Assembly (NCBI RefSeq): GCF_014839805.1
Contig: NC_051121.1
Span: forward strand, 7,237,116 to 7,301,115
Length of the DNA stretch: 64,000 nt
Reading direction: 5' to 3'
From: Manduca sexta
Lineage: Eukaryota > Arthropoda > Insecta > Lepidoptera > Sphingidae
The notes below the pieces were generated by a model. That model was not told the DNA's origin, searched no databases, and worked only from the letters and a program-made list of their open reading frames with translations. The first letter of the stretch is position 1. Each line of letters starts with the position of its first letter. Made by a program: the position numbers and the translations under genes. Positions 1 to 64,000 of the stretch are shown one piece after another.

Positions 1-650
1 ATCCTTTTTTAATGGAAGTATTAAAACAATGCTTATATTAATTTGGCAAATCGTCAATTCACCCATAACAATTATAATGTATAAAACTTCACATTCATAA
101 TCGTCATAATATAATAAAAAATATACAATTTATACAAGAAAAAATGTAACACTAAGCAACTAATATTATGAGACTACAGATTGTTACAAAAATACTTAGT
201 CGATTTAATTTCTAACAATTAAACAAATAATTAAGACGATAAAAGATCAGATTACATATATGCAAACTCATTTATACTTTATGTCCATATTATTTACAGA
301 ATAATCTAGAATAAAATTAATTTATTATACAACATTTACAGAAGAATGTTTACAATACACACGGTATAAAAATACAATGTATCCTATGGAAACATGTTTG
401 AAAACCATTATCTTTTTTAATAAAAAAATATTTTTTCAAAATGTTCTCATAGAACTAATATTATTTCATATACTTATACACTATTTCGGCTGTTACGAAC
501 TGAAAATAGAGATTCAAAACGAGAAGTTAACACTATCGATAAATTTCTGCGCCTGCACAGTCGATAAAAAAAATATGAGTGAACAAGAGACTTTTTCATA
601 GATTTTAACACAAAGTCGACAGTTTATCGAACATCTCATCATCATCATCA

Positions 651-756
651 TCAACAAATTACAAATATAAGGTCCGTATTTAAAACCTCAGTCTTCAGAT
701 CGTAAGAGCGCTCAAATCTTGATTCACAAACGCTAAGTGACGCGTTCCGTCCTTTT
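651..756 (-). CDS. possible alternative last exon of kibra
   Basis: If exon 19 is spliced at the donor at 2,645 (after GTG AG), an acceptor ATCAAATCATTAG here, preceded by a pyrimidine-rich CCCTTTCTTTCTACCC, continues in phase. It adds KGRNASLSVCESRFERSY and DLKTEVLNTDLIFVIC before TGA at 651-653. The composition looks protein-like, but I recognise no homology, and the (GAT)n right after the stop also resembles the 3' tail of some LINEs, so it could be a repeat relic. An AATAAA on the minus strand at 321-326 would serve as its poly(A) signal. Low confidence without transcript data. Confidence 0.22.
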
Positions 757-1311
757 CTAATGATTTGATAGTCAAATTGGGTAGAAAGAAAGGGAGATAT
801 CACGGCGTTCGTAAATAAAGACACATCGTTACTAATAAGTGACACATAAGACCATCAGAAGAAATTCAGATCTCGATACGATTTCTACAACTACGAAGAG
901 AATTACATTCAATATTGCACGTTTGAAATTCATAATGTGCCCGGGTGTCGACGAGATTTTAACTACGTAAAAAAAAGTTTTTTTTTATGTAGTTACTAAA
1001 TTATTTCATGTCACAGTAATGGTCTAAGGCGAGTACCTCTTTCACCGACAATAAACGACTCTTTACAAGCCGATATGTACAAAGCTTTTTTGGCCTATCA
1101 AGTCCTACGTATTCGGTGGAAAAAACCTAAAGGAACAGACTTTATAAACACGACGAATTTTTTTAATAAAACCAGCGAATTTCCGAACATCAACATTAAA
1201 CAAGCGAAAGTTAAAGGCGCAACAATCGAGAGCCTCAACGTATTTGGCATAAATAATATCGATAATAATATCGATTTTGCCCAAATAAAATCGAATTGGA
1301 ATAATCGAATG

Positions 1312-1626
1312 TTAAGGTGGTAGCTCAAGGTCCATTTTCATACATTTTGGTTTCACGTCTAGTTAGTGATTAGTTCTCGCAGTTGAAGAAAAACGTAAAA
1401 ATAATTAATAATCATGGATATTTCGGCCTTTAAAATTTAATATGACGAAATTTTAAAGGCAGAAATATCCATGATTATTAATTATTTTTACGTTTTTTCT
1501 TCAACTGCGAGAACTAATCACTAACTAGACGTGAATTTAAATTCTTTACTTGCCAATACTTGTTTAGTTACCCAGATTAAAGCCGAAACAAAATGTATGA
1601 AAATGGACCTTGAGCTACCACCTTAA
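1312..1626. mobile_element. TTAA-flanked palindromic MITE, copy 1
   Basis: The element runs from 1,316 to 1,622 between TTAA duplications at 1,312-1,315 and 1,623-1,626. Its arms are long inverted repeats beginning GGTGGTAGCTCAAGGTCC, and it folds on itself over nearly its whole length, meeting at about 1,435. The left arm lacks about 57 bp that the right arm keeps (between CATTTTG and CACGTC). The TTAA target and terminal repeats suggest a non-autonomous piggyBac-type element; family assignment is inferred. Confidence 0.85.
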
Positions 1627-2602
1627 CAACTATTTGACTTCATCGCGGCCGTAGTCCTTTATTATCTACAGTAGAACTTAGTCGGTGGGCAACCTCTATA
1701 GCGATTTATTTACACAACGTTCCCACTTTACGTTAATTATACACATATAAAAAATAAATCGTTTGGCATACATTTTGTGACTCCCCGTATACACTATTTT
1801 GTACCTATATTTCTCCCCTCACTTCATGCCTTCGTATGGCACAATCGAAGGCTCTCAGGCACCAAGTTTAAAGCACAATTTGTTTTTGTACAATATATGA
1901 ATGGTATAAAAGGTATACATATTAAGATTCTTTATAATGAAATCTTATGGCACTACATTTGCACATATACGTACTGTGTTGAATGCGTACAAATTGTTAC
2001 AAAATTTGAAGGTGTTGTTATATGTCATAATCTCTCAAAAATAGCATCAATATATACCCTATTGTACTTTAAATTACGTATCGAATTAGATTAAATCATT
2101 TGTTGGATGTATTTTCTTCTCAACCTTTTACAAAAATATATTTTTTAATCTCCTTAAATAATGTTGTAATATTGAAGTAATCTATCAATTATTTATCTAT
2201 TTGAAAGAAATTATTTTGTAACAATCTGCAAACAGTGTTAATATTTTACCAATAAACATAATATGATAATATTTTTCTTCAGTCTTCGATCCAGAAATCT
2301 CAATAGGCAATAGTAATCACAGTAAAAATGTTAGTTGTAATTTTTTTATGGTGCCATATTTTGCAAAAGGCCATAATTCTGAATCGATAGATTGTAGCCG
2401 ATTGTCGCCCACGCATATTTGGTATCGTCTAGAAATGTTTATATGATGTATTATAAACCATATTTTTATAGACTTCTTAATTTTTACAATCGATGTAATA
2501 AAAATGTTACTGCATAAAATGCAAATCGATTATACGATTTTTATCGATACCAAAATAATCGACAATCGTCCACAATATCGATACATTCCATTCAAAACCC
2601 AT

Positions 2603-2930
2603 TCAGACCTGTACACCCAACGTCCTATCCACAACAAACTCATACCTCACATCAGTCTTAGTTTCCGTTTCCTTGGCTTCGTCGGTCCGTATCGCGCTAT
2701 CGTATTGCGGGGGGAGACAGGGGTTCTTGCACTCGACTACTGTGTTCTCTTTGCTGTCGTTCTGCGGCTGGTTCTCTCGACGCTCGTACGAGGTTTTTGA
2801 AGACCTTCCGTCTGGTGTTCGTCTTTCCTCAAGCTCCTCTTCCCAGTCGTCCTCTGAGATGTCGTCGCCTTCCTCTCCGGGGAGCACGGGGATCGTCGGT
2901 TTGGTGCGAGTGAAGAATGCCATTTTCTCC
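2603..2930 (-). CDS. kibra: kibra exon 19: MAFFTR block and acidic PPxY tail (last exon if unspliced)
   Basis: After acceptor ATTATTACAG the exon reads EKMAFFTRTKPTIPVLPGEE. It matches the C-terminal KMAFFTRPRMNIPALSADDV of human KIBRA up to the penultimate block. There the vertebrate protein stops with the PDZ ligand ADDV; this protein continues for about 85 residues. The tail is acidic and hydrophilic (DDISEDDWEEELEERRTP) and contains LPPQYDS, a PPxY motif at 2,702-2,713, ending GVQV at a TGA at 2,603-2,605. Two overlapping donor-like sites near the end (GTGAGG at 2,650 and GAG|GTATGAG at 2,645) mean the last codons may be replaced by a further exon; a phase-compatible one lies at 651-756. 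The MAFFTR part is certain; the true end is not. Confidence 0.9.
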
Positions 2931-3364
2931 CTGTAATAATTGTACATAATATATTTTGTTAGCACGAGTATAAATAATATCGATATAAATTTTTGATCGA
3001 GTGTAATAATTAATAGAAGTAAATGGAAATTAAAAGATAAATGTTATAATCTATGCACGAGGTGGATAAATTTATGGACTTTAATTTTGCTAACATTAAA
3101 GATTCAAATCTATGACACTTTAGTAAATATTATTTTATGTTGAACATTTAGCCTAGAATTCCCCCCTCCTGGTCTTTTTAATCAAATATGTCCTCAATGC
3201 ACGGACACGATGAAGTTAAAAATGAATATTGTTGTAAAGCTACATATAAATATACTGTGAATCCCTCCTAGACGAATTTCGACCACGGCGGCCAATTTCA
3301 ACGGAGATCAGCCAGGTACGCAGGAGATATTATAGTGCTCAAGTGTGTGGATAAATATACTAAC
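2931..3364 (-). other. kibra intron 18
   Basis: AT-rich intron between exons 18 and 19. Apart from the splice sites I see nothing in it. Confidence 0.85.
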
Positions 3365-3592
3365 TTGAAGGTGAGCAGGTCGGGCTTGCGTCCGCCCTGC
3401 CGCGAGCGCCGCAGCCGCGACACGTCCCGCGCGGCGCGCGCGAGCCGGCGCGCGGCCTTGGCGCCCGCCGCGCCCGCGTCCGAGCCCGCGCCTGCGCCTG
3501 CGCTGGCTGCGCGCGTCAGCCGCCGCAGCGCTTCGTCCTCCGCCACCCACGCCGCCACGCGCGGGTCCCCGCGCACGCAAGCTTCTTCCAAC
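3365..3592 (-). CDS. kibra: kibra exon 18: C-terminal helical region with Ala/Gly/Arg expansion
   Basis: The exon encodes LEEACVRGDPRVAAWVAEDE, ALRRLTRAASAGAGAGSDAG, AAGAKAARRLARAARDVSRL and RRSRQGGRKPDLLTF. It parallels the family sequence L..AK..GEKELPQWLREDERFRLLLRML...AAKDVHRLRG...PPEVQSF. In the middle, the Glu/Lys-rich helix of vertebrates is replaced by an Ala/Gly/Arg-rich run encoded by GCG/GGC codons. The acceptor is ACGTTTGCAG and the donor GTTAGT; the exon ends AA, completed to Lys by the next exon. GC content is about 78-80%. Confidence 0.93.
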
Positions 3593-4005
3593 CTGCAAAC
3601 GTACATACATTGTCATATCCTATACGTATCCTGTATGTAGTCATGTCTCTAACAAATGGTTTGGCTCAAATCATTCGTGGTTATTCTCCAATTATAATGT
3701 CTTATGATTAACTGTATTAGAGATACTTAAATAAACTAAATGTTAGACAACTTTACCTTTATATTACAAAAGCGTTTATTTATACGACATATCGAAATTG
3801 GAAGTCTTCAAAATTAAATTATTTATTTCAATAGGCTCGTTTTTAGATTTCTGTCCAAATACATAGAAATTATCTTGGCTAGCATTTTTGTCGAATAAAA
3901 AACTGGTTTGAACATGTCTTTCACACAAAACCCCTAAAGAGTAGTCAATAATAGACGTTACATTTGGACTCAATATAATAAAATATGAAAATAAACAATA
4001 TTTAC
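3593..4005 (-). other. kibra intron 17
   Basis: AT-rich intron flanked by two exons of nearly 80% GC. No other element is visible. Confidence 0.85.
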
Positions 4006-4199
4006 CTCTTTTTGAGTTGCGTGAGGTTGTGTATGTCGGCGCGCAGGTCGGCGAGGCGCGTGTGCTGCGCGCGCAGGTCGAGCGCCAGGTCGAGCGACGT
4101 GCGCGGCGCGCGCGCCCGCCCGCCCCCGCGCCGCGCGCCCCGCCCGCGCCCGCGCCCGCGCCCGCCGCGCCCGCCGCGCCCGACCACACGCGGCCCCAT
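4006..4199 (-). CDS. kibra: kibra exon 17: TSLDLALDL helix, with an apparent frame break in its GC tract
   Basis: The 3' half reads RTSLDLALDLRAQHTRLADL and then RADIHNLTQLKK, matching the family RTSLDLELDLQ...EISVLKELK helix. This frame is open from the ATG at 4,199, but exon 16 ends in phase 2, so the correct entry frame is A-TGG-GGC. That frame reads WGRVWSGAAGAAG, agreeing with the expected R-W/M-x-R after RRSLR, but later runs out of the TSLDL frame. One base appears to be missing in the (GCGGGC)-rich tract at about 4,100-4,185, or two are extra. Other explanations: an assembly error in extreme GC sequence, a real indel allele, or an unseen tiny exon (none found at 4,200-4,612). Acceptor TTGCGCAG, donor GTAAAT. 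Confidence 0.88.
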
Positions 4200-4612
4200 C
4201 TGCGCAACAACAATTCATTTATTTATACACTTTATATACAGATAAGTATATAGGCGGACTTAATGCTAGAGGCATTTTTTACCAGTCGACCTTAGATGGT
4301 GCAGAGATAAACAAAGTAGGTGCATCTAAAAATGGCATAACCACAATCTTACCTGTTAACTCTACATAACGTTTGTGCTTTATCAAATACGGTGACACCA
4401 ATATGGTAAGATAATTACAAATTAAACAATACTTCAGGTACATACTTGAAGGAAGAAACGAATTTTGACGACTATTTCAATATTAAATGATTTTTTTACC
4501 AAGCCTTGTAGCTTTTATAGGTTAACACAGAAAAAAAAATTAATAACAACATAACCTCAACTTCTTTTTCTTTTAAATGTGATAAAATTATCAAAATACC
4601 ACTAGTACATAC
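4200..4612 (-). other. kibra intron 16, searched for a phase-correcting microexon
   Basis: This AT-rich intron lies upstream of exon 17. A CAG|GTAAGATT donor-like site occurs near 4,353, but the exons it could define either contain an in-frame stop (25 nt) or do not change the phase (9 nt). It therefore does not explain the exon 17 frame break. Confidence 0.7.
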
Positions 4613-4726
4613 CTGAGTGAGCGTCGCTCCCTAACGCTGCGGTCGAAGGGTATGCCGGCGGCGGGCGGGGCCGCGGGGCGCCGCGCGTACAGCGACATCG
4701 ACGAGTCCGACTCCGACCTGTTCAGT
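4613..4726 (-). CDS. kibra: kibra exon 16: LNRSESDSS block and basic Ser/Arg motif
   Basis: The exon encodes LNRSESDSSMSLYARRPA, then APPAAGIPFDRSVRERRSL. LNRSESDSS matches LNRSDSDSS of human KIBRA, and PFDRSVRERRSLR matches PFVRNSLERRSVR, the basic motif tied to atypical PKC binding in vertebrate KIBRA. A short Ala/Pro-rich insert sits between them. The acceptor is TATGTTTGCAG and the donor GTATGT; the exon ends two bases (AG) into Arg. The next exon continues with A-TGG, giving R-W as the start of a block like the family's R-M-K-R. Confidence 0.94.
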
Positions 4727-5068
4727 CTGCAAACATACATGGATTAGTTCGAGTTGCTAGGAAGGATATATGAAATGAGTAGTTGTAGCTACGGTTTGTC
4801 CTTTATATTAAGGGCTAACCACGCTTATATGGCACTAATTACTTTCTATTCCAGTTAAAAACTCTGTTATCAATATCTCCTTTCTTTATATAACAACATA
4901 GAATCTAAAGCCCTCTTCACGGAATTTACAATCATAAACAAAATCAAAAGATATAGAAAAATGTCTCCTCCGTCTCTTTTTCTCTTCTCTATACTCCGTG
5001 GTCTTTAATTTGAACTTTGTTTCAATAAATATATGTCTAAATTAAATATTTAAAGCAGTAAAACCCAC
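4727..5068 (-). other. kibra intron 15
   Basis: Plain AT-rich intron; nothing further seen. Confidence 0.85.
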
Positions 5069-5179
5069 CTGCAAATGTACTGCCCTTTGCTAAAGCTCTG
5101 CGGTTGCGGTGAGAATGTTTTAGATCTCTTTATTGTTGCCAGCGGTTCCTCCGGGTTCGCGTTCACTTGTTGACTTTTC
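5069..5179 (-). CDS. kibra: kibra exon 15: RSKTFSPQPQS block
   Basis: The exon encodes KSQQVNANPEEPLATI and then KRSKTFSPQPQSFSKGQYIC. It matches human IIRSKTFSPGPQSQYVC closely and is one of the best anchors for the C-terminal half. TFSP is a likely phosphorylation site (inference from motif). The acceptor is TTTGTTTAG and the donor GTGGGT. The split Arg codon AG|A joins to exon 16, giving C-R-LNRSESDSS as in the family. Confidence 0.95.
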
Positions 5180-6619
5180 CTAAACAAACAAACATTTTTA
5201 TTAACAATATATATTACGCAATACATCGAGTATTTAAGTCATTTCTAAAGTGTTTGGGGTAAATCACGTTAGAACATGCTTAATATTGTGTAACAATTTG
5301 TATGTAAAATCCTAAAATTCACATAAAAAAACGTTTATAATTTGTTGTCTTCCACCAATCTATATAACAAGTAAAGATACATTCACATTGTGCCAAGCCT
5401 CATGCTAAAACATGCACATACATAAAGAATTCATGCAAGAATAAGATTAACAGGGTGTTCAAAAAGATTTAACCAGCTTTGTTTATTATTCGTAATGTTC
5501 TATGTATAAACATATATACCTAATACCTATATTATGTACTTATAAGCTATGGTTTGAAGATTTACTTTTAATAGTTTCACAGGCAATAGAAATACATTCG
5601 ATAGTGCGATAATTAGTCAATCAACAAATCACTTGTTCAGTAAATAGACCTTTGCAAGCACTTATACACGTCATATGTCGACGATATATATAAAAATATT
5701 TATGAAATTACAAAAAAGAAGCACTTTATTATAAAAAAAAAAATGATTTTCCTTCAACGATTGACATAAAAGTGACGTTTTCATATCAATCTTTATTCTA
5801 AAAACACTAAAGCACTTTTTCCAATAACATTCCAAAGTGAACACCCTGTATCAAAGTGCCAACAGTAGTGAAGCGTGAACACTGATCACACCCGACACAA
5901 TGTAAACATACCTATATACAAATAATATGTACAGTGTATGTATGTGTGGACGGTGTTTATTTCTCTAACGGCGTGTCCACATGGGGCCTCCCGTCGGCCT
6001 CCACTCTCCGAAAGCACTTCATATATCTGGCGGAAGCAAAAACTTACTTTACCCATCACCCTGTATAATAACCACAGACTTCCCCTTTACAGAATAATTC
6101 ACACTAATTGGGCAATCAATAACAGTTAATTATAGCCCATATTCTTGCCAATATTTTACCGTAGTTATCATGTGATTAGTACATCTTAAATGTCAATTAA
6201 AATAAGCAAAATAAATTACCATACTGTTAAAACTCGGTAAGGAAGCTATTTTCAAGTGACGTTAAAAATAATGTTTTTACAATAATGAGAATATGAGAAT
6301 ATAATTTAGTCATTTTTTGGCAATACCAAAGCTATTTACAGCTACTCACGACGACTAGTAGCTTTATAATTTTTAGCTAAATATATTTGAATAAAAATAT
6401 ATCGAAATAAAATTTTCAAGTTTCTCGAATTACGTATAGTTTCAACATCTGTGAGAAAATATCATGTCAAGCACTTAGACATCACAAAATGTCATCGATA
6501 AAAGTATTAATTATAACCATCTAAATCCCGTTAATTTCCTCCACCTTAATCCTTACAATATACCGCAAAAAATCGATAACCAGAAACATCTCTATAATCG
6601 ATGTATAATCGATACATAC
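5180..6619 (-). other. kibra intron 14
   Basis: This intron contains the possible TA-flanked transposon relic at 5,451-5,848. The rest is AT-rich with no coding signal. A short GC-richer patch at 5,960-6,010 is unexplained. Confidence 0.75.
5451..5848. mobile_element. possible short DNA transposon relic with ACAGGGTGTTCA ends
   Basis: The sequence starts CAGGGTGTTCA and ends with the complement TGAACACCCTG about 400 bp later, with TA close to both ends (one extra base on the left). The interior is AT-rich and encodes nothing. Ends and size fit a Tc1/mariner-type non-autonomous element, but the terminal repeat is only about 12 bp. It lies in the intron between exons 14 and 15. Confidence 0.45.
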
Positions 6620-6762
6620 CTCCTATGCAGTTGTCTCGCTCCTTCCGGACAGAAGTTGCATTCGGTGTTGGTCTCTTTCTCTGCTGTTGTGGGGTGCAAA
6701 TACTCTTCTTCTAGGCCTATGTCCTCGGGAATGTAATCCTCAAACGAATCCTCTTCCACTAT
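6620..6762 (-). CDS. kibra: kibra exon 14: KETNTE block
   Basis: The exon encodes IVEEDSFEDYIPEDIGLEEE, YLHPTTAEKETNTECNFC and PEGARQLHR. KETNTE is an exact match to the conserved block downstream of the acidic linker in KIBRA. The exon starts in phase 0 at acceptor AAATTTTAG and ends two bases into Arg at donor GTATGT. The two nearby Cys residues (ECNFC) are not something I know from the family. Confidence 0.92.
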
Positions 6763-7026
6763 CTAAAATTTACACATTGATTTATGTAATACGTGATTTT
6801 TCTTGATATAGTACGCTATAGAATAGTTTCTCTATGGTCTTATTTTTCAAACACATAAGTTATCGATTAAATAATAAATACTGACCGAATAAAAAAAATC
6901 GAACAAACAGTTATCGTTTTAGCCATATAACCGTAGTTGTTAATTTTTATTATATTTTACGCTATAATAAAGTTTTGTGACAATTAAAAATCAGCCATAA
7001 GTGCAGTAATTATGATTGTTTTTTAC

Positions 7027-7118
7027 CTGATTAAGTGGTTCTCTAGACTCTTCATCTTCTGACGCCGAATTGTCTCCACAGTCAACGTTGCAATCCGCAC
7101 CAGTCATACTCTCAGGAC
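7027..7118 (-). CDS. kibra: kibra exon 13: acidic linker
   Basis: The exon encodes PESMTGADCNVDCGDNSASE and then DEESREPLNQ. It is strongly acidic, matching the Glu-rich stretch after C2 in human KIBRA in position and composition rather than in exact residues. Two leading bases complete Gly from exon 12, and the exon ends on a codon boundary before GTAAAA. The acceptor (CGTTTGAAG) has a weak pyrimidine tract, so the exact start is slightly less certain than elsewhere. Confidence 0.82.
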
Positions 7119-8256
7119 CTTCAAACGTTAAACATATTTGATATTAAAAAGATTTTTCGCTTCATTACGAGGTATAAAACATGAGAAACATGTTAAAATA
7201 TAATATAATATATTACTAAAAAGTCTGCTTCATTTTTTTTTTATAGATTTGGAGATCTAACATTTTCGGCGATCAAGCAAGGAGCTCCTGTCAAACGCGA
7301 AACAGCGCGATACTCGACCTTATTGACATGAAATCATTTTTTTTAATTTTTAACTAAACGCGTTTATTTTTACTTGAAAATTATTTCTATTCTTTGTTAA
7401 TACAAAAAAAATAAAACAAATAGTCGATAAAATGCCGGAATTTGTGTGGTCATTGTGACCTTTGCTTCAGACTGTGCGCGCCAATTTACATAAACTTTGG
7501 GCGAAGAATGATATCAATATAAAAGATGAGCCAATTACCTATTGTAACAATGAGTTTTACAAATATTTTAGCTAACATTCATATAATTTTTCAGTTATCT
7601 AGTTACAGCTTAGTAATATTCAAGTCCAAGTTTTTACGTGGCATAATGATGGTGATTCAAACATAAACGAGTAAAAGAATGTTTTTTTTTTAATTACGAG
7701 TAACATAATATGATGGGAAATTCAAACAAAAACAAGTAAATCATTTTTTTTTGTTAGTAACATTTAACATTTACATCGTAAGAAAACTAAAAGCCAACAC
7801 TTGGAATGTGTAGTGTAAACTGATGACGTATTTATGGTTTCAAGTGGACTCGTATAAACATTTCGGTCGGAGGCACCTGAGATGTTCCGTTTTGTTGATA
7901 TTAATTCTTTTACGATTTATTGAGTGGAATGTTCATAGAACATAACTATTTATATTTTATAGTATTATTATTTTTTTAATACTGATCTTGACATGTCATT
8001 TTTATATTGCAGGTACGCGAATTCAAATTTTTTTTTATAAATATACCATAATTTACTAAATTAAAATCTGAGGTTTATAAATATTTTTATGGCGCATATA
8101 GTCTATAAGGTTGATAATCGCGTGAATTTATGCGCTGAACCGTACGTTCATAATTTGTTATTACATCACAACTGTCAAACTGACAGCCGAATACTCGATA
8201 AAATTAATGGATAATTTTAATAGATAATTGGATTATTTAAAACGCACAAAACATAC
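7119..8256 (-). other. kibra intron 12
   Basis: AT-rich intron with several homopolymer T runs. I see no gene or recognisable repeat. Confidence 0.75.
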
Positions 8257-8410
8257 CTCTGTTCCTAGTAAGCGTGGAGGTTTGCGACGATATGACGGTA
8301 GACTCGTCCGAGCTCTCGTCTCGTCTCATCGAACGGAAACTTAACACGTTGTACCACTTCTGCGACACTGACTCCGGGTCGAAGTCAGCCAGGCTGACTT
8401 GCACGCAGCC
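8257..8410 (-). CDS. kibra: kibra exon 12: end of C2 domain and acidic Ser linker
   Basis: The exon encodes GCVQVSLADFDPESVSQKWY and then NVLSFRSMRRDESSDESTV, ending TSTLTRNR. GCVQVSLADF and KWYNVLSF match the closing strands of the KIBRA C2 domain (GGAQISLAEV and RWYNLLSYKY). The Ser/Asp/Glu-rich part begins the acidic linker after C2. The acceptor is ATATTTCCAG and the donor GTATGT; the last base begins Gly. Confidence 0.95.
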
Positions 8411-8845
8411 CTGGAAATATTGGAAATTAAACTCTGTTGTTTGGATGGTAAGGTAGAGTTTGAAGGGGGTGCACGATCAGTTGTTAATCGCTCTCGCCTT
8501 GGTGGTCCACATGGCACTCGAGGCTTAAAGCCGAATACTCGAATTTGGCTAGTTGTCATCATGTTCATTTACAGAAAATTGTGTGCTGCATTAAATAAGT
8601 GTCACCTATAAAGTCGACTCGGAGTTGATGGTAATACTCAGAATATAAATTGTAGTTGACATCGGACTTATTATAAGAAATATGTGCCAAATTCAATCGA
8701 TAATATTGATTTTACAACTTTTGCGAGATAATGTCGAATCGAAACTATCGATATATTATTTCATTTCTTGACTGCCAATGACAACACTGCTAAGGATTAA
8801 TATAATACTGATTAAACTTAAGTATATAGTGTGGTATCAGTTTAC
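8411..8845 (-). other. kibra intron 11 with an unexplained mid-GC segment
   Basis: Positions 8,456-8,615 are GC-richer than neighbouring intron sequence (CTCTCGCCTTGGTGGTCCAC, GGCACTCGAGGCTTAAAGCC) and may be a relic of an interspersed repeat. It holds no convincing reading frame or splice sites. Confidence 0.5.
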
Positions 8846-9020
8846 CAGGCAGTCAGGTCCTGCGGCGAGGTTGACTTGCAGCGTGGCGGCGCGCAGGGCC
8901 TTGCCGGTGAGCGGCACGTGGTGGTTGTGGCGCAGCGCCAGCGCTCCGCCGCGCCACACGCGCCCCGCGCCGCGCCACGCCGCCCCACCGCCACCCACCA
9001 GCAGACCGCCCACTACCGAC
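8846..9020 (-). CDS. kibra: kibra exon 11: middle of C2 domain, Gly-rich
   Basis: The exon encodes SVVGGLLVGGGGAAWRGAGR, VWRGGALALRHNHHVPLTGK and ALRAATLQVNLAAGPDCL. In the family this stretch covers the strands NIRVAVLPC through FWVSMSYSALHQKTLRVDV. The strand pattern LALRHNHHVPLTGKALRAATLQV fits, but the loop that normally holds the CLFRTRPL segment is a Gly/Ala/Arg-rich low-complexity run. GC content is very high (roughly 75-80%). The acceptor is GCGTCCTACAG and the donor GTAAAC; the exon ends in phase 0. Confidence 0.9.
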
Positions 9021-9380
9021 CTGTAGGACGCATACGAGGTAAGTTACAGTTGCTATCGATAATAGGGATGGAACGTATTTCACTAATACTAATTTTGAGA
9101 TAAGTTTTATAAAAGTTGTATTAAGTATTAAGTAATTAATAGAAGAAAAAATATTTAGAATTACTTGGGGAACTAAGCTAGTCCTGCATGAGCAGAATAA
9201 TATTTAAAGCATGCAGGTCGATAATGTTTGTAAGTAAGAATGTCCTTGTCTGAGTACAATTTTATAAGTTTTTATATGGAACCCCTGGGTAATTTTATGT
9301 TTCCAAGATATTTTGATTTAAAGATGTATCAAAAAATAAATTAATAAAAATCGTCTAAAAGACATTAAAATTATACTCAC
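9021..9380 (-). other. kibra intron 10
   Basis: AT-rich intron inside the C2 domain; nothing else seen. Confidence 0.85.
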
Positions 9381-9498
9381 ACTTCAGTACCGATATCGAT
9401 GAATAGCGCGTGCAAGTTGCGCGCGCGCAGGATGCCGATCTCCAGCTCGCCCTCCTCCGAACAGTAGCGCAATTTGATCTCAATTTGGGCACTGTTCA
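9381..9498 (-). CDS. kibra: kibra exon 10: first part of C2 domain
   Basis: The exon encodes NSAQIEIKLRYCSEEGELEI and then GILRARNLHALFIDIGTE. This is the opening of the C2 domain (human ATRIQIALKYDEKNKQFAILIIQLSNLSAL). The alternating hydrophobic residues in IEIKLRY and LEIGILRARNL are the first beta strands. The C2 domain of Kibra binds phosphoinositide membranes. Most of the acidic Ca2+ ligands of canonical C2 domains are not evident in this part. The acceptor is TTTGTTGCAG and the donor GTGAGT; the exon ends two bases into Val. Confidence 0.95.
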
Positions 9499-10027
9499 CT
9501 GCAACAAACATCACCAAATAAATAATCATACTATTATCATATTTTATGAAATAAAGATGACATAAGCACACACTAGTAACTAGAAATCAATGTCATTAAA
9601 AAAGTTTAAACCATGTGTTTCAATTTTCGACTTCGAATTCGACTTCCGAATGTCTATCTTACACAATAAAGCTTAAAATCCTTTATGAAAAAGTAACCCC
9701 CTTATTCATAGACATATTAACCAATCACAACGGCCCTATGTCTACGCACTGCAAAGGCTGCCATGCCGTCAGCACTGAGAAACAGACTTGTTATCACAAC
9801 TTTACTCCGTCCTTAGATAAAAACGTCTATGAATAAGGGGGTATCTATCAGTGGCGAAGGGTTAAATTTCTCAAAAGTTAATCCGGTGCAAAAAAAATTT
9901 AGTTAACATATCACAACCAATTTAACAGAAAATTAAATCTAAGACAAACGTAAATAAACCTAAAAGGTAAGCCGGTAGGGTTGTGTAGAAGCCTCACCGC
10001 TGGTATGTATAGCTAGTGTATATTTAC
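9499..10027 (-). other. kibra intron 9
   Basis: This intron carries the 145-bp MITE at 9,697-9,841. The remainder is AT-rich and featureless. Confidence 0.8.
9697..9841. mobile_element. short MITE with CCCCCTTATTCATAGAC terminal repeats
   Basis: This 145-bp element is bounded by perfect 17-bp inverted repeats CCCCCTTATTCATAGAC. Flanks are TAA on the left and TAT on the right, compatible with, but not proof of, a 3-bp PIF/Harbinger-like target. It sits in the kibra intron between exons 9 and 10, about 190 bp from the nearest exon edge. From memory, similar 'TATTCATAGAC' elements are common in lepidopteran genomes. Confidence 0.65.
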
Positions 10028-10132
10028 CCGCGTTGGAGGGGTCGCTGGCCGCCTGCGCCGCCTCGAACACCCCCGAGTCTCCCGCCACCGACTCGTCGCT
10101 CACTGCCGCCGACACTGATCTAGTGTTCGTTC
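10028..10132 (-). CDS. kibra: kibra exon 9: conserved VSAAVSDESVAGDSGV block
   Basis: The exon encodes TNTRSVSAAVSDESVAGDSG followed by VFEAAQAASDPSNA. VSAAVSDESVAGDSGVFEA is nearly identical to the human KIBRA block just before the C2 domain, so identity is very secure. Two leading bases complete Gly from exon 8; the last base (G) joins TG of exon 10 to make Val. The donor is GTAAAT. The acceptor TTTGATGCAG is embedded in the first unit of a 63-bp minisatellite that fills the upstream intron sequence, and every unit carries a nearly identical acceptor-like sequence. Shifting the junction to another unit would add multiples of about 60 nt. Confidence 0.95.
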
Positions 10133-10134
10133 CT

Positions 10135-10870
10135 GCATCAAATATAACATAATCCTAAGGACGAATTGGTAGTATCCCACAGGCTAATAGGTCTGCATCA
10201 AATGACATAACATATAAGTAAGGCCGAATTGGTAGTATCCCACAGGCTAATAGGTCTGCATCAAATATAACATAATCCTAAGGACGAATTGGTAGTATCC
10301 CACAGGCTAATAGGTTTGCATCAAATGACATAACACATGAGTAAGGACCAATTGATAGTATCCCACAGGCTAATAGGTCTGCATTAAATGACATAACACA
10401 TGAGTAAGGACGAATTGGTCGTATCCCACAGGCTAATAGGTCTGCATTAAATGACATAACATATGAGTAAGGACGAATTGGTCGTATCCCACAGGCTAAT
10501 AGGTCTGCATTAAATGACATAACACATGAGTAAGGACGAATTGGTCGTATCCCACAGGCTAATAGGTCTGCATTAAATGACATAACATATGAGTAAGGAC
10601 GAATTGGTCGTATCCCACAGGCTAATAGGTCTGCATTAAATGACATAACACATGAGTAAGGACGAATTGGTCGTATCCCACAGGCTAATAGGTCTGCATC
10701 AAATGACATAACACATGAGTAAGGACGAATTGGTCGTATCCCACAGGCTAATAGGTCTGCATCAAATGACATAACACATGAGTAAGGACGAATTGGTAGT
10801 ATCCCACAGGCTAGGTCTGCATCAAATAGATCATAATACGTAAGGACGAATTGGTAATGTCTCATAGGTC
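10135..10870. repeat. 63-bp minisatellite, about 12 units, containing the exon 9 splice acceptor
   Basis: Twelve copies of a core GGACGAATTGGTCGTATCCC...AGGCTAATAGGTCTGCATTAAATGACATAACACATGAGTAA occur, with period 63 bp (about 60 bp in units 1 and 3). The centre units are nearly identical and the edge units diverged, as expected from unequal exchange. On the minus strand each unit boundary reads TTTGATGCAG or TTTAATGCAG. The unit nearest kibra exon 9 supplies that exon's actual acceptor (AG at 10,134-10,133). Because 63 is divisible by 3, the array has a long open frame, which explains the 195-codon ORF; it is not a gene on its own. Confidence 0.93.
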
Positions 10871-10924
10871 CTAGTTATGTAAAATGTGAGTGTGATATAT
10901 ACCACTAACCTATTTAGTTTTAAT

Positions 10925-10990
10925 ATTAATATTAGCCCTGTATTATATACTGTCCCACTGTTGCACACGGGCCTCCTCTACTACAGAGAC
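10925..10990. mobile_element. short LINE-type fragment
   Basis: CTGTCCCACTGTTGCACACG and GGCCTCCTCTACTACAGAGA resemble the widespread lepidopteran 'GTCCCACTGCTGGGCA.GGGCCTCCTCT' repeat (from memory). About 65 bp remain, next to the 63-bp minisatellite. Confidence 0.5.
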
Positions 10991-11224
10991 CTATTTAGTA
11001 TGTAAGAAAAAATAGAATAAACTATGTTCTTAATATAAATAAAAATATACTTTATTTATCACGTAGGCGAACAACGTTGCACTTATGATACGTCAAAACA
11101 ATTATTAGAATAATTATTAATATTTCTCAATAACACTTAAAATCACTCATTTAACTAGACATTTTAAATTGGAGATAAAATTCTTAAGGAATACAAGGCA
11201 TAAGGTAAGACAAAGTAGCCAGCT

Positions 11225-11475
11225 CGGGTTGGCTGGTAGGGGGAAATAAAAGAATAATTACTGTTCCAGGTTATTGCGCAACATAAAGCCACCACCGGAG
11301 TCCGGAAGTAAATTAACAGTAAATCAAATCAAGGTGGCTAGGTGGAGTGACGATCTGCTAAAAGTCGCTGGTAAGAACTGGTTGCGACAGGCCGAAGACA
11401 GGGTAAAATGGCACATATTGGAGGAGGCCTATGCCCAGCAGTGGACAAAGATATAGGCTGATGATGATGATGAAA
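11225..11475 (+). mobile_element. 5'-truncated LINE tail (RTE-like non-LTR retrotransposon)
   Basis: The open stretch reads RWSDDLLKVAGKNWLRQA, then EDRVKWHILEEAYAQQWTKI and stop, followed by GATGATGATGATGA. This is the characteristic C-terminus of LINE reverse-transcriptase polyproteins in Lepidoptera (RWTDDL.KVAG..W...A.DR..W..LEEAY.QQW), with the usual microsatellite tail. Only the last 60 or so codons remain, so the insertion is dead on arrival. It lies in the intron between kibra exons 8 and 9, antisense to the gene. Confidence 0.82.
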
Positions 11476-11510
11476 TCAAATCAAATGATGTAATGCATAA
11501 GGCTACTGAC

Positions 11511-11612
11511 CACTAGACGAGGGAGTCCGGGGCGAAAGCGGCGGCGGGGGCGTCTCCGAGATCGGGGACAGCGGCTCGCACGGCCGGCCCGGGCCTTGCA
11601 GCTGCACTGGAA
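11511..11612 (-). CDS. kibra: kibra exon 8: Pro-rich linker with SPISE motif
   Basis: The exon encodes PVQLQGPGRPCEPLSPISE followed by TPPPPLSPRTPSSS. Two leading bases finish Ile (ATT) from exon 7 and the last base begins Gly. It is a disordered, proline-rich linker with several SP/TP sites, which could be targets of proline-directed kinases such as CDK1 (inference from site type). The acceptor is TTATCCGCAG and the donor GTCAGT. GC content is far higher than in exon 7, only about 600 bp away. Confidence 0.86.
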
Positions 11613-11767
11613 CTGCGGATAAGGAAAACCCCTTAGTATATTGCTGGTAACTCTTACAATATATGATGATAAAAAGAACGTTATTTATAATTCCAAATAA
11701 AAGAAATGGCAAATCTTTACCTATTTAAAAAAAATATTATTCCAAATTCAAATTAATGACATTTGAC

Positions 11768-12129
11768 TTAAGGTGGTAGCTCAAGGTCCATTTTCATACA
11801 TTTTGTTTCGGCTTTAATCTGGGTAACTAAACAAGTATTGGCAAGTAAAGAATTTAAATTCACGTCTAGTTAGTGATTAGTTCTCGCAGTTGAAGAAAAA
11901 CGTAAAATAATTAATAATCATGGATATTTCGGCCTTTAAAATTTAATATGACGAAATTTTAAAGGCAGAAATATCCATGATTATTAATTATTTTACATTT
12001 TCTTCAACTGCGAGAACTAATCACTAACTAGACGTGAATTTAAATTCTTTACTTGCCAATACTTGTTTAGTTACCCAGATTAAAGCCGAAACAAAATGTA
12101 TGAAAATGGACCTTGAGCTACCACCTTAA
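11768..12129. mobile_element. TTAA-flanked palindromic MITE, copy 2 (most complete)
   Basis: This is the same family as the copy at 1.3 kb, with TTAA at 11,768-11,771 and 12,126-12,129 and both arms essentially full length. It is inserted in the intron between kibra exons 7 and 8, ending about 93 bp from the exon 7 donor. The arms pair almost perfectly, so the transcribed intron could form a long RNA hairpin. Confidence 0.88.
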
Positions 12130-12221
12130 GAAAATCAAAAATCGAACTTCTTTAGCGAAAAGAGTGCGCTTTACATTTTTTTTTATTTTTTGATATATAT
12201 TTTCTTTTAAATACAACTCAC

Positions 12222-12324
12222 TTGTAGCCAATCCGGTGACTTCATTCAAACCAGTAGCGACACCTATCCTCATTTCTGCCAATTTCTCTTCTAATTCCCG
12301 CTGTTGCCGCCTTTGCCTTTCCAC
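12222..12324 (-). CDS. kibra: kibra exon 7: charged helix
   Basis: The exon encodes VERQRRQQRELEEKLAEM and then RIGVATGLNEVTGLAT. It starts in phase 0 after acceptor TTTTTTCAAG and ends one base into the next codon at donor GTGAGT. The E/R/Q-rich start predicts a short helix that extends the Ser/Pro region. I recognise no distinct domain, and vertebrate KIBRA is diverged here, so assignment rests on exact phase, splice sites and position between two certain exons. A TTAA-flanked MITE ends about 90 bp beyond the donor. Confidence 0.85.
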
Positions 12325-12960
12325 CTTGAAAAAATGCAAAAGATACAGTAAGGAATCGTATATAATTCTGTAATAATACAGAAGAATAATATAAAAAAGT
12401 TTTTTTTTTCAACCCAACTTTAAATATCACAATGAGCAAGAATCGAAACAAAATTATATTTTTTAGTAAACCGTTAGCATGAAGCTTCCTTTACACATTA
12501 GTATTTGAAAAAAGAACAATTTGAATCTAATGTTATCTGTCCATCAGTTGACCTATGGGCGTGAAAGTGAAAGCACGCTTTGACGGACAGCACCACGGGC
12601 ACTCGTATGATTTTGCATAAAATATCTTGATAACAACCGCCGTTAAATGATAGAATTGTTTCGATAACATCGCCGTGTGGTTAGAGAAATGTCCAAGGTT
12701 CACAACCGGATTTAGGAATTCAGTCTGGGAATGTATAGGTATTTGTTACACGAATAGACATATTGTCAGGGAGATAAGGTATCTGAAATTTTATCTTGGA
12801 GAATGTAAACGGAATATTAGCACAGCGATTGCTTAAATTCATTATAGGTAACGTTTAAAATAAAACAGAATTTCTGACCACTGTCATAGTATCTAACATG
12901 GGATACATTTTTTCGTGGTCATTGCCATTAATAAAAAATCAGTAATATCAAACTCCTCAC
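12325..12960 (-). other. kibra intron 6
   Basis: AT-rich intron. A moderately GC-rich patch at 12,540-12,600 has no coding or repeat signature I recognise. Confidence 0.7.
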
Positions 12961-13096
12961 TTGATTGTAGGAAGGCGGTGGCGGCGGCGGACTGGCTGAA
13001 GACAGACTACTTCTTGGAGACAACGAGGGTTGGGAAGGAGAACTGCTCGCTCCAGGCGTCACGCTGTCCGTCGGGTACGTTGAGCCGCGAAGCAAC
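12961..13096 (-). CDS. kibra: kibra exon 6: Ser/Pro-rich segment
   Basis: The exon encodes LLRGSTYPTDSVTPGASSSP, SQPSLSPRSSLSSASP, a run of six prolines, and SYNQ. LSPRSSLSSASPP is the conserved SLSPRSSLSSPSPP block of KIBRA, a phospho-site-rich stretch after the coiled-coil core. The first base completes Arg from exon 5; the exon ends on a codon boundary (CAA) before donor GTGAGG. The acceptor is ACGTTTCAG. Confidence 0.92.
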
Positions 13097-13519
13097 CTGA
13101 AACGTGAGACAAATTAAAATATACTTTAACATCACCCTGTATAAGGTTGAAAATGAGATCTAAAATTGATTTTAAATACGTTCGAAAGGCGATTAAGACA
13201 AATACTAATATTTATAAATACGATGACAAAAAAGGATCGATTGTATTGTACAAATGGAAACATAAAAACAACACCATGTATAACACTTAAGGCGCCGAAT
13301 GCGGTCATCAGATAATCAAACTGTCATCTGTCTGTAAAAATTAATTTTGCGAACGACAATTTAATTGCATTTTCTTATGAAACGAAAGAGGTGTCTTCAT
13401 ACTTCGACTGCTTGACGAGTTAATAAAATACGTGAACGACACGAACGTCAATTATGACTACTTGAAATAGGTGTATTCAAAAAAAATAAGATGATATGGC
13501 AACACTTTAATGGCCTTAC
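13097..13519 (-). other. kibra intron 5
   Basis: AT-rich intron without visible elements. Confidence 0.8.
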
Positions 13520-14365
13520 CTCTCAACTCTCCTGTGAAGATCTACCATATCGATAGGCTTGTCTGCTTGAAATGCGGACGCGATTTGCGGACCTCCATAA
13601 ATATCCGTGAAACTGATTCCAGAACTCAATGAACCCTTACTGCTAGCAGTCGACAGGGACCCTAAGCTCGAACTGCTGGACACGGACAGCGTGCTTGCTG
13701 ACAACGTCTTCAACTGACCCTCGAGTGTCGTCATCGAGGTCAAAGCATCCTTCAACTGTTGTAATAAGAGCTGTTTTTCCTCGTGAAGCTTAAGTCGGTC
13801 TGCTATACACTTATTCGACATCTCGAAAGCATTCTTCAAATCCTGCTCGAGCCTCTTGCATTCGGTTTGTATTTCGCTCATCTCCTGTTTAGACCTAGTG
13901 CGTGGAGTTATACTCCTCAACTCTCTTAACAGCTGTTCTTTCTCCTGGAAGAGTAATAAGCGGTCTTTGTCAGACTCCGCCTGTCCAGGTTGGACCTTGT
14001 CTTCCAAGTCAGCGAGTTGCTGCTGGATTTGCTGTATCCTCTTCCTCGCTTCGTCATATTGTAGGCGTACCCGCGCCATTTCAGCTAATCTTGTACCTAT
14101 AGGTACTAGATCAGCGCACAGATCGGTCTGGGAGGCGGTGCTGAGCTTCTCCTGAGGAAGGCTAAGGGTTGAAAGGTCTGGGGATGCCTCGCCTAGCTGC
14201 AGTCTCGTTAGATCGTCCTTGAGCTTGGCTAGCGACTGCATGAGGTCAGCCCTCTCCTTCTCACCAGAGGTCAGAGATTTTTGGATATTCTTCAGCTCAG
14301 TCATAATCGCCTGAGCTTCGGTGATGTTGTAACATCCTTGTTGAGCACTCAACTTCTGTTCCACT
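13520..14365 (-). CDS. kibra: kibra exon 5: central coiled-coil core
   Basis: This is the largest exon (846 bp, 281 full codons) and it is open throughout. It begins VEQKLSAQQGCYNITEAQAI and includes SGEKERADLMQSLAKLKDDL, TASQTDLCADL, RVRLQYDEARKRI, DKDRLLLFQEKEQLLREL, and a Ser-rich LSVSSSSSLGSLSTAS stretch followed by GISFTDIYGGPQI. All are in the same order as in human KIBRA (SYKLDEAQA, CGEKEKQDLIKSLA, SSQTD, RLRYEEAKRRI, ERDRLILINEKEELL, SFTDLY). It forms the long helical scaffold between the WW and C2 domains. The acceptor is TTATCTTTCCAG and the donor GTAAGG. It starts with the third base of Glu and ends two bases into Arg. Confidence 0.97.
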
Positions 14366-14505
14366 CTGGAAAGATAAGAAACACAATTTAGATACAAATT
14401 GTCATCAGAATATATTTATATATATACCAACATTCAATATAATAGCAAAATAATTCGATTTAAAAAAAATCAAAGGCAAAGGAACCCATCATTCAGCCTA
14501 CTCAC

Positions 14506-14680
14506 TCAGCTAGAGTATCCACTCCCCGTCTTGCGCAGGCGACCTCAGCCCTCGCCTGTCGCAGCTCCTTGCGCAGCTGCGCAACTCTCCCTCGTGCCTG
14601 CGTCACCTCCGCGCGCAACAACTCCGGGTCGTGACGTGACGTCGTCGACGTCGTCGTCATTGACGTCGTCGATGAACACA
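14506..14680 (-). CDS. kibra: kibra exon 4: Ser/Thr linker plus coiled coil
   Basis: A low-complexity Ser/Thr run (SSTTSMTTTTSTTS, from an ACG/TCG-rich repeat) is followed by RHDPELLRAEVTQARGRV and AQLRKELRQARAEV, ending DTLAE. This matches the family pattern of a Ser-rich linker, then YDPEILKAEI, then a long heptad helix. The acceptor is TTTCTTCATAG and the donor GTGAGT. Two leading bases finish the Leu codon from exon 3; the exon ends GA, completed to Glu by exon 5. The helix is unusually rich in Arg/Ala encoded by GC-ending codons compared with exon 3. Confidence 0.94.
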
Positions 14681-16940
14681 CTATGAAGAAAAAAAAATGA
14701 TTAGAAATATACTTAGTTGTTGGTTCGATACCAAATTTTGTATTACGGATTTAAAAAAAAATATTAACGTCCTAAATGGAAATAAGCTAGCGTCGTGAGG
14801 TATATGACAGTCTATGGAAATAAATCTTAACACGTACATAAACATAGTATTCTTGAAGGCTGTCTTAAAAAATAGGTAGTAAACTTAAAAGCTATAAAAG
14901 AAAAATTAAAAGTAAATTATAAAGACATAAAGGAGCTAATAGTATTCAAAAGTAGCAAAAAATTCCATTCAACACTAGCATTCAGAATATATCACTGATC
15001 GATATATAAATTCCAGAAACCGATTCAATTAAAAACGCAAGTATCTTATACCACAATGGGTATATAAAATACCTCGAAAATTATTATTCGCCAACAACAT
15101 ACCAATATCGGCAATTTGCAAACATTATCTATATGTCGCGGTAAAACTATAAAGTTGCCCTTGTAAGAAATTGCCTAGACCACTATAATTATGCGCTGTG
15201 TATTGTACACAATTTTTATATTTCTTATAATATCGCCGTCAAATCAGTACTAATTATATTGTAATTTATAGAATGTAATCTATGAAATAATAATCCAGGA
15301 CTAAGACATTTAGAATTCAATGTATTTTGAAAACTTAAAATCCTTAGTTTATTTAAGAGCTAAGTCATCCCCACTTTGTAATACTTACAGAAGTTAAGTT
15401 ATTATAAACATAATTACATCCGTATTATTTCGGATAGCAACACAAAATGATTCCACATTACATAACTATAATATATTATAGCACTAACAAAACATTCTTG
15501 GTCAACACAACATCCCTAACGATTAAAATAAAGAACCATTCCATAGTCTAGACATTTCGCAAGATGCCCGTGTACCGCACACGCCCACAACACTTAATAT
15601 CATACCTTTGTGATTACAATTTACAATCTAGTTCTGCAGATCGTTCCCGGGCTTCAAAATATGTTCCGATGATATGCCATTATTTGTTCTAGCGTCGAAA
15701 ATATAACATAGCATAATAGAATATGTTGTGTATGAGATAGAGAAATTACCTATCTTTATATTTTTTACGTTAAAACATGTTATTCAATCAAAAACATACA
15801 AAAAATATATAGACGCTTTATTTAACTTTTTTACACACCGGTATGCCTTGTCGCTCCGTCGCGGCGATAGGCAATAATCTACCTTATATCATATTAAATT
15901 GAGTACTATTTGATTCGACACACAAGATTCCAAGGTATTGGATTGCGACAATTTTAATATTTTAGATAGTTAAATAAATTATAGAAGAAAATTGTTGAAA
16001 CAAAGTTAAGTGTAGTTAGTGTTCTTAGCAAACATATTACACCTCTATTTTTATTATCCACATAAAACACACATATTATTTCTACTATAAAACGCATCGG
16101 TTTACCTTCAATGTGAATACACAAATACAAAAATATTGAATAAATATGGTAAATATAAACAATGTGCTCTGGCAACATTCAACATTTGGGCGCACTTTTA
16201 ACAAACGAAAAACCTCCTTTGATCTCCGCTTTAGATGTTTTATTTATAATTACTAGCAATATTTACGATTTGACCACGAATATGTAAAAGCAGGTAGAAT
16301 ATACACAAATACTTTTATCTTTCATTGAACACAAATAGCCATAAAATAGACCCTTTGTTGTAGCGGCTTAAATGGAAATTTAATTATCTTTAATGAATGA
16401 GAAATATTTGTATATTTTGTTATAAATTTTACGTTTAGGAATGAATACATCATTTTACTGTAACAAATTTTATAACATAATATTTAATTTAAAATGTAAA
16501 TTATTCGGGTATTTTTTTAAATTTCTTACTTATTTAGAATCTATAATACTTATAATATATTGTAGACACCCAACATTGTTAAAAAATGGTAACATTACGA
16601 TCATTATCTCAGTACAATAATGTTGTTTACCCTACATAACCTACATTATTGTTAAGTCTGAAAAATCACACACTCACGCGTTTTATATCCGAAGGTTGAC
16701 AGAGACGCAACTGATGCACTCACTTTCCGTCATCTGTATTTCGTCCCATGATGTGATAGAGGGTGAGCCTATCACCATATCGGGCACTAATTCCACACTC
16801 CGTGATGATACTGAGTATAAAACCTACAATGCCTAACCCGGGGATCGAACCCGAGACCTCAGCACTGCAGTCCTATCGTAATAACAACGCCACCGAGCCA
16901 GTCAGGTCAGTCAAAGTAAAAAAATAAATAATATACTCAC
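14681..16940 (-). other. kibra intron 3
   Basis: A 2.3-kb AT-rich intron. Its upstream end holds SINE copy 1 (16,660-16,912), leaving under 30 bp between the SINE head and the exon 3 donor. I see no gene in the remainder. Confidence 0.75.
16660..16912 (-). mobile_element. tRNA-headed SINE, copy 1
   Basis: On the minus strand the element starts with a tRNA-like head, GGCTCGGTGGCGTTGT (A-box-like) and GGTTCGATCCCCGGG (B-box), followed by a body containing GGCTCACCCTCTATCACATCATGGGA. The same body recurs at 32.5, 41.6 and 52.7 kb and as a fragment at 29.6 kb. It lies just 30 bp from the donor of kibra exon 3. It is not a functional tRNA: the cloverleaf is incomplete. Confidence 0.75.
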
Positions 16941-17049
16941 GACTAGTCCTGGAGGCTGCGAGGGTGGACAGAGCATTATTTAAGTGCTTGTACTCATCCT
17001 GGGCTAAACACAACCTCTGTTTCTTTACATCGTATCTCTCCTTCTTGGC
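16941..17049 (-). CDS. kibra: kibra exon 3: N-terminal coiled coil
   Basis: The exon encodes AKKERYDVKKQRLCLAQ and then DEYKHLNNALSTLAASRTS. It corresponds to the KIBRA segment with QRL.LAQ.EY, part of the first coiled-coil region used for oligomerisation and partner binding. The acceptor is TTAACAG and the donor GTGAGT. It begins in phase 0 and ends with one base (C) of a Leu codon completed by the next exon. Because it begins in phase 0, any upstream alternative exon ending on a codon boundary could splice to it; see the GC island at 18.2 kb. Confidence 0.94.
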
Positions 17050-18203
17050 CTGTTAACAATGGAAATATTATTTATTAATAAAGTTTGAGGAATATACATT
17101 GACATAATCTGTTAAATATCTAAAACAGGGCGACATATTTTTTAAAAGATGTTTTTGTTTCAAACAAACACGATCTTTATTATTACCAATGTTTTTGTAA
17201 GTATTAGTGTCGAATTAAAATCAATTACCTAAGTTAATAAAATATGTCATTGTAATTGTAGAGCCTTAAATAATTCTATTAGAATTGAATAACTGTTAAC
17301 ATTACAGAATAAATTAAGAATAAATCTCATAAGAAACTAAAAAAAAAATTAACTTAATTTTTTATATAAGATAATAGTATAGTAACCGAATAATTTATTT
17401 ATTTACCATCTATTTGTGTAACGACACTACTATAATATGAATTTACGTATTACATATTTTTTAAGCTGTGTAGGTATATTTATTTCACCACAGTTACATT
17501 AAAAGCAAGAACCTGCCTCCATTTACCTAGTAAATATTTATCGGAAAATATTATATTCGATATATACCTATAGCATAATTACACTTAGCACACGCCAACA
17601 GCGACAACAAAAAAGTTTAATCAAAAAGATTCATTATCCGTAGGGACAGGAAAAAAAACCTCGACAATACATCTTGCGTATTTAATATCACATCTGGCAT
17701 TTTTTATTCAATCATGGTGTAATCCCAAATAAACAAACGAACAGCCACCAAAAATTCCACATACGTTGTTAATAATTTAAATAAGTACTAACGAGTGACC
17801 TACATCGCGACCGCTTATTGATCGATGATAAATATTTGACAAAAAAATACCCCTAAAAAATAAATCGTGCTTGTCGGTCAACAAGAGTCACATTCAGCGG
17901 CCGGTCACCGCACTTCACACGTCCGTATGAAATTCATCAAGTCACTCCCAAAATTAACAACTCATTAGCACAAAATTCCAAAGCTTAGTTTTTTGCGGCG
18001 TACATTATAAAAATACATATTATGTCGGATAATGAGTTTTTGCCTTAGAATCCATGTAAAAAGTGACATAAATCATTGAAGGCAACATCCTCCTCAGATG
18101 GAAAACATCTCGATGGCATTGTATAGTGCGCGAGTATTGTGACGGCTGACGTGTTTTGCTACGAATCAATTAACAGTAGACGAGATAAACCAGTGACATT
18201 TAC

Positions 18204-18990
18204 TGTGAAAAGGCGCAGCGAGCCGGTGGGCGCGTGCAGCCGGCCCCAGGCGTGTGCGCACTGCGGGAACGTGCCGTTCCTGCTCAGCACCACGTCGCCA
18301 CGTAGCCCTGGCCTTCGTAGTACGCCACCTCCGACACCGGCACCAAACGCACCTCCGCCGAGCGGATCTGACGCACCGACAGTATGTTCTCGTATATCGC
18401 CTCGTCCTCGAGATTCTGTCCCTCGGGGCACAAACGGTAACCAAACTCGCGACTAATTTCATCGAGGTTCGCGTACTCGGGCCGCTTGCGCAGTTCGGCG
18501 AGATTCTGATACTGAGGGGGTCGTCTCGTACGCGCAGGCCGGGCGGGCGCGCCGACGAAGGCTCTACACGCACGCCGTACTCGGGCGGGCGGCGCTCCAT
18601 GCGCGCGAGCTGGTAGCACGAGGCGGCGGCGGAGGCGTCGGGCGAGCCAGGAGCGCGGGGAGGCTGCGACCACATCGTGAGCGCCCGCCGCAACGGACAC
18701 ATCTTAACCCCCAAAAGGGCGCGCGTCGACTGGCGCGGCCGCTCGAGCTCGGATGGCGCGCGGTGGAATGCGCCCGCGCCGCCGAAAGAATGCAATCTCG
18801 GGCGCATTTCGGAGGTCGATCTCTCCGAAGGGCCGGGGTCCGCGCGCGTCCGCGGGCGCTCCCGCCTCCGGGCCGCGGCCATCTGTCGTAATAAGTTCGT
18901 CGAAACGAAACGCGCGGCCCGCCGAGGTGTCGGCGCACGGCGACGCCGTAACGGACCCTCTGTGACCGCGCCTCCTCCCGTCCGCACCAC
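18204..18990 (-). CDS. unrecognised coding-like exon in a CpG island, two frame breaks
   Basis: On the minus strand a high-GC3 reading starts at or before 18,990, passes MWSQPPRAPGSPDASAAAS at 18,675, and contains RRPPEYGVRVEP (PPxY, 18,577-18,588). At a C run near 18,520 the protein-like frame moves by one base and continues DPPQYQNLAELRKRPEYANL and DEISREFGYRLCPEGQNLED, then AIYENILSVRQIRSAE and EVAYYEGQGYV. Near 18,300 it moves again in the same sense to VVLSRNGTFPQCAHAWGRLH and APTGSLRLFT, ending at a donor-like GTAAAT. I do not recognise the protein. It has two PPxY motifs and several YxN-type tyrosines. The end is in phase 0, as is the start of kibra exon 3, so it could be an alternative first exon; it could also be a nested gene or decayed copy. 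Confidence 0.42.
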
Positions 18991-19290
18991 GCGAAATCAT
19001 TCATTTTATTTTTATACAGAGCATTATTCTCACAATGGCAATGTAAAATTCCGCGTCCGCATTGGCAGACAGGAGGCGCGACCGGCTCTAGGTGTAATGG
19101 TTGTTAACGTCGCGCGCGGTCTGTTAACTAAGCGAGTATAAACAAGCGCAGTAACTGCTGTAATCCGAGTGATGAAGCCGACGACGGCGGCGGAGAATGC
19201 AGAAAAGCTGTGCAATCTGAGGCGAGCTGCGGCGGCGGCGTCGGCGGCACGCTCGCACATACGCGGTACTTAGCGCGCGATTTTCTCAGA
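18991..19290 (-). promoter_or_regulatory. CpG-rich putative promoter / 5' UTR upstream of the 18-kb exon
   Basis: Unmethylated-looking CpG-rich sequence (many CGCG, GGCGGCGG runs) continues upstream of the coding-like exon up to about 19,290 and then drops abruptly to AT-rich intron. In an insect intron this is a typical signature of a 5' exon and its promoter. No TATA box at a convincing position was found. The assignment rests on composition only. Confidence 0.35.
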
Positions 19291-22200
19291 TTTTCCACGT
19301 AATCAATTTACGTGGTTTAATGGCGGTATGCGGGGGATGGTGTGGTGAGGTGGCGGGGGGTTGCAGCACGGCGCATCTGGCGGGTGCGACTGTGCAGGTA
19401 GACGCGCACATTTTTGTTCCGGAATTCCTTTAAACGCATTTGCAATCCCGTCCTGGCCGAGTTTGTAAGTCTTATGCCCGCGCACTTACTGCATAAATCG
19501 GACAGGGCGAAACATATCCAGCTATACACCGAAATCCTGCTTTGAATCGTTTAAACGCGGTGTGGTTCAGATTATATCTAGTCTGAGAGCGACTGTATCG
19601 GATCGGAATTCCTGGTATTTTTTCTAGATAACTAACCGCATAATTTCAAAGCACACGCGCGGCTGTTTGATTTTTCAATAGACACGAGGTCGGCCGGGCA
19701 CGTTGTTCGCAATGTGATATTATGTAAAAATATTTCATGAATCGTATATAAAATAATCGTATTGTATGTATTACAAAAAATGTAAATATACGACTATAGC
19801 CTTATACAGATGTGAATAAACAGCATACATTCGCGCAAGACATGAGCTATTTAAAGTCATTGAGTGATTTCTTACAATTCATTCTTACTTATACTTTAAA
19901 ACGTACGTCACTGGTATCTATTATGCAACATAATATAATGGCATTTATACAAAAAACTATAAAAACTAATTAAAAATGTGTACAGCCGGCGCGAAGGAAT
20001 TTGTTCGATATATCTCTTACGTATAAGCGTGAATAATAAAGGTTGTTTGATACTAAGAAATTCCAAATAGGCAATTTAATTCATAAAACTCAAAGTTAAC
20101 GAGTTGATGGTGTATGGACAGGTAATTTGGCACGATGCCCACATTCCACCGTCCGGTATGCACCACTAATGGCACCATGTGTTTTTTGCTAACATTTTAC
20201 CAACATACACCGGTAAAATTTCAGGTAATGACGAAAATAACACGGATAATGTATATATAACTATGTTCGTCTAAACGCGGACGAATACCGATCTTACACA
20301 CAATAACATAAAGCCAAATACTGAATAATTTGTCAAACGTTGAGGTGAGAAAACAAGTAAAAATGTAGCGGACAATTACCATTATTTTATACGAGGCGAA
20401 ACTGGTATTTTAAACAATTTCGAAGAAGAAAAGTTCATGTCGGTAAGCGTTTCTCGGGATCAAATTAGTGTCATTACCAAGGCTAGCGGACTCAACAAAA
20501 AGTCCTAAGTCGAAAAAAAACTCGAAACACATTTCGCCTATAAAGGTCGAAAATGTAGACTCGAATTACTAGCTAGTAAGCTCGTTTGTAACATATTTTT
20601 TTAAATTTCAGTAGAACCATAGATAAGTGAGTAAAAGTCGGTATAAAAGTTGTTTTTGATAATTATTTTCTTATTGTTGGAATCTGAGTTTGCCGCGGGG
20701 GTTTCTAGTGAGAGCATCTGCTTCCCCTGGACCGGTTGCGTTTCGACTCACTCTGTCGATCGCTGTCTCTTTTCTCTCCCACGGGATCTTGCTCGTGCAC
20801 CCGTCCCGTTCCCACCCGCAGCTCTACGGAACTAATTTTACGTCTTTTTTCTTCCCATTGCCTATATTCTGTAAACGGCCGACACATTGAAGTTTTCTTT
20901 GCCTCTTAAAAACTTATAGTTGATACTTTTTATGTTCTAATCAATTACCCAATGCCGACATTACGTTTATTACTGCAATAATAAATGTGTGCTGTTATAA
21001 CATTTCTACGACCGGTACTTAAACACGGGTAAATGTAATGTAAAAAGTTTTGATTAAAAGATCATAGACTCAAGCAATATAAAAAAAAAAGATTAAAAAT
21101 TTCGAACATCCTACTTCCCCCAAACCACAACAAACGAAGCCACAGCTAAAACAAAGGCCGGGAGTCCCACCAGATAATGCTTGTCCGTGCCCAAAACGTG
21201 GCCGGTGTTGGCCGTTTGTTTTTATTACGTTTGGACGGCGGGGCCTGGACGCGATTAAAATTCCTTACATACCTCCGCCTCACGCCTACCGTCCCTCGGC
21301 GCGCTCCATAGACCCCGCAATCGACTTACTGTTTGTGTTTTTTATATGGATATTAAGGGATGGATTGTCTATAGCTGTCTTGGCCGTATTAGTTTATTTC
21401 ACGGATCTTTTTAAAGGCTCTTTAACTCAATAAAAATATGTTTTACAGAATTCTAATTTTAAAATAACGTTCCTGCATTTGATTAACGTATTATTTGTAG
21501 GGCTGATACTTTCCATCCGAATTCTCTATACTCAAAAATCTGTACTTACTTCAATCCGTAATCGAAACCACAATATAATTTCTCTCTAGTATCTAGTAGA
21601 CTAGTATCTCGCCCTCCTCTTACACTGGATGTTGCATAGCTGCGGCAGAGTGTTACACATCTACCTACCCTTGAAAACGCGTGATGTTTAATCTAACGCC
21701 GTGTCTATCCCGTATAAAGTCTACGCACGCAGTACGGGCCGCAGCGCGTTCGCCAAGAAGCGGGCCCGCGGGCACCGATCGACAAACATGTTACTAAAAT
21801 CATTACTATTATTATATTATAGGTCCTTCGCCACGGACACAAACACTTGCGAACGTTATAGGACCTTTTTACAGCCTTTTTCATGAAGCGGTATTATCTT
21901 GAATCTATACTTAATATGTCTCGATCATTTCACTAGTTTATATTTATAAGCAACCTGTTTTGTAATAGATAGTAAAATTCATAACACATTTGCATCATCC
22001 GTTGTGGTTATAAGTAATTTAAAGAACGTAAGTAAATTTTCTTCAAATCGTACATATTTGTTATAATGTGAAAATAAATGTTGTCTGGCAATAAATTTAA
22101 ATAAATAGCTCAACTTATATCCTAAAATAACACTTTAAAATACTGTTTAGCAACTTAAAACATTTGTCAAACCTCAATTCGAAAACGGACAAAACTTATC

Positions 22201-23983
22201 ATGAACAAAAATTAATACATTTAAATTTAGAATTAATAAAACGAACTGCGGTAATCTGCATTCCTTGTCTCTGATAATAACTCACCGGCAACTACGTCGG
22301 TTTTAAAATAAAATTCTAAATCATTTTAACACAAGAGGTGTCAAAAACTGCGCATGCAAATAAACTTTTATGAACTTAATTTTCGAAGCACCAAAATGAT
22401 CTTTATAAGTGGGAAATATTTATTTATATTCATTTATTAACGATAATCCTTTAATCTGGTAAAGGCTTCAAAAGCGGGCGCATGTCGTCGAGTAAGTACG
22501 AGACAAATTATTTGATCCCAAGGTTAATTTCGGAGAACATTCCGAGCAGATTATGACTTTGTTTTGTGACAATAAAATAAACACGGCTGTCGCAAACTCT
22601 TGATCCCGAATTACATTATATTTTGAATGAATCTTTGCAAATAATTAATATCTACACATATACAAAGTTGTTTTACGTTACTCCGACCATTATCAATTTC
22701 CAAATTTATAAAAAAATATAGTATAATCAATTGATGAAAATATCCTAACAAAAAAACAATCTTAACTAATGAATATTTAAACCAAGCTAATATGAAAAGC
22801 AAAATCAAAAAGTATTTTTACGGTACTAACCTAACTTTCAAATTCAATAAAAAATCCAAAATTTTTAGGAAAAAAATGTAAGTCATATTCTTCAGAGGTT
22901 ATTTCTATAGAAGAAACAACTTCGGAAGAGAACACGATTATCAATGTTGCATGTTCTTAGAAGACAGTGGCTATAGCAGCGCACGGTCTGTGGAACCATG
23001 CGGACTTGGTTTCGAACCTACAACCTCACACTAGGTTACGAATAATGCGCTATCGAGCGTCGGTGCTGATTTAACAAAATAACAGATAAGTTTGATATAT
23101 CATACCAATTCGATATTTACTAAAACTATGATTTTATGCGACATTGTATTATTTAGACCTACTTTATGTTGAACATTTATACATAAATTTATCGAAAATA
23201 CATATATTAACTTAGTTTACATATAGACAATTTACAATATACATACATTGAAATTTTACTGCATTTCTAACTTATACAAACTACAGCTCAAAATAATAAA
23301 AACAGTTAAAATTCGTCATCTTACCAAACTTTACATGCTTTAATAATCTAATATTGTTTTTGAACATTTTATATGAAGATATCCGAACGCTCAAAGTTGC
23401 AAGAGCATCTCTCAAGTCTTTACAAAGAAAACAATTCACCAAATATTCATATTAATAAACTGTACACGAATGATGTCTAGCGTTACACACGATTATCCTT
23501 CCACGAGGAGAGGAAAAACATGAAAAAAATGTGGTGATTCAGGGCTGCTGTGCTACCGAAATACGCACAAGAAATAAATAGATATTAGGGAGTATAAAAG
23601 AAATAATGATTACTTTACCCATTTGTAATGCTACGTATACAGTTACAAGCTGTAATTTGAATATGAAAAATGTTGATCAAATATATAGACGGTTATGCAT
23701 TCAAACTCTAATAAAATGTAGGTATAGAAGAGTTATTTTAAATAAACTAATTCATTATCATTTTCCAAAATCTGCGCTTTAAATCTTTGAATCATATTTG
23801 TACAGAGTAAACGACGCCGTGATGCCTTAGTTCCACTTTCTTCCACATAAAATATCTGTGGTCATTTATCACGTCTACCAAATCTCTATCGGACTTAATT
23901 ACTAGATTAGGACTTTATAAAAATGTAGTTTATGTATGATGTATTGCAGCATTTGGGACCAGTGTTATTACTCGTTGTATTGG

Positions 23984-24290
23984 TTAAGGCGATACCTCAA
24001 GGTCCATTTTCATACATTTTGTTTCACCTTTAATCTGGGTAACTAAACAAGTATTGGCAAGTAAAGAATTTAAATTCACGTCTAGATAGTGATTAGTTCT
24101 CGCAGTTGAAAGAAAAACGTAAAAATAATTAATAATCATGGATATTTCGGCCTTTAAAATTTAATATGACGAAATTTAAAATCACTAACTAGACGTGAAT
24201 TTAAATTCTTTACTTGCCAATACTTGTTTAGTTACCCAGATTAAAGGTGAAACAAAATGTATGAAAATGGACCTTAAGGTATCGCCTTAA
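23984..24290. mobile_element. TTAA-flanked palindromic MITE, copy 3 (diverged ends, deleted right arm)
   Basis: TTAA flanks lie at 23,984-23,987 and 24,287-24,290. The outermost bases are GGCGATACCTCAAGGTCC rather than GGTGGTAGCTCAAGG, matched on both sides (compensating change), so this is a distinct subfamily. The right arm has lost the central segment after GACGAAATTTAAA. It lies within the 30-kb kibra intron. Confidence 0.82.
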
Positions 24291-24354
24291 CTGAAATATT
24301 ATATGATACAGTATTTAATACAAAGGATATATATTATTTAAATATAATATTTTA

Positions 24355-24540
24355 TGAGTCGACAACCCTAACGCGGCGGCGGGCGGGCGAGGCGCGGCCG
24401 CTCGAAACGCTCCGTCTGACGTATTCCTTTTTTACGCTCATATACTTATTATTGGGCCCAACCGCTCCTGGTGTTACGGCGGAGGAATGCGCCACAGAGC
24501 TGCGCACGCGCAGATGTGACGAGCTGGTTTTATTCATTTA
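24355..24540. other. GC-rich islet beside MITE copy 3
   Basis: About 180 bp of CpG-rich sequence sits 65 bp from MITE copy 3. The minus strand is open for 61 codons (RVRSSVAHSSAVTPGAVGP...SSGRASPARRRVRVVDS) but shows no convincing splice sites or homology. It may be an unannotated short exon, a promoter, or a repeat relic. Confidence 0.2.
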
Positions 24541-27159
24541 TATAAATAAAAAATATTGTAAAGTTTCATGGAAGTTATTTGGCTGTTTATATTTTGTATT
24601 AGAATAGTCTTCATTGTTTAAAGCAAAGGCCAAGAATATGATACAAAGTATAATTCTATGTGCCATTAATTATCTAGAGAAGTAGAGTGCGTAGTATATG
24701 TACAGAATAATAATTAAAAATTGTTTTTCATTACATGTAAAATTTTATATAACTCCAACAGGTACTATTATATCTTTAAGAAAACTATCACAATCTAACA
24801 TGAGAAAGCATATCTTTACACAAAACACCAGAATATTTAATCTCTAATTCTCCGCCTGTCTAAAACAACGCATCAACAAAAAAAATGTAATTTCAAGTTA
24901 CCGTTCACATTACAGTAATGATAGGACGGTTCACTGTACCCCATTACAAGTTCATTGCATAGTACGCGCCTATTATCAATTCCATAAATATATTTATAAC
25001 AATCAACCTATCAGTTTGGAACGCCGGCCATAGTAGCCATTGCAGGCAACTGTGCGCTCTAAACTTTATGAGAAGTCATCCATCACAACACTGGGACCGC
25101 TCGCGACATTTTAACTACCAAAAAAAACCTTTTATAATTTTTTAAAAGCAAATAAATAACTCTATATGGCACTGTTTGACATTTAACACCGTGTTTTCAT
25201 AATAATTTCGTCATGTCAAAATGTACTGTTATGTTGTAAAAAGGCTTCTTTGCTTGGTCTGAGTGTAGTACTAAATACTGTAGTTAAAAATAAGTTTTTT
25301 AAGAGAAACCGATTACCTATGAAGATATTATATTGAAGACTAGTTTGATGAATAAATGACCATTCAACCCCGTTCTCCCTGCGATAAAAAATGCATTTGC
25401 AAAAAATTTCTTTCTTATTAACATTAATTCTCAATAACATCTGAAATACAAAATTTTAAAACGCAAGGCCCCATTTACGACCTCCGTACGATAAACACTC
25501 GTGGAATGCGAGAAAAAAATAAGCGAGCGAACACCCTCGTGAGAAATGAAAAAAAAAGCAGGGACTTTGTCGTCGATGGGAATCGTGGGTTCCAGGAATT
25601 CGCGTGCCGTCCTCACTACAATGTTATTTTTTTTTTATTATTTTTTTACGTCTATTGTATGCCAAGATTCGTTGCTAGGATCGGCGAACGTAAAAATCCA
25701 TTCATATTATAATTAGCTTCGAACGTAGTACTACGAGATCTTGATTTAGTTTTTATACGCTTTTTAGATTATTTCACTTAAAAAACTGGTCCACTATGAT
25801 TATTCTGTACGGTGGCGCAGACTATGCGGTATTCAGGACGGCTGGTATTTTAATGAACTGAGATATTTTATGGAGAAATTTAATTTGGATTCCATGCCTT
25901 GGTATTTGACAAATGACATCAAGGTATGGAGTTTTAGAATTTTAATGTATCCGTTGCTCATGCGCGCATTTTTTAAAAATAAATAAAATTATTAAATTAA
26001 AGCACGCCTATATTTTTCAAAATAAATGTTTCTCTGATGGATTATTAATAGTTTATCACCGTTAATTTTTTCCCTAATTTATATATAAATTCAAAGGCAC
26101 TAGCCATTCTTATAATAAGAAGAATCCATAAGAATCCTTAATATTAAAAGAATATTCCGAACTGTAGAAAATTATACACGTCCTCAATAGAATTTGCCAA
26201 CCCGACGACGTTCTGTAACCCTCGGAATCATGCGCATAGAATCCTAGCAATCTGTTGTAAGTGCGCGTGAGCAGTTTGCTAATTACAATTGCAGTGTTAC
26301 AAGCATAACAATTAAATTCCACATATCTTTACGCGACCTTTTTAACGTGTACTGTAAATTATGAGCGTTTACGTAGCCGGATCTTACTGAGGTATCGAAA
26401 GGGTAAAACTATTTTCGACTCAAAATTCTTCACGTGAGATATGTATTTGGAATGGCTCTTAAATTTGAATCGATAGATTTATTCAGTCTACCTCTTCACA
26501 CCTAAAAGCATAAAATATCGAGCAAGCATAACAACTATAGCATACAAATGCACATAACCTCAAATTCAAGCAAAACACATTTTCGCAAGCTAAAACACGT
26601 TCAGTAAAAAGCACCTCCGCTTTCGCTTAGGAACTCTTGAAACTATAGGAGTACATATGTGTGGAGTGCCGGGTGCGAGGGACCCCAAGGTCCGACGGAG
26701 GTCGCCCGACGGCGCACGCGTCGTGAAAACAATCTCCTGTTACGGCGCAAGCGCGGGGAGTGTTCGGGTATGCAGGCTGTTGTTTTTTGAGAGACATAAA
26801 AAGCATAATATGTTTTTGTATGTGAAAATAGGTAACGTGATATATGTATTTATCTTTTGTATGGGTTTCATAACTATACTTAACACTGGTTTTAAGAGCT
26901 AAATAGTACTAAGTAGTTGAAGAAGATTATTGTATTTCTTTTACATGAATTTGTAAAGGAGAATTTTAGACTATTTGTTAGGTTTAAACGATTGATAAAA
27001 TATTCAAACATAACATTTTAAAGACAAGGACGAATTAGCCACTTAATATGGGAGTCGGGGGGCACGATCACAATATTGTTCAAACATAATTCACATGTCC
27101 GAATAAGCACAGAAAGTATGCGTCTCATTTGGTTTACGACTAAGTGTAACATTAGCCGG

Positions 27160-27250
27160 TCGCAACAATGGCGCACGCGCTGAGGTCGCCGCGCCGGGTC
27201 GAGGACGCGTCGAAGCCTTCCCGCCCGCCCGGCCTTCGGTACGTGCCACA
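27160..27250. other. GC-rich islet with ATG and donor-like site
   Basis: On the plus strand CAACAATGGCGCACGCGCTG begins MAHALRSPRRVEDASKPS, ending GGCCTTCG|GTACGT, a layout that could be a tiny 5' coding exon. On the minus strand another frame reads YRRPGGREGFDASSTRRGD. Only one can be right, and neither has recognised homology. Confidence 0.2.
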
Positions 27251-29611
27251 ACTAGTGATTTGTGTTACATATAACTACAGTCCTTATAAAACAAAACTCA
27301 ATTTAAATGAAAATGAAATGACTAAATATTATCTAAATAAAATGATGAATAACATCTTATACCCAAAGGTTGTTACAGTACTCCTTAAATTTATTACTTC
27401 AAATGTATCAATATAATAATCACCCATTTTCTTCGCGCCTTTATATTTTCTGATACAATTGTTGATCATAATATAAGTGATACGTATCTGTTCCTGTCTA
27501 CAACATTATTTAACAAGAGTTAAAGGTACCACTAATAATTATTAAGACTATTAAACGAAGCTATAGCCCTAGCAACAGTTTCTATAATGTATGAATTCTG
27601 CTAATTTTTAATAAAAAATAAACGAACATCAATATACTGCTAGCCGCTAAAGTAATCTACGCACGACACCAATTAGTTCTTATAAAAGATATATAGACAT
27701 TTATCTATGTCGCAATACTTAATTGTCCTCACAGGCTACCAAGAAACGTTACAAAAGGACATGAAAAACACACGCAGCATAAAGCACGAAATCCAACGTG
27801 TGGCAGACGTTGAAAAATATGTCGGTGTAAAAATGCGACAATGCCCCCATCCAAGCCGTCATCCTCTCATGATTGAAGCAAGGAAAGTTACATTCCATTC
27901 CGCCGGCGCGTACTCGAAAATCATGGTGGGTCATATTTTATTCTCGCTTGATAACCGTAGCGTAATGTATGTACAATGGTTTTTTAAATTAGAACGTCAG
28001 ATACTGTGGTTCGAGATATTACTAGATTTCTGAAACTTAGTCAAGGAAAGATGCTTCGGTACTATAATCATTGTTTTAGTAATCTCTATATCTAATATGA
28101 CCTACCATTAATTTGATTACTTTAAAATATTACAAACTTATTTAATTTAAAATTTTCCTGTTTTCATAAAAGCAATGAAGTACGAGCAATCATAATTAAA
28201 AAAGATATAAAACAATAATAAAGTGACATTACTGACTACACTACCACTTTAATGTTACCAAATATTAATAATATCAGCAGGGGATCCAAGCAGGATACCC
28301 CCGCTACTTTCCCTCAATTCGTCACCGGCGTACACAACGGACATATTTAATGAACTAAAGAATCCCCGGCATACAAAACTCGTTTTATTTTTATGGTTAA
28401 GATTTAAGGACAATGGTGCTACCGACTTACGCACAACCAGATTAGATAGTGTTAAATGAGTTTGTGTAAACTACTAGCCTTTTAAATTTGATTTTTTATT
28501 GTCGTAACGTGTCACATTAGAGTGCGCATTCAATGTGCTCCGGCCTAATCTCATTTCAGATCGAATTGCTTTGTTGTTGGAATTCTTGTTTAATATCTTT
28601 AGAAAATGTATGTTGGTGATGGTAATCAATTTTTATGTATGCGTTTGTTGCATCATCTATTGTATCTGTTCATGGAATTTTATTCGTAGTATTTTTGATG
28701 TAAAAAAAACTTTCTGATCTAAAAGTCAATTTATTTTGTTCGTAATCTGCTGTCTTATGCATAACGTACGGATAATAGATGGCGCTATTAACAAAATATC
28801 ACGTAAAAAGAAAACATTTTTAAATTTCGAACGCGTACATAATTATAATGTGCCGTGAACGCACCGGGTCAAGAGTGTGGTAATGTCACTAGCTTAAAAT
28901 AAGACGTATGGAATGTTTATATGGAATTCCAAAGTTTATGTTCCAATACACGGTAATGTAGGTAGAATGTTTAGCATATAAATTTGGCTAATGCGCGTAT
29001 TCATTGCTTACTGAGATACGGAACGTGATTGGTACGATTTGATTGGAACATAAACATACGTTTGGGTAAACATTATTCGACAATTAATCTAAAATATCAT
29101 TAAGTTTTTACGTACATATTCTAATACGCTTGAGTAAAAAGTAAAGCCTATACGTGACTTCAAACATGACAAAATTCCTTACATAAAGAACATAATAGAA
29201 AGCATACAGAATAAACAAAAGCACAACGCACAACTCTCGAAGCATCCACAACATTCACAAACGAACAGATGCTCAACAACGTTGCAATTATAACAATTTC
29301 GTTCACATTTTACCATACAATTAGTCATAACTGCAGAGCCGGTAATTTATCAGTAGCCGATGCGGCTCGCACGTATGTTATAATTATTTAAATTATTTAA
29401 AAAACACCCGTTGAAATACAAGACATATCTCTTGAATACCATTACAAATCTTAATATGTACTGTTGGTATAAAATATTGATCGCTTCGGGGCATCTGCGT
29501 TCCAATGAAACAATGATATCGGTTTTTTACTGCCAAGGTCTCGTCTCTAGTGTGTAATCTTCTAAATTGAGATTATAATTATATCAACATACATCATAGA
29601 GTAAAAAGACG

Positions 29612-29720
29612 CTAACATCTGGCGATAGGCTCGCCCCCTGACACATCATGGGACGGAATACACTTGGCGTAGTGTGGGTGCACGCCTATGCCTACTCCTT
29701 TGGATGAAAGGTGTGATTAC
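29612..29720 (+). mobile_element. SINE fragment, opposite orientation
   Basis: GATAGGCTCGCCCCCTGACA, CATCATGGGACGGAATACAC and CCTATGCCTACTCCTTTGG are the complement of the SINE body seen at 16.7, 41.6 and 52.7 kb. Only the 3' body is present; the tRNA-like head is missing. Confidence 0.6.
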
Positions 29721-30143
29721 GTCTGATAACATCTAGATTTAGATTTGGAAAGAACGTAGACGTTATTGTAGGGATAATAACTTACCTCTCATCGTTTTCT
29801 ACCATTTCACGTGAACTCTACATTTATAGCGCAATGAACTATGAAAAAAAAACGCAGAAATCTACCCAAATATAAATCTGAAATAAAACTAACTTGTTTG
29901 TAAAATAATTGCCCAAAAATCGAGATCTTCACAATCTGTGATGCAGGAATGCATTGTGACCTCGACGAGCCACATTCTTACTCCGGTAGTTTTACGATGT
30001 TACCGTCTTCGTGTATTGTTTATTCATTAGATAAGTTACCATTCGATCTGCGTTAATCTTAACCTAAAAACTTTTATTGATCTCTGTTTATTGGTAACAC
30101 TTTTATGGCGATCGAAATCTATGAGTATGTATATTGGTTAATA

Positions 30144-30386
30144 CTTCGACAGTACCCGAGAACAAAATCTCATTTGCAATGTCTAGTTGCAGTATCTAGG
30201 TTTTAAGTTAAGTGAAAATATAAATATCAATTGACTAACTTCAAAATAGAAATTAAATAAATTTTTGATAACAATCAATAGTTTCGAAATAAGTAATTGA
30301 TATTTATATTTTCACTTAACTTAAAACCTTCATACTGAAACTAGACATTTTGCAGATGAGATTTTGTTCTCGGAGACCGTCGACTT
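30144..30386. mobile_element. palindromic MITE in the 30-kb intron
   Basis: The two arms are inverted copies: GAGAACAAAATCTCAT...ATGTCTAGT...GGTTTTAAGTTAAGTGAA on the left, and the complement on the right, ending near GTTCTCGG. The arms are about 95 bp with a short unpaired centre. They differ at several positions, so the copy is old. I cannot identify a clear target duplication. Confidence 0.7.
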
Positions 30387-32436
30387 ATTCTTTGACATGG
30401 AGCCAGTGTTCAATTAAAAACAGCTCCTTGATAATTGCAAATATCTTGAAATAACTACGACAGAATGTGAAAATCTTAATTAACAAACTTAATGATTAAT
30501 GTCTACTCAAAGATGACTCAACAGTCTATCACCTCTCCTGCTTCGTAGTACATTAAAACCTTACAGCATTAAAATATTTGAGGCGTCGCATCATAAATTT
30601 GAATATCGTAATTTCTCAAAGCATTAGAAGTTAAGTATCTGTGACGTCAAATCTCACCAAACTTATTTCCCAACTATAACGAACAAAGGGCCAGTTATGG
30701 TCCACATTAACCTCTCCTTTATTGGTCCGTAAAAATTCCATATCAAATATCATGACGGACACGAAAAGGTGACATTCCACGCACATTTGTCATACGTGGT
30801 ATTATCTGGTACACATTCATCGTTACTTTAAAACTTTTATAATGTGTGTTAAGTGTTGGAATGTACGGCAATGGAATTGACTTAGGAAATATTTTATATG
30901 TTATAATTACAGGGCTCTTGTTATTTGGCTTTTGGTTATTGTGGAGTAGTCTATATTTTTAATAAAACTCTATGTTACTACTATCTTATTTTTTTTTATT
31001 AAATGGTACGTCTTACAAGACTATCATGGGCAAAAGGAAAGGGAAGCTTGTTTTTTACAAGCGGCAGCTGTCAAACTTGGCAGCTGACACACGTCAAGTT
31101 GACACTTACAGAAACGCCACCACAGACAGTCAAAATAATTAAATCACTCTTTGCTACAGTTATATTTGATTTTGTGATATTGATGTTTCTAGGTTATCTC
31201 TGAATTCTATCCGCCGTGTAAATTGCTCAACACCGTTTGACACAAAAATATTACCAACTGTCAAAAGTTGTACGAAAAAAATCTCTACCCCATTCACCAC
31301 CCACATAAACAAAAGCCTTAGAAACATTTACTATAAACCTTTTATCATCATATCTTTTATACGATATAATAAAACATGAATAGCTTTCATACAAACAAAC
31401 ATAAAACGCTTTAAGTGAATATAAAGACTAGAATACGACAGCTTCCTGTCAAAGAGTAGTAAGTAAGAAATCTCAATTCAATAGATACTTTGCCTTTGAG
31501 AGCTGAATGGCCAAATAAAAATATGTATGGACACTGGTCTTTCGCAGTCACATGAGTTCAAAAGGTAATGTTCAAGGTACAAACGATGTCAGACTGAAAA
31601 GTTCCAATAAAAAATTAAAGAATAAATGGACACACTCATAAAATGGAAATTTTAAAACCAATTGTCATACTATTAAATTTTACTGCGATCTACAATATAG
31701 GAGTCCATTTTATTGCGCCTATTAGAGTAATATGTTTATTCATGTTTAATAATGAAACCTCAACGAGAAACACCGGAAATGGGGAGATAAAGATTACACG
31801 CATGATATGGAAAATAAAAAACATATAAAAGGTCAGAATTTAACAACCAGATACATCAGACCTACAGATAAAATGAAAAGCCTACGTCATATTTTAATCA
31901 ACTACCAAAATACCATGAGTAACATTCTTTTCAAATTTCATGAATAATTTAGAATAAATAAATTACAATGACATCGTATTCTTAAATAGAATCAAGTAGA
32001 ACTTAAGCTATATTCGTAATCTTAATCTTATCAAAACATCTTTATTCCGTCGTATTAAGTATAATTATTGAACACGTTTACGTGATTTCGTGCCGAATCT
32101 CGATTTAATTTATTAATTTGAGAGCCCGCGCACTTAGCGGTGAGCACATTTTTTTCGTTTCCTTTTGTGCACTGATCCTCATTCTACGCATACCAAATGT
32201 ATGACTGTGAACGCACGTGTTTTAATGACTGCATGCAAACCATTCAAATGGAATTTAAATATCAAAAGGAACGGTCCCCCTTAATGATACCTACATATCT
32301 TATTCGGCATTAAGACTGAACGAGCACGCTGGTAATGCTTTTTTAAATTGCATTTGCGTAGGTTTTTACGAAATATCTGAGTAAAATTACCAAGTATCCA
32401 TTTCACAGAAACCTTAATCCCATCCAAAACAAACAG

Positions 32437-32664
32437 ACACACATTATGTCTTTTATTCCTGAACGCAGAAGCAGGGCAGCGATTTATTGACGGATATATT
32501 CCCTCCCATGATGTGATGGGGTGAGCCTATCGCCTGGCAGGCACAAATTCCTGACTCCAGACTAATAGTGAGCGGGAAACCAATTTGTCCGGAATATGAA
32601 CCCGGGAGCTAGGAGCAGTGGTTGTACCATGGATGCAATACTACCACACCGCCAAGGCAGTTTT
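32437..32664 (-). mobile_element. tRNA-headed SINE, copy 2 (degraded)
   Basis: This copy shares the body block CCCATGATGTGATGGGGTGAGCCTATCGCC and the head region ending ACCGCCAAGGCAG (plus-strand view) with the copy at 16.7 kb. The B-box is degraded. Same orientation as kibra, in the 30-kb intron. Confidence 0.65.
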
Positions 32665-35639
32665 ATGTAAAGTAGTTAATATAAATAGCAAACGAATACA
32701 TCGGTTAATATTTAAAAAAAAATGTTATTTTTTTTATTAGCGATTGTTAAAAATCTTAATTATCATGATAAATTTACACTTTCTCTCTGGCTCTGTGCTC
32801 TTATCATGCTTTGAGTTATCATAATAATAAATCTATAAGAGAACAGTCAAATATGTAGCGATAATCAAACAAAATGGAACTTGCACAATTTTGGAAGTCG
32901 GTACCCAAAACCCGAACCCATGATTGAAGATACTATCTACACGGAAACGCACCGGCTCCGAATTATTCTGGCATAATTCCATTCAATTAATACTCTGTCG
33001 CAACATAAAACTACTGGCGCCACAGCGTAGAAAATCAAAATAAAAATCATGTTAGAATTAAGCCGCGTCGTCACCGAATTATGAAAATAAATAACGTTAT
33101 CAAATACACGAAATCGGATTAACATTGCATAGATTACAATCAAATATTTAAATTTGCTTATCGAGTATCGCGTGTGGTCGGAGTCAGAGGGAGTCAGGGG
33201 GAATCGCCCCAAGGTTACATGTATTGATCAAACGAATTTTATTATTCCGTAGCTAAATATTCCCCTGTATGTTAGTGCTATTTAAATACGCATAATATAT
33301 ACGAAAGATCTGTATTGCCAACGTTACATTTAGAACACATTCCACTAATGACATCAAATTAAAATCAAATCATATATCCATTATCCCAAAAACTATTGAT
33401 TCCGATCCTTCATGTTGAACCATCAATACAAAATGCACACCCTTCCGCCCATTATATTGATATTACTCAATGTAAAGATGCAGTTGGTTTACTGAATATT
33501 ACCCTCGGGCCATCGCCTCGATCCGCGCCTGCTATGAGATTAAAATACACACAGGTACTTATGACAAATGTGTGTTCGTCTACGATTTATAACGACGTTG
33601 CGTTAATGGGTTTAATCAATTCCACTGAGCCGGGGCCGATGAAAAATGCAACAAACGCTTTGCATATCTAGATGCATCGCAATAATAACTAGTCGCCATT
33701 TGTCATTAATATCGTAAGGTACATTAAAATTTCTGTATTATCTACGAACTGTCCTGGATGAGTTATGGTGACATTTCGCGTGGATACGGATTGTGTGAAA
33801 AAATTCATTGGTTTCATTATCTAGTTTGTAACGTTCGATAGTTTTAGCGCTATCTTCAATTTTATTCTTTTCACCATCATTAATACCATGTTGATTTGCG
33901 AATCCCAATTCCAAAATTCTAGAATCATCTAGACGTTTCAACTGTCTTACAACTAGAAATCCGTTTACACCCATACCAAGGCGCGGCCACATTAAGTTAA
34001 CTGTAGATTGTACGATTCCAAAGAATCTATTCCGTCGAGTCCCGATGCCCGGGGCGTTGCAAATAACGCCGGCAACAGATATATCATACGCAGACACGAC
34101 TGCGATAGATCATTCCGCTCCTGTTTATACAGTAGCGATTGCACTTTTATAACTAAATACCTCTACGGCTTTATGTTTAGCTGTTGAAAAGGAAACAGAT
34201 ATAAATGATTATTATAATGGATCTAATAGTTGTGTCAGTTTCATGCCTTATAATGGCTATTTATTTAATATTTAGGATGCGCTCCTTTTTCAATAATACC
34301 AAATCAATTATAGCTATACCATCTAAACGACAACGCTGTTAATTTAAAATTGATAGAATTACAATCAATAACAATTAAAAATCAACGCATTGCCCCGTTT
34401 TAATAGTCTAATCTTAAAGAACAAACATAAAATCCTCCAGCACACAGTTTTATGACCTTACAACGTATCTGTGAACCAAATTGTTATTTAGCATTTAATT
34501 TTATAGAAAAAGGACGTGACGTTTGAAAATTTTACGACTAGTTTAATGCGATATGCTACTTTATAGTTTCCGATAGTACGCTGTAGGGCCAATTAGCCGT
34601 CAGTCCTTCGGTCTTCAGTCGTTAATGTTGGATCTCTCGTATTAATTCCAATATTATAGAACTAACTAGATTCCCCTTCATAGCTTGGACGTTGATGGCA
34701 TGTTTTTCAATTTTATAGCTGAGATCTGCAAGACTTGATCTGTTAGGAATGCTTCGTGATTTAATAAAATGTCAATTGGTTTTTTATTGTTAAGGAAGGC
34801 GATAATTTTTGTAAGAATTAGATTTTCAATTATATCGTAGTGTAATAAACTTTTGTAAACGTTTGGTTTCTTGTTACTACCGTTAATAAAAAGTCAGAAT
34901 TATCTAATATCTCGTTAGAGTAAAATATCCGTACGGACATTACTCAATACATTTCAAATTACTATAATGTAGGTTTCAATTAATTTGAATGTAATGAAAT
35001 TTATATTGGTTCGAGTTGTGTTGCCGGAAATACATGTTTCATATGCGTAATTTATGTGGTGATTAAGATTTGGGTTAAGAATTCTTTATTTCTTGCTAAA
35101 TTTATAAAATGTGGGACATTAATAAACATCGAATAGAATTTAGACGCGAAAAGAAATCAAGTACACTAATTAATTTTGATAAACTATCAAAATAGTCTAA
35201 GTGTCGACAATGTTCTGTAAGTAAAGGAAAATGTTATAACACTGTTTGTAAGTGAAGAAAGCGTGATGAAAATACACAATATCAAAAATGTACTTAAACA
35301 GATTACGTTGCGTTTAGTGAATAATACAAATACATCAATCGATTACATCGATTGTACAATCGATAAAAATCCCTTCAAATTCCTCAATCAGAGGCCCTGC
35401 CATTTGCTCATTTACGTAAACATTACTCGTACTATCGGTGACGCGTATTCGCTCGTATGTAACTATTGCGTAACGTGATTGCGACATTTCATGGGATCGG
35501 CGTGCTAAAATCGGCTTATCAGCATGCTTAGGACGTCATCGATAGGACGTTATGATTCTCTTAAGAAAGTACTTTATATTGAGCGAAAATAAATTATCAA
35601 ATTTTCTCTCTCTTTTCTGACTATTCATCCCACATGATG

Positions 35640-35990
35640 GCAGGTCAGTCTTCTTCACCTTTCTCTTACATTTCGCCTCATCCATGGCGTCATCATCGTT
35701 ATACTACCAAATCGCGTTGCAAGACATTTGTCGATGTAGTATCTGGTCTTTCTCTTGGTCTTTTTCCTGGAATGGACAGTCCCAGTACCTAGTTCCCAAT
35801 GTCATCAGGTGGTCTTCATCGACATGTCCATACAACTTCATTCTGTTTATTACAGCTTGTCCACGATATCTGTACTCAAAACTGTCGCGCACATACTTGT
35901 TTCCTCAAAATACATTATCATGGTATACGATTAATATTTATTTTAACGAAACCCATGGAAGTGTAAGTAGAATACGAACTTAAATGTTTA
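35640..35990 (-). other. possible degraded mobile-element coding fragment
   Basis: The minus strand is open for 62 codons with AVINRMKLYGHVDEDHLMTL and GTRYWDCPFQEKDQEK. The 'LYGHV..DE' portion faintly recalls the C-terminal part of LINE polyproteins (WYGHV.RRDE). The similarity is weak and the frame is short, so this is a suggestion only. Confidence 0.2.
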
Positions 35991-38204
35991 TTTATTTATT
36001 TAATTAAGACGCAGAACAGTAAATTACGAGTTTCCTAGTTAGTTTATTAAAATACATTGGATCATACATTTGCTTTTTACAAATACTTATACCACGAAAT
36101 TATACACTGTCTTCTACGAAGATATACGTAATCTTTCTCTTTTTACTAACGTAAGTTAAACACTATTCATAAGTCATTTTACCTTTAACAAGACTAACTT
36201 ATTTGACTCAATAGCCCACATGCAAGCCCAATTCAAGGTAACACTTTCATGCAAACATACCGGCCTCAAATACCGGTTAGAGACGGGATCTGTTTAGCTA
36301 AAAAATGCGCCATAAATGGTAAATTTATTTAGCTACGCGTGCCGGTGCCAATCGCGTCAACGTAAACAGACTTAGATAGTGGGGTAAACAGAGAAGTCAT
36401 TATTAAACATCTCATTTCAGACAAAATTGCGTAGGTAAAGTCTAAATGATAAATTATAAGATTTCGACACGAAAATGATTTGCACAAGTTTTAACATACG
36501 CACATCCGAACAGGTAAACTACAATACTATTAATACAACTAGAGATTGGTAAATTTATTTTCGTCAATTTGTGATAGCAATCTCTATTTCAAACATTCCA
36601 ATCCGAGCAACAAACGTGTGATACAAAATTTAAACGAAATCTTAAAACCTCACGTTTCAAACCACTAGAATGATGCTTGAACGTTTCCATTGTAATTACT
36701 CTACACGTTTGAAGACAAGCTGGCATAAATTTTATTACGAAGACTTACAATTAATTTAAAATATTTTTGCGTGAGGAGATGGCACGCATGACGGCAATTC
36801 TGAAGTGTCTTCAAGTTATCACATGCAACATTGTAACATCTGTTGCCAGCGTCCGATACGTATCGCAGGGCCCGCGTCTTCATGCTTATTATCCCGAAGG
36901 TTGACAGGGATCATATATTTTCCACGCCTATGTCGACGACTGTGGATGCTTTATGCCGAGTTAAAGTTCTTGTGTTTATGTTGTTTTAGATTGTAATGCT
37001 AATTCCATTCTGTATGTATATTTTAGACGTCATTAAAAATCTTTGTGTTGACTTACGGCTAAACTAGCCCTAAGGCTGAATGAAATATACTAATATTGTT
37101 AATAATTAATATATTTTCTCCAATCCGTTAATGAAGCTTAAACCAATAAGCGAAAAGACTATTCCAGAAACTCTCACCATCAAATACGCGTCCATTAAAC
37201 ATGCAACGGTTTCGGTGCGTTTCAAATGCGATACGTCAAAATATTGACAAAGCAAGCCCGTCAGATGTCCATGTTACATCCGCCAGGGGGCCGTACGGCG
37301 CCATCCTCTCCACTTTTTACTGCGACTTTTTGTGCGCGTAACCCGGTGGCAACACTAACAGTTTGCTTCCTTTGAAATCTAATGTAATGATACGACAGCA
37401 CTCCGCTTTGTAATAGCATTGAAGTCATCAAGTCTAACATTGTTACTTCTGTTAACGGCTGACATGTTTCGCCATTTTCTAAACATTTTACTATTCAATT
37501 TAGTTGTTACGTTGTGAGGATATAAAACTTTATGTGACTATACGTTTGGGGTTTTGTAGATACATTTATGACGTATAATTGAATATGTGTAGATTATACA
37601 AAGCCTCAAGAACAAAGAAATAAAAATATGGTTAGTACATACAAACTGAATCTAACAATTTACCGACGCACTTATACTTCATGGTATCCCACTGTGTAGT
37701 CAAGATCTTTTAACTATTATTACACTTGATTGGTTAAACCAATATCCCCTTTTTCTATATCCCAAAAAAAAACCCTCCCACATATACATCCGAGTAACTA
37801 AACAAAGATATTGTTGCCCTGGAATTGAACACCAACCCCAGCACCAAAAAATAAGCCTGGTGACAAAGACAAAGAACAAAGAGCCATTCGTGCTATTAAA
37901 ATCAAATTCGGAACATCATTCGAGTTAACTAAATCTTATACCAATTCGTCACCAAAAGTCACAAAATTAGGACATCATTCAGGGTTAACGCAAAACAATG
38001 CTTGACAGTTACAATGATGGTAATCAGTTTGCGAGAACGTTGGTACGGAAGTCGAAATTTAGCTGAGATAATGATCTTTCACACTTAACAGTTACTCGCC
38101 TGAGATGTTAAAATAACCTTCAGATAACGAAATTGTAAAGCTTAGACCATTGCACCAAGTTTCATTTGGGTGAGAATTCAATTTAAGATTGTGACGTTTT
38201 TATT

Positions 38205-38380
38205 ACAACTAGCTTTTGCACGCAGCTTCGCCTGTGTGAGTTTTTCTTCCTGGATAACAATCCCGGTTAGTAATGTAGCTTCCTATTTTTGAAAAAAAAT
38301 CAAAATCGGTTTAGTAGATTTTGAGATTGGCGCGTTCAAACAAACATATTCTTCAGCTTTATTTGTACGGATAAGTAACT
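38205..38380 (+). repeat. lepidopteran interspersed repeat (GCTTCGCC type), copy 1
   Basis: ACTAGCTTTTGCACGCAGCT, TCGCCTGTGTGAGTTTTTC, AAAATCGGTTTAGTAGATTT and TCTTCAGCTTTATTTGTACG follow the order of a repeat that is very common in lepidopteran genomes (recognised from memory). No coding potential. Confidence 0.6.
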
Positions 38381-38878
38381 TCAAGAGTTTTAAATTGAAG
38401 TCTAAATCATCGCTTAACATAGTATTTACATTATTTCAAACAACATAAAGTTACCTACACTAATTCATACAAATTTTCAAAAGCCTATAAACTATCAAAT
38501 GTACCACATATACGAAGAACAAATATTAACTGTACACAAGAGTGAATAAGTGGACAACGTTAATTACAAACAAAACAAAAGTCATAATCAACATTCACGG
38601 AGGGAAATATATTTGATTCTTAATAAACATCATTCAGCGGCAGTAATTAAACTGGTAAATGGAAATGAGAATATAAGTTTATTTACTGTAAATATATTTT
38701 TCTCAGGGGTGTATGTGCATTGGCAGGCGTGCTCTGTTGGTGTGACGGTTTGGGCATGAGACTACTACATCTAAGTTAAGGCGCTAAGCCAGCGTATATA
38801 ATCAAAAATATTACTTATTAGATAGTGTTGTATTATTAAGTTACCTATACTTTTGTTAACAATCAAAGTTCTTTTAGA

Positions 38879-39045
38879 TAACTAGCATTTTCCTGCGGCT
38901 ATGGCCGCGTATAAAACGTAGCCTATATATAGTACTCAAAAGTAATGTAAGTGCGTGAAAAAAAATTAAATCAATTTCAGTTAAGTGATAGATTAGATTA
39001 AAGCGTTCAAAAGAACTCTTCAGCTTTATATATTAGTAGAACTTG
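38879..39045 (+). repeat. lepidopteran interspersed repeat (GCTTCGCC type), copy 2
   Basis: AACTAGCATTTTCCTGCGGC, TATGGCCGCGTATAAAACGT, GTAGCCTATATATAGTACTC and TCTTCAGCTTTATATATTAG match the same layout as the copy 500 bp away, with more of the middle conserved. Confidence 0.6.
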
Positions 39046-40659
39046 TTTATTATTCCGAATATAGCAATAAAATATTTGTTTGTTCAACCACTAAATAAAA
39101 AAATAGCTTGTGTTCTACATCTTAAATACAATATTTCCATAACAAACAAGTTACACAAGGCTAGTTCCTTAAAAAAATCACTAAAAGAATCCTGGAAGCC
39201 GCCCCTCCCCCTAACCTGTGCCGTCCGAGGGCCTATCTGGTCGACCTTCATTCCGGGAACATGAATACCGGGTCAGAAATAATAATCGCCCGCAACCATC
39301 AATTTTCTACCATCACAATCAAAATAATACAAATTATACGAACCCTTTTTTAGGGTACCGCACTTCGGAGAACAGTACGTGATATTATTTTGAGTGAATC
39401 ATTTGTTCTGCGTTAAAACTTACTTCTGTATATAATTTCCGCACAGATTTCGTACAATATAAATGAAAACAAATTATTTTCCGAATAACACAATCTCACC
39501 ACAAAAACATATTGTTTTTCGTTTTCACAAACTTAGAAATGCTATCATACTGACTTTCGTTTATAAAACAAAAACAATTACTATTAAGCAACAGGAACGT
39601 CTTCATACGTACAGTTCGCTTGAATTGTTAATATAATGATGAACTAAAACGTAAACAATCATCCTTTAAATCTATTTATTGCAGGAAAAATACCTACGGA
39701 ACCCAAGAGCGCAGGTAATACGTGTCATTTCAAAAACATTTGATTTCGAAATTAAGTACCGGTCTCTCGTTTTCCCTCTATATAATGTTAAGTACAATTA
39801 ATATGTATACCTCTTACATACTGATTTGAATAAATGTAATTCTAAACGTAGTTTACCGTCGACTTGCAAATGTAAATTTCAAACGTCGTGTTAAATAAAG
39901 GAATTATGTGGGAGAAAAATTATTGCGAAATGTTATTGAGGATTCAAATTGTTCCTAGTTAGCGGACATTAATATACAATTTGCGTGTTATAAGCTCATC
40001 TCTTAAAATGGCGTGGGAACATAAAATATTTAACTTTCTAGTGTAACTGTATAACGAAATAATATGGCCTGATAGTATCAGTCCGGAATGTTTGATTAGG
40101 CGCTGAAGACATAATAGAATTGTAATTCTCGGAGTATTATATATATTCTTTTATTTTGGTGCTTGTAAGGTCATTAATTCGCATTGATGAGCAATAAAAT
40201 GGTTTCAGAAAGTCTTATAACACACAAGCAAAGCATACACGCGCAAATACACATAAAATCTTTTAAATAAATTTATGTTTAATTAAAAACCTTTCTTTGA
40301 TAACTATATACATTATCTACCTAATACAATTAAAAAAATAATGACACAACACATTGTACGAAGTCCAAAGTGAAAAGTAAATATAGGCATTGTTACACTG
40401 ACACAAAACGAGGGTGACATCACAATCTCAGCGATGATCAAATGAGATGACATTTTAATTACCTTATGTTGCCTTATAAAAAAAATATTTAAAAACTGAA
40501 CGTTAAGATACTTTATCGTCTATACCAATAGCAACCGTTAAAAAGGTAGTGTGATCGAAAAAAGCCCGGTTCCTAACAAGGCTCACCATCCATGTTTATG
40601 GTAATGCAAAGTCATAGAACGATTTTTTGTTAGTTCTTTTATTCTATGTTGCAATTTAA

Positions 40660-41260
40660 TCAACTTTAATAAGCAAACGAGTGAGTGGTCCGTCTGATGG
40701 TAAGCAGCATCCACCATGGACTAAAGCAGTACCAGAGGCACAGCCAAGCCGCCGTCGCCTTGTAACGATTTAAAAATTAGGTGGGCCTTCAACGGTTCCT
40801 TTACCTTATATTATTATTTGGTATATCGCGTTAGTCTACAAAACATTCAAAATGAAGTATATAATCCGAAATGGAACATTTATACCCCATATTTAAAAAA
40901 ATATATATATTTTGTCCGACAAAATCCGGCGCTACGTAACCCGATAGCCCGTTGGCATGCGATACCGCGCGAGTGCTCGATTCGCGGAACCACAGCTCTT
41001 GTAGGCCCTTCCGCGAAACATTTTTGACCCTGCTACCTATTACTACTGTGGGCTCGTGATGAGAGAATTCCTTGCTTTGTGGGAAACTATGAAGGGTATA
41101 AATGGCCTCGTGAAAGATCGTTGAATAAAGCTGCACCTACCAAGATTATCTCTGCTCCACCCTAAGGTTGACTGGGAGAGAATGCCTACGGCATTAAGTC
41201 CGCCTATGTACAATTTTTGTATGTGAAGTGAAAATAAATAAATAAAGGCAAGGTTAAGTC
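40660..41260 (+). mobile_element. composite of interspersed-repeat fragments, ending in a LINE-like 3' tail
   Basis: GTGGTCCGTCTGATGGTAAG and CCAGAGGCACAGCCAAGCC at 40,685-40,760 are hallmarks of an abundant lepidopteran repeat. The block GACTGGGAGAGAATGCCTAC, GGCATTAAGTCCGCCTATGT and ACAATTTTTGTATGTG at 41,165-41,225, followed by AATAAATAAATAAA, resembles a non-LTR retrotransposon 3' end (TCTGGAAGAGATCGC...GCGATAAGACCGCC). The material between is undefined. Confidence 0.55.
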
Positions 41261-41474
41261 GATTTTAAATTTAGTACTTTCCGGAAACAAAGAGATAATT
41301 TAAAAATAAAGATATCAAGTAATTTAAATCTAAAAGCATTATCTCACACTGTTTGCAAAATTAACTCAGACCTAAATAGCGATTAGTGTTTCATAGAAAT
41401 CTTGTATCTTATCAAATAATAGTGGCTCCATGAAAATAAGTTGGTTTATGATTGAAGTAATAGAAGGAAAATAC

Positions 41475-41730
41475 ACACACTCTCAGGCCTTTTAAGCCCG
41501 AAGGAGTAGGCAGAGGTGCAACTCAATTTCGTCCAATTATATCATGGAGGATGAGCCTATAGCTGTATAGGGCACAAATTCCAGACTTAAGACTGAAGAT
41601 GAGACTGAGACTGAGATGCTGAATAGAAAAACCCAATATCGACCCACCCTGTTCGACCCAGCGATCGAACCCGAGTCCTCAGCACTATAGTCGTACCGTA
41701 ATACAACTACGCCAGCACACCGTCGACAGT
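41475..41730 (-). mobile_element. tRNA-headed SINE, copy 3
   Basis: The plus-strand view shows AAGCCCGAAGGAGTAGGCAG, GGATGAGCCTATAGCTGTAT, ATCGAACCCGAGTCCTCAGC and CTACGCCAGCAC in family order. A small GACTGAGACTGAGA expansion is specific to this copy. Confidence 0.7.
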
Positions 41731-44700
41731 AGAAACAAAATATATAAAAAAAAGTAACTCGAGCAACTTAAGCTGTCAATTCCGACATTATGATGCTCAT
41801 TATGTAACATATCTTTTACAGTAAACTTTAGTAGTAATTTTGACTGTACAGTGTGCACATCAGACGCTATTTTTTGTTGTGGTTATAACTTCGCAACAAT
41901 TGAATCATGAAACCAAATATTCCAGAAACAAATGAATAATGCACGTATTGAAGACCAGTACATCATTATTATAAAACACAAGTAATAAAACATAATTAAC
42001 ACTCTAAAATTCCATACATTAGCAATGAAATGTTTTATTCTTTCCATTTTAAAATTTAATGATTGCGTACAACAGTGCATTTCACGATAAAATAATGGAA
42101 TGTAATTAATTTGATTCTTTGCTTTCCCAGCCGTTTTCCCATAGAACAATGCATTTCTAAGCGGGAAGTATGAAAATATGTGCTTGGTAAGTTATTTTAA
42201 TTGTATTTTTTATGAAAGTAGGTGAACATTCTTTCGCGTTTTCGGATTGTGTTCGGTGATACACCATCAGCCTACATAAAACTCGTGTGTTACAATAGTT
42301 AATTTATCTTTTAACCATTTCATATTATTAAGTTTGTATCAAAAAGATGCTTCGAGTAATAATTATATTTAATGTAGTGTCACACTCATAATAATGTAAT
42401 ATAATTCAATTAAGCCATAATAGTGTGGATGTTTCTACAATAAATCTGGACCCTACATGATATCAATACGATTAATCAATTTGGAAAAATTTCACCTCCC
42501 CAAATTTTGATTAGATTACTTCTGAGAAATATCGCAAGAATATGGTCTGCGGACCTTTACGCAGAAATATAGACATATGGCAGAACTTACGCACCAATAT
42601 CGGAAATGGAGGATTTTTTTCTACAATACCTTCGTCATAGAAGGAAGGGACGAATCGAGTTTTTTTCGTTTAGCATAGATAAGCCTACAATTCGTTTATT
42701 GAAACATTTTATTTTTAATTTTATATAAAATGAACAAGCAAATGTTCTTAATGTTTTTTTTTTTCTTTGTAGGAGGAATCTCTGGTATTGAAATGCGTAA
42801 TATTAATTTTATTTCTTAATAAAATGACAACAATTAACCCCATCACAAACCAATAAAAACTTTATTAATCGCAGTCCTAAAGTGCCACTAGTTTTCATTA
42901 CTTCAAATCATATCTGAAGTGGATACCGATAAGGTCGACTTCTGTACGGACAAGTCTATTTTAATCCTACCATATTGTTTCGATGATATCAATTCAATAT
43001 ACCCAATCATCTATCTTAATGGATGACGCGTACTGTTGTTGTACATAGTATGAATGGGTCACATTGACTAGTGTTACCATTGTCTCATAGTCTCCTAAAA
43101 TATAATCGGTCGTTTGCATCTCTTCTGGTAACAAAAATGTAGTTTGAACATTGTGCGCGAGATGTCGCTGTGTATTATTATTTGCTAATAATACTTGAGT
43201 TATCACTTGTAAATATACAGGAGACGATATTAATTTACCTCATTTAGTCAATATTGTTGGTAAATTTATTAAACTGGCTATTTTAATACAAGGAAGTAGC
43301 AATAAAACAGTCAAATTCAGTCAAACAACAAACAAATAACATAAAAGTATTACTCCACTATGAACCACTTAAAAAATAATTTGTTCAACTAACGAACCGT
43401 TCCTATTAACCCCAAAAACCCTTGAAACCCCAATAAATAACCATTAGGGACAAAAAAATCTCTGCGATCATAGTAATAATTAAAAATTGATAATAAAGAA
43501 ACCCGTGTTATCTATAATGAATGTAGTGAAGAGCATTAGGACGTCGCGGGCTGAGATAACATTGGTATGCGATGCTCTGATACGTAGATAAGAGATAAGT
43601 GGCCAGTATTGTTTAAGCGCTGATAGATTAAACCAGCGAAAAAGCAACGGCAAGTATTGACCACCATAAAATTCGTGGCATTTATATAAAGGTCGTTTAT
43701 GTTAACAGCAAATGTTGGTGTTGCGCTTGGAATCAAGAAAAAATATTGATGTACAGAAATATTATAAAATGGTCTCTATGCATCAGTCTTAACACTCATT
43801 TAAAAAATTTGATGCCATTTTGTAGGTAAATAATTGGATACATGCTGGAGATCTCTCCTACTTCTATGATCGACTATTATAATACATATCTATTTAAACA
43901 AAGTTTCTAGATAAAACCTATTAGCAACTCTCCATATTGACCTAACTTCACTGCCATCTTCTATTTAAAACCCGAAAAGCGACAGACATTTGAAGGAAAG
44001 CGAGTATAATGTTGCTTAGCAAATAGTAGGTAATAGAATTAGGCAAACATCTCACGTCGACATTCGCACGCCGCGGTCCCGTTACACGCATATCTGAGCA
44101 CGGATACACACCAAAATACGTGATTTTGCCATTTCGTACCACTTCTCTGATTGCTGGTCGGATTTTTGTTTTACCTCCGCCAATACCGCACGAGGCACGA
44201 TCGACTCTTCCTGTGATTTCGAAGGTTTCACTGACTAATTTGCGTGAAATTTAGAGCCCAAATTCTGGAACTGGCCTACATTGGTACCTAAGTTCAAAAC
44301 TATATCTTCTAGGGCGTAGGCAATTCTAAGATTAATAGTTATTTAAGTGAATTATTAAGTCTAAAAATCTTAGCTACATTAGCTTATATTTATGTACAAG
44401 TTCTAGTAATCTAATTTGAAATTTTTGTTTCGCAACATCACTATTAGCCTACATTGGTATGCAAGTTTTAAATTCCAAGTGTATGTACCAATTTAAAAAT
44501 ATTACGCTCTACAAAGACATCGCCTAGCAATAATCTAAATATTTTTGTCAACATAATTTACAGCAGGAAACAGTTATTACCTTTACGCAATTTTCATTAA
44601 ACAACCTTGATATTTAGCTCCAATTAGTTTGGTATTTATCAAAATAAAGGCTGACTCGTGTCCAAGACATTTTGTTACTTTGTCAATTACCCACGTGCCT

Positions 44701-47290
44701 TTATACAATTGTGTTAATTCAAGGAAATGTTAAATATTTTAAACACAAGTCACAATTGCGTACGCGAGTTTTTGTCGTTATTATCAAACCTGTGACAATT
44801 ACTCAGGCGCCGTATAGTTTGACATGCCAAGCGATAGATGGCATCTATGTCGGCTTAAACACCAAACTGAACTTTTGCGTTACAGCGTTCTAATTTCGAC
44901 ATCCTAGATCCAAACAAAATTTCCACAATCAAAAACCTTCCACGAATCCAAGACTTTAAATAATTGAAACTATTAACGCAAATGTAATCCGTAAACATCT
45001 TGCGACCTACAACAGTGACGATAGACAGTTCGCAGCCATCGTCGATAACCTTCGCAATTGCCAATTGACGTCAACTGACTGATAACAACGGGGCAAGTAA
45101 ACAAAAAGTACATTAGATTGATCAACGATCCGCCGGGACCTTAGACCCGCGAGGTGCGCAAGCGGCTCCGGCTGGAACTTAGTTTCTATTACGAACCATC
45201 CATCATCATTAGTGGGGTCAAGCTATGTGGAATGCTTTCACACTAACACGGTGTTATTATTTTATTTTCGTTCAATTGCATCTCATGTCTACTTGAACTA
45301 AAACATTTAGAAAATACACCAATTGAATAATGTACTTTTTTATTACTTTTATTTTGGACACGTGTCCAAGGTCATTATCTCGATTTTGGTGATATTTAAT
45401 AAAACACACACGCAATGTGATGCGTAAAATGTTGGATTTAATTCCAATTCGATTGTTATCTTATATTTAATTAAAATATTTTCGTGTAACGTCACTATCG
45501 GCGCGACACTGATACTTGTTATCGTCTACGAAACGCTTCAAATGGAATTTTATATGCCTACGTCGCGTCGAAAACAACCTAACATAGCGTTAGTCATGAT
45601 ACTGAGAATTAACTTCATCGTTCAAATAATCTTAGGACTTGCGTCGACAAAATGGAGATTTGGTTTAAAATGTGTAAACATCGCTGCCATACGCGTTGCG
45701 ACCGGAATCGCTATGCATACCAAGTTTATTATTACATTATTAAACAGGATTACGATTATTGACATTTAAATAACGTGAATCATTCGTGTTTCGTCCGGAG
45801 TTGTGACATCAGGATCTGGGACCATGAGCGTGAATGCTGCGCTTTAGATTTGGATTTCAGGCATAACTGATTTGACTCTGGCGTGTTTAGTTTAACTAGG
45901 ATAAACATTTATTGGAATGTTACTGAATTTTGAACTAACTTATTTGAGATAATGTATCGTTTGGTTTGGTACACCTAATTTCCTTGTTCCGTCAATATTT
46001 ATCATTCGTAATACAAAGCTCTATCGTTCAAGAACCAATGATGCAAATTACAAACCTAAAAATACACAGCCCGTCAGTCTAAATCATCAATTCAAGACCG
46101 TAAATGATATTGATTACAGACATTGCATGAGTCAAACCCTTGATAGTTCAATTCTGAGCAACATATTCAGCGAATAGACGCACTGTCTGACGGCGTCGAT
46201 TTTGATATGTCTATTTTTGTTCTGATATAAAACACGAGTGTTAATATAAAATTATACTGAATGTTCTTGAATGAATAACGAAATGACCTAATTTTTAATG
46301 ATCAGAAAAGTTTTAAGTTTCCACCGCAGAAACGATTTACTTTATAACTCCAACGAAATTGATTGCGTTGAATTAATTATGCTTGTACCTTTAAAAATCA
46401 AAAAGGTCAAGCGATTATTTGGATGCAGTAAATGCTATATTGGTTTAAGTAACTTTTGAATTTAACCAGAAGCAAGACCTAATAATTCAGAACATCGCTG
46501 TCACAGATAACGATAGTAGAAACAATAAAACACCTAACAGTATGGTAAATCGTACCGATAGCAACAGGTCGGCCGAAGTCACTGAACTAGCTAACATTGT
46601 ATCTGACAGATATGAAACTCATATACATCCGATGTAAACGCCCAGAACGTATGCCGGAGGCGTAGAAAAATCAACCGCAGTTATCTCTTGTTTAGGAGAT
46701 AGGGATGTTGAGAAAAATGAATATTTTAGTATTTTCTAATCATTTATAGAAAGAAGAAGAAGAAAGAACTGTTTGAAGTTAAGATCATAGAATAATTGTC
46801 TAATCGTTTATAGATAGTTGAGAAAGAACTAAGTCAAGTTTAGATCAGAACGAGAATATGTAACACAACAATGTGTTGTGTCAAATGTTCCTATAATTTC
46901 TAGTGTCAAATATTTCTAATGCCAATATAAAATTATTAAAATGTCAATATCAATATAAATTCCAATTAATATAGTTTCAAAAGCCAAGAATACCATGTGA
47001 CATAACAAAACCGCAAAATCTGATGACATCACGTTAGACCACTTTCAAGATTTCCAGCAGCTGACCTCAGCCCTCGGCGGTCATTTCGTCCATTATTCTC
47101 ATGAACGTCAACGTTTGCAGCTCCTAGATACAGTTTAAAATCGCACGCCTGCTACGTGCAAATATGCGCCGCATTATTGCATGTAGTGATATATGCACGC
47201 AACAATTTTATCTTTGAATTTATCGAAAGGCAACTGTTACGTTATGAGTTATGTGTTTTATTTCGATGTAATTAAGTTTGTAGTGCTTAC

Positions 47291-47385
47291 CTCGAGCGCC
47301 TCTTGCGCTGTGTGGAGGTAGTCCCTCAGCATGGCTTCCTGCACGCTCAGCCATTCTAGCCTCGGGTCTTCCAGTTGCGTCACCT
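47291..47385 (-). CDS. kibra: kibra exon 2: end of WW2 and start of first coiled coil
   Basis: This exon encodes VTQLEDPRLEWLSVQ and then the helix EAMLRDYLHTAQEALE. VTQLEDPR completes WW2. The position that holds the second conserved Trp in typical WW domains is Leu here; from memory it is also non-Trp in WW2 of human KIBRA (Ile), so WW2 is probably a weak or atypical ligand binder. The rest aligns with the start of the KIBRA N-terminal coiled coil. The acceptor is tttttttgtccacAG and the donor GTAAGC, and the exon ends in phase 0. It stands alone between a 30.2-kb and a 7.4-kb intron. Confidence 0.95.
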
Positions 47386-50300
47386 CTGTGGACAAAAAAA
47401 TACAAATAAAAAAAAGTTCTTGCGAAATACAGCTATGTGTCAAATCCTGTCACAAATTTTAGAACACAATCCCGGATATATATTTAAAGAACCTTTAGGT
47501 ATTAGCTATCATTTATTTACTAAAGGTCAGTACTTTCTCTAGTGGAAATGAACACCAAAAAACTGTTCAGCTCTGGACCAAAAACATAATTTAGTAATAT
47601 ACCTACAAATCTACTAACGCGTACTAAACCCATGGGTCGTAGTGCAAACCATGTTATTTACTCAAGCCGTCACTTACTATAATCCACTTTCGACTTGCAA
47701 GCCTAGTCTACGTCAGGTCAACAATTCACAATCCATCTGGACGGTAGAATAATGCGTGGTGACATTACAACCGACACCTCGACGGTCATACAAATGGTAC
47801 CTCGATTTCAACTTGCGTTATCTACAAGAAAGATGGTGGTGTAAAGAAACCTGTACTAGAAATTCTTCATGATTCCAGTTCGTTTTTATTACTGTATTTA
47901 CTCAAAGTCTTCCTTTTAGTTTTACAAATCTTTATATTTATATCAGAGGAGATAACAATTGCAACATAGCAAAAGCCAAAAATACATCTCGCAAAACAGA
48001 AGTCACGATTGAAAAATATTATCTAAGATTATCATAATCTAAATTCTTCGAAACTAATCTTAGATTAAAATGCAAATTAATCAATAAATATAATTGTTAT
48101 GGAAAGCGATTATCGGCCGATTAGCGTGAAGCATTCGGCGCCACAGGAAATGGAAAGTCAAGATAAAAACAATTTGATAGTATATCAGTGCCAGTTACAG
48201 ACGATCAAACGAAATAAACACGGGTATTATAGGCATCTAGAGTTCATGCGAACTCGTCAATAGAGCATATTTATTTCACAGCCCTAGATCTATCTCCCCT
48301 AACTCCTAGAAATAGGTATGAAAGTTCTAGTAACCATCGCGACAGAATCAGCAAATAACCCATACAAACACACATCGCACAAAATTTCACGCATACAAAG
48401 ACCCACAACAAATATTCAAACAAACAGTAGCACAGTTCAATTTTCCAATTAAAACGATACTATTTTAGTTGTCAGTTCAGTGGGGTTAAAAAACCATCGG
48501 ACAAACGGGAACTAATCATATGAGCTGCATTCCACGAGCACTCGGCTCGCGCGTGACATCCAAAGTGCGCGAGCGGCTATCTTTCAATTATTATTCTCAA
48601 TTCTGGGACAGACAAGGCCGGAATCATTCCGTACAATGATTACCACTCGTGGCAGATTAGAAACAACTGGACTGCCGAACTGTATGGGCTTGGATTAACG
48701 GTTTGATGCATGATTGGTATTTATGGGTGCGCCAGAATGTAAATAACTTTTGCCTAACCATCAGCTGATTCTGTCCTGGCAAATTTGATCCGAAAGTTAT
48801 TTGTGACGTCACACACGACTAAATTTTAAATTTGAACTACAATAACACAAAGCACATCATAAAACCCATCAATTCAACGTAAAATGATATAATCACCTAA
48901 TACATGTTTATGAAAAAGAAATAACGCATTTAAAATTTGCTCTCACACAATTAAAGTGGAAGTCACGTATATTAGAAAACCAATAAACAAATAGAACAAA
49001 AGCCATGGTAAATATTCATAGTGTTGATCAAACTATAATAAACGACAAAAAGTCGACAAGACCGGCACGAAGTCGTAAAAAACGCGCGTGATGTGATATG
49101 TAATCATAAAATTGACCACACACACTTTATTATAATAAAATTGTGGAAGTTCTGTCTCACTGAAATATAAAACAACCATTATCTGATAGTAATTTTGATT
49201 CTGCCTAAAATGTATTCTTCAATTCCTAATTTTCAAGAACTACAAATCGTTCCAGATCCAAATCAAAACAAAAATAAAAAAATTACTTAAATTTATTTTC
49301 TCAAAAGCTGTATAAACTTGAAAATTCATAATATTTACCTTGCAAGTTACCTATCCATTTATAACCAACGTTATTAAACCATTTTAAATACTTTATGCAT
49401 AATAATATATTGAAGTAGTCCAGAGAGGCTATATCGAAAATGTAGAATTAAGTCATGCCGTTAACTTCTTATATAAATACATTTATAATATGCAAATACT
49501 CGCAGTAAAATCCACAAGCAGGCCTTATAAAAACAAACATCCAGGGAGCTAAACAAAAATTTATATTGCATACCATCCAACATTAGTATGTTAATACAGA
49601 CAGAAGGTTTTCTATTATTAATTCCCAACAGAATTGAATTTTCACAATGTATCTAGAATAATATAAAATATAAAAGCCGCTACGGAACGTTTAAATATTG
49701 CGGCTCGTATATATTTTATAGGTAAGCGTGGCTGGGAGATTGCATTCCACGATAAAAACTGAGCGTAGTCCATATATGCAAAATGAAGGCGGCAGCCCTT
49801 TGTGTACATCACTACATATCCATCTACAAAACAACTTATCAATCTCTCGAAAAGCAAAAAATTCCGACGGAAATACACGTCAAAGTGGCGATACATTTTT
49901 GGCATGACGTGTATCGCGTCACTCGCATAGAAAGGGTTTATGGCGCGCATATTCAACCGGCGACTCGAAGACAGGTTATTAAATACAGACGACTTCTCAA
50001 CAACTTCATAATAACTGGCCATTTTGTAAAATATCGATATCACTTCATCGATAACAAGCGGATTTAAGAATGTATCGATTGGATGTTTTTATTTTATTCT
50101 GCCATGTTAATTATTGACTTTGAGTAATAAAGGCATGCTAAATATGTAAATTGTTGAACGTAAAAAAGAAAATACGGTACATGCAAACGATGAAATTCTT
50201 TATTTATTTATATTCAAGCCTGTGTTGTGGTAGTAATTTGCAACCCACTTGCATTATAAAAATAGGCATTCAAACATGCTTATAAGTATTATAGTATCAA

Positions 50301-51794
50301 ACATAAACCAAAATACTTTAAAGGGCACTATTCTCTGCATAAATATGACTATTTATTGTAGATTGTTCACTGTAAAGTAAGGCACAACTATTTTGGACGG
50401 AAAATTGTTCTTACATTCGGGCACTTATGGACATTCTCTATCAATTTTATTATCGTATTGTATATTACAAGACATATATAAATGTGTTGTTAGATTGTAA
50501 ATCCATAACAATGGAATACGGAATACGAGCGGATGCTGCGAACGACTCTCATTTGTTATAAGACTTTGCACATTACGATATCCATTTTGAAACATGGTTC
50601 AAACGGCTTAGAGGTTGAGTCGGACACTGCGAAATGTGTGATTACTACTACGAGAAAATGGATTGACTTGGTGTGTCGGAAATCTGTAGTCGTTTTTACA
50701 TCAATATAGCAAACTATAAGTTCAGTACATAAATAATATCACTACCTATTGACTAATTAACTAATACAAAATTGCGATACAACACCATCTTTCAACTTTG
50801 TACCTCGCATAAGCATAATTAATTCTGTAGTTTGTGAAGTATTTAAAACAATATCTATATTTAATTTTATCGAACATTAGTGACGCCTTAGGCATTGCAG
50901 CGTTAGTCCTTATTTCCTATTAACTAACGACCAAGCACATTAGGGTAAATAATAGGTCATCCGCAGGGCATTCTTGGCTTAATGAAGTTTTAAACGATCT
51001 CCAGTCAATTGCCTCGTATTGATACATAGATCATTAAATTAATTAAAAAGGTATCACACTTTATTAAAAACGTAACCTATAAACAAAGTAAAAATATAAA
51101 CATAATATAACGTAAAATTCAGCGCGAAAGGAAAGCTCATAATGTAGTCGCGAGAGATCACGATATTTGTTAAGCTTTCTTGGTTCTCTATATGAAGTTA
51201 CTTATCGCCATATCGAGCACAAATTCTAATACTAAAAGATTGAGATGATTTTGGAATATGGTCTTGGATTGGTCATTGATCAAAGCTTGTGGATTCTGAA
51301 CTTAGAAAGATATATTATTAATGAAAGCATCAACACTAATATTATCGTGGTACTACAAGATTTTGCGAAATCCAATCCTAACGTAATTATTTATAAAATT
51401 AACATCGACATTTTGCATTAACGCTATTTTTCTAGTTAAAATGCAAACCACCCAACCGTTTTACATTCCAAGACGTCAAGAAAATTAGCTATAAACATGC
51501 AATATCGACGCGACGTCCCAGCAATTTCCCTGCAACATTGTAAAGTACCACATACTGAATCCTTATTAACAATTAATCATTTTAATGTGCAATTAACACT
51601 TGCAGTTAACGATACTGTCATCCCTTGGTATCATGAGATCGCGTACACCACAGACTTGGCCATAAATGAGCTCCATTTATATTTTATATTAAAGGCATAA
51701 AGATAATGACACGTTATTTTCCTAAGTCCGTTTAATATGTGAAGCATTGTGTTATATATTATTTTTTGATTAACAAGTATAAATTTAACATCCT

Positions 51795-52045
51795 AGTAAT
51801 ATTATAAATGTGAAAGTTTGTGAGGATGGATGTGTGGATGTTTGTTCCTCTTTCACGAAAAAACTACTAAACGGATTTAGATAAAACTTTACAGTAATAT
51901 TGGTTATTAGAATAATATATAAGCTACAATTTATAATCATGTGTAATTTGATAATAATATAACGATACATATCAAGTAAGTCGCAAAAAAAATTATCCCG
52001 GAAAATGTCTTCACGCGGGCGAGGCCGCGACCAAATCTTTATAAT
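51795..52045 (+). repeat. lepidopteran interspersed repeat (hallmark ACTACTAAACGGATT)
   Basis: TAATATTATAAATGTGAAAG, TTTGTTCCTCTTTCACG, AAAAACTACTAAACGGATTT and CACGCGGGCGAGGCCGCGAC occur in the order typical of a widespread lepidopteran repeat. The copy is almost full length. It lies in kibra intron 1. Confidence 0.65.
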
Positions 52046-52631
52046 TTGAACTGCAAGATATATTTTGGCAATTGTTCCAGAATTCAAAACCAAAATTTAA
52101 ACTGAAACTAAATCTCGACAAACGAAAACCTTCGATGCTACTAAGAAACAAACAGGAAAACCGTAGTACTTTCAGCGAGAAATCAAATAGATTTTAAATG
52201 CCTCTCGATGTTATCTACGTTGATAAATAAACATACGACTGTTTAAAATTACACATATTTGAATAATAATTTAATAACGTTTAAGACATTTGCGTAGACC
52301 GAGTGCAAATAAATTACGCTGTTACTCGGGGAATTTTAATCCAAGCGTTAAATAGGGTTTATTTGCGTTTTATGCAAGGATTAATTGCGTGAATCGTGTT
52401 TTTTATTTAATATCATTTGAATGTTAATTTGTCTTTTATAATGGTTTTAGATTATTTAGTTTTTTAATTATATGCAGACTGTTAGCAAAGGTAATACAGG
52501 TTCGAGGTTCGGATGACGTTTTCGAAATAAACTCACGGTCACAACAATAATAACACATAAGCACCATTATTATTATTTAAACTGTCAAAAACTATATAAT
52601 ACCGTTTAACCGTTAACATGCAGTTTCAAAC

Positions 52632-52872
52632 ATTAATTTTTACGCCCTTTTATCTCCCACAAGAGGTAGGCAGAGGCGCAACTGGTGCACCTATTTTTCG
52701 CCATACGTATTCCATCTCATGATGAGATAAGGGCCTGTCGCTGTATCAGGCACAAATTCCAGACTCCGGGCTGATACTGAGTAAAAATAAATATCACTGC
52801 CCAACCCGAGGAACGGACCAGAGACCTCAGCACTACAGTCGTACATACAACTACGCCACCAAGGCAGTCATT
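52632..52872 (-). mobile_element. tRNA-headed SINE, copy 4
   Basis: The family order is preserved: AAGAGGTAGGCAGAGGCGCA, TCTCATGATGAGATAAGG, GACCTCAGCACTACAGTCG and CTACGCCACCAAGGCAG. It lies in the 7.4-kb kibra intron. Confidence 0.72.
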
Positions 52873-54794
52873 ACATTAATTTTCATTGAAACAAAATACC
52901 AATCGCTGTCATGTTCTGCAAGTTACACTGGTCAACGTAAGAACTAACAAGCTAAAGGCCAGTGGGTGGTCTTTTGTGAAGATATATGAAAGAAAATGGC
53001 GGAAAAGCCCTAGGTGATCTCATGAATAATGCAATGGAATTCGTGTGACTTGTGTGCGAAACCGAACGCCTTGCCAATGCGAGGAGAAATTATATTACAC
53101 CGTTTGAGTTATCATAAAACGTAAAAGGCGTACAGTTTTATATCCTCCTGAAGATTATCAGCCTCAATTGGTGTTTTATGAAAATATATTTACGCGAATG
53201 TAAAACATTAAAATAAAGCATTTTTAAGCATAAAGCATTTTGCAAATATTTTCCGGATTTTATCGCGGTATTTTTATATTATAATTTTATCCCTCTTTGA
53301 AGACTTTGCAGTGTTAGTCGTCCAATAAGTCAAAGTTACAATATGTAACTACATTTAATATTTAAAAAAAATTGTATAACCCAAAAAACATTATGCTCAA
53401 TATGAAAATGTATCCAAATAACATAATTACATTCTCAGTTTGATTAAAATAGAAAGAAAAGAATTTTAAATACGTTACCAAATCTATAGTTAGAGTGCCT
53501 TTCCACTTACACTTTTTCAATGCAATTATTTTAAAATTCCATGCTCAGCAAAAAAGCAGAAATTACACAAAATATCTAAACATATTTATGACTAATTGCG
53601 ATATGGTTTAAAGACCTTTTTATCCTATACACGAACATGCAAGTTTTTATAACATTCATTCACTATAGGTGATACATATTCCAAGAAAGCAAACAAATTG
53701 CATTCCATATAACATAATTTAACAGGTTTCCACGTAAAACTGCAATAAAAAATTCATACCATCGTAAGCCGAGTTAGCTACTGCAATATCTATGCAGAAG
53801 CTAATGAATGCAACACTTGGTTGGGTTACATTTGCGTAAACAACCTATAAGTAAGCATTCCATCCATAACACGACTTATTTAGTTATTCCCCATACATAT
53901 GCTCGGGAATCTATGGGACTCACGACGTGGCAAGGCGTTTCGCATCGTATATAGGCATCAAATCATGCATTCAATGCATAATGTTAGTGTTTTTGTTTAA
54001 AAATATAGAATTTGAATTCATATGCGCTTTTTTTCGCTCCTTGCTCAGCGGATGTCGTAATATGCCTTATTTACTTGTGTATTAAGTTGAAGTAAGTCCT
54101 TCATATTAACGAGGTTTACTATAACATTAATAGAAAATATTACAGACGCCTGATTATAAATTTCAATACTGTTTCTTTGAAATCATAATACTAGATGAAT
54201 ACATCGAAATATATTTTTAATGTTCCCACACAGACATGATAAATGCATTCCACAAATAATCTAATTTCAATTTCAAATTCTCTATCAATGCGAAATCAAA
54301 ACACCTTCGTACCGTAGATTAACAATATTGAAATACATACTAACGCAGACAATATATTTATCTAGCACTTTAAGTCAGGCTAGACTTGCATCAGGCTGTT
54401 CAATAATTCATGGGAAATAAAGAAACGCACAAAAGAAACGACAGACCAGCGAGCCCCCCGGACCGCGCATTTTTCATCCGACCTGAATGACAATTGAAGG
54501 TATAGGAACCACATAAGCAAATAATTCTTTGTCATAAGTTATTTAAGTTTGCTTTATTGCTGGTATTAAATTTAAACTTGGTTTAAATGCTAAGGAGAGT
54601 AATACTTTACGAACTGGTTCTAAAAATTGTGAATTTAAAATGTTTAGTCAAAAGATGGCAGTAGTAGATCTTAACTTATCTTGTAAAGATTATATTAGTG
54701 GTATAGTTTCCTAAAACAAATATACAGAACATAATACATTTAATAAATATACAGTTAATGCCCAAAAATAAGTGTTTGATAGTTCAGTACGCAC

Positions 54795-54904
54795 GATTGA
54801 CATGGTTGATGTAGTAGGGCCCGATCTGAGGATCGTACGCCTCTTCCCAGCCCAATGGCAGCTCATTGCCGATGCAGTCCGCGAATGTCTGCGGCTTTGT
54901 GTAT
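54795..54904 (-). CDS. kibra: kibra exon 1 of those present: WW1-WW2 linker and most of WW2
   Basis: This is the most upstream kibra exon I can find. It reads [16 protein letters not shown] followed by [20 protein letters not shown]. That matches the KIBRA/WWC linker and second WW domain almost residue for residue: the first Trp is in GWEEAYD and the Tyr pair is in GPYYINH. WW domains bind PPxY peptides, and in Kibra they recruit Hippo-pathway partners at the apical cortex. The acceptor is TATCATTGTTTCAG and the donor is GTGCGT. The exon starts with the last base of a split codon and ends with C, which joins AG of the next exon to make Gln (NHVN-Q-VTQLEDP). WW1 and the start codon must lie upstream, beyond the window. 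Identity is near certain. Confidence 0.96.
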
Positions 54905-57883
54905 CTGAAACAATGATACTGCAGTTAGAATAGATATTTTATAGCAATTGAATATTTTGTCACTATCTATGTTTGGTGGAGTATATTAAACCATCTCGAA
55001 AGACAGTGAATAGACAAATGTATGAATTAATTTAAAGAAGTGTTTGGATAACATGGTTAAATATTCCATATTCGCAAAACCGATTAACTATTGGTTGAAT
55101 AATGCAAACAACAATCGAAAAGCGCTTGTATCGCAATATCAACCTATAAAATTCTAATACACGCCCAATTTATTCCTAGAATATGTTATTTATCATCGAC
55201 ACTTTTTATTTACTGGTAAGAGATAAGAACTATCGCGAAATTTAAAAATGTGTGTACACACATACTTTATGGATTTTCATTTTATCGTTTGTGTAAACAA
55301 AAAATCGTAATACATTTTACCGATCTTCGCAAACCACTTATAATAGCGCCATCTTCCGGCATATCATCTAACTACCTTTTTTTATTTCTTATTAACAATC
55401 ACAAAAACGAGGTAGAGCTCAAAATTCATAAAAACTCGTCCAATATCCAATTTCCCACGGACTCGTCTAGAAACCTACAACTATCATTAAGGCACAAATA
55501 AAACAGGTCCCCGACGATTATTTTCAATCTTCCAACCGGATAATACGCAAGTTTGGTAATGGTCTGGTCGAGTTTTGAATGTGTTTTTATATGTAAAGTG
55601 TAAACATATTGATTTTTTTACCTTTCATTTTGTAATCGCGAAGTATGTTTGGTATATAGTACCTATATTGAAAACAAAATTAAAGTGATTCGCCACTAAT
55701 CAGATTTCAATAATAATTTCGGTTATAATCAATTGCTTTATGATCATATATTTTATGACTATTCATCCAAATTAGCGCTAAGAAAAGAAGGCGAAAATTT
55801 ATTATTTGAAGAACGTTATCTAGACTCTTATAAAAACGTCTGTAGTGACCTACAATACATTCACACGCTACAGAAAGACAATTAAAAAAGCAACCACATT
55901 TTTCAAAAACCGTAAACTTGTTTAACATTAATATGGAATATAAGAAATATTTTAATATCTTACTGAATCGATCACATTAACAACAATGTTAGTGGCATAA
56001 TCGAAAGTCAGTAATTACTGGCGAGCAAAAAGTCGAAGCTAGCATATGCAAGACGCGGCTGGATAATTAATGATGGGCTAGCGCGACGCACTGGGCGTGG
56101 TGCGACGGCGCCTGGAACGATCCACTTGGAACTTGGGAGTGGGGGATAGACCTGACTATACTAGCTGATTCCAAAAGAAGTGGGGATTTGATAGAAGAAT
56201 AGGTAGTTTGTGCTACCGTCGGGAAAGAACATGGAAATTATTCAGAATCTTGTATGTTCTGTCTTGCTAATTAGGAATTAGGGTAGTACTATCAAATATC
56301 TATGTAATTTAATTAGTTCCAAGGCATGGTCTACGAAATCGCTTTCAACGTCAACGTTGCTTCGTTCGTTAGAGGTGGGACAAAATATATTAAGTAGCCC
56401 TGATAGGTGATAAACAGATAGTAATCTGTAATCAGGAAATGATATTGGATTTAATATGTAGAAAGGATTTCAATACTTGTAAATTATTTACATTATGATT
56501 CACAACGTGGAAACGAGTCGGCACAATCTCGTTTCCGATGACGAAATCGAGTGGCGTCTCAGCATTTCGCTTAACGGTTCCCGCCAGTTTTAATATGGAC
56601 TTTATACGGTAGTCGGTTATTAAATAAAGATTCCTCGGTTAATTGCCCACGTTTATGTCGATACGTGAGTTCCAAATTCACTGGTTCGGCGTTTCGTTTG
56701 TATTTTGCATGTAGTCCAAGTTATTGTATTGGTTTTTGCTTTTGCATCTATACTTTTTCTCTATAGCCTTTAGAAGTAACAATATTTTTTTTTTTCACTG
56801 CCGTGATTTCATAAACGATCTATTTGATTTGAGTGCGTTGGATGTCCGATATTGTGTATTTAATTTTTATGGAATTAATTATTGTTAGCTAGCATGTTAT
56901 TATTACTTTTACTATATTTTTTTTAAATGACAAGTCAGTTACATCAAAAATTATAGCAATTAATGAAACCCTATGCAACAACGACTAAAGTTTCTCTTTG
57001 TTCCCCAAAAAATCATTTTCTACACTCCATTCAAAATCAAAACAAAATGCAAGCAAACAAAAGAATTTTATGTAAGCTATCAGTTAATGGAGAGCTTCAA
57101 TGAAAATTCGTTACTCCTTCCGCGCGGCTACCGAACGCGGCTTCAAAACACGATATCGGGCAGGGATGGAGGGCGCGTGCGTACGCGCATAGAATGCAAC
57201 CAAGAGTGACCGAGACAGTATATACAGCAACAAGGTTGTGCGAGCGAGATAGATATAGAAACAAAGTTGTCTCCGCATAGTAACGGCAAACCAGTCTTGT
57301 CAGCGGGATGTCAAGACGAGCAAAGTTCTTGGAAACTGTGAGCTGTGTCACGGAATCCCTAGCACACATACAGGCGACGCACACAGGCGACATACGTGCC
57401 TCTGTGTTGATTTTATAGCGAAATTGGATAAGCTATCAGTTGTAATAAAATTGTTATGATTTATAACGATTTTCGTGAATAATAATTATATTAATCTGTT
57501 TACAATGACAAATGGTATCAAGACTTGGAACACTAAACACGGTATATTGTACTAGATTAGAGTTGCATGGAGTTTAATGGCACAATCCATGGCCGACGTC
57601 GACCTTCTACATTGAGTCAGGAATGAACGAATCAAGTCAGAATTAAGCCGTGACTTTGGGACCACATTTAAATCACTAGGTGGAATTCGCATGGAATACA
57701 ATACAATCGACAAAAAAAGTGTCTTTAGACTTTGAGGTTGGACATTGAGAATGAGTAAATAACAAAATAATCTTAACAGGCCAAAGGAAGTTAGGTCATT
57801 CACCGACAATAGTCGACAATACTTATCATTGTAATCACAAATCTATCTTCAATTCTATATATACAGCCGAATTTTTCGGTATG

Positions 57884-58083
57884 TACAGGCAACCACATAA
57901 TTAGCTGAATAAATTCAAAACTTCAAACTGCTTATAAAATTTTGCTAAAAAAATGTCTTCACAAATATAAAATAAAAGCGATTTACATAACTTCACACGA
58001 AGAAGAATATGTTTTAATTAAACTAAAACGTATAGGCGATTTGAAGTTTTGAATTTGTTAAACTACTTATGTGGCTCACTGTA
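57884..58083. mobile_element. mariner-like palindromic MITE
   Basis: A TA dinucleotide flanks both ends (57,884-57,885 and 58,082-58,083). The arms begin CAGGCAACCACATAA on the left and CAGTGAGCCACATAA on the complement of the right, continuing with matched AAATTCAAAACTTCAAA. A 196-bp element with TA target and CAGTGAGCC-type ends fits a mariner-derived MITE. It lies upstream of the most upstream kibra exon visible. Confidence 0.68.
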
Positions 58084-61000
58084 TAACCCTTTGCTTAGAA
58101 GATTGTATAAGAGCAAGAAATATGAATTATTAATGATTAAAAGTGATAGTTCTGATAAATATAAATAAATTACTGGCATTATTCTTAATAATAAATCCAG
58201 CATTATAAACTTATATTAGTTAATTTATTGAGCCAGAAGAAGAAGCCAGAAGGGTCATATTTTCCTTTATACAATTGCTTATAATACAAAAATGCTAATG
58301 CTAATCCTACTAACCTAGTAATTACCTTCAAACGTTACTGAAGGAAGGAAAATTTTCAATGATATCACAGCGGCATTGGAAGGTCGCATTCCTGAGATAA
58401 TACTGACAAAGAATTTTATATCTCATGATAAAGAGCAACAGCACTTGTCGATAGAAATAACATTTATCTCTATCGATAACTTGGTATTCAAACTTCATAC
58501 GTCATTTGTCAAAACATTGTAATATTTTATTCATATAAATAGAGAATATAATGTTACATTTCGCGCAACATATTTGATAAATTTGAGTAATGTTAACAAC
58601 GTAAAAACAAAAACAATTTGAAAAATAAATCTTGATTATATTTCTGATTATGCATTGTGTTGTCTTAGGTATATTAGCTAAAGGTGCTAATTCGGCCGTT
58701 ATATAATCTCCATTTTTATTGTTTACAACTTTATCTCAAACTATTCTTGTTAATGTAACTCTAGCAATAACCCTTTTTGCTAGACGTGTATTTTTCTTGA
58801 ATATCGCCATCTACCGATTAAAGTAAGAATTAAATTGTCCAGTCGTGTGCCCTTCACAAACTCAACTCGAATCCGCTTTGAACGTCTGAATATTCGTAAA
58901 AGACGTATGTATTTAGAGTCTACTTTTAAATTAAGAATATCGATGTGAAGCACGATCTATTTAATCGAATCATACTATGAACACGTGCATAATATTATTA
59001 TGATATTTGTCACATATTTTAGATAGTGAGAAATTACTAATAGCATCCAATACTAACTTGATTGAAATACAGTTATTATCTTACTATATCATGTCTCATC
59101 TTTGGAATATAATCGTCATTTTTACAAAAATCCAATATCTATCAAAGCTTCATACAAAATCCTAAAAACAGACCAAGATAACTAACCAAATAAAAATCCA
59201 AATTCCATCTACAAAATATTGCAAATCACGTCAATAAATCTACCGGTGCTTTATGCCTGCATCTCAGTCACACTGGAAAATAGCACGGGGAAGGCCAACG
59301 TACCGCACTGCGTCCGCAAATAGCATCACAAGTCGCCCGCTTAGGAATATTTGCTACATACAGTGCTCATTTCACGCCTTTAGGAACGATTTCTTCCAAA
59401 TCCTCTCACCCGACTATTCTCAAGCTGATAGTACCTTCACGTTTGCTCTATGAGACTTTATTTAAGGCCAATGTCCTGAGGACTAATCTTTAGCTCGCTG
59501 TAGTTAAGGCTCTAAGGCTTATGAAGGTTGAAGATGTAGATATGCACCAAATTGGCGCCCAGTTTCATATAATGAGTGCCACACCAAGCATATGTTTAAC
59601 AGTAATTTGGATTTTAGTGTCAGAAACATTCACAAATTAAAACAAGTTAAAAATAAATTAAACGTTAGTTATTATTAGATATCATTAGTTTATAACAAAA
59701 AGTTGTACAATTTTAAATGCCCTATTTAGCATAACAAATGTATCACACCACCAAAATTGTGAACAAACTTGCAGCGCTGAGTCGGTGCCACGCTGTCTCA
59801 TATCGACCGACAGACGGACACGCACCTACAAATGATCTATAAATATCCCCAGGGAAATATTTTAATCCGGATGGCCCGTTTAATGCACATTCCATGGACA
59901 TCGAATTGTTTTTACTCCGAGGCCAATGGCCATTTTAAATTCGACGTAAAATAATCCGTCATGAAACTGTGTCAATATACGAGAATAAGGGCTAGGTGTT
60001 AGGTGAACAACCTGTTACACGAATTCTTTAGTCATGATGTCATTTATTTTATTCTTGCCTTCTACGCTTTTAAATTAGTGGAACGTTATCTGAAAGAGTT
60101 GATTGTTCTGAAGGGAGCAAGACCTTTGTCCTATATTTGCGGTTTATCGAACAATAAAGACTGTTAACAATTTCGTAATTGTTTGCCACCAACACTTGGC
60201 TTGTTATTATCGATGGACGTAAACAAAACACAAGAATGCGGAAGGAAAAAACGAGAAGGAAACCAGTCGGTAAAATAACAATACTGATTATGTAAATAAC
60301 TCGTGCAGATACATTTATATTTATCATACATCATGACTTTGACCTGAATAATCTTTTTAAAATAACTTCCAGCTAGAACACCTTAGACGTATATACAGAG
60401 TACTAGAACTAAGAATAGAAATAATGAGTATTAAAAAAATATCAGGAACAACAATTTACTTGTTTTCTTCTATTCAAATCGTTATACTTCGAACTGTCGT
60501 ATTACAGTAGGTATGGGTATTATGTCGATACGTATTGAGCGAATTAACTAAGGCTTTCCATGCAAGCTATCCTCGACTTTTCAAAATTATCTGTTATTCA
60601 TTTGTTCTAATTTCAAACCCACCAAAAAAGAAACCGAACAAGCCAAAACTGTGCAATACACTCAATTTCAAATTTCAAATAAGAAAACATATGCGGAGAT
60701 GAGTCGATAAGCCAATGAACACACGAAATACATTCTGAATACAAATCGAAATAAACACAGACAGGAAGACTAGTCCCGCGACCAAAAAAGGAGCGTTTTT
60801 AGGGTCACAGCGATTTCCTCTGCATACCTTCGCGCTGACACATCACAATCGAATTAAATTGCTTGATCCGATACTTGGATAATCAATACATCTTTGTTTC
60901 CAACCCGTTATGCCTAATCTATGTTTGCTATTGAAACTGTTAATACAAACGTTAGTGTTTGAATTTTTTGTAAAAAACGAGTCTTATTTTAGTAGTTGTT

Positions 61001-61954
61001 TTAAATATTATATTGTAGTAGACCAAAAATATTAAGATTTATACTTTACGTTTATCTCGATCTGGTTTGAACACTTAAAAATCAATACCAAGTCTGCATA
61101 AAAATTTCCTAGTAATAAAACCGGCAGCATATTTATCGTATTGCGTCACCTACGATCACCAAATTTATCCCCCGAAAGTGGTAATTGGGTGATGGTAGAC
61201 GGTAGGATGACGTCACGTGTTCGATTGACAAACGACATTCCACTGTTGAGAGTCAGATCACGTCAGCCCCAAGGTCTCAGCTCGTCTTGACTTGAAAACT
61301 TCGATAAATAGCGTGGTTTTTATTTTGATAGCACTACGTTAGAAAATTTGTGAATTTTAAAAGATCCTTGAAACTTTTATCATTAAAATAAAAGTTATTG
61401 GAACTGCCGCAGTTACAACTGTAATATGATAACTAATAATTTATGTGCGGTTAAGTATCAATCGATATTTCCTACGCTCTAAGCAGTTATAGGTGGTTGC
61501 GCTAGGCATAACTTGATTTTAAGCCGTGTTCACTCGGTGTTACTCATAATTTAGATTGATTTTTTATTTTCTTTTTCGTTTGTTTTTAATTCTCTAAGAA
61601 TTTACTATTAGTAATGCTAAAGAAATTATTCCATATCTAGCCCTATTTCAAATTCGCCAACAAGTATACCATGGTCAATTCCCTTTACAAATCTGACGTA
61701 TACTCACCTAAAACATCCAAAGTCGCCATTTCATTATCTAATCCAATAATTAAACATACAAATTGAGCGCAATCGACACTCACTTATAATGTTGCACGCG
61801 AGTGACGGACGCACGGACAACGTTGCATAAACACTATGTATAAGGTTTCCGCTTGAATCACGCAGCATGCCAACCGACTTCGTCACGGCGCGTGCGACAC
61901 AATAACATTGACGATCACGACTTCGCTCAATATTCGATAATACGTTATCGTATT

Positions 61955-62268
61955 GTGGTGACAAGCCTCCGGGGGTACGTGCAACTCTTGTGCTGTTTGA
62001 GCCAAAGATTTTAATTGTTCGACTTTTGACTCAATCATCGACTAAGTTCTCAGCCAGTTCATGGCTCATGATAATTGGCAAGACTTTATTAGAGCTAGGT
62101 ACTAGAATAATGTGGTGACAAGCCTCCGGGGGTACGTGCAACTCTTGTGCTGTTTGAGTCAAACTACTTTTCTAATTGTTTGACTTTTGAGTCAATTATC
62201 GACTAAGTTCTCAGCCAGTTCATGGGTCATGATAATTATCAAGGCTTTATTTAAGCTATACACTAGAA
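61955..62268. repeat. 157-bp direct tandem duplication
   Basis: The block beginning GTGGTGACAAGCCTCCGGGG at 61,955 is repeated at 62,112, with matching CAACTCTTGTGCTGTTTGAG, CGACTAAGTTCTCAGCCAGT and CATGATAATT in the same order and spacing. The first about 45 bp are identical; the rest has diverged by substitutions and small indels. It encodes no obvious product. Confidence 0.85.
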
Positions 62269-63044
62269 GAATCTAAAAGGTTATTGTTATTAACATAAAG
62301 TCCTTCACAACACGTAAGCAGTTGCATTTTAACAAGACTCCAGGCTTATAAGTCTTTATAACTGATAATTCGATCAACATTGTATCTAGTACCAATGAAT
62401 ACTCAACTTTAGCCCTCAAATACATTTTATTATCATCTGCGTACTAAATATTCTTTTGTTTGATTCCTGAACCCACCTACGTTTTCAAATTCTCCGTCAC
62501 CGTGTTTCCGACACGTTTTTGCAATTTAATTACCTACCATAAATCAATGTGTAACGGTATAAAAACACGGGAAAATACGTTTATCATTCTAATATTTTGT
62601 GCGTAAATCGTTGGACATGGTAGCCACTGGACACCTGTCTAGACGTAAGCAAATTTAGTGACGTCATCTTTTCTTCTGGTATAAAAATATTTCTTTACCT
62701 AAAGGCAACCAAGAACAGTGCTAACGGAAAAATAATATAATTCTCATGACTTAAAAAATTCTAAAACAACTCATGATAAAAATCATAATATACGCAATGA
62801 AGAATATGTAAACATGTGTAATAACACTAGGGCTATTCCTATTGATATCGAAATAATAGAATTAGAGATACAAAAACAAGAAAAATGATGGTGTTATAAA
62901 ATATAGCAGTCATTTGAATGCATAGAAAAGAAGCGAAAGTAGAAAAAAAAACAGTATTTGTAGTCATAGAAATGTGTGTTGCGTGATACCAATATACGTA
63001 AAGACAAAAATGGCTTAATTTTACTCTCAATAAACACTATTTCG

Positions 63045-63115
63045 TATAAATTTTTACCCTAAGGATATCCTATAAACCACGTTACGCGGCCGAAGCCCCG
63101 ACCGTACATAAAATC
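63045..63115 (+). repeat. fragment of interspersed repeat
   Basis: CACGTTACGCGGCCGAAGCC resembles the 3' end of the repeat at 51.8-52.0 kb (GGGCGAGGCCGCG). Only about 70 bp are recognisable. Confidence 0.4.
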
Positions 63116-64000
63116 TTTAAAAGATAAATCTCAGGGCTCGTATAAAATGTCGCTGTAAATCTAAATACACTAATTCGATTAAAACAAAAGCTTTACGGCC
63201 ATTTTAATTTATAGTTATATCTTTGTTTTGAACCTATTAAATGATATTAAAACTCATTCACAGTCGAACCGGTATATTTACATACGTTGAAAATTCTTAA
63301 ATTCATATCTTATATTAAACTTTAAACATTGTAATCGCTGCTCTAAGACATCTGTTTAAAGGTGGTCATTCGACCATCGCTTGTTAAAACTGGTTATGTT
63401 TTATTACCTTGAAAATTCAACTACAATTTAAAATATATTTATAAATACGTTTTTACTTTCTCTAACTTATGTTTTGGTTATAGATGACAGTACTGATCAA
63501 GGCGTTAAATATTGTGAAAATGAGACAATTTCCGTTTTATATACAGCAGATATTCGTAACGAAATATGCTACGATATTAAAGAGTATTAAGCTACAATCA
63601 GAAATCCTTAAGTTATCACACAAAATTTCAACACTGGAATGCAAAGTTTGAAAATAAATTAATGTACAGTTGTATAATGAAATTGCACAAATCACATATG
63701 TAATTGAAACCACATTAATAGTAACAAATATATTAACGACATGTTTGGCATTCAAAAATCACTATGCAAATATGGAATGTTTGTGTGCTAGAATGTGGAA
63801 AAGCAATCAACTGGCTACATTGCGACAACGAATGCCGCCCTCGGTAGTACAGAATGTTAACCAGGGCTGCCAACTGAACAATTTTCCCCAGAATTAGGTA
63901 AATCCCCGAAGTTACGAACGCGGCATTTAATCCTTTTTTTATAAGTTGAATCTTCCCTGTTGGTTGTTTATAGTATGATAAGTAAATACTATATATTGTT

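Follow-up and report, generated by a model that had tools for sequence, protein, structure and literature searches.

In the kibra gene of the hawkmoth Manduca sexta, the 3′ splice site of a conserved coding exon forms the last member of a minisatellite, and ten of the units upstream of it end in further copies of the same acceptor. This array structure is real and unusual. It is probably a locally grown and largely silent repeat that is passed over by exon definition. Positions given below are those of the window, i.e. the whole 64,000-nt stretch of DNA that was analyzed (7237116-7301115 of contig C7 in the assembly), and the features of the locus are collected in Table 1.

Table 1. Features of the kibra array and the surrounding exons and intron.
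Feature	Position	Strand	Description	Basis
Preceding exon	11511..11612	-	102 nt, phase 1 on both sides; skipped in M. sexta model P0014	
Intron ending in the array	10133..11510	-	1378 nt	
High-copy dispersed element	11030..11258	.	SINE-like (our own label); same intron, upstream of the array	
Minisatellite	10133..10870	-	12 units, 738 nt, at the 3′ end of the intron	TRF and unit cutting
U1	10817..10870	-	Diverged unit at the upstream edge, 54 nt	Unit cutting
U9	10316..10378	-	Acceptor AG changed to AA (GCAA); ends TTTGATGCAA	Unit cutting
U10	10256..10315	-	60 nt, identical to U12 throughout; carries the decoy acceptor at 10256	Unit comparison
U12	10133..10192	-	Terminal unit, 60 nt; bears the authentic acceptor TTTGATGCAG|GAACG	P0001 and P0014; identical to U10
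Ten decoy AGs	10817, 10757, 10694, 10631, 10568, 10505, 10442, 10379, 10256, 10193	-		Unit cutting
Second TAG	10278..10280	-	Same frame, inside U10	
TAG in exon frame	10155..10157	-	Inside U12; its AG (CCTTAG) is the closest one upstream of the authentic AG, at 22 nt	
Coding exon	10028..10132	-	105 nt, phase 1 on both sides; peptide TNTRSVSAAVSDESVAGDSGVFEAAQAASDPSNA; donor CGG|GTAAAT	

The gene in the window was identified as kibra, on the minus strand, in agreement with an earlier note made on this DNA. The minus-strand exons, used as the query, match protein kibra isoform X1 [Manduca sexta] (P0001) with 100% identity over residues 200-560, which also indicates the species. This identity and a predicted WWC1 helical hairpin (PF25802, E 3.3e-54) place the protein in the kibra/WWC family, and the solved C2 structure 2z0u is matched at E 1.5e-06. 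Residues 43-1028 of P0001 were placed in the window as 18 pieces, bar single residues at three junctions; residues 1-42 lie outside the mapped pieces. The array-adjoining exon had been called exon 9, which holds for the ninth mapped piece, but with residues 1-42 unmapped it is at least the 10th coding exon of X1. All 17 introns between the pieces could be placed as GT-AG with the P0001 reading kept, GT and AG being imposed by the placing script. The exons at 11511-11612 (102 nt) and 10028-10132 (105 nt) are two frame-neutral exons side by side; skipping of the latter keeps the frame because the phases on its two sides are equal.

Two further regions of the gene model were noted. A minus-strand segment at 18720-18260 resembles the N-terminus of Spodoptera frugiperda kibra X1 (P0002), a protein that lacks the WW domains, and represents an alternative first exon; compared with P0002 its frame changes twice, through assembly indels or a real change. 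At 4199-4006 (minus strand) the orthologues run on to RTSLDLALDLRAQ in one frame, while the frame of P0001 (WGRVWSG...) differs there. The frame changes somewhere in the GC-rich tandem at 4102-4182, and the C-terminus of the M. sexta model is therefore odd and short.

The acceptor at 10133|10132 is common to both M. sexta models found, P0001 and P0014, as the earlier note had proposed. The exon is joined upstream to 11612-11511 in P0001 and to 12324-12222 in P0014, which has R for G at the exon start, as required by its skip of the preceding exon. An alternative acceptor of the 105-nt exon was also looked for, and neither model uses one. The pattern G[TS]N[TS]RSVSAAVSDESVAGDSGV was matched in 116 of the 120 homologues listed (of 1268 found), in keeping with the conservation claimed earlier for the exon peptide, which is kept in 119 of the same 120. 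Two homologues, P0041 and P0065, have TNTRS and changes further on, and a Leptidea model (P0043) lacks the 105-nt exon with the frame kept. Since TNTRS is encoded directly after the AG, an acceptor further downstream is excluded for ordinary transcripts. The predicted acceptor at 10133 is thus secure, judged by the two models and the 116 homologues; the M. sexta gene models may themselves rest on homology. The skip of the preceding exon in P0014 and that of the 105-nt exon in the Leptidea model suggest that splicing here may be regulated.

Minisatellites consist of head-to-tail units of about 10-100 bp, and the array is one of them. TRF reported 10156-10856 with a period of 63, 11.3 copies and 93% matches. 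Cutting after each TGCAG or TGCAA delimited units of, in order, 54, 60, seven times 63, 60, 63 and 60 nt (U1 to U12). It had been claimed that each of about 12 units ends in an acceptor; this stands for the 11 of 12 that end in TTTGATGCAG or TTTAATGCAG (TTTRATGCAG) and fails for U9, which has lost its AG, so that ten decoys and the authentic site are left. Unit cutting and the splice site of the models agree that the true acceptor is the last array member. The last 60 nt of the intron (10192-10133) recur letter for letter at 10315-10256, i.e. the intron end occurs twice with its AG, 123 nt apart. The match of the acceptor to the array therefore spans a full 60 nt in the assembly and not a few bases only. 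After the AG the units go on with ACCTA and the exon with GAACG, and no exonic base is repeated. As U12 is identical to U10, the bases after the AG are the only difference from the decoy at 10256 when the 60 nt upstream are compared, which upholds the earlier view that the real site is distinguished mainly by what follows it.

The interior of the array is homogenized: U4, U6 and U8 are identical, as are U5 and U7, with which they alternate; U10 equals U12. Ahead of TTTRATGCAG, units of the interior type carry CCTTACTCATRTGTTATGTCA and those of the terminal type CCTTAGGATTATGTTATA. The diverged U1 differs from the terminal type by an edit distance of 4 and from the interior types by 6-7, and shuffles of its core came as close to the terminal type in 38 of 5000 cases. 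This likeness of U1 and U12 fits an older unit type kept at both edges of a homogenized interior. The identical internal units fit past slippage or unequal exchange, which makes array-length polymorphism between individuals no more than plausible.

Splice-site strength was scored with an acceptor matrix trained on the other 16 acceptors of kibra. Leave-one-out scores of the 17 real acceptors range from -8.11 to 11.5, and the array acceptor (5.26) ranks eleventh of 17. The intronic part of the authentic site scores 6.34 bits, and those of the decoys 5.54 (one), 6.18 (five), 6.34 (one) and 7.47 (three); four of the ten are thus at or above the authentic value, and bootstrapping resolved no difference. 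By intronic sequence the decoys cannot be told from the real site with this 16-site matrix. Of the 2136 intronic AGs of kibra that lie outside the array, 63 score 6.34 or more, the nearest lying 183 nt from any acceptor. When exonic positions +1 to +3 were added, all ten decoys scored above the real site, with bootstrap fractions of 0.57-0.76, a difference that 16 sites do not resolve. A branch motif (YTNAY, 10-60 nt upstream) is absent for the authentic AG and for its copy at 10256, whereas five of the six decoys examined have one with no intervening AG. An AG-free YTNAY occurs in 12 of the 17 kibra introns, the array intron being among the five without. With a branch motif at most of the decoys examined and none at the authentic AG, the decoys could be used appreciably. 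The intron offers no reason to favour the last AG and some reason to favour others.

Donor strength was scored likewise. The best GT of the array reaches -0.44, below every real donor; leave-one-out scores of the 17 real kibra donors are 0.67-9.53, and that at 10028 scores 7.97. Three GTs within the 105-nt exon score 3.04-4.53, above some real donors, so donor pairing is less clear-cut than the array scan suggests. Measured from the donor at 10028, use of the decoys at 10193, 10256 and 10817 would lengthen the exon from 105 to 165, 228 and 789 nt, respectively. The first exonic bases differ between the real site and the decoys (GAACGAACAC vs ACCTATTAGC), and it is possible that they contain an enhancer. 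Masking of the decoys by RNA structure is not claimed, since 99 of 100 shuffles of 10330-10010 fold at least as well as the real sequence (z +2.15). No Rfam family matched 9000-12000 at gathering score.

Each of the ten TGCAG decoys keeps the phase of the exon and reads into an in-frame TAG. Reading from 10193 and 10256 takes 12 and 33 codons, respectively, to arrive at the TAG at 10157-10155, and reading from the decoys at 10379 to 10817 takes 33 to 179 codons to the TAG at 10280-10278. It is possible that the TAG is an evolved guard. A protein-coding function of the array was considered and rejected: a 198-aa ORF is open in the exon frame, yet a given frame is also open in 32% of shuffled units, no Pfam family matched and a homologue was not found, so the open frame was taken as chance.

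Exon definition disfavours long choices without a donor. We propose that the array began with an in situ duplication of the last part of the intron, up to and including the splice AG, and that slippage or unequal exchange then enlarged it to 12 units, each new one carrying along its copy of TTTRATGCAG. Strong purifying selection on the exon would have kept the founding acceptor beside it. The last acceptor, followed by conserved coding sequence and paired over 105 nt with a good donor, would be the one recognized, and the array acceptors, having no nearby donor of their own, would be mostly silent. Transcripts that use a decoy would carry the in-frame TAG and be removed, or yield a protein cut short before the C2 region. 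The mode of origin, exon definition, the silence of the decoys and the decay of mis-spliced RNA are what we infer from the anatomy and scores given above.

It is also conceivable, if unlikely, that the array is a regulator, i.e. that the early splicing machinery is contested by the decoys and that the number of copies determines how often the 105-nt exon is included or skipped, or the ratio of stop-bearing to full transcripts. The decoys are as strong as the real acceptor and those examined have better branch motifs; a skip would keep the frame, the phases of the exon being equal, as in the Leptidea model without it. In human TERT, removal of the intron 6 repeat VNTR6-1, about 3.5 kb from the exon, shifts exon inclusion, an effect explained by G-quadruplexes in the text cited (PMC11830802). 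Frequent loss of an exon whose peptide is kept in nearly all listed homologues would, however, be costly, and no predicted protein with an array-coded tail was found at E <= 10 among 7999 scored candidates, which is a weak negative. A stronger version is a long shot: a copy-number rheostat in which the intron is trapped in unproductive complexes by competition among ten acceptors, most of which have better branch motifs than the real site. Allele length would then set the frequency of exon skipping or of stop-bearing transcripts, and through this both Kibra dose and Hippo signalling in hawkmoths. The earlier suggestion that array length tunes splicing or branch-point distance is allowed and unsupported.

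The near copies of the array acceptor are not due to chance. Its 30-nt context has a copy within 2.5 kb that matches at 30/30 positions; the values are 17-19/30 for the other 16 kibra acceptors and 16-20/30 for the best copies of the contexts of the 17 kibra donors. No second locus was found. A DNA search of the 470-Mb assembly, which skips very common words, detected no unit outside the array (five matches, all within it). The junction pattern with up to three mismatches occurred at 40 places assembly-wide; ten were exact, all in the array, and the 30 looser matches elsewhere (2-3 mismatches) showed no excess over the 37 of a reversed control. The best outside match (two mismatches, contig C1383) is 22 nt long and isolated, without any surrounding array. 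As very common words are skipped in the DNA search, the single locus is backed by both searches jointly and by neither alone.

These results bear on an alternative that we regard as improbable, namely that the array arrived as a mobile or satellite repeat whose acceptor-like end took the place of the original intron end. A high-copy dispersed element in the same intron and the coincidence of the array edge with the exon edge would suit such an arrival; against it, unit copies elsewhere in the 470 Mb do not exceed the control level, viral contigs contain no exact match, and an older core is common to U1 and U12. It is very improbable that the true acceptor lies at 10155 (CCTTAG), where an AG stands closer to 10133 than that of any TGCAG decoy, or at 10115 (in-frame TCAG), which would keep the frame, or that the number of copies is wrongly assembled (indels in the assembly are possible, as GC-rich stretches of kibra change frame relative to the orthologues): the intronic part at 10155 scores -2.44 and its use shifts the frame, 10115 would remove the first six residues of the conserved exon peptide, and the units differ in an ordered way, unlike simple stutter.

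Other repeats were observed in the window. The element at 11030-11258 gave 3773 first-look candidates in the assembly, and the 40 scored showed 84-89% identity, bar itself and one short match. An ORF of about 33 aa (LDVNLNSLLANTCLV...) recurs on both strands (1521-1626, 11768-11873, 12024-12129 and 23984-24290) as a dispersed repeat and forms an inverted pair in the kibra intron 12221-11613. The intron following the 105-nt exon contains an inverted repeat (9696-9842; 23-nt arms, 91% complementary, with 101 nt between them) like a small inverted-repeat transposon, and a 161-bp unit forms a two-copy tandem repeat at 61954-62272.

The closest structures described are the mirages of lancelet globin genes, tandem duplications of an intron/exon boundary that seemingly leave regular splicing undisturbed; BflGb6 has two haplotypes with 6 and 3 units, and edge units escape homogenization (PMC3087553). 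Similar repeats are named for lancelet PGBD5, Adh and troponin C, those of PGBD5 being 60 and 108 bp (PMC3902484). As far as these texts describe them, mirages and the kibra array have in common that minisatellite-like repeats multiply splice signals at a coding-gene boundary (in 11 of the 12 kibra units) and that the interior is homogenized with edge units left out. The globin unit spans the boundary, comprising intron end and exon start, whereas the kibra unit ends at the AG and contains no exonic base; the array was therefore not filed as a mirage. They differ also in size, with 3-6 units of 150-160 nt in BflGb6 and 12 of 54-63 nt in kibra, and in that the kibra array belongs to an insect and is known here from DNA and gene models. 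By its units it is a variant of mirages that probably works like them, and not a member.

Minisatellites have been associated with splicing in other genes. That of human IFI6 (6-16) contains several used splice donors (PMC4526556, citing Turri et al. 1995) and, like the kibra array, provides a coding gene with the same splice signal several times over; unlike it, the signals are donors, not acceptors, and are used for isoforms. The C. elegans intronic repeat CeRep25B is linked to splicing (PMC4039745). It resembles the kibra array, as VNTR6-1 does, in being an intronic minisatellite associated with splicing, and both differ from it in that the acceptor itself is not contained, as far as described. 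No insect acceptor inside a minisatellite was seen in the literature searched, which includes few subscription papers and does not prove absence.

The kibra array brings to an insect a kind of structure found described only in lancelets in the literature searched, and it bears on how introns grow and how arrays of splice sites could seed new exons. It is above all useful as a natural experiment in which 3′ splice sites compete. A pair of acceptors 123 nt apart is identical over 60 intronic nucleotides, and only one of them is used in the models; the choice must therefore be set downstream of the AG, further upstream, or by exon definition. If array length is variable, wild moths would provide a graded series in a conserved growth-control gene.
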